This document shows, in pieces, positions 1-64,000 of a stretch of 64,000 nt of DNA. A program made the position numbers and the translations under genes. The notes under the pieces were generated by a model that saw only the letters and a list, made by a program, of their open reading frames with translations, was not told the DNA's origin and searched no databases. Position 1 is the stretch's first letter. Every line of letters starts with the position of its first letter. Source of the stretch: Bacillus sp. Cs-700 (GTDB taxonomy: Bacteria; Bacillota; Bacilli; Bacillales; Guptibacillaceae); contig NZ_CP041063.1 of assembly GCF_011082085.1 (NCBI RefSeq), forward strand, positions 248,001-312,000, in the 5' to 3' direction.

Positions 1-1
1 G

Positions 2-1420
2 CAATCACGTGAAGATGTCGACAATGTTCTAAAACGCATTGAAGGCGATCAGTTTAATATCCAGTCTGTTCAAAAGAAGGAACGTAAACGAAACCCGGCC
101 CTACCGTTTACTACTTCTTCTCTTCAGCAGGAAGCGGCGAGAAAACTTAATTTCCGCGCGAAGAAAACGATGATGCTCGCTCAGCAACTTTATGAGGGAA
201 TCGCAATCGGAAAGCAGGGAACGGTTGGTTTAATTACGTACATGCGAACTGACTCAACACGTATTTCTGAAACGGCGAAGGATGAAGCGAAAGAATACAT
301 TCAGGGTAAATATGGTGACACATACTTATCAGCTAAAAAGCCTGCTAAGAAACAGTCAGGAAAATCACAAGATGCTCACGAAGCGGTTCGACCAACATCG
401 GTTATGCGTGACCCATCTGAAATGAAGGCTTACTTAAAGCGTGATCAGCTTCGTTTATACAAGTTGATCTGGGAGCGTTTTGTAGCGAGCCAGATGGCAC
501 CGGCTATCATGGATACGATGAGCGTTGACTTAGAAAACAATGGAACGACTTTCCGTGCAACTGGTTCTAAAGTGAAATTTAAAGGGTTTATGAAAGTGTA
601 TGTTGAAGGAAACGACGACAATAAAAAGGAAGAAGATAAGATGCTTCCTGATCTTGAAGAAGGAATGAACGTATCCACTTCAGACATTGATCCGACACAG
701 CACTTTACACAGCCACCGCCGAGATATTCAGAAGCGCGTCTTGTTAAAACAATGGAAGAACTCGGTATAGGAAGACCATCTACTTATGCACCAACCCTCG
801 ATACGATTCAGCGTAGAGGATACGTGGCATTAGAAGATAAGAAATTTGTTCCAACTGAACTTGGCGAAATAGTGTTAGAGCTGATTTTGGAGTTCTTCCA
901 GGATATTATCAACATTGAATTTACGGCTGGATTAGAAAATGATCTTGACAAAATCGAGGATGGCGAGGCAGAATGGATTTCTGTCATCAACGAATTTTAT
1001 CAAAACTTCGAACAGCGCCTGAAGGTAGCTGAGGAAGAAATGAAGGAAGTCGAAATTAAAGACGAACCTGCTGGAGAAGATTGTGAAAAGTGTGGTTCTC
1101 CAATGGTCATTAAGATGGGACGTTATGGAAAGTTTATGGCTTGCTCAAACTTCCCTGATTGTCGCAATACAAAACCGATATTAAAAGAAGTTGGCGTGAC
1201 TTGTCCAAAGTGTAAAGAAGGTAATGTCGTTGAACGTAAAAGTAAGAAAAATCGCCTTTTCTATGGTTGTGATCGTTTCCCTGAATGTGATTTCCTATCG
1301 TGGGATAAACCGATCAAACGTCCATGTCCTAAATGCGGTGACTTACTTGTTGAGAAGAAAACGAAGAAAAAGAAAGAAATTAAGTGTGTGAACTGTGATT
1401 TCGTTGAAGAAGAAAATTAG
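2..1420 (+). CDS. topA: DNA topoisomerase I, 5'-truncated by window edge
   Basis: The reading frame is open from base 2, so the N-terminal Toprim part lies outside the window. Type IA topoisomerase I nicks and religates one DNA strand to relax negative supercoils. The catalytic tyrosine sits in [14 protein letters not shown] (Tyr codon 239-241). The C-terminus carries three zinc-ribbon modules with CxxC pairs, starting near 1082, 1201 and 1324; the first two have a second paired-cysteine half of the form CSNFPDC or CDRFPEC. The internal ATG at 170 is not a real start, because the residues before it continue the family sequence. The next gene, trmFO, starts 15 bp downstream, as in other Bacilli. 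Confidence 0.97.
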
Positions 1421-1435
1421 TAAGGGGTTATAGTA

Positions 1436-2740
1436 ATGAGTAAACACGTGACGGTGATTGGCGCCGGTCTTGCTGGCAGTGAAGCCGCGTGGCAGCTTGC
1501 AAAGCGAGGAGTGGATGTTCATCTTTATGAGATGCGTCCAAAGAAGCAAACGCCTGCTCACCATACTGATAAATTTGCGGAGCTTGTGTGCAGTAACTCG
1601 CTAAGAGCGAATACGTTAACAAACGCAGTTGGAGTATTAAAAGAAGAAATGCGAAAGATGGACTCTGTTATTATTAACTCGGCTGATGAATGTGCTGTCC
1701 CTGCGGGTGGTGCACTTGCAGTCGATCGCCATGAATTCGCCGCTAAAGTAACGGAGAATGTTAAAAACCATCCTAACGTAACGGTTTTTTCAGAAGAGTG
1801 CACAAAAATTCCTGATGGACCAACGATTATTGCGACAGGTCCTCTTACATCGAAAGATCTATCTGATCAATTGAAGGCGCTAAGTGGTGAAGAGTATTTA
1901 TACTTCTATGATGCTGCTGCTCCTATCATTGAAACAGAAAGCATCGATATGGACAAAGTGTACAAGAAGTCCCGTTATGATAAGGGAGAAGCAGCGTACT
2001 TAAACTGTCCAATGACGGAGGAAGAGTTTAACACGTTCTACGAAGCGCTTATATCCGCTGAAACGGTCCCGCTAAAAGAATTTGAGAAGGAAATTTTCTT
2101 TGAGGGCTGTATGCCCATCGAAGTTATGGCTCAACGTGGACAGAAAACGATGACGTTTGGTCCTCTTAAACCTGTTGGATTAGAAGATCCTCGCACAGGT
2201 AAGCGTCCTTATGCGGTCGTGCAGCTGAGACAGGATAATGCGTCGGGTACGCTTTACAACATCGTTGGATTCCAGACACACCTTAAATGGGGACCGCAAA
2301 AAGAAGTAATTCGCTTAATTCCAGGTCTTGAGAATGCTGATATTGTTCGTTATGGCGTGATGCACCGAAATACGTTCATTAACTCGCCTAATCTATTAAA
2401 ACCAACCTATCAGTATAAAGAACGTGAGAATCTCTTTTTCGCTGGTCAAATGACGGGTGTTGAAGGCTATGTCGAATCGGCGGCATCAGGCTTAATTGCT
2501 GGTTTTAATGCTGCTCGGCTCATGAATGATGAAGAGCCATTAGTATTCCCTGAAGAAACGGCACTTGGTAGTTTAGCGAATTATATTACAACAGCGAATC
2601 CAGATAATTTCCAACCGATGAACGCTAACTTTGGGTTGTTTCCACCACTTGAAACGCGGATCAAAAGCAAAAAAGAACGCAACGAAACGATCGCGAATCG
2701 AGCCTTAGAAACAATTCAGAATTTTGTAAAAAGATTGTAA
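1436..2740 (+). CDS. trmFO: methylenetetrahydrofolate-tRNA-(uracil-5-)-methyltransferase
   Basis: A 434-aa folate/FAD-dependent enzyme that makes 5-methyluridine at position 54 of tRNA. The N-terminus has the dinucleotide-binding fold [14 protein letters not shown] (residues 5-18) for FAD. The conserved cysteine motifs ELVCSNS and FEGCMPIE are present; these cysteines are implicated in methyl transfer in this family. The glycine-rich [16 protein letters not shown] near the C-terminus also belongs to the FAD site. It lies between topA and xerC, the usual Bacillus order (old name gid). Length is normal. Confidence 0.97.
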
Positions 2741-2752
2741 ATTTCTATTGCT

Positions 2753-2789
2753 AAGGCTTCTAAATTGTGTTACGATTTAGAAGCCTTTT
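2753..2789 (+). terminator. inverted repeat between trmFO and xerC
   Basis: A perfect 13-bp stem (2753-2765 with 2775-2787) and a 9-nt loop are followed by only four T residues that run into the xerC ribosome binding site. It looks like a weak terminator or attenuator rather than a strong stop. Confidence 0.5.
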
Positions 2790-2801
2790 GAGGTGATGAC
2801 G

Positions 2802-3707
2802 ATGAATAACAATCAACAAGCTCATATTCAATCATTTTCTGAATATCTTCAGATTGAAAAGAATTGTTCACCACATACGATCTCAGGTTATTTACAGGAT
2901 ATTGAACATTTCCGGTCTTTTATGAAGCAGCAGACTATCGATGTCTTTGCTGCTGTTTCTTATGCAGATGTCAGAATTTATTTAACTGAGCTTCATGAGC
3001 GAGGTTACGCAAGAAAAACAGCAGCAAGAAAAATTTCAACGTTACGAAGCTTATATCGATTCCTTTTACGTGAGAACATCGTAGAGATTAATCCCTTTAC
3101 AATGAGTTCCCTGCCAAAACAAGAAAAACGTCTGCCGCAATTTTTGTACGAAAAAGAACTTAACGTGCTTTTTGACACGCCAGATACCACGAAGCCGCTT
3201 GGTCAACGCGACAGAGCGCTGCTCGAAGTACTATACGGGTGTGGCATACGAGTGAGTGAGTGTGTTGGGCTTAATTTAGAAGATATTGATTTTGCGATTG
3301 GGACGATTTTTGTACTTGGTAAAGGACGTAAGGAAAGGTATGTACCAATAGGGAGTTTCGCTATAGATGCAATGAAAGACTACATTCACGATGGACGAGA
3401 ACAGTTGCTGTCGTCAGGGAAAGAGCCGACTAAAGCCCTGTTCCTAAATTTTAGAGGTAGTCGTGTGACAGCAAGAGGTGTTCGGACAATTTTAGATAAG
3501 ATTGTAAAAGATGCCTCTTTGCATGTACATATAAGCCCGCATGTGATGAGACACACATTCGCAACCCATTTGCTGAATGAAGGGGCAGACTTACGTTCTG
3601 TGCAGGAGCTATTAGGGCATTCTGATTTATCATCTACTCAGATCTATACCCACGTGACGGGAGATCGATTGCGAAATATATACATGAACCATCACCCAAG
3701 AGCTTAA
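2802..3707 (+). CDS. xerC: tyrosine recombinase XerC
   Basis: A 301-aa integrase-family recombinase (CodV in B. subtilis) that acts with XerD at the dif site to resolve chromosome dimers. The N-terminal SAM-like DNA-binding domain covers about residues 5-90. The catalytic domain shows the Arg in [14 protein letters not shown] (His and Arg), the second His in [11 protein letters not shown] and the nucleophile Tyr in QIYTHV. The frame also offers GTG at 2793 and ATG at 2796, but the GAGGTG Shine-Dalgarno at 2790-2795 best fits the ATG at 2802. First gene of the xerC-hslV-hslU-codY cluster. Confidence 0.96.
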
Positions 3708-3727
3708 GGGCTCGGGAGGAGGAACTT

Positions 3728-4267
3728 ATGGGAGACTTTCATTCTACAACGATATTTGCCGTTCAGCATAATGGCGAGTGTGCAATGGCTGGTGACGGTC
3801 AGGTTACATTCGGAAATGCTGTGGTCATGAAGCATACAGCTAAGAAAGTAAGAAGGCTTTTTCATGGGAAAGTAGTTGCGGGATTTGCAGGATCCGTTGC
3901 TGATGCTTTTACTCTTTTTGAGAAATTTGAGAGCAAGCTTGAGGAATTTGGTGGCAACCTTCAGCGTGCCGCTGTGGAGCTTGCTAAAGAATGGCGCAGT
4001 GATCGCGTGTTAAGGAAGCTTGAAGCGATGCTAATTGTAATGAACAAAGATGAACTTTTGCTAATCTCAGGTACTGGTGAAGTGATTGAACCTGATGATG
4101 GCATTCTTTCAATTGGTTCAGGTTCAAACTACGCTCTTTCAGCAGGCAGAGCACTTAAGCGTTATAGTGATAACAAAACCGCTGAAGAAATAGCGCGAGC
4201 ATCTATGGAAATTGCATCTGAAATATGCGTGTACACGAATGATCAAATTATCGTAGAAACCATTTAG
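3728..4267 (+). CDS. hslV: HslV (ClpQ) protease subunit
   Basis: A 179-aa proteasome-related peptidase that forms dodecamers and degrades proteins unfolded by HslU. The start follows a strong GGGAGGAGG site at spacing 7. The N-terminus reads [12 protein letters not shown], then GDGQVTFG and GSVADAF. From memory, B. subtilis CodW begins MSSFHATTIF and uses an N-terminal serine as nucleophile; here residue 2 is glycine, so Thr7 (first T of TTIF) is the more likely nucleophile after propeptide removal. It lies 30 bp before hslU. The family is certain; the processing is inferred. Confidence 0.96.
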
Positions 4268-4297
4268 TATATAAAATGTATCTTTGGAGGAGATCGT

Positions 4298-5692
4298 ATG
4301 TCTAATCCATTAACACCGAGACAAATTGTTGAAAAGCTTGATCAGTATATTGTTGGTCAGAATGACGCGAAGAAGGCTGTCGCAGTGGCATTAAGAAATC
4401 GATACCGCCGTAGCCAGCTGAGCGACAAACTGAAGGATGAAGTGAATCCAAAAAACATCTTAATGATTGGACCTACAGGCGTAGGTAAGACTGAGATAGC
4501 ACGTCGACTTGCTCGCCTTGTCAATGCGCCATTCATTAAAGTTGAAGCAACGAAATTTACTGAAGTAGGTTATGTTGGTCGAGATGTGGAATCGATGGTT
4601 CGTGATCTCGTGGAAACATCAATCAGACTTGTCAAAGAAGATCGCATGGAACAGGTGAAGGGCAAGGCGGAAGAAAATGCGAACAAACGCATTGTGGAAT
4701 TGCTTGTACCTTCTAGTAAAAAGCAAACCCAATACAAAAATCCGCTTGAAATGTTATTTGGTAATCAAGGCCAAGAGGAAACAGCAAACCAGTCCGCAAG
4801 TGAAGATCAGTCCATTGCATCAAGGCGGAAGCAAATGGCTCAGCAGCTCGCACTTGGTGAACTGGAAGATCGCATGATTACAGTGGAAGTTGAAGAGCAA
4901 AACAACTCAATGATGGATATGTTCCAAGGAGCTGGTATGGAACAAATGGGTATGAACATGCAGGATATGCTCGGCAACATCATGCCCAAAAAGAAGAAAA
5001 AGCGTAAGCTGCCAGTGTCAGAAGCAAGAAAAGTTTTAACACAGGACGAAGCGGCGAAACTTGTTGATATGGATGAAATTGCCCAAGATGCTGTTTCAAA
5101 GACAGAACAATCGGGTATCATCTTCATTGATGAAATTGATAAGGTAGCTGGGAAGAGCCAGCAATCAGCTGATGTTTCAAGAGAAGGTGTTCAAAGAGAC
5201 ATTTTACCGATTGTAGAAGGCTCAACAGTAACAACAAAATATGGACCTGTTAAAACAGATCACATTTTATTTATGGCTGCAGGAGCTTTCCATATGTCAA
5301 AACCATCTGATCTAATCCCTGAGCTGCAGGGCCGTTTCCCAATTCGCGTAGAGCTATCTAGTTTAACGGTAGACGACTTTAAGCGGATTTTGACAGAGCC
5401 TGATAATGCTCTTGTGAAGCAATATACAGCTTTATTAGAAACTGAAGGTATTAAAGTTGAATTTTCTGACGATGCTATTCTTAAAATTGCTACAATTGCT
5501 ACAGAAGTGAACCAAGACACGGATAATATTGGTGCGCGAAGACTTCATACAATTTTAGAAAAGCTTCTTGAAGATCTTTCATTTGAAGCGCCAGACATTA
5601 ATCTAGACAGCATTACAATCACACCAGAGTATGTTGAGGAAAAGTTAGCTTCTATTGCGAAGAACCGTGACCTCAGCCAATACATCCTATAA
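4298..5692 (+). CDS. hslU: HslU (ClpY) AAA+ unfoldase subunit
   Basis: A 464-aa ATPase that unfolds substrates and feeds them to HslV. Walker A is GPTGVGKT (residues 58-65); Walker B/DExD is in GIIFIDEID (about 272-280); sensor 2 lies in [22 protein letters not shown]. The inserted I-domain between them is Gln/Met-rich, with a KKKKKRK cluster before the return to the AAA+ core. The C-terminal hydrophobic tail (SQYIL) is the part that docks in HslV pockets in this family. A GGAGG site precedes the ATG. Confidence 0.97.
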
Positions 5693-5713
5693 TACATACA
5701 GGAGGACAAAACA

Positions 5714-6490
5714 ATGAATTTACTAGAAAAAACAAGAAAAATTAATGGTATGCTACAAAAGTCAGAGGGGCCAGTTAACTTTACCGATATGGCAGAAACA
5801 TTACGTGACGCGATTATGGCTAACGTATATGTTGTAAGCCGTAGAGGGAAATTACTTGGCATCGCGATTAATCAAGAAATTGAGAACGAACGTATGAAGA
5901 ATATGTTCTCAGAGCGTCAGTTTCCTGAAGAATATACGCAGAATCTCTTTAACATTGGTGAAACGTCTTCGAATCTTGACATTACAAGCGAATACACAGC
6001 TTTCCCTGTAGAGAATCGTGATCTTTTCGAAAAAGGTCTAACAACGATTGTACCAATCGTTGGTGGTGGAAGCCGTCTAGGTACGCTTATTCTTTCTCGT
6101 CTAAGCGATTCATTCTCAGATGATGATCTTTTGTTAGCTGAGTACGGTGCAACCGTAGTAGGAATGGAAATTCTTCATGAGAAAGCAGAAGAAATTGAAG
6201 AAGAAGCAAGAAACAAAGCAGTCGTTCAAATGGCGATTTCTTCTCTTTCCTATAGTGAACTTGAAGCAATTGAGCATATTTTCGAAGAACTCGAAGGAAA
6301 TGAAGGACTTCTTGTTGCAAGTAAAATTGCTGATCGCGTAGGGATTACACGTTCTGTCATCGTAAACGCTCTTCGTAAGCTTGAGAGTGCTGGTGTTATT
6401 GAGTCTCGTTCTCTAGGAATGAAAGGAACTTATATTAAAGTTCTTAACGATAAGTTTCTTGTAGAACTTTCAAAACTGAAGACGCAATAA
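5714..6490 (+). CDS. codY: GTP-sensing global repressor CodY
   Basis: A 258-aa pleiotropic regulator that senses GTP and branched-chain amino acids and represses stationary-phase genes. The N-terminal GAF domain (about residues 1-155) is followed by a linker and a winged helix-turn-helix around residues 200-225 ([20 protein letters not shown]). Length and sequence are typical. It follows hslU by 21 bp with an AGGAGG site and ends the operon at a strong terminator. In B. subtilis the fla/che operon follows here, but in this window rpsB is next. Confidence 0.98.
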
Positions 6491-6498
6491 TTGATCAA

Positions 6499-6525
6499 AC
6501 GCTCCGGGACTCTCGGAGCGTTTTT
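6499..6525 (+). terminator. Rho-independent terminator after codY
   Basis: A 9-bp perfect stem (AACGCTCCG with CGGAGCGTT), a 6-nt loop and a T tract, 8 bp after the codY stop. It ends the xerC-hslV-hslU-codY transcript. Confidence 0.9.
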
Positions 6526-6633
6526 ATTAGTATTTTCCGCATTTTTTTATGCGTGGCACATTGGAATGCTGAGCTTTTATATGGATTATGAGAGTAAGGG
6601 AATATAGGTATTCATGGAATTTAAGATTTAAAC

Positions 6634-6662
6634 TTGCGACTTGTCACATGATATGATATATT
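6634..6662 (+). promoter_or_regulatory. SigA promoter of rpsB
   Basis: TTGCGA (6634-6639), a 17-bp spacer and TATATT (6657-6662) with an extended -10 TGA just before it. It lies about 115 bp upstream of rpsB in an otherwise empty spacer. Confidence 0.75.
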
Positions 6663-6777
6663 AATCAACGGTGTTAATCACACACGCTTGTTGATTTGGA
6701 AAGTGGTGCTGCAGACGCAGTTTTTTCCGAAATAGATGCAAGCGGAGGATAAAAAAACCATTAGGAGGAACACAATC
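6663..6777 (+). promoter_or_regulatory. rpsB 5' leader, possible S2 autoregulation site
   Basis: The predicted transcript has a leader of about 110 nt. It holds an AATCAAC/GTTGATT hairpin (6663-6669 with 6690-6696) and then a short CTGC/GCAG stem followed by six T (6709-6726), which resembles a weak attenuator. S2 is known to autoregulate in several bacteria; I cannot match this leader to a named RNA family by eye. Confidence 0.4.
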
Positions 6778-7509
6778 ATGGCAGTAATCTCTATGAAACA
6801 GCTTCTTGAAGCTGGGGTACACTTCGGTCATCAGACTCGTCGTTGGAACCCGAAAATGAAACCTTATATCTTCACTGAAAGAAACGGTATCTACATTATC
6901 GATCTTCAAAAAACAGTGAAGAAAGTCGAAGAAGCTTATAACTTCGTTCGTGACATCGCTCAGGACGGTGGTAAAGTTCTTTTCGTAGGTACAAAAAAGC
7001 AAGCGCAAGATTCCGTTAAGGATGAAGCGATCCGTGCTGGTCAATACTACATCAACCAACGCTGGTTGGGTGGAACGCTTACGAACTTTGAAACTATTCA
7101 AAAGCGTATCAACCGCCTGAAGAGCCTTGAAAAGATGCAAGAAGACGGTACGTTCGAAGTACTACCTAAGAAAGAAGTTATGCTTCTTAAAAAAGAAATG
7201 GATCGCCTTGAAAGATTCCTTGGTGGTATTAAAGATATGAACGGCGTTCCAGACGCAATGTTCGTAATCGACCCTCGTAAAGAGCGTATCGCTATTGCTG
7301 AGGCTCGTAAGCTTAATATCCCTATCGTTGCGATCGTGGATACAAACTGTGATCCAGATGAGATCGACTATATTATCCCTGGTAACGACGATGCAATCCG
7401 CGCTGTGAAACTTCTTACTGCTAAAATGGCTGACGCTGTTATCGAAGTTAGCAAAGTAGAAGAAGAAGCAGAAGTTGAAGCGGTAGAAACTGAAGAAACA
7501 TCTGTATAA
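6778..7509 (+). CDS. rpsB: 30S ribosomal protein S2
   Basis: A 243-aa protein starting [19 protein letters not shown], the S2 signature, with [13 protein letters not shown] and [18 protein letters not shown] further on. An AGGAGG site 7 bp before the ATG at 6778 fixes the start; the in-frame ATG at 6736 is in the leader. The C-terminus is an acidic Glu/Val-rich tail, as in other Bacilli. S2 is among the last proteins added to the small subunit. Confidence 0.98.
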
Positions 7510-7520
7510 GAACACAAAGG

Positions 7521-7561
7521 GGTGATAAAGGGGAACTCTAACCCCTTTATCACCTTTTTTT
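7521..7561 (+). terminator. terminator/attenuator between rpsB and tsf
   Basis: A perfect 13-bp stem (7521-7533 with 7542-7554), an 8-nt loop and seven T. It separates rpsB from tsf, which are usually co-transcribed. I see no clear promoter in the 48 bp after it, so tsf probably depends on partial read-through. Confidence 0.88.
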
Positions 7562-7609
7562 AACCCAAAAGGGTATGATTACATATCATAATTCAAGGAG
7601 GAATTACTA

Positions 7610-8491
7610 ATGGCAGTAACAGCTCAAATGGTAAAAGAATTGCGTGCACAAACAGGCGCAGGAATGATGGATTGCAAAAAAGCACTAACTGAAAACGATG
7701 GTGACATGGACAAGGCAATTGATTGGCTTCGTGAGAAAGGTATCTCGAAAGCAGCGAAAAAAGCTGACCGCGTAGCTGCAGAAGGTCTTGCAACGATCGC
7801 TGTTGAAGGAAACAAAGCAGTAATCGCTGAAATTAACTCTGAAACTGACTTCGTTGCTAAAAACGAGAGCTTTACTTCTTTAATCAACGAAATCTCTCAA
7901 CACCTCCTTAAAGCAAACCCTGAGTCTGTAGATGCAGCTCTTGAAAGCAAAATGGAAAACGGACAAACAGTGACTGAATATTTGAATGATAAAATCGCAA
8001 AAATTGGAGAGAAAATTTCTCTTCGTCGCTTCCAAATCGTTGAGAAAACTGATGCAGATGCATTTGGTGCTTACCTTCACATGGGTGGACGCATCGGTGT
8101 TCTAACACTTCTTGAAGGTACAACTGATGAAGAAGTAGCGAAAGACGTAGCAATGCACACAGCGGCAGTTAACCCTCGTTTCGTATCTCGCGATGCTGTT
8201 CCAGCTGAAGAAGTTGAGCGTGAGCGCGAAGTTCTTAAACAACAAGCTCTTAACGAAGGTAAGCCTGAGAAGATTGTTGAGAAAATGGTAGAAGGCCGTA
8301 TCAACAAATTCTTCGAAGAAATTTCTCTAGTTGATCAGCCGTTTGTTAAAGACACTGATCAAAAAGTAGGAAAGTATGTAGAGTCTAAAGGCGCTACTGT
8401 AAAAGGCTTCATCCGCTACGAAGTTGGCGAAGGCATGGAGAAACGTGAAGATAACTTCGCTGAAGAAGTTATGTCTCAAGTGAAGAAGTAA
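7610..8491 (+). CDS. tsf: translation elongation factor Ts
   Basis: A 293-aa guanine-nucleotide exchange factor that recycles EF-Tu-GDP. The N-terminal UBA-like domain includes [16 protein letters not shown]; the exchange motif TDFVAKN is at residues 79-85; two core dimerisation-type subdomains follow. An AAGGAGG site precedes the ATG at good spacing. It has its own terminator downstream. Confidence 0.98.
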
Positions 8492-8498
8492 AACAATG

Positions 8499-8527
8499 AT
8501 AGGGAACACGCTGTGTTCCCTATTTTT
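8499..8527 (+). terminator. terminator after tsf
   Basis: An 11-bp perfect stem (ATAGGGAACAC with GTGTTCCCTAT), a 3-nt loop and a T tract, 8 bp after the tsf stop. Confidence 0.88.
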
Positions 8528-8564
8528 CAAGAACAAATACTGATAAACATGCTGGAGGGTTAAA

Positions 8565-9290
8565 ATGAGCGGAGCCAAGTATGAACGCGTTGTGTTAAAA
8601 TTAAGCGGAGAAGCATTGTCCGGTGGAGAAGGTCAGGGAATATCACCTTCAATCGTTCAGTCTATCGCATCACAGGTGAAGGAAATTCATGAAATGGGTG
8701 TAGAAGTTGCTGTTGTTGTTGGCGGTGGAAACATCTGGCGTGGAAAAGTAGGCAGTGAAATGGGAATGGATCGTACGACTGCTGATTATATGGGGATGCT
8801 TGCTACTGTAATGAATTCACTTGCAATGCAGGATAGCCTTGAAAGCATTGGAGTTGAAACGCGTGTTCAAACTTCAATCGAAATGAGACAGGTAGCTGAA
8901 CCGTACATCCGTCGTAAAGCCATTCGTCACCTTGAAAAAAAACGCGTTGTCATTTTTGCAGCAGGTACTGGTAACCCATACTTCTCGACAGATACAACTG
9001 CAGCATTGCGTGCGGCCGAAATCGAAGCAGACGTTATTTTGATGGCTAAAAATAACGTAGACGGCGTTTATACAGCCGATCCGACAGTTGACGCAACTGC
9101 GAAGAAGTATGACACTCTTTCTTACCTTGATGTACTCAAGGAAGGTTTAGCTGTAATGGACTCCACAGCTTCTTCACTTTGTATGGACAATGATATTCCA
9201 CTTGTTGTCTTCTCTATCATGGAAGAAGGCAATATTAAGCGCGCCATTTGTGGCGAAGAAATTGGAACAGTAGTAAAGGGGAGAAATTAA
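8565..9290 (+). CDS. pyrH: UMP kinase
   Basis: A 241-aa kinase of the amino-acid-kinase fold that phosphorylates UMP to UDP for nucleic acid and cell-wall precursor synthesis. The sequence shows [12 protein letters not shown] near the N-terminus, [11 protein letters not shown], the [20 protein letters not shown] nucleotide-site segment and [13 protein letters not shown]. Frr begins one base after its stop, so the two are translationally coupled. No clear promoter was found in the 37 bp after the tsf terminator. Confidence 0.97.
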
Positions 9291-9291
9291 G

Positions 9292-9849
9292 ATGACGAAA
9301 GAAATCTTGAAAAACGCTGAAGAACGTATGCAAAATGGAATTTCAAGCTTAAAGCGTGAGCTAGCGACACTGCGAGCAGGAAGAGCGAATGCTTCTCTAC
9401 TTGATAAAGTTCAAGTAGATTACTATGGTGCTCCAACACCTGTTAACCAACTTGCTGGTGTTTCAGTTCCAGAAGCGCGTATGCTATTAATCCAGCCTTA
9501 CGATAAAACTGCGATTGGTGATATCGAAAAAGCCATTCTTAAATCTGACCTTGGCCTAACTCCTTCTAATGATGGAAATGTCATTCGTCTTACAATCCCA
9601 GCTCTTACGGAAGAGCGTCGTAAAGATCTTGTTAAACTCGTTAAGAAATATGCTGAAGAAGGCAAAGTTGTCATCCGTAACATTCGCCGCGATGCAAATG
9701 ATGAGTTAAAGAAACAAGAAAAAGATGGCGACATTACAGAAGATGAACTTCGCCGCGGAAACGATGATGTGCAGAAGCTTACTGACAAATATGTAGCTGA
9801 AGCTGACAGCATTGCTGCTGATAAAGAAAAAGAAATCATGGAAGTCTAA
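9292..9849 (+). CDS. frr: ribosome recycling factor
   Basis: A 185-aa factor that splits post-termination ribosomes together with EF-G. The N-terminal helix contains [19 protein letters not shown] and the body has [30 protein letters not shown], followed by the long C-terminal helices of the three-helix bundle. The usual length is 185 aa. It lies immediately after pyrH and ends at a terminator. Confidence 0.98.
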
Positions 9850-9880
9850 ATCAATAACATGTAAAATAAGATAATAAAAG

Positions 9881-9908
9881 GACCCTCTTTTCCCACAGGG
9901 GGTTTTTT
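9881..9908 (+). terminator. terminator after frr
   Basis: A short GC stem (ACCCT pairing with GGGGGT including one wobble) and seven T. The stem is weaker than the others in this window. Confidence 0.65.
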
Positions 9909-9940
9909 TGTTAAGTAAGTGACACAATGGAGGATTTGCA

Positions 9941-10708
9941 ATGCTTGGGAAGTTCTCGAACTGGATGAGAAAGAATGAAGATGAGGAACAATTAGAAATT
10001 AACACATCTGCTAATATCCCAGGACATATTGCGATCATTATGGATGGCAATGGACGCTGGGCCAAGAAGCGAGGTCTCCCACGTGTGGCTGGCCACCGTG
10101 AAGGTGTGAAGGTAGTCAAGAAGATCGTTCGAAAGGCAAACGATCTAGGCGTTCATTATTTAACGCTCTATGCCTTTTCAACTGAAAATTGGAAACGACC
10201 GAAAGAGGAAGTAGACTTTTTGATGAAGCTCCCAGAACAATTTCTACTTAGCCACCTGCCAGAGTTGATTGAGCAGAATGTTCAAGTACGAATAATGGGA
10301 GAACGAGAGCAGCTGCCCCCCCATACGTTCAAAGCCATTAGCAAGGCAGTAGAAGAAACGAAAGATAACACCGGACTTATTCTTAATTTCGCACTAAACT
10401 ATGGCAGTCGTCATGAAATGAAGATGGCCATGCAGCGGTTATTAAGTGATGTGAAAAAGGGGATACTGACAGAAGAAGAGATTACGGAAGAGAGAATTTC
10501 TTCCTATTTACTCAGTAGTCAATATCCGGATCCGGATTTACTTATACGGACAAGCGGAGAAATACGCTTAAGTAACTTTATGCTCTGGCAGCTGGCTTAC
10601 ACAGAACTATGGTTTACAGAAGTTCTATGGCCTGATTTCACAGAGCACCATTTTGTTGAAGCCGTACAGGAATATCAGCGAAGAGGAAGACGTTACGGCG
10701 GGGTGTAA
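9941..10708 (+). CDS. uppS: undecaprenyl diphosphate synthase
   Basis: A 255-aa cis-prenyltransferase that elongates farnesyl diphosphate to C55 undecaprenyl diphosphate, the lipid carrier for cell-wall synthesis. The motif HIAIIMDGNGRWAKKRG is at residues 29-45, with the catalytic Asp35, followed by GHREG. LYAFSTENWKRP and LIRTSGEIRLSNFMLWQLAY are also conserved. It opens the uppS-cdsA-dxr-rseP-proS cluster; cdsA begins 21 bp later. Confidence 0.97.
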   Translation: MLGKFSNWMRKNEDEEQLEINTSANIPGHIAIIMDGNGRWAKKRGLPRVAGHREGVKVVKKIVRKANDLGVHYLTLYAFSTENWKRPKEEVDFLMKLPEQFLLSHLPELIEQNVQVRIMGEREQLPPHTFKAISKAVEETKDNTGLILNFALNYGSRHEMKMAMQRLLSDVKKGILTEEEITEERISSYLLSSQYPDPDLLIRTSGEIRLSNFMLWQLAYTELWFTEVLWPDFTEHHFVEAVQEYQRRGRRYGGV

Positions 10709-10729
10709 GTGTAGGAGGACATTAATGTA

Positions 10730-11536
10730 ATGAAACAACGAGTTATAACGGGTGTGATTTTTGGCGCCCTCTTGTTAGGAATGATTGTAATTGGAGACTG
10801 GCCGTTCATTCTTTTGATGGCGCTAGTTGCCACAATTGGAATGGTTGAATTGTTACTGATGAAGAAAATCACATTGGTTTCACTTCCTGGCTTACTTGCT
10901 ATCGTCGGAACGTGGATTCTTGTCATGCCTGATGACTGGATTGCTTCACTAACATCATCTGTTTTTACCAAAATTGATCTCTTGTTTTTCGGACTGCTCA
11001 TTTTACTTGCAATGACGGTTCTGACAAAAAATAAGTATAGTTTTGATGAAAGTTCTTTTATTATGATGGCGTCGCTCTATGTTGGTTTAGGTTTTTATTA
11101 CTTCACAGCAACTCGTTATCTTGGTGAAAGTAATTTAGACGGAATGATTCATTTGTTCTTTATTATCTTTCTAATATGGGCATCTGATTCTGGAGCCTAT
11201 TTTGTGGGACGATCACTCGGTAAGAAAAAACTTTGGCCACATATATCTCCAAACAAAACCGTTGAAGGTGCAGTTGGAGGCGTTGTGATGGCCGTAATCG
11301 TAGGAATTGTTTTTCAACTGATTTATCCGGTATATGATTCCATGGTTGTTGTTCTAATCGTATCGGTGCTAACGTCTGTTTTTGGACAGATTGGTGATCT
11401 TGTTGAATCTGCGTTTAAGCGCCATTATGGAGTGAAAGATTCCGGCAGTATCTTACCAGGGCACGGAGGGATACTTGATCGATTTGATAGTCTTATATTC
11501 GTTCTCCCCCTTCTGCATTTACTTAACCTGGTATAG
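10730..11536 (+). CDS. cdsA: phosphatidate cytidylyltransferase
   Basis: A 268-aa polytopic membrane enzyme that converts phosphatidic acid and CTP to CDP-diacylglycerol, the precursor that PgsA (also in this window) uses. Several hydrophobic membrane segments are visible. The family signature is near the C-terminus: [20 protein letters not shown] followed by GILDRFDSL. The start ATG follows an AGGAGG site. Confidence 0.96.
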
Positions 11537-11568
11537 TCGAAACAGAGTGGATTGGAGGAACGGATTTT

Positions 11569-12717
11569 TTGAAGAAAATTAGTTTACTTGGAGCATCTGG
11601 CTCGATCGGTGTTCAGACTCTCGATATCATAAGAATGCATCCTGATATGTTTTCCCTTGTCGCATTTTCCGTTGGGAAAAATGTTGAAAAAGCGGTCGAA
11701 ATAGCGAAAGAGTTTAAGCCAAAGTTATTGTCTGTCCAAAAGAAAGAAGATGCTGATTCACTCAGAAGAATGATTTCAAGGAAAACGAAAATTGTTTATG
11801 GAGATGAAGGGCTTTTAGAAGTTGCTTGCCATCATGAATCAACCGTTCTCGTTAACGCAATTCTTGGAAGTATCGGCCTTTCTCCAACCTTATCAGCGAT
11901 TGAACAGGGAAAGACAATTGCAATAGCGAATAAAGAAACGCTCGTTACAGCAGGCCATCTAGTAACAGAAGCTGCAAAAAAACATGGGTCTGCCCTTTTA
12001 CCAGTAGATAGTGAACATTCAGCACTGTTTCAGTGTTTGAATGGTGAAAAGCAGGAGCAAATGGAACGGCTTATTTTAACGGCATCAGGAGGTAGTTTCC
12101 GAGATAAGAAACGAGAAGAGCTAACTGGAGTTAGCGTTCACGATGCCCTGAATCACCCAAATTGGTCGATGGGAGCTAAAATTACGATCGATTCAGCAAC
12201 GATGATGAACAAAGGACTAGAAGTGATTGAAGCTCATTGGTTATTTGGAACGCCCTATGATCAAATTGATGTCGTGCTTCATAAAGAAAGTATCATTCAC
12301 TCAATGGTAGAGTACATAGACGGAAGCGTCATGGCGCATCTAGGTACTCCGGATATGCGAATTCCAATTCAATATGCACTTAGCTATCCTGATCGACTTG
12401 AAATCAGAAATGCAAAACGGTTAAACTTATGGGAAGTTGGTCAACTACATTTTGAACAAGTGGATTACAACCGCTTCCGTGCATTAAAGCTAGCTTATGA
12501 GGCTGGCCGTGCTGGTGGTTCACTTCCAGCCGTATTAAATGCAGCTAATGAAACAGCCGTTGCCGCATTTCTTGAGGGGAAAATCGATTTCTTAACGATC
12601 GAAGAGCTCGTAGAAAAAGCGATGGAGAAACATGAGGTTATTCAAAATGCGTCGCTTGAAGAAATACTTGAAGTTGATTCTGAAACAAGATTACGAGTTC
12701 AGTCATTAATTAAATAA
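11569..12717 (+). CDS. dxr: 1-deoxy-D-xylulose 5-phosphate reductoisomerase
   Basis: A 382-aa NADPH-dependent enzyme of the MEP isoprenoid pathway that makes 2-C-methyl-D-erythritol 4-phosphate. The N-terminus [15 protein letters not shown] binds [30 protein letters not shown] and [26 protein letters not shown] contain the metal and substrate residues. The start is TTG, with a GGAGG site 10 bp upstream; no ATG fits. It feeds the isoprenoid supply used by the upstream uppS. Confidence 0.96.
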
Positions 12718-12732
12718 AGGTGGTAAGTGGAT

Positions 12733-13986
12733 ATGAACACTGTGATTTCGATCATTATCATATTCGGAGCACTCGTTTTTTTCCATGAATTGGGTCACTT
12801 GCTTCTCGCAAAGCGTGCGGGGATCTTGTGTAGAGAATTCGCAATAGGCTTCGGACCGAAAATCTTCACATTTAAAAAAGGGGAGACGGTTTACACAATC
12901 AGGCTCCTACCTCTTGGTGGATTTGTCCGAATGGCCGGAGAAGATCCTGAAATGATTGAGTTAAAACCAGGTCAGCGTGTTGGTCTTCTTTTCAATGATA
13001 AAAACAAAGTGTCAAAGATTGTGATTAACCAAAAGTCAGCTTATCCTAATTTAAAAGAAGTAACGGTGGAAGAAGCTGATCTTGAGCGTGGCCTTTTTAT
13101 TAAAGGCTACGAAGGTGAAGATGAACCCGCCGTTGTCTATCCGATTGATGAAACGTCACATTATGTGATGGACGGTTCAGAGTTTCAAATTGCGCCATAC
13201 GATCGTCAATTCGGATCAAAATCGCTTTGGGATCGTTTCCTGGCTATTTTTGCTGGGCCGGTAATGAATTTCTTGTTAGCAATCGTGATTTTTATTGCAC
13301 TCGGTTTATTACAGGGAACACCGACGAATCAAGTGAAAGAAGTTGTCGATGGAAGTCCTGCTGAACAAGCAGGTATGATGAACGGTGACGTGATTACTGA
13401 AATCAATGGAACAGAAATAACGGGATGGAATCAAATGACCTCTATAATTCAGGAAAATGCCAATAATCAACTTGGCTTTAATGTGGATCGTGAAGGAGAG
13501 AATGTTTCCCTCTCGATTACTCCTGAAAAACAGGAGCTTTCAGAAAACCAATCGGTTGGTCGAATTGGTGTTGCACCTGAATATCAGGTGAATTTCTTGG
13601 ATTCCATTGTATTTGGCTTTACTTCAACCTATGAATTTGGAAAAGCAATCTTTGTAGGGCTTGGACAACTTGTTACAGGCCAACTGTCGATCGATGCATT
13701 CTCTGGACCAGTAGGTATTTATAGTTATACAGAAGAAGCAGCTTCAGGCGGCCTTTATGTCCTTATGAGATGGGCTGGCTTCTTAAGCATTAATCTAGGG
13801 ATCTTTAATTTATTGCCGCTTCCGGCACTTGATGGAGGAAGACTTCTCTTTATTGGTGTTGAAGCTTTGCGTGGAAAACCAATCGATCCCCAAAAGGAAA
13901 GCCTTGTTCACTTTATTGGCTTTTCGTTCCTCATGTTACTGATGTTAGTTGTAACATGGAATGATATCCAGCGCTTCTTCTTATAA
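12733..13986 (+). CDS. rseP: site-2 intramembrane zinc metalloprotease RseP/RasP
   Basis: A 417-aa membrane protease that cleaves membrane segments of anti-sigma factors and remnant signal peptides. HELGH (His18, Glu19, His22) in the first membrane segment binds zinc. A PDZ domain begins near residue 200 (VKEVVDGSPAEQAGMMNGD). The third zinc-ligand motif NLLPLPALDGGR is in a C-terminal membrane segment. GTG at 12727 is also in frame but only 3 bp from the AGGTGG site; ATG 12733 has better spacing. It is followed by proS. Confidence 0.96.
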   Translation: MNTVISIIIIFGALVFFHELGHLLLAKRAGILCREFAIGFGPKIFTFKKGETVYTIRLLPLGGFVRMAGEDPEMIELKPGQRVGLLFNDKNKVSKIVINQKSAYPNLKEVTVEEADLERGLFIKGYEGEDEPAVVYPIDETSHYVMDGSEFQIAPYDRQFGSKSLWDRFLAIFAGPVMNFLLAIVIFIALGLLQGTPTNQVKEVVDGSPAEQAGMMNGDVITEINGTEITGWNQMTSIIQENANNQLGFNVDREGENVSLSITPEKQELSENQSVGRIGVAPEYQVNFLDSIVFGFTSTYEFGKAIFVGLGQLVTGQLSIDAFSGPVGIYSYTEEAASGGLYVLMRWAGFLSINLGIFNLLPLPALDGGRLLFIGVEALRGKPIDPQKESLVHFIGFSFLMLLMLVVTWNDIQRFFL

Positions 13987-14028
13987 GAGCGACAGGACCC
14001 GTTTTAAGAATGAAATGAGGTGCAGGAG

Positions 14029-15648
14029 ATGAAACAATCAAAATACTTTAATCCAACCCTTCGTGACAATCCAGCTGATGCAGAAATTAAAAGTCATCAG
14101 CTCCTTGTCCGAGCGGGTTTTATGCGTCAAAATGCGTCAGGTATTTATTCATACCTTCCATTAGGCAAAAAAGTATTAATGAAAATCGAAGAAGTAATTC
14201 GGAAAGAGCTCGATGGTGTTGGAGCACAGGAGCTCTTAATGCCAGCGATTCAGCCAGCTGAATTGTGGCAGGAAACAGGTCGTTGGGATGTTTATGGACC
14301 CGAGTTAATGCGATTAAAAGATCGTCACGGACGACCTTTCGCACTTGGGGCTACGCATGAAGAATTAATTACGAGTCTTGTTCGAGATGAGCTAAAATCG
14401 TACAAGCAGTTGCCTGTTACGTTATATCAAATTCAAACAAAGTATCGCGATGAGCGTCGTCCTCGCTTTGGCTTGCTGCGTGGCAGAGAATTTATTATGA
14501 AAGATGCTTACTCTTTCCATTCTTCTGATGCGCAGCTTGATGACGCCTATCAGACGATGCATAGCGCTTATAGCCGTATCTTCACAACATTAGGTTTAAA
14601 CTTCCGTCCAGTTGTGGCTGATTCTGGAGCAATGGGCGGAAAAGATACAGAAGAATTTATGGCACTTTCTAGCGTTGGAGAAGATACGATTGCATACAGC
14701 GACTCTTCGGATTATGCTGCTAATATTGAGATGGCAGAGGTCCACGTTACTTATCAAAAACCAGATGAAGCAGAAGCTCCTTTAACTGAAGGAAAAGGTG
14801 ATGCTTCAGCAGATCGCCAAATTCATGCAACTCTACTTAAAGTACAAGAGGAAACCATTCTTGTCTTAGTAAGAGGGGATCATGAATTAAATGACATTAA
14901 AGTGAAAAACCTTTTTGGCACTGATTTGGTGGAAATCGTAAACGAAGAAGTAGATGTGAAAACATTTAGTGGAAAGATTATGGCCGATCATGCTGTTAGT
15001 TCAATTGTAAATGGTTCTTTAACAGGTAAGCATGCTTATCAAAATGTAAATCCGGATCGTGATCTTAACATCGAACGTTACGAAGACCTTCGCTTTATTC
15101 AAGAAGGAGATCCATCTCCTGATGGGAATGGTACGATTGTATTTGCAGAAGGCATTGAAATTGGACAGGTATTTAAACTTGGTACAAAATATAGTGAAAC
15201 AATGGGCGCATCATACCTTGATGAGGGTGGAAAAGCGAAACCGATGATCATGGGCTGTTACGGCATCGGGGTCTCAAGAACGCTCGCAGCTATAGCTGAA
15301 CAAAATGCAGATGACAATGGCCTTAGATGGCCGCTAGCTGTGACTCCGTTTGATGTCCATTTGATTACGATTAACGTGAAAGATGATGAGCAGACAGCTT
15401 TATCTGATCGTCTTTATGATACGTTGCGCGAGCAGCGCTACGATGTTCTTTACGACGATCGCAAAGAGCGTGCGGGCGTTAAGTTTAAAGATGCCGACCT
15501 CATCGGACTTCCGATAAGAGTGATTGTAGGTAAGAAAGCTAATGAAGAAATAGTCGAAGTAAAGCGAAGAGATACAGGTGAGTCTATGGAAGTTCCAGTT
15601 AATGACTTGAACAAGACAATCCAGCAGCTTTTAACACAAATGAACTAA
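14029..15648 (+). CDS. proS: prolyl-tRNA synthetase (bacterial type)
   Basis: A class II synthetase, 539 aa from the ATG at 14029, which is preceded by GAGG at about 8 bp; an upstream in-frame GTG at 14020 overlaps that site. Motif 2 is in [21 protein letters not shown] and motif 3 in [17 protein letters not shown]. Between motifs 2 and 3 lies the insertion domain typical of bacterial ProS, which removes mischarged alanine. The C-terminal anticodon-binding domain begins around residue 440. Confidence 0.97.
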
Positions 15649-15652
15649 AACT

Positions 15653-15689
15653 GTGGATAGGTGCCATTGGTACCTTCCACCTTTTTTTT
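15653..15689 (+). terminator. terminator after proS
   Basis: A two-part stem (GTGGA with TCCAC outside, AGGTGCC with GGTACCT inside, one bulged T and one G-U pair), a 3-nt loop and a run of eight T. It ends the uppS-proS cluster. Confidence 0.85.
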
Positions 15690-15727
15690 CGCTACCTCTT
15701 CGCATTTTAAGAAGGAGGAAGAATTGA

Positions 15728-18700
15728 ATGGACCAGGATTTAAACATACGGAAAGAACGTCTCCAGCTGCTCCTTCAACAAATATCGGTTCCAGAAAAAT
15801 TCGTTGACTACTTCAAGGATGGTTACATTTCGAAGTTAACGGTCTATAAAGAAACGAGGAAGTGGCATTTTGACTTTCACTTTCCAGACGTTCTTCCTTT
15901 TCATGTATATGAGCTATTTCGCAGTCGCTTGCAAGATGGATTAAAGCACATTGCCGAGGTGACCTATAGCATTGCTACGGACTCAGGAGGAAATGAAGAA
16001 CTTGCCATGGCTTATTGGGAAAACGTTGCGGAACTAATGCAAGATCATTCTGCATCTTTAACCAATGTTTTAAAAAAGCAGACTCCGAAAATTAGTGGCA
16101 ATAAGCTAATCGTTACGGTACGTAATGAAACAGAAGCAGCGATTGCTAGAAGAAAATTAGCAGCACCGCTAGCTGACTGTTACACGAATGCCGGCTTTCC
16201 GAAATACATGCTTGAAGTAGAAGTGAAAGCTTCTGAGCAGGATTACCAGAAGTTTGTTGAACAAAAGCAGCAAGAAGATCAATCCAAAATGATGGAAGCC
16301 TTGATTGAGAAAGAAAAAGCAGATAAATCTTCAAGCAAGAACGTGCCGGATTCACTTGTCATTGGGTACAAAATTAAAGAAGATCCCGTGCCAATCGAAA
16401 CGATTCAAGATGAAGAACGTCGTATCGCTGTTCAAGGTTATGTTTTCCACGCCGAAACGAAGGAACTTAGAAGTGGTCGAACATTATTAACCTTTAAAAT
16501 AACGGATTATACGGATTCAATTCTAGTTAAAATGTTCTCTCGTGATAAAGAAGATGTGCCGATTTTAGAAGCTGTTCGAAAAGGCATCTGGGTGAAAGTT
16601 CGCGGTGGCATTCAAAATGATACGTTCGTTCGTGATCTTGTCATGATTGGGAATGATTTAACGGAAATCAAACCTGACTTGCGACAGGACGAAGCACCTG
16701 AAGATGAGAAACGAATTGAACTGCATGCGCATACGCAAATGAGTCAAATGGATGCAGTTAGTACAGCTGGAGGATTGATCTCTCAGGCAGCTAAATGGGG
16801 ACATCCAGCGATTGCAATTACAGATCATAATGTTGTTCAATCATTTCCTGATGCTTACGCTGCTGGGCAAAAGCATGGCGTTAAAGTGATTTATGGTCTT
16901 GAAGCTGATCTTGTCGATGATGGTGTACCGATGGCTTACAATGAAGCAGATCGAGATCTTGAAACAGGTACTTACATCGTTTTTGACGTTGAAACGACGG
17001 GACTTTCCGCTGTTTACAACAAAATCATCGAACTGGCAGCTGTAAAACTAAAAGATGGTGAAATTGTTGACAAATTTGAGCGTTTTGCTAATCCGCATCA
17101 TCCGCTTTCTTCAACAACAATTGAACTAACGGGTATTACCGATGATATGGTGACGAATGCACCTGAGATTGAAGATGTAATTAAAGATTTTCATGAGTTT
17201 ATGGGAGATGACATTCTTGTTGCCCATAATGCTAGCTTTGATATGGGGTTCTTAAATGTTGGATTACGTAATGCCGGTTTAGGCGAAGCGACGAACCCGG
17301 TTATTGATACGCTCGAATTGGCTCGTTTTCTTTATCCTGAGATGCGAAATCACCGATTAAATACGCTTTGTAAAAAGTTTGATATTGATCTTACACAGCA
17401 TCACCGAGCGATTTATGATGCGGAAGCGACAGGGTATTTATTATGGAAGCTAGTGAAGGATGCTCTCGAGCGAGAGATAACGAATCACAATATGCTAAAT
17501 GACAATATGGGCCAAACGGGTTTCCAGCGTACCCGTCCGTCTCATACCATTATTTTGGCGAAAAATGATGTTGGGTTAAAGAATTTATTTAAACTTGTTT
17601 CGCTATCGCATATCGATTATTTTTATCGAAGCGCTCGGATACCACGTTCTAAGCTTGAGAAATACCGAGAAGGCCTTCTAATTGGTTCTGGCTGTGATAA
17701 AGGGGAAGTATTCGAAGGGATGATGCAAAAGTCTCCTGAAGAAGTTGAGGACATAGCGAAGTTCTATGATTACCTCGAAGTTCAGCCTCCTCAAAATTAT
17801 ATGCATTTAATTGAGAAAGAACTTGTTCAAGATGAAATGGCTTTAAGAGAAATTATCGGTAAGATTGTGAAGCTTGGTGAGAAATTGAACAAACCCGTCG
17901 TAGCGACTGGGAATGTACACTATCTCGAGCCGGAAGATCATATCTACCGAAAGATTTTAATTAAAGCCCAAGCGGGTAACCCGTTAAATCGTCAAACGCT
18001 TCCGCAAGTTCACTTTAGAACGACGAACGAAATGCTCGATTGCTTTCATTTCCTTGGTGCAGAAAAAGCGAAGGAAATCGTCATTCAGAAGCCACAGGTA
18101 GTGGCCGATTTAATCGACGATATTAAACCGATTAAAGACGACCTTTTCACACCTCGAATTGAAGGTGCCGATGAAGAAATGCGTCAAATGAGCTATGGTA
18201 TGGCTAGAAGTATCTATGGCGATGAGCTTCCTACTATTGTTGAAGAAAGACTTGAAAAAGAGCTAAAGAGTATTATCGGTCACGGTTTTGCTGTTATCTA
18301 TCTCATTTCTCATAAGCTTGTAAAAAAGTCGTTAAACGACGGCTATCTAGTAGGATCTCGTGGTTCAGTTGGGTCTTCTTTTGTGGCGACGATGACAGAA
18401 ATTACGGAAGTTAACCCATTACCGCCGCATTACGTCTGTCCTTCTTGTAAGAAATCGCAGTTCTTTGACGATGGGTCAGTAGGATCAGGGTTCGATCTTC
18501 CTGATAAAAACTGTGAAGATTGTGATATTCCTCTGACAAAAGATGGGCACGACATTCCATTTGAAACGTTCCTAGGGTTTAAAGGAGATAAGGTACCCGA
18601 TATTGATTTGAACTTCTCGGGTGAATATCAGCCTCGTGCTCACAACTATACGAAGGAACTGTTTGGGGAAGACAATGTGTTTCGCGCAGGAACAATTGGT

Positions 18701-20017
18701 ACGGTTGCTGAGAAAACAGCGTATGGTTATGTAAAGGGATATATGGGGGATCATGATCTTCACTATCGAGGAGCTGAGATTGATCGCCTTGTATCAGGGT
18801 GTACAGGCGTGAAACGGACTTCTGGCCAGCACCCAGGTGGAATTATCGTTGTGCCAGACTATATGGATATTTATGATTTTTCACCAATCCAATTCCCAGC
18901 AGATGATAAAACTTCCGCATGGAAAACAACGCATTTTGATTTCCATTCCATTCATGATAATCTTCTGAAGCTTGATATCCTTGGACACGATGATCCGACG
19001 GTTATTCGCATGCTTCAAGACTTAAGTGGCATTGATCCGAAAACAATACCAACTGATGATGCAGAAGTAATGAAGCTCTTCAGCGGAACCGAGTCTCTTG
19101 GCGTTACACAAGATCAGATTATGTGTAAAACAGGAACTTACGGTATTCCGGAATTTGGAACACGTTTTGTTCGTCAAATGCTTGAGGATACGAAACCAAG
19201 TACTTTCTCTGAACTTGTTCAGATTTCAGGGCTATCGCATGGTACCGATGTATGGTTAGGAAATGCGCAAGAGCTTATCCAGGCTGGGACATGTAACTTA
19301 AGTGAAGTAATCGGTTGTCGGGATGATATTATGGTTTACTTAATTTATAAAGGTCTTGATCCGTCTCTTGCATTTAAAATCATGGAGTTTGTGCGTAAAG
19401 GGAAAGGGCTACAAGAAGAATGGGTAGCGGAAATGAAGAAGCATGACGTGCCTGACTGGTACATTGATTCTTGTTTGAAAATCAAGTACATGTTCCCGAA
19501 AGCCCACGCAGCTGCGTATGTTTTAATGGCTGTTCGGATTGCTTATTTCAAAGTGCATCATCCGATTCTTTTCTATGCTGCTTATTTAACAGTAAGGGCA
19601 GATGATTTTGATATCGATACAATGGCAAAAGGATCCAATGCGATTCGAGCGAAAATCGAAGAAATTAACGAAAAGGGACTTGATGCATCACCAAAAGAAA
19701 AAAACCTCTTAACGGTGATGGAGATTGCGCTCGAAATGTCAGAACGCGGTCTTCGTATGCAGAAGGTTGACCTTTATCGATCAAAAGCTGCTGAATTCGT
19801 CGTTGACGGGGATTCGCTCATCCCTCCGTTCAATTCTCTACCAGGGGTTGGAACGAATGCTGCAATCAACATTGAAAACGCGAAAGAAGCCGGAGAGTTT
19901 CTTTCAAAAGAAGATTTGCAGCAGCGAAGCAAGATTTCAAAGACAGTACTAGAATACTTGGATGACCATGGATGTCTTGAAGGACTTCCCGATGCTAACC
20001 AGCTTAGCTTGTTCTAA
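15728..20017 (+). CDS. polC: DNA polymerase III alpha subunit, PolC type
   Basis: A 1429-aa replicative polymerase of low-GC Gram-positives. The order is an N-terminal domain, an OB-fold (about 230-320), a PHP domain starting [13 protein letters not shown] (about 330) that is split by a DEDDh 3'-5' proofreading exonuclease (FDVETTGL at about 419; [11 protein letters not shown] at its end), the PHP remainder, then the polymerase. A zinc module of cysteine pairs lies at about 903-938. Catalytic aspartates are in [16 protein letters not shown] (about 957). [11 protein letters not shown] and SGQHPGGI are also family motifs. It ends in the beta-clamp-binding-like NQLSLF. Length is typical. Confidence 0.98.
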
Positions 20018-20038
20018 AGAGGAGCCTTCGCTTCTCTG

Positions 20039-20067
20039 TTGAATTGGTTATATGAGTATGGTATAGT
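20039..20067 (+). promoter_or_regulatory. SigA promoter of the rimP-nusA-infB operon
   Basis: TTGAAT (20039-20044), a 17-bp spacer and TATAGT (20062-20067) with an extended -10 TGG. It lies about 110 bp upstream of rimP in the polC-rimP spacer. Confidence 0.78.
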
Positions 20068-20102
20068 AATTGTGGAAATACTAGTGAATACACACGCGAC
20101 GG

Positions 20103-20132
20103 AAGAGTGGGGCTATCCCACTCTTTCGTTTT
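20103..20132 (+). promoter_or_regulatory. GC-rich hairpin in the rimP leader
   Basis: AAGAGTGGG pairs with CCCACTCTT around a 5-nt loop and is followed by a T-rich stretch with two G interruptions. It sits just downstream of the predicted start of transcription, so it could be a leaky attenuator of the operon. Confidence 0.5.
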
Positions 20133-20175
20133 CGATTGGGACCCTGCTGTACAGGATCAGAAAGGAGGACAACCA

Positions 20176-20646
20176 ATGAATGAAAATGTGATTACGGTTA
20201 CTGAAGAACTAGTAAAACCAATAGTAGATGAAATGAACCTGGAACTTGTAGACATAGAATTCACGCAGGAAGGCAAGAATTGGTTTCTCCGTGTCTATGT
20301 CGATTCTCCTCGAGGTGTTGATATTGAGGAGTGCGGGACAATTAGCGAAAAGCTAAGTGAACAGCTAGATAAACATGATCCAATTACACAACCTTATTTC
20401 CTCGAAGTTTCTTCTCCAGGTGCAGAGCGCCCGCTGAAGAAAAAGACTGATTTCGAGAAAGCGGTTGGAAAACAAGTCTATATGACAACTTACGAACCAA
20501 TAGATGGAGAGAAAAGCTTTGAAGGTAAGCTTTCTGATTTTGATGGTGAAACGGTTGTGATTGAACAGCGAGTGAAAACGAGAATTAAAAAAGTAGAATT
20601 ACCTTATGAAAAAGTAGCAAGCGCAAGGCTTGCGGTTGTTTTTTAA
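20176..20646 (+). CDS. rimP: ribosome maturation factor RimP
   Basis: A 156-aa protein needed for 30S subunit maturation. The N-terminal domain includes [22 protein letters not shown] and [15 protein letters not shown]; the family signature [16 protein letters not shown] follows; the C-terminus is an SH3-like barrel. The start at 20176 follows AAAGGAGG; a longer in-frame GTG at 20107 falls inside the leader hairpin and is rejected. First gene of the nusA operon. Confidence 0.96.
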
Positions 20647-20664
20647 TTAAAGGGGAGAATGAAA

Positions 20665-21774
20665 ATGAAGAGTAGTGAGTTATTAGATGCGCTAACCATT
20701 CTTGAAAAAGAAAAAGGCATCAGCAAGGATATTATCGTTGAGGCGATTGAAGCAGCGCTTATTTCGGCGTACAAGCGAAACTTCCATCAGGCACAAAATG
20801 TAAGAGTGGATTTTAATCAGGACACTGGTTCGATCCGCGTATTTGCTCGAAAAGATGTCGTGGAAGAAGTGGAAGATTCTCGTCTTGAGATCTCACTCGA
20901 AGATGCCAAAGACATTGATCGTCAATATGAATTAGAAGATATCGTGGAAATCGAAGTAACGCCTCGTAATTTCGGTCGTATCGCAGCTCAAACAGCGAAA
21001 CAAGTTGTTACTCAACGTGTCCGTGAAGCAGAACGTGGGATCATATTTAGCGAATTTATTGAACGCGAAGACGATATCATGACCGGAATTGTTCAGCGTC
21101 AAGATCATCGTTTTATTTATGTTGACCTCGGTCGAATCGAAGCACTTCTCCCTGCAGGTGAACAAATGCCGAATGAAACGTATCATTCCCATGATCGTAT
21201 TAAGGTATATGTGACGAAAGTTGAAAAAACAACCAAAGGGCCACAGGTGATGGTTTCAAGAACTCATCCTGGCCTTCTTAAGCGTTTATTTGAACTTGAA
21301 GTGCCAGAAATTTTTGACGGCACTGTAGAAGTGAAGTCAATTTCACGTGAAGCCGGCGATCGATCAAAAATTGCCGTTCATGCCGAAGATCCTGAAGTGG
21401 ATCCAGTTGGCTCTTGTGTGGGACAACGCGGTCAACGAGTTCAGACAATCGTAAATGAACTTAAAGGCGAGAAAATCGATATCGTCAGCTGGTCTGAGGA
21501 TATTGTGGAATATGTAGCAAATGCTCTTAGTCCTTCAAAAGTACTTAAAGTAAATGTAGATGAAGAAAACAAAATGACTCAGGTTATCGTACCGGACTAT
21601 CAGCTTTCGCTTGCGATCGGGAAGCGCGGTCAAAACGCCCGTCTCGCAGCAAAGCTTACAGGATGGAAAATTGATATTAAGAGTCAATCTGAAGCGGAAG
21701 AACTCGGCATCTATAGTGCTGATGAAGCTCCTCTTTTCGAGGAAAATGACGCTGAAGATTCAGAGCTAGATTAA
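20665..21774 (+). CDS. nusA: transcription termination/antitermination factor NusA
   Basis: A 369-aa RNA polymerase-binding protein that modulates pausing, termination and antitermination. The N-terminal RNAP-binding domain (residues 1-130) is followed by an S1 domain (about 135-200) and two KH domains, the second containing LAIGKRGQNARLAAKLTGW. It lacks the acidic repeats of E. coli NusA, as is normal in Bacilli. ATG 20665 has 7-bp spacing from GGGGAG; ATG 20659 overlaps that site and is less likely. Confidence 0.97.
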   Translation: MKSSELLDALTILEKEKGISKDIIVEAIEAALISAYKRNFHQAQNVRVDFNQDTGSIRVFARKDVVEEVEDSRLEISLEDAKDIDRQYELEDIVEIEVTPRNFGRIAAQTAKQVVTQRVREAERGIIFSEFIEREDDIMTGIVQRQDHRFIYVDLGRIEALLPAGEQMPNETYHSHDRIKVYVTKVEKTTKGPQVMVSRTHPGLLKRLFELEVPEIFDGTVEVKSISREAGDRSKIAVHAEDPEVDPVGSCVGQRGQRVQTIVNELKGEKIDIVSWSEDIVEYVANALSPSKVLKVNVDEENKMTQVIVPDYQLSLAIGKRGQNARLAAKLTGWKIDIKSQSEAEELGIYSADEAPLFEENDAEDSELD

Positions 21775-21798
21775 GCAAGATCGGGAGAGGTGTCCATC

Positions 21799-22062
21799 GT
21801 GCAAAAACGTAAAATTCCGATGAGAAAATGTGTCGCCTGTCAAGAAATGAAGCCAAAAAAAGAGCTCGTTCGAATTGTTCGTTCGCCTGAAGGGGTTATA
21901 TCGGTCGACCAAACGGGTAAAAAGAATGGACGAGGCGCATACCTTTGCAACAAAGAAGAGTGCTTTACTCTTGCTAAAAAGCGAAATTCTTTAGCGGCTC
22001 ATCTAAAAGCAGAAGTGACAGAAGATATTTACGCTGACCTCGCAGAATCGCGGTCAAACTAA
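21799..22062 (+). CDS. ylxR: YlxR/RnpM RNA-binding protein
   Basis: An 87-aa YlxR-family (DUF448) protein starting at GTG with GGGAGAGG at 8 bp. The family features are PMRKCVACQEMKPKKELVRIVR and GRGAYLC. The B. subtilis protein has been reported to bind RNase P RNA and modulate the enzyme, hence the newer name RnpM. GTG at 21790 is in frame but sits on the ribosome binding site. Its stop codon abuts the ylxQ start. Confidence 0.9.
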   Translation: MQKRKIPMRKCVACQEMKPKKELVRIVRSPEGVISVDQTGKKNGRGAYLCNKEECFTLAKKRNSLAAHLKAEVTEDIYADLAESRSN

Positions 22063-22368
22063 ATGAACAACAAGAATTGGGAGTCACTTCTAGGACTTGC
22101 TCAGCGTGCTGGCAAAGTCGTGTCTGGAGAAGAACTTGTGGTGAAGGAAATTCAGCGCAAGAGCGCCAAACTCGTTTTAATAGCGAATGACGCATCAGAC
22201 AACACGAGAAAGAAAATTACGGATAAAGCTACTACTTATAAAGTCCCAGTATGTTTTGTTACAGGGCGCTATGAACTTGGTCATGCAATTGGCAAAGTTC
22301 AACGAGTCACGATAGCCGTTACTGATGCAGGGTTTGCGAAGAAACTTCACGCGATGCTCGATCAATAA
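22063..22368 (+). CDS. ylxQ: L7Ae-family RNA-binding protein YlxQ
   Basis: A 101-aa protein of the L7Ae/L30e family, which binds kink-turn RNA. Conserved segments are LLGLAQRAGKVVSGEE and KLVLIANDASDNTRKKI. It begins on the base after the ylxR stop and ends 15 bp before infB, so it is part of the operon. The cellular role of YlxQ is not well defined. Confidence 0.92.
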   Translation: MNNKNWESLLGLAQRAGKVVSGEELVVKEIQRKSAKLVLIANDASDNTRKKITDKATTYKVPVCFVTGRYELGHAIGKVQRVTIAVTDAGFAKKLHAMLDQ

Positions 22369-22383
22369 CTCGGGGGTGATCGT

Positions 22384-24468
22384 ATGAGTAAGATGCGAAT
22401 TCATGAGTATGCAAAAGAACATAATACTACTAGTAAGGATGTTATCGAAAAGTTAACAAGCATGAATATTACGGTAAAAAATCATATGTCTGTGATTGAT
22501 GATCAGGCGATGGCTAAGCTTAATAACGATTCGAAACAATCCAAAAAGGGAAGCGACAAAAACAGTATGGAAAATAAAAACAATCGAAACAACCCAAAAG
22601 CAAATGCAAATCAAAAGAATAGCAAAAGCGCGCCAAACAACCGCCGCGGTGGACGTCGTCCTAACCGTCGTGGGAAAGGACAACCTCCTAAAAACACGGC
22701 TGCTCCAAGAAGATTGCCTTCTAAGGTAACGTTTATTGGTTCACTTACAGTAGGCCAACTTGCTGAAAAGCTAGGTAAAGATGCTTCTGAACTGATTAAA
22801 AAGCTAATGGGTCTTGGTGTAATGGCTACAATTAACCAGGAACTAGACAAAGATACTATGGAGCTCATTTGTGATGATTACGGCGTAAAAGTTGAAGAAG
22901 AAGAGCTGTTCGAAGTAACAGATCTTGATAATTACACAAGTGAAGACGAAGAAGGTAAGCTAGTTGAGCGTCCTGCTGTTGTAACGATCATGGGTCACGT
23001 TGACCACGGTAAAACAACACTACTTGATGGAATTCGCGATACAAAAGTAACGCAGGGTGAAGCAGGCGGTATTACGCAGCACATTGGTGCATATCAGATT
23101 GAAGAGAATAATAAGAAAATCACGTTCCTTGATACTCCTGGACACGCAGCATTTACAACAATGCGCGCACGTGGAGCGAAAGTAACGGATATTACGGTTC
23201 TTGTTGTTGCAGCGGATGACGGCGTTATGCCACAAACGGTTGAAGCCATTAACCACGCAAAAGCAGCAGAAGTTCCAATTATCGTTGCAGTTAATAAGAT
23301 GGATAAAGAAGGAGCAAATCCTGATCGCGTCATGCAGGAACTAACTGAGTATGAACTTGTTTCTGAAGCATGGGGTGGCGATACAATTTTCGTTAATCTT
23401 TCAGCCATTAAGCGTGAAGGAATTGACAATCTTCTTGAGACGATCCTCTTGATCTCAGAAGTAGAAGAGTTTAAAGCAAACCCTAATAAGCTTGCTACAG
23501 GTACAGTGATTGAAGCGCAGCTAGATAAAGGTCGCGGCCCAGTTGCTACACTTCTTGTACAAGAAGGTACGCTAAAAGTTGGTGATCCTGTCGTAGTTGG
23601 TAACACGTTTGGTCGTGTTCGTGCGATGGTCAACGATCTTGGTAAGCGTGTTGAAACAGCTGCACCTTCTACTCCTGTCGAAGTGACTGGTTTGAGTGAT
23701 GTTCCAAATGCTGGTGATCGTTTTGTGGCATTTGAAGATGAGAAAACAGCACGTCAAGTTGGGGAAGCGCGTAATCAGCAGCAAATTGAAGCTCAGCGTA
23801 AAGAATCTTCAAAAATGAATCTGGATGATTTATTTGAAAAGATTCAGCAAGGCGATGTGAAAGATATTAATGTTATCGTGAAAGCTGATGTACAGGGTTC
23901 TGTTGAAGCACTTGCTGGCTCACTTCAGAAGATTGAAGTAGAAGGTGTGAAGATCAACATTATTCATACAGCTGTTGGTGCGATTACAGAATCAGATATT
24001 ATTCTTGCTTCTGCTTCTAATGCGATCATTATTGGATTTAACGTACGTCCTGATTCAAATGCGAAGAAAGTGGCTGATTCTGAGCAAGTAGAAATTCGCT
24101 TGCATCGTGTGATTTATACAGCGATTGAAGAAATCGAATCGGCTATGAAAGGAATGCTTGATCCAGTTTATGAGGAAAAAGTAATTGGTCAAGCTGAAGT
24201 ACGTGAAACGTTTAAAGTTTCTAAAGTAGGTACAATTGCAGGATCTTACGTAACAGAAGGTAAAATCACACGTAATTCTGGCGTTCGTGTTATCCGAGAC
24301 GGAATTGTCGTATTCGAAGGTGAAGTAGATACATTGAAACGCTTCAAAGACGATGCGAAAGAAGTGGCAAAAGGATACGAATGTGGTATTACACTTGCAA
24401 AGTTCAATGATGTTAAAGAAGGCGACATTATTGAAGCCTATATCATGGAGGAAGTAAAGCCTAAGTGA
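22384..24468 (+). CDS. infB: translation initiation factor IF-2
   Basis: A 694-aa GTPase that brings fMet-tRNA to the ribosome. The N-terminal IF2N module ([21 protein letters not shown]) is followed by an Asn/Lys/Arg-rich low-complexity linker (residues about 50-110) and a second IF2N domain. G1 is GHVDHGKT (204-211), G3 is DTPGHAAF and G4 is NKMD. Domains II, III and the C-terminal fMet-tRNA-binding domain follow. The start ATG has a GGGGTG site. It overlaps ylxP by 4 bp. Confidence 0.98.
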
Positions 24469-24740
24469 TTGGATACGTCGAATGTGAATGCATCATTTAC
24501 GATGCGCAATCCTTGAAAGAAAAAAGAGCTGTGCTTCAGTCGGTGATAAGCCGACTGAAGCACAATAATCTTGCAATTTCTGAGCTTGATAGCCAGGATC
24601 TCTGGCAACATACTGTGATCGGTATTGTCACGACGGCTTCAAGCAAAACGGCGTGTGAGCGTGAGCTGCAGCGTGCCATTTCATTGATTGACTCACGTCC
24701 GGATATCGAACTCACTCGAGCAACTTATGAGTGGCTTTAG
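24465..24740 (+). CDS. ylxP: YlxP, DUF503 family protein
   Basis: A 91-aa protein of the DUF503 family, start GTG, overlapping the infB stop by 4 bp and therefore probably translationally coupled. The family pattern [16 protein letters not shown] is present, followed by [18 protein letters not shown]. The function is not established. The coding sequence contains a perfect 13-bp inverted repeat at 24531-24563 (described in the findings). Confidence 0.88.
24531..24563 (+). repeat. perfect inverted repeat inside ylxP
   Basis: GTGCTTCAGTCGG and its exact complement flank a 7-nt loop. No T tract follows, so it is not a terminator. It lies inside the coding region about 65 bp after the GTG start. 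Confidence 0.8.
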
Positions 24741-24760
24741 GAAAGAAACGAGGTGTAACG

Positions 24761-25111
24761 ATGAGTAATGTTCGCGCAAATCGTGTTGGTGAACAGATGA
24801 AGAAAGAACTTGGTGATATAATCAGCAGGAAGATTAAAGACCCGCGCGTAGGTTTCGTTACAGTAACAGCAGTCGAAGTTACGAATGATCTACAGCAAGC
24901 AACGGTATTTATTACGGTCCTTGGTGACGAAGAGAAGAAAGAAGCAACCTTGAACGGCCTTGCAAAAGCAACAGGATTTATCCGTTCTGAGATAGGGAAA
25001 CGCATCCGTCTTCGTAAGACACCGGAGATCTACTTTGAATTTGATGAATCAATCGATTATGGTAACAAAATCGAACGACTTCTTGCAGATTTAAATCAAG
25101 CAGATGAGTAG
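24761..25111 (+). CDS. rbfA: ribosome-binding factor A
   Basis: A 116-aa KH-fold protein that binds the 30S subunit during late 16S rRNA maturation. It shows [30 protein letters not shown] and the C-terminal [20 protein letters not shown]. The ATG at 24761 follows CGAGGTG; a longer in-frame GTG at 24731 would overlap ylxP without any ribosome binding site. Confidence 0.96.
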
Positions 25112-25118
25112 TGACGAA

Positions 25119-25145
25119 GGGATAGGCAGGGATGTCTATCCTTTC
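25119..25145 (+). terminator. weak hairpin between rbfA and truB
   Basis: GGATAG pairs with CTATCC around a 10-nt loop, then a T-rich run broken by C. At most a leaky terminator. Confidence 0.3.
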
Positions 25146-25176
25146 TCTATGTCATCAGATTGAAAGGAGGAAGAGC

Positions 25177-26073
25177 ATGAACGGCGTATTACCTTTAAAA
25201 AAACCGGCTGGGATGACCTCTCATGACTGTGTTGCCATAACTAGAAAGTTATTACACACCAAAAAAGTGGGACATACGGGGACGTTGGATCCTGATGTGA
25301 CGGGCGTATTGCCTTTATGCATTGGAAGAGCAACAAAAGTTGCACAATATATGACGGATTTCTCGAAAACGTATGAAGCGGTGATTACACTTGGCTTTTC
25401 AACGACGACAGAAGATGCATCTGGAGATAAGGTGGATGAAAAGAACATAGAGAAAATCCCATCAATTCATGAAATCGAAGAAGCCCTAGCAACGTTCCGA
25501 GGGACAATTGAGCAAGTTCCTCCGATGTATTCTGCTGTTAAAATAAACGGAAAAAAATTATATGAGTATGCATTTAAAGGAGAGGTCGTTGAGCGTCCGT
25601 CTCGAAAAGCCACTATTCATGAGCTTGAACGAATTGGTGAGGTAACAAAAGACGATGGCACTGTTTCAATCCCTGTTCGTGTCACATGTAGTAAAGGGAC
25701 TTACATTCGAACACTTGCGGTCGATATAGGAGAACATCTTGGGTATCCAGCTCATATGTCATTTTTAATTCGCACGGCTTCTGGCCCATTTAAACTAGAA
25801 GAATGTTTGACATTTGATGAGATTAAACAGATGATAGAAGATGAAACGCTCTCTCTTTTCCCGATGGAATATGCTCTTTCTGCCATGCCATCTTTAACAG
25901 TCGAACCTGAGCTTGAAGCAAAACTTCAAAATGGAGCTGTACTTCCTCAGGTGGAAGAGATGACAGAAGATCGACTCGTTATGTACAATAAGGACGGAGA
26001 AGCAATTGCAATCTATCAAAAACATCCTGAGAAACCTGGCTTAATGAAGCCTGAGAAAGTGTTTTCGAGATGA
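25177..26073 (+). CDS. truB: tRNA pseudouridine-55 synthase
   Basis: A 298-aa enzyme that isomerises U55 in the T-loop of tRNAs. The catalytic Asp38 lies in VGHTGTLDPDVTGVLPLCIG; other family segments are PPMYSAVKINGKKLYEYA and CSKGTYIRTLAVDIGE. A C-terminal PUA-like part follows. ATG 25177 is preceded by AAAGGAGG at 6-7 bp; an in-frame ATG at 25132 has no such site. Confidence 0.97.
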   Translation: MNGVLPLKKPAGMTSHDCVAITRKLLHTKKVGHTGTLDPDVTGVLPLCIGRATKVAQYMTDFSKTYEAVITLGFSTTTEDASGDKVDEKNIEKIPSIHEIEEALATFRGTIEQVPPMYSAVKINGKKLYEYAFKGEVVERPSRKATIHELERIGEVTKDDGTVSIPVRVTCSKGTYIRTLAVDIGEHLGYPAHMSFLIRTASGPFKLEECLTFDEIKQMIEDETLSLFPMEYALSAMPSLTVEPELEAKLQNGAVLPQVEEMTEDRLVMYNKDGEAIAIYQKHPEKPGLMKPEKVFSR

Positions 26074-26091
26074 AGTTAGAAGGTGAAACCG

Positions 26092-27024
26092 TTGAAGACA
26101 ATTTATTTATCGCATCCACATCAATTGAAGGCGGAACATCCTGCGGTCATGGCGCTTGGATATTTTGATGGCATTCACCGTGGTCATCAGAAAGTGATTT
26201 CGACGGCAAAAAAGATCGCTGATGAGAAAGGTGTAGAGTCAGCAGTTATGACTTTCTACCCTCATCCATCAGTCGTTTTAGGGAAATCCACCCCGCAAAC
26301 GAAAGCCATTACCCCCCTTGATGATAAAATTGATTTAATTGAAGGAATGGGGATTGACGTTCTTTATATCGTGAAGTTCGACCAAACGATTGCTGGCATA
26401 ACCCCACAACAATTCGTAGACGACTATATTATTGCTTTATCTGTCGTACACGTTGTCGCAGGGTTTGATTATACATATGGAAGCAAAGGGAGAGGCACGA
26501 TGGATTCGCTTCCTTTCCATGCGCGAAATCAGTTTGATCAAACCGTTATTGATAAAGTTTCACAGCAAGATGAAAAAGTTAGCTCAACCCTTATTCGGTC
26601 ATATATACGTGATGGAGCAGTAGAGAACGTTGAAGCGGTTCTTGGTCGCCGTTATGTGGTTAAAGGAACGGTTGTAAAGGGAGACCAGCGTGGTCGTACA
26701 ATAGGTTTTCCAACAGCAAATGTTGACTTAAAGGACGATTATCTTGTTCCTGATACAGGTGTTTACGCTGTTCGGATGCGGGCGAAAGAAGAGTGGATGG
26801 ACGGTGTATGCAACGTCGGATATAAACCAACGTTTTATGAAGAAAAACCTGATCAGCCGTCTCTAGAAGTGCACGTATTTGATTTTAGCGGTGACTTATA
26901 TGGCCAGCAGGTAGAGGTGGAGTTTTACGAGAAGATTCGCGGAGAAGTGAAATTCTCGTCCGTAGATGACTTGATTGCTCAAATTGGTCAGGATGCGAAA
27001 GACGCAAAGAAAATCTTGAAATAG
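26092..27024 (+). CDS. ribF: bifunctional riboflavin kinase/FAD synthetase
   Basis: A 310-aa enzyme converting riboflavin to FMN and FMN to FAD. The N-terminal adenylyltransferase domain has [16 protein letters not shown]; the C-terminal kinase domain has [18 protein letters not shown] and [10 protein letters not shown]. The start is most likely TTG at 26092 (AAGGTG 6 bp upstream; the N-terminus then reads [10 protein letters not shown], as in B. subtilis RibC); GTG at 26083 is the alternative. No FMN riboswitch is present upstream. Last gene of the nusA operon. Confidence 0.95.
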
Positions 27025-27031
27025 ATTTCCC

Positions 27032-27060
27032 TTGCATTTTAGAACGAAAACCTGTAATCT
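27032..27060 (+). promoter_or_regulatory. SigA promoter of rpsO
   Basis: TTGCAT (27032-27037), a 17-bp spacer and TAATCT (27055-27060). It leaves a leader of about 90 nt before rpsO, which may carry the S15 autoregulatory structure known in other species. Confidence 0.6.
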
Positions 27061-27155
27061 ATTATCTGTACGACAAGTACACAACCTATACTGGGCAATC
27101 GAGTCACCGACGTTTGCGCGGTATCAGGGGATTAGAAATTAAGGAGGTGAAACGG

Positions 27156-27425
27156 ATGGCAATCACACAAGAGCGTAAGCAAGAGCTTATCACTAAGTTC
27201 AAAACTCACGAGAATGATACTGGTTCTCCAGAGGTTCAAATCGCTGTCCTTACTGAGGAAATCAACAATTTGAACGATCATCTACGTTTCCACAAGAAAG
27301 ACCACCACTCTCGTCGCGGTCTTCTTAAGATGGTTGGTAAACGCCGTAATCTTTTAACGTATCTTCGTAACAAAGACGTTACTCGTTACCGCGAACTTAT
27401 CAAAGAACTTGGTCTACGTCGATAA
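27156..27425 (+). CDS. rpsO: 30S ribosomal protein S15
   Basis: An 89-aa primary 16S rRNA-binding protein. It has [43 protein letters not shown], spread over residues 24-66, and ends in the family tail [29 protein letters not shown] precedes the ATG at 27156. The order rpsO-pnp is conserved across bacteria. Confidence 0.98.
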
Positions 27426-27433
27426 TGATTCAG

Positions 27434-27459
27434 AAAAGCGGGATATTTCCCGCTTTTTT
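27434..27459 (+). terminator. terminator after rpsO
   Basis: AAAGCGGG pairs with CCCGCTTT around a short AT loop, followed by a T run, 9 bp after the rpsO stop. Confidence 0.88.
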
Positions 27460-27492
27460 ATTAGGTTAAAAATACATAGATTTCTTCCTTTC

Positions 27493-27522
27493 TTTTTAGA
27501 AGTAAAAAGGTTAGGGTATAAT
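27493..27522 (+). promoter_or_regulatory. probable SigA promoter of pnp
   Basis: A perfect -10 TATAAT (27517-27522) with a poor T-rich -35 at the right distance, about 42 bp upstream of the pnp start. Confidence 0.55.
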
Positions 27523-27563
27523 AAAAGAAATGATTTTATTGGATGAGAGGAGTTCTCACATTA

Positions 27564-29681
27564 ATGGCACAAGAGAAGCAAGTGTTTTCAATTGATTGGG
27601 CTGGTCGCGAATTGTCAGTTGAGATTGGTCAGCTGGCGAAGCAGGCGAGCGGTGCAGCATTGATTCGCTACGGCGATACAGCTGTACTAGCAACGGTGAC
27701 AGGTTCTAAGGAGCCGAAAGACCTTCCGTTTTTCCCACTAACGGTTAATTATGAAGAACGATTATATGCAGTAGGTAAAATTCCTGGAGGCTTCATAAAG
27801 CGTGAAGGCCGTCCAAGTGAAAAGGCAATTCTTGCGAGTCGTTTAATTGACCGCCCGATTCGTCCTTTATTCCCAGATGGTTTCCGTAATGAAGTTCAAG
27901 TAGTGAGCACAGTTATGAGCGTGGATCAGAACTGTTCTTCCGAGATGGCAGCAATGTTCGGTTCATCTCTAGCACTTGGAATTAGTGATCTTCCATTTGA
28001 TGGTCCGATTGCGGGTGTGCTCGTTGGACGCATCGACGGTCAGTTCGTCGTAAATCCTAATGTTGATCAGCTTGAACAAAGTGACATTCATTTAACAGTT
28101 GCAGGTACGAAAGATGCAATCAATATGGTTGAAGCTGGCGCTGAAGAAGTACCAGAAGAAACGATGCTAGAAGGTATTCTATTCGGACATCAGGAAATCA
28201 AGCGTCTGATTTCTTTCCAGGAACAAATCATCGAAGCTGTAGGAAAAGAAAAACGTGAAGTCGTTCTGAAAAAAGCAGACGAAACGCTTGAAGCTAAGCT
28301 TAGTGAGGAATACCTTGCTGATATTCAAGAAGCTGTCAAAGTGATTGAAAAGCATGCAAGACAAGAAGCGATCGATGCTGTCATGACGCGTGCAACAGAA
28401 GCTTATGAAGAAAGCGAAGAATATAGCGCTGAAGAAGTGAAATCAATCTTGAATAGCTTTGTGAAGCAAGAAGTACGTCGCTTAATTTTGAAGGATAAAG
28501 TAAGACCAGACGGACGTGGCGTTGATGAAATTCGCCCGCTTGATTCCGAAGTCGGTATCCTTTCAAGAACACACGGCTCAGGCTTGTTCACTCGTGGACA
28601 AACTCAAGCGCTTAGTATTTGTACACTTGGTGCACTCGGAGACGTTCAAATTCTTGACGGTCTTGGGACAGAAGAATCGAAGCGATTCATGCACCACTAT
28701 AACTTCCCTAAATTCAGCGTTGGCGAAACCGGCCCAATGCGTGGACCAGGTCGTCGTGAGATTGGTCACGGTGCTCTCGGTGAGCGTGCTCTTGAGCAAG
28801 TGATCCCAACAGAAAAAGATTTCCCTTATACAATTCGTCTTGTATCTGAAGTGCTTGAATCAAACGGCTCAACTTCACAGGCAAGCATCTGTGCAAGTAC
28901 GCTTGCGATGATGGATGCTGGTGTCCCAATTAAAGCACCAGTTGCTGGTATTGCAATGGGACTTGTTAGTGATGGAGAAGACGTAACAGTACTTACAGAC
29001 ATCCAGGGCATGGAAGATGCACTTGGTGACATGGACTTTAAAGTTGCTGGAACAGAGCAAGGTGTAACGGCGCTTCAAATGGATATCAAAATTTCAGGAA
29101 TCAATGAAGACATCCTTCGTCAAGCGCTTGAACAGGCTAAGAAAGGTCGTCTTGCCATTCTTGAAAACATGATGAGTGCAATCAACGAACCTCGTACAGA
29201 GCTTTCTGCGTACGCACCGAAGATCTTGACAATGTCAATTAAACCAGATAAGATCCGCGACGTAATTGGACCAAGCGGTAAAATCATCAATAAAATCATT
29301 GAAGAAACTGGCGTAAAAATTGATATTGAGCAGGACGGTTCAATCTTTATTTCTTCTACTGAGCAAGAGATGAACGCAAAAGCGAAGAAGATCATCGAAG
29401 ATCTTGTGAGAGAAGTTGAAGTTGGCACAACTTACCTTGGTAAAGTAAAACGAGTAGAGAAATTTGGCGCATTCGTTGAGCTATTTGCTGGGAAAGAAGG
29501 CCTTGTTCATATTTCTGAACTTGCTGAAGAACGTACAAACAAAGTAGAAGATGTTGTCTCGATCGGTGATGAAATTATGGTTAAAGTAAAAGAAATCGAT
29601 AAGCAGGGACGCGTCAACTTATCACGCAAAGAGATCTTAAAAGAACAGCGTGAACGTGAAGAACAAAGTCAAAAGAGTTAA
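27564..29681 (+). CDS. pnp: polyribonucleotide nucleotidyltransferase (PNPase)
   Basis: A 705-aa 3'-5' phosphorolytic exoribonuclease of the RNA degradation machinery. Two RNase PH domains are visible (first with [19 protein letters not shown], second with [14 protein letters not shown] and [12 protein letters not shown]), then a KH domain ([18 protein letters not shown]) and a C-terminal S1 domain ([18 protein letters not shown]). ATG 27564 gives [16 protein letters not shown], in line with homologues; the ATG at 27543 is upstream of the GAGAGGAG site. RNase Y, its functional partner, is also in this window. Confidence 0.97.
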
Positions 29682-29711
29682 GGAATTCGGCTGAGGCCGG
29701 ATTCTTTTTTT
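29682..29711 (+). terminator. terminator after pnp
   Basis: GAATTCGG pairs with CCGGATTC (one G-U) and is followed by seven T, directly after the pnp stop. Confidence 0.85.
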
Positions 29712-29817
29712 GTTTTCGGTAATTGATGCTGAATCGCTGACTAATTGCCTCCTTGTATAAACCCTAGTTCTAGAGCTTGCCCCATCAACATACTTTTTTA
29801 CAAAAGGGGGCAGATGA

Positions 29818-30774
29818 ATGAAGAAATCCTGGGTTCAATTCATTGTGTTTATTATGATCTTAGGCGTAGCAGCAGGTTCACTTCAGAACCCCTACACATC
29901 AATGTATTTAACTGATTTAAAAGAGCAAGCGACAATCAACGTGAACGGAAGTCCGTTATATAATGAAATTTTACAAGCGAAGGAACGAATGGATATTCCA
30001 CCTGCGAATGCGGTAGTTGATCGTGTGTGGAAAGGCATTCCTGGATATAATGGAATCATGGTTGATGCAGAACAGTCTTACGCGAAAATGAAAGGAAAGG
30101 CCTTTGATGAAGAGATGCTGGTAAGAAAAGAAGTCGAGCCTGATATTCAGTTAGATGATCTAGAACCTACTGCCGTATACAAAGGAAATCCAAATAAGCC
30201 AATGGTCGCCTTTATGATTAATGTGGCATGGGGGGAAGAGTATTTACCTGACATGCTACAACAATTCAAAAAATATAACGCGCACGCAACTTTTTTTCTC
30301 GATGGCTCCTGGGCAAAGAAAAACCCTGATATGGTACGCATGATTGATGAAGAAGGTCATGAAATTGGGAACCATGCTTATTCTCATCCTGACTTAAAAC
30401 AGTTAAGCGATGCGGCCATTCGTAAAGAGCTTGAAGATACAAATCAAGTGATTGAAGCAACTCTTGATAAAAAGCCTGTTGTTTTTGCCCCTCCAAGTGG
30501 AAGTTATGCAAACAATGCTGTGAAAATTGCGGATGAACTTGGCATGCAAACGGTGTTATGGTCAGTTGATACAGTCGATTGGAAAAAACCTGCCCCTCAA
30601 GCCTTAACAGCAAAGGTGTTACAAAATGTACACGCAGGGGCGCTAATTTTGATGCATCCAACTGAACCAACAGAGAAAAGTTTAGAAGCACTCATTCGGG
30701 GAGTTGAAAAAAGAGGCTATCAGTTAGGAACCGTCTCACAAGTGTTAGATTCGAAGCGGGTGGAGAAAAGGTGA
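29818..30774 (+). CDS. ylxY: YlxY, NodB-like polysaccharide deacetylase family protein
   Basis: A 318-aa protein with an N-terminal signal or membrane anchor (about residues 4-21) and a NodB homology domain from about residue 125. The usual TFDDG metal/catalytic motif is replaced by INVAWGEEY, so the catalytic Asp is missing, while the histidine motif NHAYSHPDL is kept. TFFLDGSWAKKNPDMV and FAPPSGSYANNAV match the family. It may be a non-catalytic carbohydrate-binding protein. Homologues are annotated as sporulation-associated; I cannot confirm a function here. The gene sits between pnp and mlpA, as in B. subtilis. Confidence 0.85.
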   Translation: MKKSWVQFIVFIMILGVAAGSLQNPYTSMYLTDLKEQATINVNGSPLYNEILQAKERMDIPPANAVVDRVWKGIPGYNGIMVDAEQSYAKMKGKAFDEEMLVRKEVEPDIQLDDLEPTAVYKGNPNKPMVAFMINVAWGEEYLPDMLQQFKKYNAHATFFLDGSWAKKNPDMVRMIDEEGHEIGNHAYSHPDLKQLSDAAIRKELEDTNQVIEATLDKKPVVFAPPSGSYANNAVKIADELGMQTVLWSVDTVDWKKPAPQALTAKVLQNVHAGALILMHPTEPTEKSLEALIRGVEKRGYQLGTVSQVLDSKRVEKR

Positions 30775-30779
30775 TGGAA

Positions 30780-30808
30780 TTGTGTCAATTCTACATTAAT
30801 GATATAGT
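30780..30808 (+). promoter_or_regulatory. SigA promoter of mlpA
   Basis: TTGTGT (30780-30785), a 17-bp spacer and TATAGT (30803-30808) with an extended -10 TGA, starting just after the ylxY stop. Confidence 0.65.
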
Positions 30809-30857
30809 GATTTTGGAGTGTTACGAAACATAATGGTTCGATACAGGAGGAACAAGC

Positions 30858-32099
30858 TTGATAAATAAAGTAACGTGCAAAAATGGTGTAAGAGTAGTGT
30901 TAGAAAATATTCCAACAGTTCGATCGGTTGCGATCGGAATATGGATTGGAACTGGATCTCGTTTTGAACCTAAAGAGTTAAACGGCGTCTCGCATTTTCT
31001 TGAACATATGTTTTTTAAGGGGACAGAGAAGCGTAGCGCAAAAGAAATCGCTGAATCATTTGATAGCATTGGCGGTCAAGTTAATGCGTTTACATCCAAA
31101 GAGTATACGTGTTACTACGCAAAAGTTCTTGATGAGCATGCAGATTATGCACTTGACGTGTTAACGGATATGTTTTTCCAGTCAACGTTTGAAGCAGGCG
31201 AGCTTGCGAAAGAGAAGAACGTTGTGCATGAAGAAATCAAAATGTACGAAGATACGCCAGATGATATTGTACATGATATGCTCAGTCAAGCAAGTTATGG
31301 TGACCATGAGCTTGCGATGCCAATTCTAGGGACAGAAGAAACGTTAAAAGATTTTTCTGGAGATACGCTACGTGAGTACATGCAAACGCACTATACCCCT
31401 GACAACATCGTCGTATCTATTGCTGGGAATATTGACGAATCATTTATGCAAAAAGTTGAAGCAGCTTTTGAGCACTGGGAAACACCTGCAGGAAAACCTG
31501 AAGTACAGGCACCAATCTTTCACTCTGGCCAAATCGCTCGCAAAAAAGAAACAGAGCAAGCTCACTTATGCTTGGGATATGCTGGATTGCCGTTTGGCAC
31601 AGATGATATTTATAGCTTAATTGTGATGAACAATGTGCTTGGCGGTAGCATGAGTAGTCGTCTTTTCCAGGATGTTCGTGAGGATCAGGGTCTTGCTTAC
31701 TCGGTGTTCTCGTACCATTCTGCTTATCAAGATAGCGGCTTGTTAACGATTTATGCTGGAACAGCTCAAAATCAGCTTGATCGTCTATATGAAACAATTC
31801 AAAAAACACTTCAGGATTTTAAGCGTGATGGAATTACTTCTAAAGAGTTAAAAAACTGTAAAGAGCAGCTAAAAGGAAACTTAATGCTTAGTCTTGAAAG
31901 CACAAATAGCCGAATGAGTCGGAACGGTAAAAATGAATTATTGTTAAACCAACATCGCTCTCTCGATGATATTATTACAAATATCGAAAGCGTTAATCAT
32001 GAAAAAGTAAACAATATGATTCAGTCCATGTTTACAGATGAATTTTCAAGTTCCCTCATTAGCCCTAATGGCAAATTGCCAAGCAGCATGAAATCATAA
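30858..32099 (+). CDS. mlpA: M16-family zinc peptidase MlpA (YmxG)
   Basis: A 413-aa pitrilysin-type metallopeptidase. The inverted zinc motif HFLEH is at residues 46-50, with the distal glutamate in HEEIKMYEDTPDD. The second M16 half carries ETEQAHLCLGYAGLPFG and GGSMSSRLFQDVREDQGLAYSV. The start is TTG with an AGGAGG site; the N-terminus then matches B. subtilis MlpA as I recall it. That protein has been linked to control of extracellular protease (aprE) expression. It is a single active M16 unit, unlike the split ymfF/ymfH pair further downstream. Confidence 0.94.
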   Translation: MINKVTCKNGVRVVLENIPTVRSVAIGIWIGTGSRFEPKELNGVSHFLEHMFFKGTEKRSAKEIAESFDSIGGQVNAFTSKEYTCYYAKVLDEHADYALDVLTDMFFQSTFEAGELAKEKNVVHEEIKMYEDTPDDIVHDMLSQASYGDHELAMPILGTEETLKDFSGDTLREYMQTHYTPDNIVVSIAGNIDESFMQKVEAAFEHWETPAGKPEVQAPIFHSGQIARKKETEQAHLCLGYAGLPFGTDDIYSLIVMNNVLGGSMSSRLFQDVREDQGLAYSVFSYHSAYQDSGLLTIYAGTAQNQLDRLYETIQKTLQDFKRDGITSKELKNCKEQLKGNLMLSLESTNSRMSRNGKNELLLNQHRSLDDIITNIESVNHEKVNNMIQSMFTDEFSSSLISPNGKLPSSMKS

Positions 32100-32107
32100 G
32101 AGAGATC

Positions 32108-32132
32108 CCCGCCTAAATAAGGCGGGTTTTTT
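32108..32132 (+). terminator. terminator after mlpA
   Basis: CCCGCCT pairs with AGGCGGG around a 5-nt loop, followed by six T. Confidence 0.9.
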
Positions 32133-32199
32133 CATGTCTTCCAAGAAACACTCTTTCATAGACTAAGATTATCAACCAGTATAGAAGGGGGACGGTATT

Positions 32200-32442
32200 A
32201 TGAGACTAAGTCAACTTAGTGGGAAAGAGCTTATTGATATTGAAAAAGGACGTAAGCTCGGGGTGTTGGGGCAGACGGATCTCCTATTTGATGAAAAAAC
32301 AGGATTATTGAAAGAATTAATCATTCCAAAATCTTCATGGATGGGACTCAAACGAAAGGACCAGGAGATCTCAATACCGTGGGAACATATTGAAACAATT
32401 GGGAGAGATATGATTATTTTGCAAAACAATCAGAAGGAATAA
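32200..32442 (+). CDS. ymxH: YmxH, YlmC/YmxH-family PRC-barrel protein
   Basis: An 80-aa protein with the PRC-barrel pattern MRLSQLSGKELIDIEKGRKLGVLGQTDLLFD. A small sporulation-conserved family (YlmC/YmxH); the role is not known. It has a GAAGGGGG site and lies between the mlpA terminator and spoVFA, the same place as in B. subtilis. Confidence 0.88.
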   Translation: MRLSQLSGKELIDIEKGRKLGVLGQTDLLFDEKTGLLKELIIPKSSWMGLKRKDQEISIPWEHIETIGRDMIILQNNQKE

Positions 32443-32463
32443 AACTGGTACTCTTATCGATTC

Positions 32464-32491
32464 ACCAAGCGGGCATACCCCACATAGAATG
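32464..32491 (+). promoter_or_regulatory. candidate SigK promoter of spoVFA-spoVFB
   Basis: AC at 32464-32465, a 17-bp gap and CATAGAATG at 32483-32491, against the SigK pattern AC-N16/17-CATANNNTA (last base off). The dipicolinate synthase operon is SigK-controlled in B. subtilis, which supports the call. Confidence 0.4.
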
Positions 32492-32547
32492 TTGAGAAAT
32501 TACAATAATCCCCGTAGTAAGACGTGGAAAAGGAAAGGGGAGGAACG

Positions 32548-33450
32548 ATGCTAACGAATCAACATATCGCTGTCATTGGCGGTGATGCCCGCCAGCTTGA
32601 AATTATTCGGAAGCTAACTGAATTAAATGCGGATTTGTATTTAATCGGCTTCGACCAGCTTGATCACGGATTTACTGGTGCAACCAAATGTACGTTAGAT
32701 GAAGTAAAGCTAAATACCCTTGATGCAATTGTCCTTCCAGTGAGTGGAACTACGATCGAAGGAGAAGTCGATACGATTTTCTCTAATGAGAAAGTTGTAT
32801 TAACAGCTGATCAGTTAAAACAAACGCCAGAACACTGTACGATTTATAGCGGAATTAGCAACAGTTGTTTAGATAAAATGGTCACTGAAGCATCGAGAAC
32901 ATTAATTCGCTTATTTGAACGAGACGATGTTGCCATTTATAATTCCATTCCGACAGTTGAAGGAACGGTCATGATGGTAATTCAACATACAGATATTACA
33001 ATTCATCAATCTAACATCGCTGTACTTGGCCTTGGACGTGTAGGAATGTCTGTTGCGAGAACCTTCGATGCGCTTGGAGCGAATGTTAGCGTAGGGGCAA
33101 GAAAGCCGGAGCATATTGCACGCATTACAGAGATGGGGTTAAAGCCATTTCATTTATCTGATCTAGCGAACCAAGTATCAAATCTAGATGTGTGCATCAA
33201 CACCATTCCGGTTCAAATCGTCACGTCACAAGTAATCGCCAAAATGCCAGGTCATACGCTCGTCATCGATCTTGCTTCAAAACCAGGTGGTACAGATTTT
33301 CGCTATGCTGAAAAGCGAGGAATTAAAGCACTTCTTGCGCCAGGACTTCCTGGTATCGTGGCCCCAAAAACCGCAGGGAAAATTATCGCAAATGTTCTGA
33401 CACAGTTATTAATTGAGCGGTCTCACAATGGAAAGGAGAACACGCCATGA
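32548..33450 (+). CDS. spoVFA: dipicolinate synthase subunit A
   Basis: A 300-aa protein (DpaA) that, with SpoVFB, converts dihydrodipicolinate to dipicolinic acid for export into the forespore. A Rossmann nucleotide-binding motif AVLGLGRVGMSVART lies near the middle, and TLVIDLASKPGGTDF and LLAPGLPGIVAPKTAG are conserved in the family. ATG 32548 follows GGGGAGG; the in-frame GTG at 32524 is upstream of that site. It overlaps spoVFB by 4 bp, so the subunits are coupled. Confidence 0.95.
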   Translation: MLTNQHIAVIGGDARQLEIIRKLTELNADLYLIGFDQLDHGFTGATKCTLDEVKLNTLDAIVLPVSGTTIEGEVDTIFSNEKVVLTADQLKQTPEHCTIYSGISNSCLDKMVTEASRTLIRLFERDDVAIYNSIPTVEGTVMMVIQHTDITIHQSNIAVLGLGRVGMSVARTFDALGANVSVGARKPEHIARITEMGLKPFHLSDLANQVSNLDVCINTIPVQIVTSQVIAKMPGHTLVIDLASKPGGTDFRYAEKRGIKALLAPGLPGIVAPKTAGKIIANVLTQLLIERSHNGKENTP

Positions 33451-34040
33451 GTTTGAAAGGAAAACACATTGGGTTTGGTTTAACAGGTTCACATTGTACG
33501 TATGATGCGGTTGTTCCTCAAATCGAAGAACTTGTTCAATTAGGCGCGAAGGTGACTCCGTTTGTCTCCCATACCGTTATGAATACAAACACACGCTTTG
33601 GGGAAGGGGAAAACTGGATCGCTCGTATTGAAGAAATAACAGGTAATGAAGCAGTTAATTCAATCGTAAAGGCAGAGCCGTTTGGTCCCAAAACACCACT
33701 AGACTGCATGGTGATCGCTCCAATAACAGGGAACTCCATTAGTAAATTTGCGAATGCGATGACTGAGTCTCCTGTATTGATGGGGGCAAAAGCAACTTTA
33801 CGTAATGAAAAACCTGTAGTGTTAGGTATTTCAACCAATGACGGACTTGGACTAAACGGTACGAATATTTTAAGGTTGATGTCTACAAAGAACATTTATT
33901 TTATCCCATTTGGCCAGGACGATCCGGTGAAAAAACCAAACTCGTTGGTCGCTCGTATGCCTTCATTAAGAGAAACGGTGGAAAAAGCCATTCTCGGCAG
34001 ACAGCTTCAGCCAGTTCTAATCGAAAGGTATTTGGATTAA
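33447..34040 (+). CDS. spoVFB: dipicolinate synthase subunit B
   Basis: A 197-aa flavoprotein of the HFCD (Dfp-like) fold, the second subunit (DpaB) of dipicolinate synthase. The N-terminus IGFGLTGSHCTYD and the central MVIAPITGNSISKFANAMTESPVLMGAKA match the family. Its substrate comes from the asd-dapG-dapA genes directly downstream, as in B. subtilis. Confidence 0.95.
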   Translation: MSLKGKHIGFGLTGSHCTYDAVVPQIEELVQLGAKVTPFVSHTVMNTNTRFGEGENWIARIEEITGNEAVNSIVKAEPFGPKTPLDCMVIAPITGNSISKFANAMTESPVLMGAKATLRNEKPVVLGISTNDGLGLNGTNILRLMSTKNIYFIPFGQDDPVKKPNSLVARMPSLRETVEKAILGRQLQPVLIERYLD

Positions 34041-34076
34041 CCAATTGATTTATCTTTCTTTAGAATAGGTTTATGA

Positions 34077-34082
34077 TAGAAT
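34077..34082 (+). promoter_or_regulatory. extended -10 promoter upstream of asd
   Basis: TAGAAT preceded by TGA (extended -10); the -35 region around 34054-34060 is poor. It leaves an 85-nt leader that carries the hairpin at 34105-34128. Confidence 0.5.
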
Positions 34083-34104
34083 AGAGAATAAAATCACTAA
34101 GAAT

Positions 34105-34128
34105 GGGGAGAAACCTCGGTTTCTCCTT
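34105..34128 (+). promoter_or_regulatory. hairpin in the asd leader
   Basis: GGAGAAACC pairs exactly with GGTTTCTCC around two bases and is followed by a short T-rich stretch. ATCAC and GTGAT further out could extend it. It may be an attenuator or an mRNA stabiliser. It is far too small for a lysine riboswitch. Confidence 0.5.
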
Positions 34129-34172
34129 CTGTTGTGATGGATTTTGAATGGAATATGGGAGGAGAATAAGTC

Positions 34173-35219
34173 ATGAGCGGGAAAAAATATCATGTAGCAG
34201 TAGTTGGAGCAACAGGGGCAGTCGGACAACAAATGATTAAAACACTAGAGGAACGAGACTTTCCGATATCGACCTTAACGCTCCTTTCATCATCGCGTTC
34301 AGCTGGTAAGAAAGTTACCTTCAAAGGGCAAGAGCTAACCGTAAAGGAAGCAACACCTGAAGCGTTTGAAGGGGTTCAGCTCGCTTTATTTAGTGCTGGT
34401 GGCAGTGTATCAAAAGCACTTGCACCAGAAGCTGTGAAACACGGAGCTATCGTTGTGGATAATACAAGCGCATTTCGTATGGACCCGGAAGTCCCTCTTG
34501 TTGTACCCGAGGTAAACGAAGGGGACTTAAATGATCATAAGGGAATTATCGCAAATCCAAACTGCTCTACTATTCAGATGGTCGCAGCACTTGAACCACT
34601 GAAACAAGCATATGGCCTTACTAAAATTATTGTTTCTACTTATCAAGCCGTTTCAGGTGCAGGTGCAAATGCCGTAACTGAAATGAAAGAGCAGTCTCAA
34701 GCGGTGCTAAATGGTGAAAATTATGAACCACAAATATTGCCAGTTAAAGGCGATAAGAAGCACTATCCGATCGCTTTCAATGCCATCCCACAAATCGATG
34801 TATTTGAAGAAAACGGATTTACTTATGAAGAAATGAAAATGATAAATGAAACAAAGAAAATCATGCATGATGCCGAGCTTCACGTTGCAGCGACTTGCGT
34901 TCGTCTTCCAATAGAAACCGGCCACGCTGAATCGGTTTATGTTGAAATTGGAAAGGAAGATGTGAGCGTAGAAGATGTAAAAGAGCTCATGAAAAATGCG
35001 CCTGGCGTTACACTGAAAGATGACCCTGCAAACCAGGTTTACCCAATGCCAGTTGATGCGGTAGGCAAATCAGACGTTTTTGTCGGTCGCATCCGAAAAG
35101 ATTTAAATCAAAAAAATGGCTTCCATATGTGGATTGTCTCTGATAATCTACTGAAGGGGGCGGCATGGAATTCCGTGCAAATTGCTGAAAGCCTATCCGA
35201 CCTAAATATTTTGAAATAG
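34173..35219 (+). CDS. asd: aspartate-semialdehyde dehydrogenase
   Basis: A 348-aa NADP-dependent enzyme reducing aspartyl phosphate to the semialdehyde for lysine, diaminopimelate, threonine and methionine synthesis. It shows [15 protein letters not shown] at the N-terminus, the catalytic cysteine (about Cys130) in [16 protein letters not shown] and the substrate segment [14 protein letters not shown]. It heads the asd-dapG-dapA cluster with a GGGAGGAG site. Confidence 0.96.
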
Positions 35220-35238
35220 ACATAAGAAGGTGTTCTGA

Positions 35239-36492
35239 ATGAAAGTCATCGTGCAGAAGTTTGGCGGTACTTCATTAAAAAGTGAAGACGGCAGACTGAG
35301 AGCTGTTAACCATATTAAAGACGCAGTGAACGATGGATATAAAGTTGTTGTCGTTGTTTCTGCAATGGGACGTAAAGGCGATCCCTATGCAACCGACACG
35401 CTTCTAGGCCTCATTGGCGACCGAGATCGAAAAGTAACTTCTAGAGAGTATGATTTGCTTGTATCATGTGGCGAAAGCATCTCCTCTGTTGTTTTTTCCA
35501 ATCTCCTTTTAAATCAAGGTTTGAAAGCAACAGCCTATACTGGTGGCCAGGCTGGATTCATGACAACAGCTGAGCATAGCAAAGCTAGAATTTTGGAAAT
35601 GAAGTCTGAACGTTTGATGGAAGAGTTAAAGCTCATGGATGTTGTTGTCGTAACAGGCTTTCAGGGTGTTACAAAAGATGGTGATGTCACGACGCTTGGC
35701 CGTGGCGGTAGTGACACGTCAGCAGCCGCACTTGGTGCTGCTCTTTCGGCAGAATGGGTTGATATTTTTACCGATGTGGAAGGCATCATGACGGCTGATC
35801 CAAGAATTGTGGAAAAAGCCCGACCGCTTTCGATCGTAACCTATAATGAAGTATGCAACATGGCGTATCAAGGAGCGAAGGTTATTCATCCGCGCGCCGT
35901 TGAAATTGCGATGCAGGCAAAAATCCCGCTAAGAATTCGATCAACGTATTCCTCGTCGACTGGAACCTTAGTCACATCTGCGACTGGGAAACCAACTGGT
36001 GAACAAGTTATAGACCGGCTCATTACGGGTATTGCTCATGTGAGTGGCGTTACACAAATTAAAGTGTATGCGAAAGAAGGACAATACGACCTACAATCGC
36101 GCGTATTTAAAGCGATGGCACTTGAAGGGATTAGTGTGGACTTCATTAATATTAGCTTAACGGGTGTTGTGTACACCGTCATGGAAGAAATGACCGAGCG
36201 CGCCGTGGTTACGCTAAATAACATGGGTTATGAGCCAGAAGTTATCGAAAATTGTGCAAAGGTTTCAGCAGTTGGTGCTGGCATGAGCGGTGTGCCGGGC
36301 GTAACGGCAAAAATTGTCGAGTCATTAGCGGTGGAAAACATTGATATTTTGCAATCAGCTGATTCCCACACCACAATCTGGGTGCTCGTGAGACAGCGTG
36401 ATCTTTCAGCAGCTGTGAACGCCCTCCATGAAACATTTAACCTCCATCTGGATCCAGCGCAAGAAGTGGAACAGATGATGGATCAGCTTTAA
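35239..36492 (+). CDS. dapG: aspartokinase I
   Basis: A 417-aa aspartate kinase catalysing the first step to lysine and diaminopimelate. KFGGTSL (residues 8-14), TLGRGGSDTSAAALGAAL and the C-terminal pair of ACT domains (GITQ-like VSGVTQIKVYAKEG and the segment near VSAVGAGMSGVPG) are clear. Product inhibition is expected to act through the ACT domains. In B. subtilis DapG is the diaminopimelate-sensitive isozyme; that property is inferred here from gene order. The C-terminal tail is a little longer than I recall for the family. Confidence 0.95.
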   Translation: MKVIVQKFGGTSLKSEDGRLRAVNHIKDAVNDGYKVVVVVSAMGRKGDPYATDTLLGLIGDRDRKVTSREYDLLVSCGESISSVVFSNLLLNQGLKATAYTGGQAGFMTTAEHSKARILEMKSERLMEELKLMDVVVVTGFQGVTKDGDVTTLGRGGSDTSAAALGAALSAEWVDIFTDVEGIMTADPRIVEKARPLSIVTYNEVCNMAYQGAKVIHPRAVEIAMQAKIPLRIRSTYSSSTGTLVTSATGKPTGEQVIDRLITGIAHVSGVTQIKVYAKEGQYDLQSRVFKAMALEGISVDFINISLTGVVYTVMEEMTERAVVTLNNMGYEPEVIENCAKVSAVGAGMSGVPGVTAKIVESLAVENIDILQSADSHTTIWVLVRQRDLSAAVNALHETFNLHLDPAQEVEQMMDQL

Positions 36493-36515
36493 GTGAAAGG
36501 CAAGGAGTGAACGAG

Positions 36516-37382
36516 ATGAATTTTGGAAAAGTACTTACGGCAATGGTGACCCCATTTGATCGTAAAGGATACGTTGATTTTGCTAAAACAGAGCAACTTA
36601 TCAACTATTTAATCAATAATGGAACAGATGGACTTGTTGTAGCGGGTACTACTGGTGAGTCACCAACGCTTTCTTCGGAAGAGAAAGTAGCGCTCTTTAA
36701 GCATTCGGTGAAAGTGGCGGACGGCCGAGTGCCAATTATCGCAGGAACAGGCAGTAATAATACGCATGCATCGATCGAATTAACGAAAAAAGCAGAAGCT
36801 GTAGGTGTCGATGCGATTATGATCGTAGCGCCTTACTATAGCAAACCTGGCCAAAAAGGTCTTTATGAGCATTTTAAAGCGATCGCTGAGTCAACGAAGC
36901 TTCCCGTTATGATCTATAACATTCCAGGTCGCTCTGTTGTGAACATGACTGCAGACACGATTGTTGAGCTTTCAAAAATTAGCAACATTGTCTCAGTAAA
37001 AGAAGCGAGCGGTGATTTGGATCAAATTACTGACATCATTACCCGTACAGAAGCGTCTTTCTCTGTTTATAGCGGAGACGATGGCTTAACGTTACCGATC
37101 TTATCAGTAGGTGGAGATGGCGTCATTTCAGTAGCTTCACACGTTCTTGGTAATGAAATGCAACAAATGGTTTCTGCTTATGAATCTGGTGAGGTGAAAG
37201 AAGCAGCATCGATCCATCAACGAATTTTACCAATTATGAATGAACTCTTTAAGGCACCAAGCCCATCTCCTGTGAAGACAGCCCTTCAATTAAAAGGAAT
37301 GGATGTTGGGAGTGTTCGTTTGCCGATGGTTCCTCTAACAGCAGAAGAACGCTCATCGCTTGCGGCAGCGCTAAATAAGTAA
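36516..37382 (+). CDS. dapA: 4-hydroxy-tetrahydrodipicolinate synthase
   Basis: A 288-aa TIM-barrel aldolase condensing pyruvate with aspartate semialdehyde. The Schiff-base lysine is about Lys162 in VSVKEASGD; GTTGESPTLS and the tyrosine motif YNIPGRSVVN are present. ATG 36516 follows AAGGAGTG; the in-frame GTG at 36507 overlaps that site. The product feeds both lysine synthesis and, through SpoVFA/B, dipicolinate. In B. subtilis rnjB follows; here a terminator and tepA do. Confidence 0.97.
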   Translation: MNFGKVLTAMVTPFDRKGYVDFAKTEQLINYLINNGTDGLVVAGTTGESPTLSSEEKVALFKHSVKVADGRVPIIAGTGSNNTHASIELTKKAEAVGVDAIMIVAPYYSKPGQKGLYEHFKAIAESTKLPVMIYNIPGRSVVNMTADTIVELSKISNIVSVKEASGDLDQITDIITRTEASFSVYSGDDGLTLPILSVGGDGVISVASHVLGNEMQQMVSAYESGEVKEAASIHQRILPIMNELFKAPSPSPVKTALQLKGMDVGSVRLPMVPLTAEERSSLAAALNK

Positions 37383-37390
37383 GGAAATGA

Positions 37391-37418
37391 AACGGACGCA
37401 GCTGCGTCCGTTTTTTTC
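37391..37418 (+). terminator. terminator after dapA
   Basis: AACGGACGC pairs with GCGTCCGTT around a 4-nt loop, followed by seven T, 8 bp after the dapA stop. Confidence 0.92.
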
Positions 37419-37446
37419 ATTATAAAACAGTAAATTGAATTACTCA

Positions 37447-37477
37447 TTGTTTCGCTTTTTAGGATGAATGGTAAAAT
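37447..37477 (+). promoter_or_regulatory. candidate promoter of tepA-ylzJ
   Basis: TAAAAT (37472-37477) preceded by TGG (extended -10); TTGTTT lies 19 bp upstream. It is the only plausible promoter after the dapA terminator. Confidence 0.4.
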
Positions 37478-37525
37478 CACCTCTCGTTCATACTACTAGT
37501 ACCAGAGTAAGGAAGGGGTACCAGT

Positions 37526-38275
37526 ATGAACAGTGAGTATCGTAATGAAAACCCGGGGCAGGAGCCCGATCCAAAAAAAGATGATCAATCAAAATCAACG
37601 TTAGTGGATAAAATCCAGCAGCTAGGACAAACGAACGTCCCTAGTATGGATCAGTCCAATATTCATTGTTTAACGATCATTGGTCAAATAGAAGGGCATG
37701 TGCAGCTCCCACCACAGAATAAAACAACGAAGTATGAGCACCTTATTCCACAAATTGTCGCGATCGAGCAAAACCCAAAAATCGAAGGCGTGTTAATTCT
37801 TCTAAATACAGTAGGGGGCGATGTGGAAGCAGGACTTGCCATATCTGAAATGATCGCCTCTCTCTCGAAACCGTCGGTATCCATCGTTCTCGGCGGTGGA
37901 CATTCTATCGGCGTTCCAATCGCGGTTGCGGCGAACCATTCTTTTGTGGCTGAAACGGCAACGATGACGATTCACCCTGTGCGTTTGACCGGCTTAGTGA
38001 TCGGTGTCCCGCAAACATTTGAGTATTTAGATAAAATGCAAGAGCGTGTGGTAAGTTTTGTTACGAGACATTCGAATATTACTGAAGAGAAATTTAAAGA
38101 ACTAATGTTTTCACGAGGAAATTTGACGAGGGATATTGGAACAAACGTTGTCGGAGATGATGCGGTAAGCTACGGTTTAATTGATGAGGTTGGTGCCGTA
38201 GGACCAGCGATGAAAAAGCTAAATGAATTAATTGAAGAATACAAAGGCAAACAAGAGGGTGACATTGTCCAATGA
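37526..38275 (+). CDS. tepA: TepA/YmfB, ClpP-like serine protease
   Basis: A 249-aa protein of the ClpP/SppA (crotonase-fold) serine protease superfamily. The N-terminus is hydrophilic, with no signal peptide. The core shows [26 protein letters not shown], the likely nucleophile serine in [15 protein letters not shown] and a histidine in [11 protein letters not shown]. In B. subtilis TepA was described as translocation-enhancing and has also been linked to degradation of small spore proteins. ylzJ overlaps its 3' end by 4 bp. Confidence 0.9.
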
Positions 38276-38499
38276 TTCTTTACACCATTCTCCCGAACGA
38301 AGCGGTTTTCCCACCGGACCAGAGCGTATATGAGCAACAAAAGATCATTGAATGGAATGGCGTTCAGTTACTCGTTGAGAGAACATCGCTTACCGAGTGT
38401 CGCGTCGTTCAGGTGCTGAGCACAGATCCACAAGACTATTTAAATGACGCGACACAGCCAGGACAAATGTTAACGTTATCAACTTCCCCGCTGAAATAG
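38272..38499 (+). CDS. ylzJ: YlzJ-like protein
   Basis: A 75-aa protein of the YlzJ-like family, starting with [14 protein letters not shown] and containing WNGVQLLVE and LSTDPQDYL. It overlaps tepA by 4 bp (ATGA), so the pair is co-translated. The function is unknown. It lies between tepA and spoIIIE, as in other Bacilli. Confidence 0.85.
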
Positions 38500-38523
38500 A
38501 GCCTATAGGACCACGGGAAGATG

Positions 38524-38532
38524 TGGTATACT
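38524..38532 (+). promoter_or_regulatory. extended -10 promoter element upstream of spoIIIE
   Basis: TATACT (38527-38532) preceded by TGG; the -35 region is weak. It is placed upstream of the terminator at 38551-38579 rather than after it. Confidence 0.45.
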
Positions 38533-38550
38533 AGGAATAGATTGGTGAAC

Positions 38551-38579
38551 AAAAAGCAGCCGAAAATGGCTGCTTTTTT
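38551..38579 (+). terminator. terminator between ylzJ and spoIIIE
   Basis: AAAGCAGCC pairs with GGCTGCTTT around a 6-nt loop, followed by T residues. It ends the tepA-ylzJ transcript and, if the promoter at 38527 is real, also acts as a leader attenuator for spoIIIE. Confidence 0.85.
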
Positions 38580-38610
38580 CACCAGCTATGGCTTGTATAG
38601 AGGTGAGAAG

Positions 38611-40956
38611 ATGGCAAAACGTAAAAGAAAAAAAGCAACGAAGAAACAGGCCGCCTGGCAGTCACAGGTCAAAATTGAATTTATCGGTTTAACCGTTCTG
38701 GCGTTTACCGTTTTAGGTGTTTTGAAAATGGGAGTTGTCGGACGAGCCATTTACCATATGTTTCGTTTTTTTGCAGGAGAATGGTACGGCCTGATTATTG
38801 CAGGTCTCGTTCTGTTCGCAGGTTATTTAATTGTGAAGCGAAAGCTCCCGTCATTCTGGTCAAGGAGATTGGCTGGATTTTATTTGCTTGGAACATCCTT
38901 TTTATTGTTAAGTCACGTTGGCTTATTTGAAACGCTGTCTCGTGAAGGGCAGTGGGATAGTCCATCGGTTATCGCCAATACATATGAACTCTTCCGAATG
39001 GATGTAAGTGATCCATCAGAATCTAGCCCGCTCGGCGGTGGCATGATCGGTGCACTTCTCTTTGCTTTTTGCTACAGACTATTTGACGCAACAGGAACGC
39101 AGCTGATGGCGTTTCTAATGATTTTACTTTCTTTCGTTCTCATTACAGGAAAGTCTTTTAGTGATGTGCTAGGAAAAGCGCTCGACTGGGTAAAGAACTT
39201 TATCCTGAACACATATGATGAAGCGAAATCTCTTCTATCTGAAAGCAAGAATGCAAGAAGAGAAAAGAAAGAACAGCGTGCTGCTTTAAGAGAGCAAGAA
39301 TCGTCGATTGAGCCAGAAGAAACGTATGATGTTTCTGAAGCACCAAAGAATGCTCAAGAAGAAGAAGCACCATTTGAACCTGAAATACGAACCTTTACAG
39401 AAAGTGCTTATCCAACGCAGGCCGAACCACCTGTGGAGAAAGAAGCGACAGAAGGAAGCGAGTCGAATAAGGAAACAGCAGATGGTACACCAATTCAATC
39501 GTTAACGGTGGGAGAATTGGAAAACAAGGATTATCTTCTTCCATCCCTTTCATTACTTCAGCCGCCAAAGAAGGTGTCACAGGACAATGAACGTCAGCAG
39601 ATTTCTGCGAACGCACGCAAATTAGAAAAGACGTTTGAGAGTTTTGGTGTAAAAGCGAAAGTGATGAAAGTTCATTTAGGACCAGCCGTTACCAAATATG
39701 AAGTTTACCCCGATACGGGTGTGAAGGTAAGTAAAATTGTGAATTTAACGGATGACCTTGCCCTTGCGCTTGCCGCAAGAGACCTTCGAATTGAAGCGCC
39801 GATCCCAGGTAAATCGGCAATCGGAATTGAAGTGCCCAATTCCGAAGTGGCAATGGTGACATTAAGGGAAGTACTTGAGTCAAAGGAATACCAGTCTCAT
39901 GCTTCAAAAGTTGCGATTGGATTTGGTCGCGATATTTCTGGTGAAGCCGTCGTCTCCGATTTATCGAAAATGCCTCATTTACTTGTAGCGGGAGCAACTG
40001 GTAGTGGTAAAAGTGTTTGTATTAATGGCATTATTGCAAGCATAATGATGAAAGCGAAGCCGCATGAAGTGAAGATGATGATGATTGACCCTAAGATGGT
40101 AGAACTAAATGTCTATAATGGTATCCCCCATCTTTTAGCACCGGTTGTAACGGATCCGAAAAAAGCTTCACAGGCGTTGAAGAAAGTAGTAAGTGAAATG
40201 GAGCGCCGTTATGAGCTGTTTTCCCATACTGGTACTAGGAATATTGAAGGCTACAACAATCATATTAAACGCCATAATGAAACGTCAGAAGCGAAGCAAC
40301 CTTCTTTACCTTATATCGTTGTGATTGTCGATGAGCTAGCAGATTTAATGATGGTAGCTTCTAGTGACGTAGAGGATGCAATTACAAGACTTGCTCAAAT
40401 GGCGCGTGCAGCGGGCATCCATTTAATTATTGCAACACAGCGACCGTCTGTTGACGTCATCACCGGAGTCATTAAAGCAAATATCCCGTCACGTATTGCG
40501 TTTAGTGTTTCTTCAATGACGGATTCTCGAACCATTCTCGATATGGGTGGTGCTGAGAAGCTGCTAGGAAAAGGAGATATGCTTTTCCTTCCTGTTGGAG
40601 CCAACAAACCTAAGCGTGTGCAGGGTGCCTTTTTATCAGATGAAGAAGTAGAAGAGCTTGTTGACTTTGTCATCGCACAGCAAAAAGCGCAGTATCAGGA
40701 AGAAATGATTCCGACGGATAAACCAGAAGAAGCACAGCCTGAAGTGGACGATGATTTATATGATGAAGCGGTTCAGCTCATTACAGAAATGCAAACGGCA
40801 TCGGTTTCAATGCTACAAAGAAGATTTCGAATTGGCTATACCCGAGCAGCTAGACTGATTGATGCAATGGAAGCTCGTGGAATCGTTGGACCATATGAAG
40901 GCAGTAAGCCTCGTGAAGTACTCATAAGTAAGGAAGAAGAAGCGCAATCTAGCTGA
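38611..40956 (+). CDS. spoIIIE: DNA translocase SpoIIIE (FtsK family)
   Basis: A 781-aa hexameric DNA pump that moves the chromosome into the forespore. Four hydrophobic membrane segments lie in the first ~190 residues, followed by a charged linker rich in Glu and Lys. The motor has Walker [10 protein letters not shown] (about 461-469), Walker B in [13 protein letters not shown], and [13 protein letters not shown]. The C-terminal winged-helix gamma domain includes [20 protein letters not shown] and recognises oriented sequences in this family. ATG 38611 follows GAGGTGAG; an upstream in-frame ATG at 38521 would include the terminator and is rejected. Confidence 0.96.
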
Positions 40957-40973
40957 TTGCGCTTCTTTTTTTA
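40937..40973 (+). terminator. terminator overlapping the spoIIIE stop
   Basis: A perfect 13-bp stem (40937-40949 with 40955-40967), a 5-nt loop and a T run. The left arm encodes the last residues of SpoIIIE, and the stop codon lies at the loop/right-arm boundary. Confidence 0.92.
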
Positions 40974-41095
40974 TGTAAATACAAATTGCTGGTCTAATGT
41001 AAAGCAAAAAGCCTTACAATGTTAGAAATTCCATCATTTAAAATATTGGTAATCGAGCTTTTTTTCAAAAAACTATTTCCTTATCTCCTTGAAAA

Positions 41096-41104
41096 TGGTA
41101 TAGT
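41096..41104 (+). promoter_or_regulatory. extended -10 promoter of the BMP importer operon
   Basis: TATAGT (41099-41104) with TGG before it; the -35 region is AT-rich and weak. It predicts a leader of about 165 nt in the 315-bp spoIIIE-importer spacer. Confidence 0.5.
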
Positions 41105-41123
41105 TATTGTCGAAATATGACTA

Positions 41124-41138
41124 TTTTTTCAAAAATAT
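41124..41138 (+). promoter_or_regulatory. possible CodY box upstream of the importer
   Basis: An A/T palindrome-like stretch matches the CodY consensus AATTTTCWGAAAATT at 11 of 15 positions by my hand alignment. It lies just downstream of the predicted promoter, a position suited to repression. The related B. subtilis nucleoside importer is in the CodY regulon. AT-rich sequence makes chance matches easy. Confidence 0.35.
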
Positions 41139-41144
41139 TTCAAG

Positions 41145-41198
41145 CGTGTTTCAAGCCCGATTTTCATTTATATTATTTTTTTTGGCGACTTGAAAACG
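41145..41198 (+). promoter_or_regulatory. structured leader of the importer operon
   Basis: CGTGTTTCAAG (41145-41155) can pair, with one bulge, with CTTGAAAACG (41189-41198), enclosing a T-rich loop. A second copy of TTTCAAGC at 41138-41145 could compete for the same partner. I recognise no named riboswitch. Confidence 0.4.
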
Positions 41199-41271
41199 CA
41201 ACCAAACAAAGCATAGCTCGATAGAGAGAAGAGAGAGCGGGCGGCGTTTAAAAAACATGAGGGGGATTAAG

Positions 41272-42369
41272 ATGAAGAAGAAGTACGGTTTTATGTTGTC
41301 AGCTGTTTTAGCTGCTGGAACGCTTTTATCTGCTTGTGGGACAAACGATGCGAACAATGAAAGTTCAGGCGGCGGGAGCAGTGAAGGTGACAGCAACAAC
41401 TTTAAAGTGGCTATGGTAACAGATACTGGCGGTGTAGATGATAAATCATTTAACCAATCTGCTTGGGAAGGTCTTCAGCAGTTTGGTAAAGATAATGGCC
41501 TTGAGGAAGATAAAGGCTACAAATATGTGCAATCCACTGCAGCAAGTGATTATCAACCAAACCTATCAGGTTTGATTCGTGAAGATTATAACTTGATCTT
41601 TGGTATTGGATTTCTTATGCAGCAAGACATTCAAACGATTGCGACACAAAAGCCTGAAGCGCAGCTAGCACTTGTTGATAGTGTTGCGGTTAATGAGAAT
41701 GATGAGCCGATGGAAAACGTTGCGAGCATTACATTTAAAGAGCATCAAGGATCTTTCCTAGTGGGTGTTATCGCAGGGATGCAGTCTGAATCAAATAAAG
41801 TTGGCTTCGTTGGTGGAGTGGACTCTGAATTAATTAAAAAGTTTGAAAGTGGATTTAAAGCAGGAGTGAAATCGGTTAATCCGGATGCTGAGATTTTCAC
41901 ACAGTATGCAGATGATTTCAACGCAGCTGAAAAAGGCCAACAAATTGCGGCAACGCTTTATGATAAAGGCGCAGATATCATTTATCATGCTGCTGGCGGA
42001 ACAGGGAACGGTGTGTTCACAGAAGCGAAAAACCGTGCGAAAAATGGAGAGAAAGTTTGGGTAATCGGTGTAGACCGTGATCAGCACGAAGAAGGTATGC
42101 CTGAGAACGTAACGCTTACTTCTATGGTAAAGCGCGTTGATACAGCGGTTATTGAAGTTTCCAAACAGACAATGGATGGTAATTTCCCAGGAGGACAAGT
42201 AACGGAATTCGGTCTTGAAGAAGACGGTGTAGGTATTGCTGAAACACAGGAGAACGTTTCTGAAGAAGCACTACAAAAAGTAGAAGAGTATAAAGAGCAA
42301 ATCCAGAGCGGCGAATTGGAAGTGCCAAGCACTGACGAAGAGTACAAAGAATTCGAGAGCTCTCTATAA
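41272..42369 (+). CDS. BMP-family nucleoside-binding lipoprotein
   Basis: A 365-aa extracytoplasmic substrate-binding protein of the Bmp/Med family. The signal peptide ends in a lipobox LLSAC with Cys22 as the lipid-anchored residue, then a Gly/Ser/Asn-rich spacer. The Bmp core has VAMVTDTGGVDDKSFNQSAWEG, VGFVGGVDSELIKKFESGFKAG and VIGVDRDQHEEG. Homologues bind purine nucleosides (compare NupN/BmpA), so the substrate is inferred. ATG 41272 follows GAGGGGG; the in-frame ATG at 41257 precedes that site. First gene of a four-gene importer. Confidence 0.92.
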   Translation: MKKKYGFMLSAVLAAGTLLSACGTNDANNESSGGGSSEGDSNNFKVAMVTDTGGVDDKSFNQSAWEGLQQFGKDNGLEEDKGYKYVQSTAASDYQPNLSGLIREDYNLIFGIGFLMQQDIQTIATQKPEAQLALVDSVAVNENDEPMENVASITFKEHQGSFLVGVIAGMQSESNKVGFVGGVDSELIKKFESGFKAGVKSVNPDAEIFTQYADDFNAAEKGQQIAATLYDKGADIIYHAAGGTGNGVFTEAKNRAKNGEKVWVIGVDRDQHEEGMPENVTLTSMVKRVDTAVIEVSKQTMDGNFPGGQVTEFGLEEDGVGIAETQENVSEEALQKVEEYKEQIQSGELEVPSTDEEYKEFESSL

Positions 42370-42449
42370 GGGATCGTCGAACACATTTCCTCTAGCAGGA
42401 AAGGCGATCTACTGGAAATCTCACCTACATTATAGCCAAATATGGGACG

Positions 42450-42480
42450 AAGGCTAGTATTTTCATAGACTAGCCTTTGT
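42450..42480 (+). terminator. hairpin between the binding protein and ATPase genes
   Basis: AAGGCTAGT pairs with ACTAGCCTT around a 10-nt loop, with a short T-rich tail. This is probably an intercistronic terminator that lets the binding protein be made in excess over the transporter. Confidence 0.7.
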
Positions 42481-42511
42481 TTCATGTTTTGGATAAGGGA
42501 GTGGCATCTAC

Positions 42512-44041
42512 ATGGAATACGTCATTGAAATGAGGAATATCCGTAAAGAATTTCCTGGTATTGTTGCAAACGACAATATTACGCTTCAGCTAAGAAAAGG
42601 AGAAATCCATGCCCTTCTTGGAGAAAATGGCGCTGGGAAATCAACTTTAATGAACGTGCTATTTGGTCTCTATCAACCTGAAAAAGGTGAAATTCACGTT
42701 CGAGGTAAAAAGGTAAATATCACAGATCCCAATGTGGCAAATGAGCTTGGGATTGGGATGGTTCACCAACACTTTATGCTTGTTGAAAAATTCACAGTTA
42801 CTGAGAACATTATCTTAGGGAACGAACCGACTGCTAAAGGTCAGGTTGACGTTAAGAAAGCCGCAAAAGATGTTGAAGCGATATCGAAGCAGTATGGTTT
42901 GTCGGTAGATCCGAATGCAAAAATTGAAGATATCTCCGTAGGGATGCAGCAGCGTGTGGAAATTCTAAAAACGCTTTATCGCGGTGCAGATATTTTGATT
43001 TTTGATGAACCAACTGCTGTACTAACTCCACAGGAAATCAAAGAGCTTATAGCGATCATGAAAAAGCTGATTTCAGAAGGCAAATCAATTATTCTGATCA
43101 CTCATAAATTAAAAGAAATTATGGAAGTAAGCGATCGATGTACCGTTATTCGTCGAGGTGTAGGTATCGGAACAGTGAATGTTGCGGATACGAATCAAGA
43201 TGAACTAGCATCGATGATGGTCGGACGTGAAGTGAACTTTTCAATTCAGAAAAAACCTTCAGAGCCTACTAATGAAACGCTTGAAATTAGTAGTCTAGTC
43301 GTAGAAGATGCGCGAAAAGTTCCTGCTGTGAATGGTATGAACTTAGTGGTGCGTGCAGGTGAGATTGTTGGCATAGCAGGTGTCGATGGAAACGGACAAT
43401 CTGAGTTAATTGAGGCTATTACAGGGTTACGTAAAGCGAAGTCAGGGAGCATTAAACTGAATGGAAAAGACGTAACAAACTGGAAACCGCGACGTGTCAC
43501 TGAAAGCGGTATCGGACATATTCCCCAGGACAGGCATAAGCACGGGCTTGTTTTAGATTTTTCGATTGGCGAAAATATGGTTCTTCAGACCTATTATAAA
43601 AGACCTTTCTCAAGAAATGGCATTTTAAACTTTTCTACGATTATGGATAAAGCAAAATCGTTAATTAAAGAGTATGATGTGCGTACCCCAAGTGAGATGA
43701 CACCTGCAAGGGCCCTTTCTGGTGGTAATCAGCAGAAGGCGATTATTGCGCGTGAAATCGATCGTAGTCCGAATCTATTGATTGCAGCTCAACCAACACG
43801 CGGGCTTGATGTTGGGGCAATTGAGTTTATTCACTCGAAACTAGTTGAAGAGCGCGACAAAGGAAAAGCGGTTCTTCTAATTTCCTTTGAACTGGAAGAG
43901 ATTATGAATGTAAGTGATCGCATCGCCGTGATTTATGAAGGGAAAATTGTTGCCATTGTAAAGCCGGAAGAAACGACAGAGCAAGAGCTTGGTCTTTTAA
44001 TGGCTGGCGCAAAGCGCAAAAAGGCTGGTGAGACAACATGA
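42512..44041 (+). CDS. nucleoside ABC transporter, duplicated ATPase subunit
   Basis: A 509-aa protein with two fused ABC domains. Domain 1 has Walker A LLGENGAGKST (about 36-45), signature ISVGMQQRVEI (degenerate) and Walker B DILIFDEPTAVLTPQE. Domain 2 has a degenerate Walker A GVDGNGQSEL, signature LSGGNQQK and a Walker B-like segment with Gln for Glu (LLIAAQPTRGLDVGA), so only one site is likely to be fully catalytic. This is the organisation of Bmp-linked importers (NupO type). It overlaps the first permease by 4 bp. Confidence 0.94.
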   Translation: MEYVIEMRNIRKEFPGIVANDNITLQLRKGEIHALLGENGAGKSTLMNVLFGLYQPEKGEIHVRGKKVNITDPNVANELGIGMVHQHFMLVEKFTVTENIILGNEPTAKGQVDVKKAAKDVEAISKQYGLSVDPNAKIEDISVGMQQRVEILKTLYRGADILIFDEPTAVLTPQEIKELIAIMKKLISEGKSIILITHKLKEIMEVSDRCTVIRRGVGIGTVNVADTNQDELASMMVGREVNFSIQKKPSEPTNETLEISSLVVEDARKVPAVNGMNLVVRAGEIVGIAGVDGNGQSELIEAITGLRKAKSGSIKLNGKDVTNWKPRRVTESGIGHIPQDRHKHGLVLDFSIGENMVLQTYYKRPFSRNGILNFSTIMDKAKSLIKEYDVRTPSEMTPARALSGGNQQKAIIAREIDRSPNLLIAAQPTRGLDVGAIEFIHSKLVEERDKGKAVLLISFELEEIMNVSDRIAVIYEGKIVAIVKPEETTEQELGLLMAGAKRKKAGETT

Positions 44042-45096
44042 AGTTATTAAAAGGGAAATGGGCGAGCATTACTGTACCGTTGCTTTCGGTAGCTCTTGGA
44101 TTACTCGTCGGTGGGATCATCATGCTTGTGAGTGGCTACAATCCCATTGTAGCGTATGCAGCGCTGTTTAACGGGATTTTCTCAAACACGTACGTGTTAG
44201 GTGAAACAGTTCGGCAGATGACTCCGCTCATTTTGTCGGGGTTAGCCGTGGCTTTTGCTTTTCGTACAGGGCTTTTTAATATTGGAGTAGAAGGGCAGCT
44301 GCTTGTCGGCTGGCTAGCATCTGTTTATATCGGGCTTCAATTTGAAGGGTTAAGTCCTGTAGTTCATATTCCTCTTGCAATTATTGCAGCAGCAATGGCT
44401 GGAGCGATTTGGGCCTTTGTACCTGGATTCTTGAAAGCAAAGTATCAAGTTCATGAGGTTATTACAACGATTATGATGAACTACGTTGCGCTTCATGTCG
44501 TTAACGCGATAATTCGGACGTATTTACTCGCTCCTGGTGAGCGAACGGATCAAATTAATGCTTCAGCATCGCTTCAATCGCCGTTCTTAGAAACGATTAC
44601 TGATTTCTCACGTCTTCACTACGGTTTTGTTGTGGCGATTATTGGAGCGATTATTATGTGGTTCCTTCTATGGAAAACGACGACAGGGTATGAACTACGC
44701 TCGGTTGGATTTAACAAATATGCGTCAGAATATGCTGGAATCAATGTGCAACGAAACATCGTTCTTTCTATGGTCATTTCGGGTGCATTTGCTGGAGCAG
44801 CAGGAGCGATGGAAGGGCTTGGAACGTACGGTTATATGACCGTTATGGCTGACTTTACTGGCGTTGGATTTGACGGAATCGCAGTTGCGCTTTTAGGTGC
44901 AAATGGGGCGCTTGGTGTTGTCCTTGCTTCTGCACTGTTTGGTGGGCTTAAAATTGGTGCGCTTAATATGCAGTCAGTTGCACAGGTGCCAACACAGCTT
45001 GTTGAAATCGTGATTGCCATGATTATTTTCTTTGTCGCATCCAGTTACTTGATTCACTGGATCAGCAACAGGGTGAGCAAAAGGGGGAAAATTTAA
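44038..45096 (+). CDS. nucleoside ABC transporter permease 1
   Basis: A 352-aa polytopic protein of the BPD_transp_2 (Bmp/branched-chain/ribose-type) permease family. It has many hydrophobic segments, the LFNIGVEGQLLVG motif near residue 80, and the cytoplasmic coupling segment YELRSVGFNKYASEYAGINV. It is translated from an ATGA overlap with the ATPase gene and shares one base with the second permease gene. Confidence 0.93.
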   Translation: MKLLKGKWASITVPLLSVALGLLVGGIIMLVSGYNPIVAYAALFNGIFSNTYVLGETVRQMTPLILSGLAVAFAFRTGLFNIGVEGQLLVGWLASVYIGLQFEGLSPVVHIPLAIIAAAMAGAIWAFVPGFLKAKYQVHEVITTIMMNYVALHVVNAIIRTYLLAPGERTDQINASASLQSPFLETITDFSRLHYGFVVAIIGAIIMWFLLWKTTTGYELRSVGFNKYASEYAGINVQRNIVLSMVISGAFAGAAGAMEGLGTYGYMTVMADFTGVGFDGIAVALLGANGALGVVLASALFGGLKIGALNMQSVAQVPTQLVEIVIAMIIFFVASSYLIHWISNRVSKRGKI

Positions 45097-46058
45097 TGGA
45101 TTTCATGCAGATTCTTCAGCTCATTATTCCTGCCGCTATCTTTTCAGCAGCTCCCCTGATTTTCACGGCTCTTGGAGGAGTATTCAGTGAAAGGTCAGGC
45201 GTAGTAAACATTGGACTTGAAGGGTTAATGTTAATGGGTGCTTTCACTGGCGCGCTGTTTACAATCCTTGGCGAGCAGTGGGGAATGGGGGCCGCTTCTC
45301 CCTGGTTTTCACTAGTCGTTGCGATCATTATAGGCATGCTGTTCTCTTTGCTTCATGCAGTGGCAAGTATTTCGTTTCGAGCCGATCAGGTTGTTAGTGG
45401 TGTGGCCCTTAACTTCCTTGCGGCTGGACTTGCTATCTTCCTTGTGAAGAAAATCTTTGATGCAGGGCAAACGCCGATTATTCAAGAACGTATTTACAAA
45501 ACGGATGTTCCATTTTTAAGCGATATCCCGTTTATTGGACCTTTGTTTTTTTCAAGCGCGTATTATACATCCTACATTGCGGTTGCGCTCGCCTTCCTCG
45601 TATGGTGGGTTCTCTATAAAACCCCATTCGGCTTACGACTCCGTTCAGTAGGAGAGCATCCTATGGCGGCAGATACGATGGGGATTAATGTGACGAAAAT
45701 GCGCTATGTAGCGGTTATGCTAAGTGGTGGATTTGCCGGTCTCGGGGGTGCGGTTTACGCGACGTCGATCGCAGGGAACTTCAGCCATGCAACGATTTCT
45801 GGACAGGGCTTTATGGCACTAGCCGCGATGATCTTTGGTAAATGGCATCCGCTTGGTGCGATGGGAGCAGCGTTATTCTTTGGTCTTGCTCAATCGCTAA
45901 GTATAACTGGCCAACAGATTCCGGGATTAAAAGAAATTCCAGAAGTTTATCTTCTTATTTCCCCTTACGTGTTAACGATTCTTGCTCTTGCAGGACTTGT
46001 TGGACGAGCGGATGCGCCAAAAGCCATTGGTCAGCCGTATGAAAAAGGGAAGCGATAA
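45096..46058 (+). CDS. nucleoside ABC transporter permease 2
   Basis: A 320-aa partner permease of the same family, with VVNIGLEGLMLMGAFTGAL near the N-terminus and GLRLRSVGEHPMAADTMGINV as the coupling segment. Its start codon overlaps the stop of permease 1 (TAATG). It completes a binding protein-ATPase-permease-permease set. Unlike the layout I recall in related genomes, no GntR regulator gene lies between spoIIIE and this operon. Confidence 0.93.
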   Translation: MDFMQILQLIIPAAIFSAAPLIFTALGGVFSERSGVVNIGLEGLMLMGAFTGALFTILGEQWGMGAASPWFSLVVAIIIGMLFSLLHAVASISFRADQVVSGVALNFLAAGLAIFLVKKIFDAGQTPIIQERIYKTDVPFLSDIPFIGPLFFSSAYYTSYIAVALAFLVWWVLYKTPFGLRLRSVGEHPMAADTMGINVTKMRYVAVMLSGGFAGLGGAVYATSIAGNFSHATISGQGFMALAAMIFGKWHPLGAMGAALFFGLAQSLSITGQQIPGLKEIPEVYLLISPYVLTILALAGLVGRADAPKAIGQPYEKGKR

Positions 46059-46070
46059 CGTTTAGAGAAA

Positions 46071-46098
46071 AGCTCTTCGTGAAAACGGAGGGCTTTTT
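46071..46098 (+). terminator. terminator after the importer operon
   Basis: AAGCTCTTCG pairs with CGGAGGGCTT using two G-U pairs, followed by a T run, 12 bp after the last permease gene. Confidence 0.8.
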
Positions 46099-46134
46099 GT
46101 TTTGACAATAGGAAAGACGGTAACGCTCTAAAAA

Positions 46135-46194
46135 AGCGTGTTCTAGTTCAAGAGCTCCAATATCTCCGTTTCTAAACGCTCGTCTCCGCTTTTC
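46135..46194 (+). repeat. degenerate right half of the 120-bp repeat
   Basis: It aligns with the right halves of the two complete units that follow: GCGTGTTC, then AGAGCTCCA and a final TCCGCTTTTC. The left half and its pairing partners are not recognisable, so it looks like a decayed copy. Confidence 0.6.
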
Positions 46195-46314
46195 ATGATC
46201 CAGCTGCAGTGGGCAGACACTCAGTCACTTCGCCCTATAACTCGAACACAAAGGGCGTGTTCAATTTATAGGGCTCCAGTGCCTACCGTGTCTAACCGCC
46301 CACTTCCGCTTTTC
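46195..46314 (+). repeat. structured palindromic repeat, copy 1 (120 bp)
   Basis: Nested inverted repeats from outside to inside: AGTGGGC/GCCCACT (46208 and 46298), AGACAC/GTGTCT (46215 and 46288), GCCCTATAA/TTATAGGGC (46232 and 46266) and GAACAC/GTGTTC (46244 and 46257) around a 7-nt loop. The unit ends in TTCCGCTTTTC. It is non-coding: the open frame across it is only a by-product of the repeat. Confidence 0.85.
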
Positions 46315-46435
46315 ATTGATCTAGCTGCAGTGGGCAGGGTCTCGATCGCTTCAGCATTTCAAGTGAACACAAAGACCGTGTTCTTTTGAAATGCCTCCAG
46401 CGCTTGTCGACCCTAAACGCCCACTTTCGCTTTTC
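46315..46435 (+). repeat. structured palindromic repeat, copy 2 (121 bp)
   Basis: It has the same architecture as copy 1 at the same spacing. AGTGGGC/GCCCACT (46329 and 46419) and GAACAC/GTGTTC (46365 and 46378) are identical, but the two other helices differ and remain complementary: AGGGTC/GACCCT (46336 and 46409) and GCATTTCAA/TTGAAATGC (46354 and 46386). It ends TTTCGCTTTTC. Confidence 0.85.
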
Positions 46436-46455
46436 TTTTAAAAAGTACTAATTGC

Positions 46456-46484
46456 TTACACTATGACACATACTATGGTATAAA
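46456..46484 (+). promoter_or_regulatory. SigA promoter of ymfF-ymfH
   Basis: TTACAC (46456-46461), a 17-bp spacer and TATAAA (46479-46484) with an extended -10 TGG. It starts 20 bp after the last repeat copy, so the repeats lie just upstream of it. Confidence 0.65.
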
Positions 46485-46544
46485 GGGGGTAAGTTTTACT
46501 TTCCTCTAATGGTAGGTAATGGATTTAAAAAAGGAGTGAGGTCA

Positions 46545-47822
46545 ATGGCGATTATCCCTCATGAGAAAACCTCGTGCGGCGGTTTGACGCTACATAGGAT
46601 CCAGACGGATAAATATAAAACAACGACGGTAGTGGTTCAATTTAAAGCGCGTTTGACGAAGGAGACCGTGACGGAGAGGGCTCTTTTGCCTTATGTGTTG
46701 CAAAGCGGTACGGAAAACTATTCTTCTTCGAAAGCGGTTCGTACGGAGCTTGAGAAGCTCTATGGGGCGACGCTTGGTGTGGATCTTGCCAAGAAGGGTG
46801 ATTTTCATGTGATGACGTTCCGGATGGACTTCGCGAATGAAAAGTTCCTTTCTGAAGATGAGCCTTTGTTTAAGAAAGCCCTTTCTTTACTTTCAGAGGT
46901 GATCATGAATCCGAAGACGGATGGATCTGGCTTCGATTCTTCAATTGTTGATAAAGAAAAGCGGACGATGAAACAGCGTATTCAATCGATTTATGATGAT
47001 AAAATGCGCTATTCAAACATGAGACTAACGCAAGAAATGTTTCCGAATGAGGCTTTTGGATTGCATATTTACGGAGAAAAAGAAGAAGTGGATGGCGTGA
47101 CAGCGAAGTCTCTTTATGATTACTATAAAAAAGTTTGTGCAGAAGATGAGATTGATCTTTATTTAGTTGGTGACTTAGAAGGCGTTAATGCTGAAGAAGT
47201 TGTAAAAGAGCTTTTCCCGTTTCAAGAACGTAGTGATCGAAAGTCTGAAACAACTGAAAAAGCCTCTCTTGATGTGGAAGAAAAAGAGGTCCTTGAAACA
47301 CAGGAAATCAAGCAAGGAAAGCTTCATATGGGCTTTCGCTCTGGGGTTGGCTATGCGGATGATGAATACTTCGCCCTTCAAGTATTTAATGGCATGTTTG
47401 GAGGCTTCTCACACTCCAAGCTTTTTCGAAACGTACGAGAAAAAGAGAGCCTTGCTTATTACGCCGCGTCCCGCTATGAAAGCCATAAAGGCTTAATTAT
47501 TGTGATGTCTGGCATTGAGTTTAAAAACTTTAAAAAGACTGTTGATATTATTAAAGAGCAGCTTACGGCTATGAGAGAAGGCGACTTCAACGAGGAAGAA
47601 ATGAAGCAAACAAAAACCATGATTCGCAATCAGCTTCTTGAGACGGTCGATGACGCAAAAGGAATGGTTGAGCTGCTCTATCACGGTGTTGTCTCTCAAA
47701 AGCTACGGACAATTGAAGAGTGGCTTGATGGTGTGGAAGCTGTGACAAAAGAAGATATTTTAGCGGTTGCGGATAAGGTTAAGCTTGATACCGTTTATTT
47801 CTTAAAAGGCGAGGAGGCTTAA
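46545..47822 (+). CDS. ymfF: M16-family protein YmfF, zinc motif missing
   Basis: A 425-aa M16 (pitrilysin-like) protein without the HxxEH motif: the matching region reads ALLPYVLQSGTENYSSSKAV. The second half retains KLHMGFRSGVGYADDEYFALQVFNGMFGGFSHSKLF, split over the family pattern, and RNVREKESLAYYAAS. It is probably the non-catalytic partner of YmfH, as AlbE/AlbF-type and plant/mitochondrial M16 pairs work. ATG 46545 follows AAGGAG; the in-frame ATG at 46509 has no ribosome site. ymfH begins 2 bp after its stop. Confidence 0.9.
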   Translation: MAIIPHEKTSCGGLTLHRIQTDKYKTTTVVVQFKARLTKETVTERALLPYVLQSGTENYSSSKAVRTELEKLYGATLGVDLAKKGDFHVMTFRMDFANEKFLSEDEPLFKKALSLLSEVIMNPKTDGSGFDSSIVDKEKRTMKQRIQSIYDDKMRYSNMRLTQEMFPNEAFGLHIYGEKEEVDGVTAKSLYDYYKKVCAEDEIDLYLVGDLEGVNAEEVVKELFPFQERSDRKSETTEKASLDVEEKEVLETQEIKQGKLHMGFRSGVGYADDEYFALQVFNGMFGGFSHSKLFRNVREKESLAYYAASRYESHKGLIIVMSGIEFKNFKKTVDIIKEQLTAMREGDFNEEEMKQTKTMIRNQLLETVDDAKGMVELLYHGVVSQKLRTIEEWLDGVEAVTKEDILAVADKVKLDTVYFLKGEEA

Positions 47823-47824
47823 TC

Positions 47825-49111
47825 ATGAAAACTATTCCATTTAATCAGTTGCAGGAAACGCTGTATCACCAAACGATGGATAACGGACTTGACGTGTATG
47901 TTCTCCCTAAGAAGGGTTTCAATAAAACGTACGCAACGTTTACAACAAAGTACGGATCAGTAGACAATCACTTTGTTCCTTTAAACGGTTCAGAGAATGT
48001 GCAAGTGCCAGATGGCATTGCTCACTTTCTTGAGCACAAAATGTTTGAAAAAGAAGACCGTGATGTATTTCAAGATTTTAGTAAGCAGGGTGCGTCTTCG
48101 AATGCATTTACATCGTTTACAAGAACCGCTTACTTGTTTTCAACAACTCAGAACGTGATGCAGAATCTTGAAACGCTAGTGAACTTTGTTCAAGATCCTT
48201 ACTTTAGTGACCAGAGTGTTGAAAAGGAAAAGGGTATTATCGGTCAAGAAATTGAAATGTATAATGATAATTCTGATTGGCGTGCGTATTTTGGTGTCAT
48301 TGAAAATATGTTCCACCACCATCCCGTTAAAATAGATATTGCTGGAACAATTGAATCTATTGCAAAAATCACGAAAGAATCACTCTATACGTGTTATGAA
48401 ACGTTCTACCATCCTTCGAACATGGTGTTATTTGTAGTAGGTGCTGTGGAGCCGAATGAAATTATGTCATTTGTAGAGAAAAACCAGGCAGCGAAATCAT
48501 ATAAAGACCAGCCACCAATTGAACGTTTCTTTGATTCAGAACCCAAGACAGTAGCAGAGAAGAAGAAAGTGTTGCCGATGTCTGTTCAAGTGGCAAAATG
48601 CCTTGTTGGATTTAAAGAACCAAATCCAGGACGCCAGGGAGAGGATCTTCTTAAACATGAGCTATCCATCAATCTTGCGCTCGATTTAATGTTTGGTCAG
48701 AGTTCAGAGAACTATGAGAAGCTTTACAATGAAGGGCTCATTGATCAAAGTTTTTCATATGATTTTACTGAAGAAGAGAAGTTCGGTTTTTCAATTGTAG
48801 GTAGTAATACAAGCTCACCTGATGAGCTTGCGAACCGATTGTATGAGATGATTCAATCATTTAAAAATGAATCAGTGGATACCGATCAGCTTGAGCGCAT
48901 CCGTAAGAAAAAAATTGGTAGTTTTTTAAGAGCGTTAAATTCACCAGAGTTTATTGCAAACCAATTTACGCGCTATCGTTTTAACGACATGGATTTATTT
49001 GAAGTTGTCCCAATGCTTGAGTCCATTACGGCAAAAGATATTGAAGAGGCAATGAAAGGGCACTTTGCAGAAGATTCATTTACTGTCTGTCAAGTCGTTC
49101 CAAAAGGTTAA
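47825..49111 (+). CDS. ymfH: M16-family zinc peptidase YmfH
   Basis: A 428-aa M16 peptidase with the intact zinc motif HFLEH (residues 67-71) in GIAHFLEHKMFEKEDRDVF and the distal glutamate in IIGQEIEMYNDNSDW. It follows ymfF by 2 bp with a GAGGAGG-like site at the ymfF 3' end. It is likely the catalytic subunit of a YmfF/YmfH heterodimer. The substrate is unknown. A terminator starts at its stop codon. Confidence 0.93.
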   Translation: MKTIPFNQLQETLYHQTMDNGLDVYVLPKKGFNKTYATFTTKYGSVDNHFVPLNGSENVQVPDGIAHFLEHKMFEKEDRDVFQDFSKQGASSNAFTSFTRTAYLFSTTQNVMQNLETLVNFVQDPYFSDQSVEKEKGIIGQEIEMYNDNSDWRAYFGVIENMFHHHPVKIDIAGTIESIAKITKESLYTCYETFYHPSNMVLFVVGAVEPNEIMSFVEKNQAAKSYKDQPPIERFFDSEPKTVAEKKKVLPMSVQVAKCLVGFKEPNPGRQGEDLLKHELSINLALDLMFGQSSENYEKLYNEGLIDQSFSYDFTEEEKFGFSIVGSNTSSPDELANRLYEMIQSFKNESVDTDQLERIRKKKIGSFLRALNSPEFIANQFTRYRFNDMDLFEVVPMLESITAKDIEEAMKGHFAEDSFTVCQVVPKG

Positions 49112-49135
49112 AAGCACCCAGTCGGGTGCTTTTTC
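49111..49135 (+). terminator. terminator after ymfH
   Basis: AAAGCACCC pairs with GGGTGCTTT around a 4-nt loop, followed by T residues, beginning at the last base of the ymfH stop. Confidence 0.88.
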
Positions 49136-49166
49136 ATTGAAAGGTTTAACGGGAGGAAGAGAAGTT

Positions 49167-49877
49167 ATGAAAGAAATTTTAATCACTGGAGCGAGTGGGG
49201 GTATAGGGAGAGCGATAGCAAAGAGTTATACAAAATATGGTAACCGCGTCTATGCTCATTACAATACGAATGCTGCCTCTATACAAGATCTACAAAAGGA
49301 GGAACCAGAAGCAGAAATTTTCCCGGTTCAAGCTAACTTAGCGGAAAAAGATGGCGTAGAAGTTTTAACCGAGAAGGTAGTGGAAGTTGATACGCTTATT
49401 CTCAATGCTGGAAATAGCTACTTTGGTTTATTGACGGATATGGCAGGGGATGAAATTGATGCAATGATTCAACTCCACCTCACATCATCCATTAAACTTG
49501 CGAAGCACTATATTTCCTCGATGGTGCAAAAAAAACAAGGGTCCATTATTGTCGTCTCTTCTGTCTTCGGTGTAACAGGTGCTTCTTGTGAAGTCGTTTA
49601 TTCTTCTGTAAAAGGTGGTTTAAATGCCTTTGTGAAGGGATTAGCGAAAGAATTAGGGCCAAGCGGTATTCGGGTGAATGCAGTAGCACCAGGTTATATT
49701 TCGACGGAGATGAACGCACGGCTGACAGAGGACGATGAACACGATTTAATGAATGAAATTCCGATGGGACGATCGGGAGCGCCTGAAGAGGTAGCTTCTT
49801 TGATTTCATTTTTAGATTCGAATCAAGCTTCTTACATAAGCGGTCAAATTATTTCCATTGATGGGGCATGGCAATAA
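49167..49877 (+). CDS. ymfI: short-chain reductase YmfI, EF-P 5-aminopentanone reductase
   Basis: A 236-aa short-chain dehydrogenase/reductase. It shows the cofactor motif ITGASGGIGRAIA, NAGNSYFG, the catalytic Ser in IVVSSVFG and the YxxxK pair in VYSSVKGG. In B. subtilis YmfI reduces 5-aminopentanone on Lys32 of elongation factor P to 5-aminopentanol, finishing its modification; I transfer that role by gene order and family, so it is inferred. ATG 49167 follows GGGAGGA; a longer frame back to 49065 overlaps the ymfH end and its terminator. Confidence 0.9.
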   Translation: MKEILITGASGGIGRAIAKSYTKYGNRVYAHYNTNAASIQDLQKEEPEAEIFPVQANLAEKDGVEVLTEKVVEVDTLILNAGNSYFGLLTDMAGDEIDAMIQLHLTSSIKLAKHYISSMVQKKQGSIIVVSSVFGVTGASCEVVYSSVKGGLNAFVKGLAKELGPSGIRVNAVAPGYISTEMNARLTEDDEHDLMNEIPMGRSGAPEEVASLISFLDSNQASYISGQIISIDGAWQ

Positions 49878-49946
49878 AAAACGATGCATAATGTCCACTC
49901 CTTCGAGACAACATATAGGTGATGACTTGATAAAGGAGGGACATAG

Positions 49947-50198
49947 ATGTCTGTACTAGATAATTTTGAATCATGGAAAGGGTTCTTGCATGACCGCTTA
50001 AGTCAAGGCGAACAGCAAGGGCTTTCTCAAGAAGTTGTCTCAGATGTTGCTTATCAGATCGGCGGATACCTTGCTGATGGCGTGAAAGCGAAGAATGAGC
50101 AAGAACAGCTTCTTGCCGACCTATGGCATGTAGCAAGTCAAGAAGAACAGCACGCAATCGCAAATATGATGGTTAAGCTTGTTCAAAACGAAAGATAA
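49947..50198 (+). CDS. ymfJ: YmfJ, DUF3243 family protein
   Basis: An 83-aa helical protein of the DUF3243 family: FESWKGFLHDRLSQGEQQGLS near the N-terminus and LADGVKAKNEQEQLLADLW later. The function is unknown. AAAGGAGG precedes the ATG. It is single between ymfI and ymfK, as in B. subtilis, and has its own terminator. Confidence 0.88.
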   Translation: MSVLDNFESWKGFLHDRLSQGEQQGLSQEVVSDVAYQIGGYLADGVKAKNEQEQLLADLWHVASQEEQHAIANMMVKLVQNER

Positions 50199-50213
50199 AT
50201 GTCGCTTCTAAAG

Positions 50214-50245
50214 AAGAAGGGTGGACCAACACCCTTCTTTTTTTA
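50214..50245 (+). terminator. terminator after ymfJ
   Basis: A 10-bp perfect stem (AAGAAGGGTG with CACCCTTCTT), a 6-nt loop and a T run. Confidence 0.9.
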
Positions 50246-50365
50246 TGAAAATGTTCAAAAGTTGTAAGAAAAGTAAACAAAATCCCTATTCATCTCTTTT
50301 AACCTTTATGAAAATCATTTATGATTAAAGGAACATAGGAAATTTGTGGCTAAAGGAGTTGGCGT

Positions 50366-51148
50366 ATGGAGAAGAAGGAATGGTATTTGGAATATGAAAT
50401 ACATAAAAATAGGCCGGGTCTTTTAGGCGACGTCGCTTCCCTACTTGGGATGCTCGGTATTAATATCATTACGATCAATGGTGTTGACGATATGCGAAGA
50501 GGCCTGCTTCTCCTCGTTGATGAAATTGAGCAAATCGAGCGACTTGAGTCCATTTTAAATACAATGGATAACATTACAGTGACAAAAATGAGAGAACCAA
50601 AGTTACGCGATCGTCTTGCAGTACGACACGGAAGATATATCCAGCGTGATGCGGACGATAAAAAAACGTTTCGATTTATTCGAGATGAGCTTGGTTTGCT
50701 TGTTGATTTTCTAGCTGAAATCTTTAAACAGGATGGCCACAAACTCGTTGGAATTCGTGGAATGCCGCGAGTTGGAAAAACAGAATCAATTGTTGCTTCT
50801 AGCGTTTGTGCAAACAAACGATGGGTATTTTTATCTTCTACGATGTTAAAACAAACGGTTCGCACGCAAATTGCCGACGATGAATTTAATAGCGATCATA
50901 TTTTTTTAATTGATGGTATCGTGTCTGCTAGAAGAGCTTCAGAGCGGCACTGGCAGGTGCTTCGTGATATTATGAGATTACCGGCAACGAAGGTTGTTGA
51001 GCATCCCGATATATTTGTTCAAGAAACAGAGTATACGATGAACGATTTTGATTATATAATTGAATTGCGAGACGATCCGGAACAAGAAATTACATATCAG
51101 GTAATTGAGAATCGATCTTCTGGATTTTCAAACTTAGACTTTAACTAA
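50366..51148 (+). CDS. ymfK: YmfK, DUF3388 protein with ACT-like and P-loop segments
   Basis: A 260-aa protein matching B. subtilis YmfK. Residues about 1-75 look like an ACT domain (YLEYEIHKNRPGLLGDVASL and INIITINGVDDMRRGLLLLV), which usually binds a small ligand. A Walker A-like segment GIRGMPRVGKTESIVAS begins near residue 130, and IFLIDGIVSARRASERHW may hold the Walker B acid. No enzymatic role is established. It follows the ymfJ terminator and precedes rodZ by 17 bp. Confidence 0.87.
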   Translation: MEKKEWYLEYEIHKNRPGLLGDVASLLGMLGINIITINGVDDMRRGLLLLVDEIEQIERLESILNTMDNITVTKMREPKLRDRLAVRHGRYIQRDADDKKTFRFIRDELGLLVDFLAEIFKQDGHKLVGIRGMPRVGKTESIVASSVCANKRWVFLSSTMLKQTVRTQIADDEFNSDHIFLIDGIVSARRASERHWQVLRDIMRLPATKVVEHPDIFVQETEYTMNDFDYIIELRDDPEQEITYQVIENRSSGFSNLDFN

Positions 51149-51165
51149 TTGGTAGGTGTTTTTCA

Positions 51166-52113
51166 TTGACAGAGCTAGGTCAACGTCTGAAGGACGCTCG
51201 AAATGATAAGGGATTATCACTCGAGGAAATTCAGTCCATCACTAAGATTCAAAAACGCTATCTTCATGCCATTGAAGAAGGAAATTACGAACTGCTTCCA
51301 GGTAATTTTTATACGCGTGCATTCATTAAAAACTATGCGGAAGCAGTTGGCCTTCACGGAGATGAATTGCTTGAGGAGTACGCTTCTGAAATTCCAAAAG
51401 CAAACGCAGATGTGCCTGAAAGTTTACCACCAAGGAAAATGAGAAGGCCTTCAACACCGAGTAAGTCATCTTCTGTATCATCAAAATGGTCTTCCGTGTT
51501 TCCATCTGTTCTTGTCGTGTTACTCATTGTAGGTGTCGCAGCGTTAATCTGGTATGTTGTTCAGAGTGGTGACCAGAAGACGAATCAGAACGCAACGACG
51601 AATCAGGCGGAGGAGCAAGTGACAAGCGATGAAAACAGCGGCAGTGCTCCAGACTCAGATGAAGTAAGTAACGAAGATGATGACGCAAAAGAAGCAACGA
51701 CTTCTGAAGAAGAGGCAAAATCAAAAGAAGATGAAAAAGCAGAGGAAGAAAAAGCTGCTGAAGAAGAAAAAGAGCCAGAAGAAGAGGAAGCTCCTAAGAT
51801 GGAAATTAAGAAAGTAAAGAGTGATACTGACAATTCTACGTTTGAAATCATAAACGCAGATAAATTTGAAGTAAAGTTAGAAGCATCTGGGTCTAGCTGG
51901 GTAGCTTTAACAGGGGCGAGTGACAAAAAGTATGTATACGAAAGTCTTGCTAAAGGGAAAAACGTGACGCAAGATTTATCAAAAGAGTCTTCTGCTACGC
52001 TTCGACTCGGAAGTTCTCCGAGTATTGAAGTGTTTGTGAATGGCGAAAAAATTGACATACCAAAAGAACCAGTTGTTCAAAATGTAACCTTTACTTTTAA
52101 AAAAGCAGAATAA
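51166..52113 (+). CDS. rodZ: RodZ-like cell-shape protein YmfM
   Basis: A 315-aa membrane protein. The N-terminal helix-turn-helix (residues about 4-70: LGQRLKDARNDKGLSLEEIQ) binds MreB in the RodZ family. One membrane segment (about 111-133) is followed by a Glu/Lys/Ala-rich acidic linker and a C-terminal DUF4115-type beta domain (VKLEASGSSWVALTGASDKK). The start is TTG with GGTAGGTG upstream. It should sit in the inner membrane with the helix-turn-helix inside and the acidic linker outside. pgsA follows, as in B. subtilis. Confidence 0.92.
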   Translation: MTELGQRLKDARNDKGLSLEEIQSITKIQKRYLHAIEEGNYELLPGNFYTRAFIKNYAEAVGLHGDELLEEYASEIPKANADVPESLPPRKMRRPSTPSKSSSVSSKWSSVFPSVLVVLLIVGVAALIWYVVQSGDQKTNQNATTNQAEEQVTSDENSGSAPDSDEVSNEDDDAKEATTSEEEAKSKEDEKAEEEKAAEEEKEPEEEEAPKMEIKKVKSDTDNSTFEIINADKFEVKLEASGSSWVALTGASDKKYVYESLAKGKNVTQDLSKESSATLRLGSSPSIEVFVNGEKIDIPKEPVVQNVTFTFKKAE

Positions 52114-52122
52114 ATCCACACG

Positions 52123-52148
52123 GAGTCATCTTTTCAGATGGCTCTTTT
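52123..52148 (+). terminator. terminator after rodZ
   Basis: GAGTCATCT pairs with AGATGGCTC (one G-U) around a 4-nt loop, followed by a T-rich tail. Confidence 0.75.
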
Positions 52149-52196
52149 CTTTCAATTCTCATTGGTGAAGTTTTCCTTTCTGCATGAAAGAAACAG

Positions 52197-52205
52197 TGAT
52201 AGAAT
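52197..52205 (+). promoter_or_regulatory. extended -10 promoter of pgsA
   Basis: TAGAAT (52200-52205) with TGA before it; the -35 region around 52177 is weak. The core is nearly identical to the one upstream of asd. Confidence 0.5.
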
Positions 52206-52274
52206 AGAATACGATTTAGTGGGGTTGTGACAGCGCACGATCAATAGGTTACATAACATTTAGGAGGAAGACAC

Positions 52275-52853
52275 GTGAATTTGCCTAATAAAATTACCGT
52301 TTCACGCATTTTTTTAATTCCTGTTTTTCTAATTTTTCTCCTCGCGCCACTGCCGCTTGGTGAAACTGAAATTGCAGGCACCGTCTTATTGAATTCCCAA
52401 TTAATTGCAACAGCGATTTTTATTTTCGCATCGGTAACCGATTGGATTGACGGTTACATAGCTAGAAAACATAACCTGGTTACGAATCTTGGGAAATTCC
52501 TCGATCCGCTTGCCGATAAACTACTCGTTACTTCAGCGTTTGTTTCACTCGTTGAGCTCGGGGCTGCGCCTGCTTGGATTGTTGTGGTTATTCTTAGCCG
52601 TGAATTTGCTGTTACAGGGCTAAGATTAGTTGCTTCTTCTGAAGGAGAAGTACTTGCAGCAAGCAACCTTGGAAAATTGAAAACTTGGATTCAAATCATC
52701 GCGATCATTATGCTATTGATTGAGAATGTTCCATTTGAAGCCATTGGCTTTCCTTTTGCAACGATTTCCCTGTGGGCAGCGCTCATTATTACCGTCTATT
52801 CGGGATGGGATTACTTCTCGAAGAATAAAGAGGTCCTACTTAAATCACGTTAA
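52275..52853 (+). CDS. pgsA: phosphatidylglycerophosphate synthase
   Basis: A 192-aa membrane enzyme that joins CDP-diacylglycerol (made by CdsA, also in this window) to glycerol 3-phosphate. The CDP-alcohol phosphotransferase signature D-(x2)-DG-(x2)-AR-(x8)-G-(x3)-D-(x3)-D is complete at about residues 56-81 (DWIDGYIARKH ... GKFLDPLADKL). Several membrane helices are visible. The start is GTG, with AGGAGGA upstream. Confidence 0.96.
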   Translation: MNLPNKITVSRIFLIPVFLIFLLAPLPLGETEIAGTVLLNSQLIATAIFIFASVTDWIDGYIARKHNLVTNLGKFLDPLADKLLVTSAFVSLVELGAAPAWIVVVILSREFAVTGLRLVASSEGEVLAASNLGKLKTWIQIIAIIMLLIENVPFEAIGFPFATISLWAALIITVYSGWDYFSKNKEVLLKSR

Positions 52854-52860
52854 CACCTTT

Positions 52861-52888
52861 AGGGAACAGATTATTCTGTTCCCTTTTG
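52861..52888 (+). terminator. terminator after pgsA
   Basis: A perfect 10-bp stem (AGGGAACAGA with TCTGTTCCCT), a 4-nt loop and a short T run. Confidence 0.88.
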
Positions 52889-52967
52889 AGCCCTCATAAG
52901 GCAATTAAATTTAAGCGTATCTTTGTTTCTTCAGTGCGCATTCTTATACGTAAAGGCAAAACCATTG

Positions 52968-53018
52968 TATAATGGAAGTGGAAGAATTATGAGCTATTGA
53001 ATCAGAATCTTGATTCAA
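52968..53018 (+). promoter_or_regulatory. cinA promoter -10 and leader hairpin
   Basis: A perfect TATAAT (52968-52973), preceded directly by TG, with no good -35. The leader holds a perfect 8-bp hairpin, TTGAATCA/TGATTCAA (52997-53018), ending about 20 bp before the start codon. Confidence 0.45.
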
Positions 53019-53037
53019 ATAGAGGGGATGGTTACAA

Positions 53038-54267
53038 ATGAATGCTGAAATCATTGGAATCGGTTCAGAGTTATTACTCGGACAAATCGCAAACACGAAC
53101 GCACAGTTCATCTCACAACGCCTAGCTGATCTTGGGATTAATGTTTTCTATCACACGGTTGTTGGCGATAATAATGAGCGTTTAAAACAAGCAATTGAAG
53201 TCGCTCAGACGCGCTCAGACTTACTCGTTTTCACAGGTGGGCTTGGCCCGACGAAAGATGATCTTACGAAAGAAACAATCGCAGAAACTCTTAATAAACA
53301 GCTTGTTTATAACGAAGAGGCGATGAAAACGATTCAAGCTTATTATGACAAAACAGGTGCTCCTATGTCGGAAAATAATCGTAAACAGGCACTAGTCCTA
53401 GAAGGTGCTACCGTTCTTCGAAATGATAATGGCATGGCTCCCGGTATGGCGCTTACGGAGAACAACCACACGTACATGCTTTTCCCAGGCCCTCCGAAAG
53501 AACTTTACCCGATGTTTACAAACTATGCAGAGCCCTATTTACTTGGCCAGCTGAAGCAGGGAGATACGATTGTCTCACGTGTTCTTCGGTTTTTTGGTAT
53601 TGGAGAATCGAGGCTTGAAACAGAACTTGAAGACTTAATTGATCAGCAAACGAACCCTACAATTGCGCCGCTTGCAGGAGAGTGGGAAGTGACGCTTCGT
53701 TTAACCGCAAAAGCTGACTCAAAAGAAGAAGCAAACAAGTTGATTGATGAAACTGAAAAGAAAATCCATGCACGCGTTGGAACTTTTTTGTATGGGTATG
53801 GAGAGACATCACTTCCAAAAGAAGTCTTTTCAATGCTAAAGGATCGGAACTGGTCGATCTCAACAGCAGAGAGTCTAACAGGCGGGATGTTTAGTCAGGA
53901 GTTAACAGATCTCCCTGGAATATCATCACTTTTCTACGGTGGGGTTGTGTGTTACTCTAACGAAGTAAAGCGAGAGATCGGCGTATCAAAAGAGACACTG
54001 GAAGCATACGGTGCCGTAAGTGAAGAATGTGCGATTGAACTCGCTAGAAGCGTAAAAGCGAAATATAAAACAGACGTCGGCATTAGTTTTACAGGCGTTG
54101 CAGGCCCTGATCCTAGTGAAGGGAAAGAGGCTGGCACCGTTTATATCGGCGTGGCCGCACCATCTGGTGAAAAAGTGGTTGCCCTGAATCTTGCTGGGAA
54201 CCGCAATGCGATTCGCAAACGTACTGTGAAACATGGATTTAATACATTATTGAAGTTAGAAAGGTGA
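53038..54267 (+). CDS. cinA: CinA, competence/damage-inducible protein
   Basis: A 409-aa two-domain protein. The N-terminal MoaB/MogA-like domain has [21 protein letters not shown] and [17 protein letters not shown]. The C-terminal domain (from about residue 255) is the PncC-type NMN deamidase with [15 protein letters not shown] and [10 protein letters not shown], and [18 protein letters not shown]. In related proteins it hydrolyses ADP-ribose and deamidates NMN to recycle pyridine nucleotides. In B. subtilis it directly precedes recA; here a helicase gene lies between them. Confidence 0.95.
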
Positions 54268-54279
54268 ATGTCCTAAGTT

Positions 54280-55848
54280 ATGAAGAATTTTGAAGACTTT
54301 GCATTATCAAACGAAGTGAAAAAAGCTGTGCTCGAGCTTGGCTTTAAAGAAGCCACTCCTATCCAGGAAAAAGCTCTTGAACCAATTTTAGAAGGAAGAG
54401 ATATGATTGGTCAGGCACAGACGGGTACGGGGAAAACGGCCGCTTTTGGTATTCCTGTGATTGAGAAAGTAAAGAAAATTGGTGGTCCCGAAGCGATCAT
54501 CTTAACACCAACACGTGAGCTTGCGATGCAGGTAGCGATTGAACTGCAGAAGCTTTCAAAATACAAAGGCTTAAATGTTCTCGCAGTATATGGTGGAGAA
54601 CCAATCTATCATCAAATTCGCGCTTTAAAAAGAGGCGTTAACATTGTGGTTGGAACACCGGGACGTATGCTTGACCATCTGAAGCGTAAGACGCTTCGCA
54701 CGGATAATATTCATACAGCGATTCTTGATGAAGCAGATGAAATGCTTGATATGGGCTTTATTGACGATATTGAACTGATTTTTAAGCAGCTTCCTGTTAA
54801 GCGTCAGTCGCTTTTATTTTCCGCTACTATTCCTGCACCAATTCGTAAGCTTTCAAGTAAGTATTTGAAAGATCCGATTACCATTTCCGTTTCTAAAGGG
54901 GATGTCACCGCTGATACAGTGGAGCAAGTGTATTACCGCACGTTCGAAAGTGACAAATTTGATACGCTCTGTCGCGTGATTGAAAGCGAAGATATTCGCC
55001 TTGGTATTATTTTCACTAAGACGAAAAAAGGAGCTGCGCAAGTTACGGAATCATTGAAAAAGCGTGGGTACCGAGCAGAAGAGCTTCATGGTGACCTGAC
55101 ACAGCAACAGCGATCTAAAGTCATGAATCTCTTTAGGCGATCACAAGTGAACTTCCTTGTCGCGACAGATATCGCTGCAAGGGGCATCGATGTGGCACAT
55201 GTAAGCCACGTCATTAACTATGATATCCCTGAGGATCCGGAACGCTACGTCCATCGTATTGGACGCACGGGTCGCGCTGGAAACAAAGGGATTGCGCTAA
55301 CGCTTGTAACGCCAAAGGATATGCGCTTCCTTCAGTCAATTGAATCAAAGATCAAGTTAAATCTTTCAGCTGAGCCTCTCCAAGATGAGACGGTAGATCT
55401 TGATAACATCGTTAAATCTGTTGAAAAGCAGCTAAAAAAACAGAAAACTGATTCAACGGCCCGAGAAACGGCTGATCTTCTACTTGCAAAATACAACGCT
55501 GAAGATCTTGTTCAAGCATTCCTTGAAAATGCTATAAAAGAGAAGCAAAACACGACGCCTTCTGAATATAACTTCGGTGAAACTGGAGGACAGAACGGAA
55601 TGGTCCGTTTCTTCTTGAATGTGGGTCGTAACATTGATCTTCATCCTAAAAAACTGCTAAGTGAGCTTTCAGCTATGGCAGGTGTTGAGACAGAATCAGT
55701 AGGCCGCATTGATATTTTTGAGAAATTCTCATTCTTTGAAGTGCATGAAGACGTGGCACCGTTCGTCTATGAAGCGCTTCGAGCTGGTGGTGTTGATGGT
55801 AAATCAATCCACTTAGAACCTGCAAAACCACAAAAAAGCAGAGTGTAA
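54280..55848 (+). CDS. DEAD-box RNA helicase with DbpA-type C-terminal domain
   Basis: A 522-aa ATP-dependent RNA helicase. The core has the Q-motif region FKEATPIQEKAL, Walker A AQTGTGKT (46-53), DEAD in AILDEADEMLDMGF (about 150), SATIPAP and HRIGRTGRAG. A roughly 70-residue linker with charged helices (about 375-450, possibly for dimerisation as in CshA/DeaD) leads to a C-terminal DbpA-like RNA-binding domain (MVRFFLNVGRNIDLHPKKLL and VGRIDIFEKFSFFEV). It could be a CshA/DeaD or YxiN relative; I cannot decide. It lies 12 bp after cinA, an unusual place. Confidence 0.92.
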   Translation: MKNFEDFALSNEVKKAVLELGFKEATPIQEKALEPILEGRDMIGQAQTGTGKTAAFGIPVIEKVKKIGGPEAIILTPTRELAMQVAIELQKLSKYKGLNVLAVYGGEPIYHQIRALKRGVNIVVGTPGRMLDHLKRKTLRTDNIHTAILDEADEMLDMGFIDDIELIFKQLPVKRQSLLFSATIPAPIRKLSSKYLKDPITISVSKGDVTADTVEQVYYRTFESDKFDTLCRVIESEDIRLGIIFTKTKKGAAQVTESLKKRGYRAEELHGDLTQQQRSKVMNLFRRSQVNFLVATDIAARGIDVAHVSHVINYDIPEDPERYVHRIGRTGRAGNKGIALTLVTPKDMRFLQSIESKIKLNLSAEPLQDETVDLDNIVKSVEKQLKKQKTDSTARETADLLLAKYNAEDLVQAFLENAIKEKQNTTPSEYNFGETGGQNGMVRFFLNVGRNIDLHPKKLLSELSAMAGVETESVGRIDIFEKFSFFEVHEDVAPFVYEALRAGGVDGKSIHLEPAKPQKSRV

Positions 55849-55856
55849 TAAATGTG

Positions 55857-55891
55857 ACGATCAGCTCCAATAGGGGGCTGGTCGTTCTTCT
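55857..55891 (+). terminator. terminator after the helicase gene
   Basis: ACGATCAGC pairs with GCTGGTCGT (one G-U), extended by TCC opposite GGG; the T-rich tail is broken by C. Confidence 0.6.
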
Positions 55892-55949
55892 TTCATCTTT
55901 CATGCATAGAGCGAAAGAAAAAGTCAATAGACTCTTGAAATAAAAAAGA

Positions 55950-55963
55950 CGAATAAATGTTCG
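55950..55963 (+). promoter_or_regulatory. LexA (DinR) SOS box of recA
   Basis: CGAATAAATGTTCG fits the Bacillus pattern CGAAC-N4-GTTCG with one change (C to T). It ends 8 bp upstream of the recA -35 element. Confidence 0.8.
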
Positions 55964-55971
55964 GTTTTCTA

Positions 55972-56000
55972 TTGGCAAATGACCTAAAAAGAGATATGAT
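55972..56000 (+). promoter_or_regulatory. SigA promoter of recA
   Basis: TTGGCA (55972-55977), a 17-bp spacer and TATGAT (55995-56000), placing the transcript start about 27 bp before the GTG start codon. Confidence 0.82.
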
Positions 56001-56033
56001 AGTGATAGCTTAATAACGAGGAGGAATTCATTC

Positions 56034-57080
56034 GTGAGTGATCGTAAAGCTGCCTTAGATATGGCACTTAGACAAATAGAAAAACAATTCGGTAAAGGTT
56101 CAATCATGAAACTCGGCGAACAAGCTGAGCAAAGAGTCTCTACGGTATCTACTGGTTCACTGGCTCTTGATATTGCTCTAGGTGTAGGAGGGTATCCAAG
56201 AGGTCGTGTCATCGAAGTTTACGGCCCGGAATCTTCTGGTAAAACAACCGTTGCTCTTCATGCTATTGCAGAAGTTCAGCGTAACGGCGGTCAGGCCGCG
56301 TTTATCGATGCTGAGCACGCACTTGATCCGGTTTATGCAGAAAAGCTTGGTGTTAACATCGATGAGCTATTGCTTTCTCAACCTGACACAGGAGAACAAG
56401 CCCTAGAAATTGCTGAAGCGCTCGTACGAAGTGGAGCAGTTGATATGGTCGTTGTTGACTCCGTTGCTGCCCTTGTACCAAAGGCTGAAATCGAAGGTGA
56501 AATGGGAGATGCACACGTTGGTTTGCAGGCGCGTTTAATGTCTCAAGCGCTTCGTAAGCTTTCTGGTGCGATTAATAAATCCAAAACAACCGCGGTCTTT
56601 ATTAACCAGATTCGTGAAAAAGTTGGGGTTATGTTCGGAAATCCAGAAACAACTCCAGGCGGACGTGCACTGAAATTCTATTCATCTGTTCGATTAGAAG
56701 TTCGTCGTGCTGAAACGCTGAAACAGGGTAATGACATGGTCGGTAACAAAACGCGTATTAAAGTTGTAAAGAACAAGGTGGCTCCGCCGTTTAAACAGGC
56801 AGAAGTCGACATCATGTATGGGGAAGGTATTTCCAAGCAAGGTGAGATCCTTGATATTGGGTCTAACCTTGAAATCGTTCAGAAGAGCGGCGCATGGTTC
56901 TCATTCGAAGGCGAACGCCTTGGACAGGGTCGCGAAAATGCGAAGCAATTCTTGAAAGAAAACCCGGCAATGGAAGCTGAGATTGAAGGGCGTATTCGCG
57001 CTCATCATAATCTTGATGCCGATAAGCAAGTGGATGAAGCGGCTGCAGGTAAAGAAACGCTTCTTCCTGACGAAGAATAA
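56034..57080 (+). CDS. recA: recombinase RecA
   Basis: A 348-aa ATP-dependent strand-exchange protein that also triggers LexA cleavage. Walker A is GPESSGKTT (64-72); Walker B is in [14 protein letters not shown]; the DNA-binding loop regions [20 protein letters not shown] and [20 protein letters not shown] are conserved. The acidic C-terminal tail is present. The start is GTG with GAGGAGG upstream. Regulation by the SOS box and promoter described just upstream. Confidence 0.98.
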
Positions 57081-57088
57081 AAGCTTTG

Positions 57089-57118
57089 AAAAAGCCGGTC
57101 ATTAAGACCGGCTTTTTC
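57089..57118 (+). terminator. terminator after recA
   Basis: AAAGCCGGTC pairs with GACCGGCTTT around a 5-nt loop, followed by T residues. Confidence 0.92.
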
Positions 57119-57285
57119 TCTAACTACATAGTCTTTGTATACTAGTCTTTTCACCATAAAACTTACTGGATTTCCATGATCAGGCAGTGAATAACCATTC
57201 AATTACGGTGTTTTCATGAGAAGTTTAAGGCGTAAAAATGAGCTAGAAAGAGATATTTAAAGGGATTTTGCCTCTATGTGCTCTC

Positions 57286-57314
57286 TTGACAACCTTTACG
57301 CTGAAAGATACAAT
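57286..57314 (+). promoter_or_regulatory. strong SigA promoter of rny
   Basis: A perfect -35 TTGACA (57286-57291), a 17-bp spacer and TACAAT (57309-57314). It gives a leader of about 135 nt with an AT-rich hairpin (about 57322-57352, arms GTATAATT and AATTATAC with an inner ATAATTTT/AAAATTAT). The rest of the 377-bp recA-rny spacer has nothing I can identify; pbpX, present here in B. subtilis, is absent. Confidence 0.85.
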
Positions 57315-57457
57315 ATTAATTGTATAATTATAATTTTCTAGTAAAATTATACTTTACTCTTAAAAGATGACATGTGCTGGATTGAAATCTTGCAAGTGGT
57401 ACTAAGAATTAACATGACAGCAAACCAACAAGTTGATAGCAGGAGGAGGTGAGTTCG

Positions 57458-59020
57458 ATGGATATAGTGATCATCATCTCCACTATGCTGGTCTCTGCAG
57501 TAGTCGGAGCAGTTGTTGGATTTCTTGTTCGCAAAACGATTGCTGAAGCGAAAATCTCCAGTGCAGAAATGGAAGCGCAACGGATTATCAAAGAGGGTAA
57601 AAACGACGCTGAAGCTTTGAAAAAGGAAGCTATGCTTGAAGCGAAGGACGAGAATCATAATCTTCGCGTTGAAGCTGAGCGTGAAATTCGTGAACGCAGA
57701 AATGAGTTACAAAAACAAGAGAATCGTTTGGTACAAAAAGAAGAGGTCCTTGATCGTAAAAGTGAGACTCTTGACAAAAAAGAGGATTCCCTCGAAAGAA
57801 GAGAGGACTCTCTCACCAAAAAACAACGACAAATTGAAGAGATGGAAGGCAAAGTGGAGGAGTTGCTCCAAGAGCAACAACACGAGCTTCAGCGAATTTC
57901 CGGTTTAACGAGGGAAGAAGCGAAGCAAATCATCTTCCGTGAAAGCGAGCAGGAGCTTGAGCATGAATTAGCGCAGATGGTGAAAGAGCGCGAGAACTTT
58001 GCGAAAGAAGAAGCTGATAAGAAAGCGAGAGAAGTTCTATCGCTTGCGATTCAGCGCTGTGCTGCGGATCATGTTGCAGAAACAACGGTTTCCGTTGTTA
58101 ACCTGCCTAATGATGAGATGAAAGGTCGAATTATTGGTCGTGAAGGCCGAAACATTCGAACTCTTGAAACGCTAACGGGGATTGACCTAATTATCGATGA
58201 TACACCTGAGGCAGTTATTTTGTCCGGTTTTGATCCGATTCGAAGAGAAATTGCTCGTAATGCCCTGGATAAACTCGTACAGGATGGTAGAATTCACCCT
58301 GCACGAATTGAAGAAATGGTTGAGAAATCACGCAGGGAAGTGGATGAATACATTCGCGAAGTGGGAGAACAATCCACATTTGAAATTGGAGTTCACGGAC
58401 TCCATCCAGATCTAATTAAGATTCTGGGCCGATTGAAGTTCCGTACAAGTTATGGACAGAATGTGTTGAAGCATTCTATGGAAGTAGCTTATCTAACCGG
58501 TCTAATGGCCGCAGAGCTTGGAGAAGATGTACAGCTTGCACGTCGCGCTGGTCTCCTTCACGATCTCGGTAAAGCGATTGACCACGAAGTTGAAGGTAGC
58601 CACGTTGAAATTGGCGTCGAGCTTGCAACGAAGTATAAAGAGCATCCGGTTGTGATTAATGCAATCGCATCTCACCATGGTGATACGGAAGCAACATCAG
58701 TAATCTCCACGCTTGTGGCAGCAGCAGACGCTCTATCAGCTGCACGTCCAGGAGCGCGGCGTGAAACGCTTGAGACGTACATTCGTCGTCTTGAGAAGCT
58801 TGAAGAAATTTCTGAGTCGTTTGAAGGCGTTGAGAAATCATTCGCTATTCAAGCAGGTCGAGAAATTCGGATTATGGTAAAACCTGATCTAGTCGATGAC
58901 GTTTCATCGTATCGTCTTGCACGAGAGATTACAAAGAAAATCGAAAATGAACTGGACTACCCTGGGCACATTAAGGTCACGGTCATCCGTGAAACAAGGG
59001 CAGTTGAGTATGCAAAATAA
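57458..59020 (+). CDS. rny: ribonuclease Y
   Basis: A 520-aa membrane-anchored endoribonuclease that starts mRNA decay in Bacilli. A single N-terminal membrane segment (residues about 2-22) is followed by a long Glu/Lys/Arg coiled coil (about 25-200), a KH domain ([21 protein letters not shown]) and an HD domain with [21 protein letters not shown] 57458 has AGGAGGAGG about 8 bp upstream; the in-frame GTG at 57449 overlaps that site. The length equals that of B. subtilis RNase Y. Confidence 0.98.
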
Positions 59021-59046
59021 AGCGATGCCGCGCGCATCGCTTTATT
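59019..59046 (+). terminator. terminator after rny
   Basis: AAAGCGATGC pairs with GCATCGCTTT around a 5-nt loop; the left arm overlaps the rny stop codon. The T tract is interrupted by A. Confidence 0.8.
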
Positions 59047-59062
59047 TAATTTCACCAAAAAC

Positions 59063-59091
59063 TTACGAACGATACTTTCTTTTGATAAACT
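59063..59091 (+). promoter_or_regulatory. probable promoter of ymdB
   Basis: TTACGA (59063-59068), a 17-bp spacer and TAAACT (59086-59091) with an extended -10 TGA, 35 bp before ymdB. Confidence 0.55.
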
Positions 59092-59125
59092 GATAAAGAA
59101 TGAAAACAGAGATTGGAGCATTCAA

Positions 59126-59920
59126 ATGAAGATTTTATTTATTGGAGACGTTGTCGGTTCTCCTGGACGCAATATGGTTTCAACCTATTTACCTCGCTTA
59201 AAGAAAAAATATAAACCTACCTTTACGATTGTAAATGGAGAGAATGCTGCAAGTGGGCGCGGTATTACAGAGAAAATTTATCGTGGCTTTCTAGAGTCAG
59301 GTGCTCAAGTCATTACAATGGGGAACCATACGTGGGATAATCGAGAGATTTTTGAATTTATTGATCGTGCTCCGAAACTCGTCAGGCCTGCAAATTATCC
59401 AGAAGGAACACCTGGAAATGGATCAACGATTGTAAACATAAATGGCATTGAAGTGGGCGTCATTAACCTTCAAGGTCGAACGTTTCTTCCTGCAATGGAT
59501 GATCCCTTCCGTAAAGCGGACGAACTGATTGAAGAAATGAGAGAAAGGACACCGGTTATCTTTGTTGATTTTCATGCAGAAACAACTAGTGAAAAACAAG
59601 CGATGGGCTGGTACCTTGATGGAAGGGTAACGGCGGTTGTTGGAACGCACACTCATGTGCAAACGGCTGATGAGCGTATTTTGCCTGGCGGGACAGCTTA
59701 CTTAACAGATGCCGGGATGACGGGACCTTACGATGGCATTCTAGGTATGGAGCGAGAAGCTGTTATTAATAAGTTCCTGACAACGATGCCTGTGAGGTTT
59801 GAAGTAACGAAAGGGCGGGAACAACTTAGTGGGGTCTTTTTAACACTGGATCCAAAAACTGGTAAGGCCACCAAGATTGAACGGATTGCCATTAACGACG
59901 ACCATCCATTCTATGATTAA
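59126..59920 (+). CDS. ymdB: YmdB phosphodiesterase
   Basis: A 264-aa calcineurin-like metallophosphoesterase. MKILFIGDVVGSPGRN holds the first metal aspartate (Asp8); VNGENAASGRGIT, MGNHTWDNREIF, VDFHAETTSEKQA and VVGTHTHVQTADERI supply the other metal ligands. In B. subtilis YmdB hydrolyses cyclic nucleotides in vitro and controls the switch between motility and biofilm states and late adaptive behaviour. It lies between rny and spoVS, as usual. Confidence 0.95.
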   Translation: MKILFIGDVVGSPGRNMVSTYLPRLKKKYKPTFTIVNGENAASGRGITEKIYRGFLESGAQVITMGNHTWDNREIFEFIDRAPKLVRPANYPEGTPGNGSTIVNINGIEVGVINLQGRTFLPAMDDPFRKADELIEEMRERTPVIFVDFHAETTSEKQAMGWYLDGRVTAVVGTHTHVQTADERILPGGTAYLTDAGMTGPYDGILGMEREAVINKFLTTMPVRFEVTKGREQLSGVFLTLDPKTGKATKIERIAINDDHPFYD

Positions 59921-59948
59921 AGAACGTTTGGAAAAAATGGCGGAAACA

Positions 59949-59976
59949 GCAGGAATACAAGCTTCTTACAAGGAAT
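59949..59976 (+). promoter_or_regulatory. SigH promoter of spoVS
   Basis: GCAGGAATA (59949-59957), a 12-bp spacer and AAGGAAT (59970-59976) match the SigH patterns RnAGGAWWW and RnnGAAT at every position. spoVS is known to be SigH-dependent in B. subtilis. The spoVS start codon is 46 bp downstream. Confidence 0.8.
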
Positions 59977-60021
59977 ATAGTCTAGAGTGGTAATGGATGA
60001 TCAAATTAAGGAGGGGCTATA

Positions 60022-60282
60022 ATGGATATATTAAAAGTTTCAGCAAAATCCAATCCTAATTCTGTAGCTGGTGCACTTGCGGGCGTCCTTCGGGAACGCG
60101 GAAATGCCGAGATTCAAGCGATTGGAGCAGGTGCACTAAATCAGGCTGTGAAGGCAGTAGCCATCGCAAGAGGGTTTGTAGCACCTAGTGGCGTTGACCT
60201 CATTTGTATCCCTGCTTTCACCGATATATTAATTGATGGTGAAGAGCGTACCGCAATTAAGCTTATTGTAGAGCCTCGCTAA
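60022..60282 (+). CDS. spoVS: stage V sporulation protein S
   Basis: An 86-aa Alba-like SpoVS protein, extremely conserved: ILKVSAKSNPNSVAGALAGV, IQAIGAGALNQAVKAVAIARG and the ending ERTAIKLIVEPR. It affects septation and spore-coat stages in sporulation. AAGGAGGGG precedes the ATG. It is a single gene between the SigH promoter and its terminator. Confidence 0.97.
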   Translation: MDILKVSAKSNPNSVAGALAGVLRERGNAEIQAIGAGALNQAVKAVAIARGFVAPSGVDLICIPAFTDILIDGEERTAIKLIVEPR

Positions 60283-60295
60283 ATAGTTCCGTCAG

Positions 60296-60328
60296 AAAAA
60301 CCTGTTTGTTTTTACAAACAGGTTTTTT
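60296..60328 (+). terminator. terminator after spoVS
   Basis: ACCTGTTTGT pairs with ACAAACAGGT around a 4-nt loop, with A-rich and T-rich flanks that extend the stem and end in a T run. Confidence 0.92.
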
Positions 60329-60370
60329 ATACTTTTATTTGAACCATAGGAAGCATGAAGGAGGATCATC

Positions 60371-61294
60371 ATGAATATAGTAGATGCACATTGTGACGTG
60401 CTATGTAAAATGTGGCTTAACCCGTCTCTCTCATTTGAGAATGGTCAAAGTCTTCATACGAATCTTGAACAAATGAGGAAAGCGGGAGCAAAGCTACAGC
60501 TCTTTGCGATTTACGTTCCAGAAAGCGTGCCAGATTCCGCTAAATTTGATTGTGCGCTAGAGATGGTAGATATTTTCCATGAGAAAATTGTAAAACCTTA
60601 TGATGACGTCGTAGCAGTCTATTCGAAAAAAGAAGCAGAACAGCTTCCTAAAGGGAAAATAGGTGTCATGCTAACACTAGAGGGTGTTGATGCGATTGGG
60701 CGAGAAGCAACAAGGTTAAAAACATTGATCAGACTAGGTGTGCGATCCGTTGGTTTAACATGGAACTATGGGAATGCAACGGCTGACGGGATCCTTGAAT
60801 CACGAGGCGCAGGATTAACCGATTTTGGTAGGAGTGTTGTTGATTTACATAACCAGCATCGGATTTGGACGGATGTTTCCCATCTTTCTGTACGGGCCTT
60901 CTGGGATGTCGTCGAACATGGACGCTATGTACTCGCAAGTCATTCCAATGCAAAAGCCATTTGTACGCACCCAAGGAACCTGGATAACCAGCAGTTAATG
61001 TCTTTAATCGAAAAGGATGCCTTAATCGGCGTTACTTTTGTACCAAAGTTTTTGCGTAATGACCGCAATGCTAGTGTTTCGGATATTATCCATCATATTG
61101 AACACATTTGTAGCCTCGGGGGTGCGGAAAATATAGGAATTGGCTCTGATTTTGATGGTATTGATCAAGTTCCGAGAGATCTAACGTGTTACAGCGACTA
61201 TCCTCGACTTATTGAGGAGCTACATCGCTATTACAATGACGACCAGGTAAAGGGCTTTTTAGGTGAAAATTTGATTGCTAGAATCCCTAGCTAA
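60371..61294 (+). CDS. membrane dipeptidase family (M19) protein
   Basis: A 307-aa zinc-dependent dipeptidase homologue (renal dipeptidase family). The metal motif HxD is in IVDAHCDVLCKM, the bridging glutamate is in LTLEGVDAIG, histidines are in VLASHSNAKAICTHPRNL, and the conserved aspartates are in IGIGSDFDGID. There is no signal peptide, so it is probably cytoplasmic. The substrate is not predictable; D-Ala- or L,D-dipeptide turnover is possible. It lies between spoVS and korA. AAGGAGG precedes the ATG. Confidence 0.9.
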   Translation: MNIVDAHCDVLCKMWLNPSLSFENGQSLHTNLEQMRKAGAKLQLFAIYVPESVPDSAKFDCALEMVDIFHEKIVKPYDDVVAVYSKKEAEQLPKGKIGVMLTLEGVDAIGREATRLKTLIRLGVRSVGLTWNYGNATADGILESRGAGLTDFGRSVVDLHNQHRIWTDVSHLSVRAFWDVVEHGRYVLASHSNAKAICTHPRNLDNQQLMSLIEKDALIGVTFVPKFLRNDRNASVSDIIHHIEHICSLGGAENIGIGSDFDGIDQVPRDLTCYSDYPRLIEELHRYYNDDQVKGFLGENLIARIPS

Positions 61295-61403
61295 GTAAGA
61301 ATTTAGGAATTGTCAGTTTTAAGAGCAGGGAATTATCATCCTATTTCGAACTAGTAATATAAGCAAGCGGTTTCAGGTACTAGATTAGAAAGGGTGGGAC
61401 GTT

Positions 61404-63155
61404 ATGATCGAACAACTTTCGTGGAAAGTTGGAGGACAGCAGGGTGAAGGAATAGACAGTACAGGAGAAATTTTTGCAATCGCATTAAATCGACTTGGCT
61501 ACTATTTATACGGTTACCGGCATTTCTCGTCCCGTATTAAAGGCGGGCATACGAATAATAAAATTCGCGTTAGCACGAAAGAAGTTCGAGCGGTTTCAGA
61601 TGACCTCGATATGCTGATTGCGTTTGATCAAGAAACGATCGACGTCAATGCGCATGAACTTCATAGCAGAGGAATCATTATAGCCGATGCCAAATTTAAA
61701 CCAGTAAAGCCTGATCATTGTCAGGCGACACTTGTTATCATCCCCTTTACTGAAATCGCGACTGAACTTGGCACTTCTTTAATGAAAAACATGGTAGCAA
61801 TCGGGGCTACGAGTGCTGCTCTTGGTATAGACACTGCGACGTATCAAGCTGTTGTAGAAGAAATTTTTGGCCGAAAAGGCGAAAAGGTCGTCAACAATAA
61901 CATGGAAGCTATTCAGCGTGGTGCCGATGCTTATCAAGCTTCGGCTGGGAAAAGTGTCCAAACACTTTCTCTTAAAAAAGCAGATGGGAAAAATCGCTTG
62001 TTCATGATTGGCAATGACGCGATTGCGTTAGGGGCCCTTGCAGGTGGAGCAAGGTTAATGGCAGCTTACCCAATCACCCCAGCATCAGAAATCATGGAAT
62101 ACTTAATTAAGAAGCTTCCGGAATTTGGTGGCACCGTTGTGCAAACAGAGGATGAAATCGCGGCGGCAACGATGGCCATAGGTTCAAACTATGCGGGGGT
62201 TAGAACGTTAACGGCATCGGCCGGACCGGGGTTATCGCTCATGATGGAAGCCATCGGGTTATCTGGTATTACCGAAACGCCGCTCGTCATTGTCGACACT
62301 CAGCGCGGTGGGCCAAGCACTGGACTTCCAACAAAGCAGGAGCAGTCAGATTTGCTGGCGATGATTTACGGCACGCATGGGGAGATTCCTAAGATTGTCA
62401 TTGCGCCGAGTACGGTTGAGGAAGCATTCTATGATGCGATTGAAGCGTTTAATCTCGCAGAGGAATATCAGTGTCCCGTTATTTTACTCTCAGATCTTCA
62501 ATTGTCTCTTGGCAAGCAATCCGTGGAGCCGCTTGATTACAATAAAATCAACATTCGAAGGGGTAAGCTGAACGATCAAGAAATCGCTGAAAGAGAAGAT
62601 AAGTCGTACTATAAACGTTTTGAAATTACGGATGATGGCGTTTCAAATCGTGTCATTCCAGGAACGAAAAATGGTATTTTTCACGTAACCGGTGTTGAGC
62701 ACGATGAAACAGGTAAACCGTCAGAAGTTCCGCAAAACCGAAAAGATCAGATGGAGAAAAGACTTCGTAAAATTCAAAACATCTCTTTTCAAAATCCAAT
62801 TTACACAGTAGCGCCGCATGAAGTGCCCGATTTGCTGCTAATTGGTTTTAACTCGACGAGAGGAAGTATCGAGGAAGTTATCCCGAGACTTGAAGCGGAT
62901 GGCTTAAAAGTCAATCATGCTCAAATTCGTCTTGTACATCCATTTCCAGCAGATGAGCTTAAGCCATTGTTACAAGCGGCGAAGAAAGTGATTGTGGTTG
63001 AACACAATGCAACGGGCCAGCTGGCAAGTCTCGTGAAAATGAACGCGGGCTACGGTGAAAAGATTGAAAGTATATTAAAATACGACGGCAATCCATTCTT
63101 ACCAGGTGATATCCATCAACAATGTAAGGAGATGTTCGCGAATGGCCACATTTAA
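61404..63155 (+). CDS. korA: 2-oxoacid:ferredoxin oxidoreductase, alpha subunit (gamma-alpha fusion)
   Basis: A 583-aa fused subunit of a 2-oxoacid (probably 2-oxoglutarate) ferredoxin oxidoreductase. The N-terminal gamma domain (about 1-185) starts SWKVGGQQGEGIDSTGEIF; the pyrimidine-binding alpha domain (from about 195) has AAYPITPASEIMEYL and TASAGPGLSLMMEAIGL; the C-terminal domain has LLIGFNSTRGSIEEVI and VVEHNATGQLASLV. It overlaps korB by 14 bp. Which 2-oxoacid is used cannot be told from sequence alone. Confidence 0.92.
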   Translation: MIEQLSWKVGGQQGEGIDSTGEIFAIALNRLGYYLYGYRHFSSRIKGGHTNNKIRVSTKEVRAVSDDLDMLIAFDQETIDVNAHELHSRGIIIADAKFKPVKPDHCQATLVIIPFTEIATELGTSLMKNMVAIGATSAALGIDTATYQAVVEEIFGRKGEKVVNNNMEAIQRGADAYQASAGKSVQTLSLKKADGKNRLFMIGNDAIALGALAGGARLMAAYPITPASEIMEYLIKKLPEFGGTVVQTEDEIAAATMAIGSNYAGVRTLTASAGPGLSLMMEAIGLSGITETPLVIVDTQRGGPSTGLPTKQEQSDLLAMIYGTHGEIPKIVIAPSTVEEAFYDAIEAFNLAEEYQCPVILLSDLQLSLGKQSVEPLDYNKINIRRGKLNDQEIAEREDKSYYKRFEITDDGVSNRVIPGTKNGIFHVTGVEHDETGKPSEVPQNRKDQMEKRLRKIQNISFQNPIYTVAPHEVPDLLLIGFNSTRGSIEEVIPRLEADGLKVNHAQIRLVHPFPADELKPLLQAAKKVIVVEHNATGQLASLVKMNAGYGEKIESILKYDGNPFLPGDIHQQCKEMFANGHI

Positions 63156-64000
63156 AGATTTTCGTAATCAGGTGAAGCCAAACTGGTGCCCTGGCTGTGG
63201 AGATTTCTCCGTACAAGCAGCCATTCAACGAGCGGCTGCGAATGTGGGACTAGAACCAGACGATCTTGCCGTCATTTCTGGAATTGGCTGCTCTGGTCGT
63301 ATTAGTGGCTACATCAATGCGTATGGTTTCCATGGGATTCATGGGCGCTCGCTACCAATTGCACAGGGCGTGAAAATGGCAAATCGCGATTTAACCGTGA
63401 TTGCGTCCGGGGGAGATGGCGATGGCTTTGCGATCGGAATGGGGCACACGATCCATGCGATGAGGCGAAATATAGACATCACGTATATCGTGATGGACAA
63501 TCAAATCTATGGTTTAACGAAAGGGCAGACCTCTCCAACGAGTGCAGAAGGGTTTAAAACGAAAAGTACGCCTTCTGGATCAATTGAATCTTCTCTTTCC
63601 ATCATGGAACTCGCGCTCTCTAGCGGCTGTGGTTTTGTAGCCCAAAGCTTTTCAACCGATTTAAAGGACCTCGTAGCGATCATTGAACAAGGAATTCAAC
63701 ATAAAGGCTTTTCATTGATTAACGTGTTTAGCCCGTGTGTGACGTTCAATAAAGTGAATACGTATGACTGGTTTAAACAAAACCTTATTAGTTTAAATGA
63801 TATTGAAGGCTATGATCCACACAATCGGATGATGGCGATGCAAACGTTAATGGAACACAATGGACTTGTGAAAGGATTAATTTACGAGAATCCAACACGT
63901 CCATCTTACCAAGAATCAGTTCGAGGCTATAGTTCTAGTGCGTTATCAAAACAAGACTTAAATCTTCCTGAAGAGAAATTTACAGAGTTAATGGCTGAAT
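63142..64000 (+). CDS. korB: 2-oxoacid:ferredoxin oxidoreductase, beta subunit (3'-truncated)
   Basis: The frame is open from the ATG at 63142 to the window end, giving 286 codons, so the C-terminus is missing. The thiamine-diphosphate subunit is recognised by the iron-sulfur cysteines in NWCPGCGDFS and GIGCSGR and by the TPP-binding run GGDGDGFAIGMGHTI with DNQIYGLTKGQTSP. It partners KorA, whose gene it overlaps. The cysteines expected for one 4Fe-4S cluster are there; no separate ferredoxin gene is seen in the window. Confidence 0.93.
   Translation, partial: MATFKDFRNQVKPNWCPGCGDFSVQAAIQRAAANVGLEPDDLAVISGIGCSGRISGYINAYGFHGIHGRSLPIAQGVKMANRDLTVIASGGDGDGFAIGMGHTIHAMRRNIDITYIVMDNQIYGLTKGQTSPTSAEGFKTKSTPSGSIESSLSIMELALSSGCGFVAQSFSTDLKDLVAIIEQGIQHKGFSLINVFSPCVTFNKVNTYDWFKQNLISLNDIEGYDPHNRMMAMQTLMEHNGLVKGLIYENPTRPSYQESVRGYSSSALSKQDLNLPEEKFTELMAE

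Follow-up and report, generated by a model that had tools for sequence, protein, structure and literature searches.

A probably REP/BIME-like, order-specific repeat family with covarying hairpin units and arrays that often start at stop codons or 23S rRNA 3′ ends

Downregulation of translation is reported for REPs fewer than 16 nt away from a stop codon, a zone to which an earlier study assigned 260 of 496 REPs; of 4,072 REPs predicted in E. coli, 446 are within 15 nt of one (PMC12306157). As only the latter fraction lies so close, the REP parallel drawn below is partial. The bcr1–bcr18 repeats of the Bacillus cereus group are described as intergenic and in some cases structured, about half of them occurring in transcripts as UTR or operon spacer (PMC3446304). 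Bhal-1 of Bacillus halodurans is reported as a 74-nt intergenic stem-loop repeat with 36 copies and a conserved structure (PMC2267715). Bacillus tandem repeats of 52 nt and 20–21 nt are reported to be constant in size, variable in sequence and species-specific, with short conserved signals (PMC8161180).

The array analysed here lies in a window (the whole stretch of DNA under study, 64,000 nt) of Bacillus sp. Cs-700, whose genome (G000) belongs to the genus Pseudalkalibacillus. At a probability of roughly one half, we read its family as an order-specific, chromosomal, non-coding repeat of the REP/BIME kind, with turnover through DNA recombination and a constraint on the folding of one strand.

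The array upstream of the ymfF-like gene

The tandem plan given in the original prediction, with units of about 120 bp and a decayed half upstream, was recovered by sequence comparison as two 121-nt units, 73% identical to each other, plus a truncated third unit, which by eye was of the CTCTTGA/TGAAAGA type (Table 1). TRF placed the array at 46185-46435 (score 274). The helices quoted in the prediction were present letter for letter in both units: AGTGGGC/GCCCACT and GAACAC/GTGTTC were common to the two, and between them AGACAC/GTGTCT was replaced by AGGGTC/GACCCT and GCCCTATAA/TTATAGGGC by GCATTTCAA/TTGAAATGC. These changes are real, but the two units are different types, both of which recur at other sites, so their differences need not be local in origin.

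The array was antisense to both neighbouring genes, which we read as nupQ-like and ymfF-like, and what we take to be the terminator of the nupQ-like gene is located between that gene and the array. The predicted position upstream of ymfF held with a corrected distance, as the array ends about 105–110 nt before a start taken at 46545 (the open reading frame list has a longer frame from 46509). One promoter-like site was present on the folding strand at the array (46640-46612) against a shuffle mean of 0.7, that is, no excess. Elsewhere in the window, Rfam matched the Listeria sRNA rliD at 27431-27744 on the minus strand (57 bits against a gathering score of 50).

In DNA folding, both window units beat 200 of 200 dinucleotide shuffles on either strand, with z values of −4.4 and −5.0 on the plus strand and −7.8 and −5.8 on the minus strand. 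The strand described in the prediction was, however, the weaker one. Across 220 genus units, the modelled strand had the lower minimum energy in 214, with RNA parameters (−49.7 against −40.3 for the complement) and DNA parameters (−26.0 against −21.3) alike, which places the constraint on the reverse complement of the strand first described; this energy difference alone does not discriminate RNA from single-stranded DNA. On the folding strand, a unit of about 119–122 nt forms a long hairpin with purine-rich internal loops, in which helix sequence is free and complementarity is kept. Its unpaired positions included conserved purine-rich stretches in A1, an alignment of 46 units from one genome, and the loop positions were conserved in the genus alignment and in the displayed distant matches.

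Table 1. Features of the array and its neighbours in window coordinates; unit A and B boundaries are covariance-model matches converted from genome coordinates.
Feature	Position	Strand	Details
Unit B	46312..46439	-	First unit on the folding strand; covariance-model match 139.3 bits, E 5.0e-34; compound hairpin with outer AGTGGGC/GCCCACT, H2 GGT/ACC, inner GCATTTCAA/TTGAAATGC (+ strand letters), apical GAACAC/GTGTTC
Unit A	46191..46318	-	Second unit on the folding strand; covariance-model match 139.1 bits, E 5.6e-34; plan of unit B with H2 ACA/TGT and inner helix GCCCTATAA/TTATAGGGC (+ strand letters)
Truncated third unit	~46118..46194	-	Array tail, 3′ part lost; 31-nt family D2 match; nhmmer cluster start 46118
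5′ box GAAAAG of unit B	46430..46435	-	CTTTTC on +; followed by conserved GCG on the folding strand
5′ box GAAAAG of unit A	46309..46314	-	
5′ box GAAAAG of truncated unit	46189..46194	-	
Outer helix arm AGTGGGC of unit A	46208..46214	-	+ strand letters; partner GCCCACT at 46298-46304
ymfF-like gene	46545..47822	+	M16 peptidase; downstream neighbour
nupQ-like gene	45096..46058	+	Branched-chain/nucleoside-type ABC permease; upstream neighbour

Family range and helix covariation

A BLAST search found 61 matches in the genome that contains the window. Hits of at least 95 nt were retained, and 59 units were aligned. A covariance model was built on the minus strand from 46 units (of 47 proposed sequences). 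At least 101 model matches were found in G000, a lower bound with 150 of 1733 candidates scored, and they formed 37 clusters of 1–6 matches; all 28 clusters with several matches ran in one direction. Of the 10 clusters below 2.15 Mb, 7 had the folding strand on plus, and of the 27 above it, 20 had it on minus. A diverged, weak relative of the element was also seen at about 2454812 of G000 (E 1.3e-5; position 69812 of the joined 2385001-2465000 stretch), and its flanks exist in G007 as well.

With a cut-off of E ≤ 0.001, the element was detected in 51 of 61 genomes (60 relatives and G000), representing 38 of the 48 genera sampled, and at least 20 of the 48 genera had ten or more matches; these counts are again lower bounds, as at most 56 candidates were scored per genome. 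The element is therefore not unique to the window, and the likeness to palindromes of other Bacillaceae that the prediction had mentioned holds at the level of the order. In a draw of 299 genomes from the phylum, the three with a match all came from the window's order, and the only other member of that order listed in the draw (G056) gave none. On this sampling, the family is order-specific. Phage and plasmid records gave no match to a query of the window's own type, with which distant relatives could be missed. A pattern scan with 17 specified bases returned unrelated genomes too among the matches listed, and these are taken as chance. The family has no Rfam match: nothing reached the gathering score at the window array, where a permissive setting gave two chance-level matches far below the cut-off, and at 18 further loci no Rfam match lay over an element match, save 1 nt of 23S rRNA in L070. 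No paper in the open-licence literature searched was recognised as describing this family.

The paired change seen between the two window units extended to many copies; neither outcome that the prediction named as refuting, a unique element or other copies without paired change, was observed. In A1, both sides had changed in 19 of 34 pairs of the RNAalifold structure and the covariation score was 0.461, against 0.057–0.102 for slid versions; addition of two helix 3 pairs gave 20 of 36 pairs and 0.463 against 0.054–0.098. Because the structure was derived from A1 itself, it is somewhat favoured over its slid versions in this comparison. In A4, where 61 units from three distant genera were aligned by fitting to the model, both-sided change occurred in 32 of 34 pairs with a score of 0.733 against 0.105–0.172. 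Covariation thus exceeded both slid and shuffled controls.

Recent change was followed in 220 distinct rows, which remained from 322 aligned genus hits after removal of duplicates and of rows with more than 10 gaps. Nearest neighbours with 1–8 differences (126 pairs) showed 48 both-sided changes, and 44 of these were Watson-Crick before and after (30 transitional, 14 transversional), against 0–3 in slid versions. They included flips of A-T into T-A, and of A-T into C-G, in copies that were otherwise near-identical. Double changes were mostly isolated pairs, with 55 of 63 runs of length 1 at a distance of up to 14. One-sided changes in the 126 pairs, leaving out 45/87 and 55/77, amounted to 64 mismatches, 40 G-U and 23 A-C (G-U against A-C, p 0.043). 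Neighbours at 1–4 differences, with all pairs counted, gave 31 G-U against 8 A-C, and the distant genera gave 23 G-U against 6 A-C cells when the two G-U-rich columns were left out; outside those columns and pair 59/96, G-U was rare there. On the folding strand, then, pairs are maintained with a mild preference for G-U, yet mismatches occur as often as G-U.

The 220 units contained 16 outer, 14 middle and 33 inner helix variants that were fully Watson-Crick, in 31–44 pairwise combinations, so the helices partly behave as exchangeable modules. Pairing was not strict, since the outer helix had at least two broken pairs in 28 of 220 units, some visibly chimeric, and the inner helix at least two non-standard pairs in 74 of 220, mainly members of a single unit type that has A-G and G-A pairs.

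Array starts and turnover at shared sites

A rule for where arrays start, absent from the original prediction, emerged in G000. In 15 of its 37 clusters, the array starts at a stop codon that closes a codirectional frame of 87 codons or more and lies at −3 to +7 of the model start. The rule admitted any frame of 80 codons or longer whose end fell within −12 to +8; the mechanical count was 16, and cluster 1294493 (90 codons) was dropped for a longer ORF nearby on the opposite strand. ORF lengths are from stop to stop, and three of the 15 give only 58–64 aa from the first Met. The array-start search looked for sense ORFs, and in a control at the opposite array end an antisense ORF of that size ending within −12 to +8 was found in 0 of 37 clusters. 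Genes before these starts presumably include atpG, gnd, zwf, gntK and amtB, as read from their sequences, and Pfam supported ctaG, acyl-CoA dehydrogenase, thioesterase, Mn-catalase-like and Crp-like genes. In G023, G040 and G037, a stop codon stood at 14 of 42 starts, all at −2 to +2; these regions were picked from the best-scoring matches, not at random, and the denominator still contains nine of the 42 that, by eye, come after a unit that went undetected and so do not truly begin an array. At −2 to +5 of starts, stop trinucleotides are common, as must follow from the starts at stop codons. A pure A-tract target, hinted at by eye at the empty gnd and ymfF sites, was not established, base counts covering six positions only.

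Another 4 of the 37 clusters start at the 3′ end of 23S rRNA, and starts of both kinds recur in other genera. The element lay directly behind the Rfam 23S match in L053 (G057), after a 1-nt gap in L099 (G000) and in L049 and L058 (G047), and it overlapped the match by 1 nt in L070 (G060). The search of 81 loci included L099 alone of the four 23S-adjacent ones. The remaining 18 of 37 clusters start at neither a stop codon nor a 23S end, and some of them are antisense to both neighbours. tRNA genes were sought at array starts of 17 loci, and only L098 had any, neither adjoining the array. In G057, copies stood behind 23S rRNA at three loci (L043, L053 and L062), of which two are at contig starts, and this points to rRNA operons as a main home of the element there. 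By eye, a Bacillaceae-1 RNA (RF01690, 71 bits; L044 1746-1811, plus strand) stood directly behind an array of G023.

The sites themselves were partly shared among species. Inspection by eye of 14 genus genomes found the element upstream of ymfF in 12 (in one as a half unit; the other 2 lack it there), downstream of atpG in 7 and downstream of gnd in 4; unoccupied orthologous loci had spacers or terminators without the element, too diverged for an insertion junction or a target duplication to be defined. Over a 150-kb block in G000, G007, G009 and G011, whose flanks are 85–98% identical, all eight G000 sites were filled in all four genomes, and there was one extra nhmmer cluster, a 48-nt fragment in G007 (E 0.0003). 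Each site held 1 to 7 nhmmer hits, some of them fragments, and unit number varied by genome.

Units at a given site also differed in type. At the zwf site, the box GTAAAG was present in all units displayed and in the tail, in four species, though the unit types differ; 5′ boxes were less uniform at other sites, such as behind atpG. Site-specific boxes hint at insertion rather than plain conversion and resemble target duplication, with no clean empty site among those examined. Array tails were truncated units whose arm varied among species, and the host DNA beyond was conserved. Among 95 units from nine sites, counted after duplicate removal and so not all units there, 46 were matched in another species by a unit at that site with at least 95% identity. 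The closest relative was located at a different site in about 49 cases and within the unit's own array in about 15. Five near-identical tandem units behind an ammonium-transporter-like gene (L115, G000 4242190-4242912) are apparently a recent local amplification.

Proposed mechanism, rival readings and known systems

Under the reading as a recombining repeat with a one-strand folding constraint, unequal crossing over and ectopic conversion would copy units within and between sites. Complementarity would survive either because a host factor recognises the folded strand or because the arms are mutually corrected via template switching. At sites with the folding strand in sense, the hairpin would border the terminating ribosome or the 23S end and would probably influence the 3′ end of the transcript, an effect reported for REPs near stop codons in E. 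coli. The exact start position might reflect loss of dispensable host DNA up to a functional boundary or a target preference; either fits.

The original prediction had offered selection for structure or a copying mechanism that rewrites both arms. The paired change stood, and the two alternatives were not separated, as pairing intactness was 0.929 in stop-codon arrays (43 units) and 0.925 in antisense arrays (34 units; p 0.84). This equality argues against selection on each site's mRNA alone, although exchange between sites could mask site-specific mRNA selection. It bears on a tentative, rather unlikely alternative, in which the folding strand is a selected 3′-UTR or inter-cistronic hairpin that protects mRNA 3′ ends or slows ribosomes at the stop codon, with antisense arrays as free small RNAs or reservoirs. 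Such a role would agree with the sense orientation at the 15 and 14 stop-codon starts against 0 of 37 in the antisense control, and with the folding strand following 23S rRNA in four genomes (G000, G057, G047 and G060). Compensated single pairs between near-identical units and the excess of G-U over A-C in three counts (40:23, 31:8, 23:6) point the same way, as does the downregulation of translation reported for REPs that lie closer than 16 nt to a stop codon (PMC12306157). The intact pairing of antisense arrays speaks against it, together with the rarity of G-U once pair 59/96 and the two G-U-rich columns are set aside, the larger number of recent one-arm mismatches (64) than of G-U (40), and the single promoter-like site on the window's folding strand against a shuffle mean of 0.7. 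Moreover, a role at the mRNA level alone leaves out arrays that, like the window's own, are antisense to both neighbours. Template switching during replication (quasi-palindrome correction), a reported source of compensatory change in the part of PMC8794818 used here, might instead rewrite the arms of inert repeats and leave covariation as a mutational signature. The compensated A-T to T-A and A-T to C-G flips in near-identical copies and the equal pairing whatever the gene orientation are consistent with this, but rewriting would be expected in patches, while 55 of 63 double-change runs are single pairs, and the conserved unpaired loops point to recognition; we regard it as improbable.

Mobilisation of a REPIN-like system by a RAYT (TnpA_REP, a Y1 HUH transposase) would account for hairpin repeats in many copies. 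All 14 genus genomes had at least two Y1_Tnp matches, several in open frames of RAYT size that we read as RAYT-like. In G027 and G057, with 29 and 17 element matches respectively, no Y1_Tnp match reached 1e-5, and G019 and G028 had Y1_Tnp matches without an element match. The 10-kb stretches around both RAYT-like genes of G000 contained no element match; by eye, other short palindromes flank these genes. We therefore disfavour this explanation as very unlikely. The two genes (L119, 2370351-2370680, and L120, 2187698-2188030, both on the minus strand) have the upstream palindromes GGTCAGGCTCGAGCCTGACC and GGTGCCTGTCACC (by eye), perhaps another repeat system. The attC sites of integrons act as a folded strand, with free helix sequence and a position behind a stop codon, and exchange of attC-like cassettes by a putative site-specific recombinase acting on one strand would fit the conservation of structure rather than sequence, the better folding of one strand, the array starts at stop codons and the recurrence of unit types at different sites with site-specific boxes. 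As no R′/R″ core sites were seen by eye and no genes lie between the units of an array, we give it equally little credence. A broader conjecture, in which gene and 23S ends are fixed docking stations for interchangeable folded cassettes read by a putative dedicated system through the folded strand and the box, order-wide and integron-like though gene-less, is doubtful at best. With RAYT disfavoured and pairing equal in antisense arrays, recombination plus a one-strand folding constraint is favoured, with a 3′-end effect where the array is sense.

Whether covariation stems from selection or from templated copying is an open question for RNA evolution, and natural copies with compensated single pairs at shared sister-species sites offer a direct test of the two. 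Motif finders should note that strong covariation is possible in a repeat of mixed gene orientation. If the 3′-end role were true, housekeeping transcripts (read as atpG, gnd, zwf, amtB and rRNA) would share a fast-changing structural element.

Compared with described repeats, the period of 119–122 nt differs from the 52 or 20–21 nt of the Bacillus tandem repeats, which are presented without covariation analysis in the part of the source used here (PMC8161180). The bcr repeats, compared by description, were reported for B. cereus strains, without mention of array turnover or stop-codon starts in the part of the source used here (PMC3446304). Bhal-1, also compared by description only, might be a piece of the same superfamily. 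Integrons differ by core sites, an integrase and gene cassettes, which were not seen in this family (cores by eye), the recombinase search having been for Y1_Tnp. With REP/BIME elements the family shares many intergenic imperfect-palindrome copies in one genome (here at least 101 in 37 clusters), part of them near gene 3′ ends (here 15 of 37 at a stop codon and 4 of 37 at 23S). It differs from them and from REPINs in its covarying multi-helix units of about 120 nt, one-way clusters, starts within a few nt of the stop codon and site-specific box, and in that no RAYT link was found for it. The nearest known kind is REP/BIME, and the compound covarying hairpin, the one-way arrays, the starts at functional ends, the site-specific box and the lack of a RAYT link here set this family apart.
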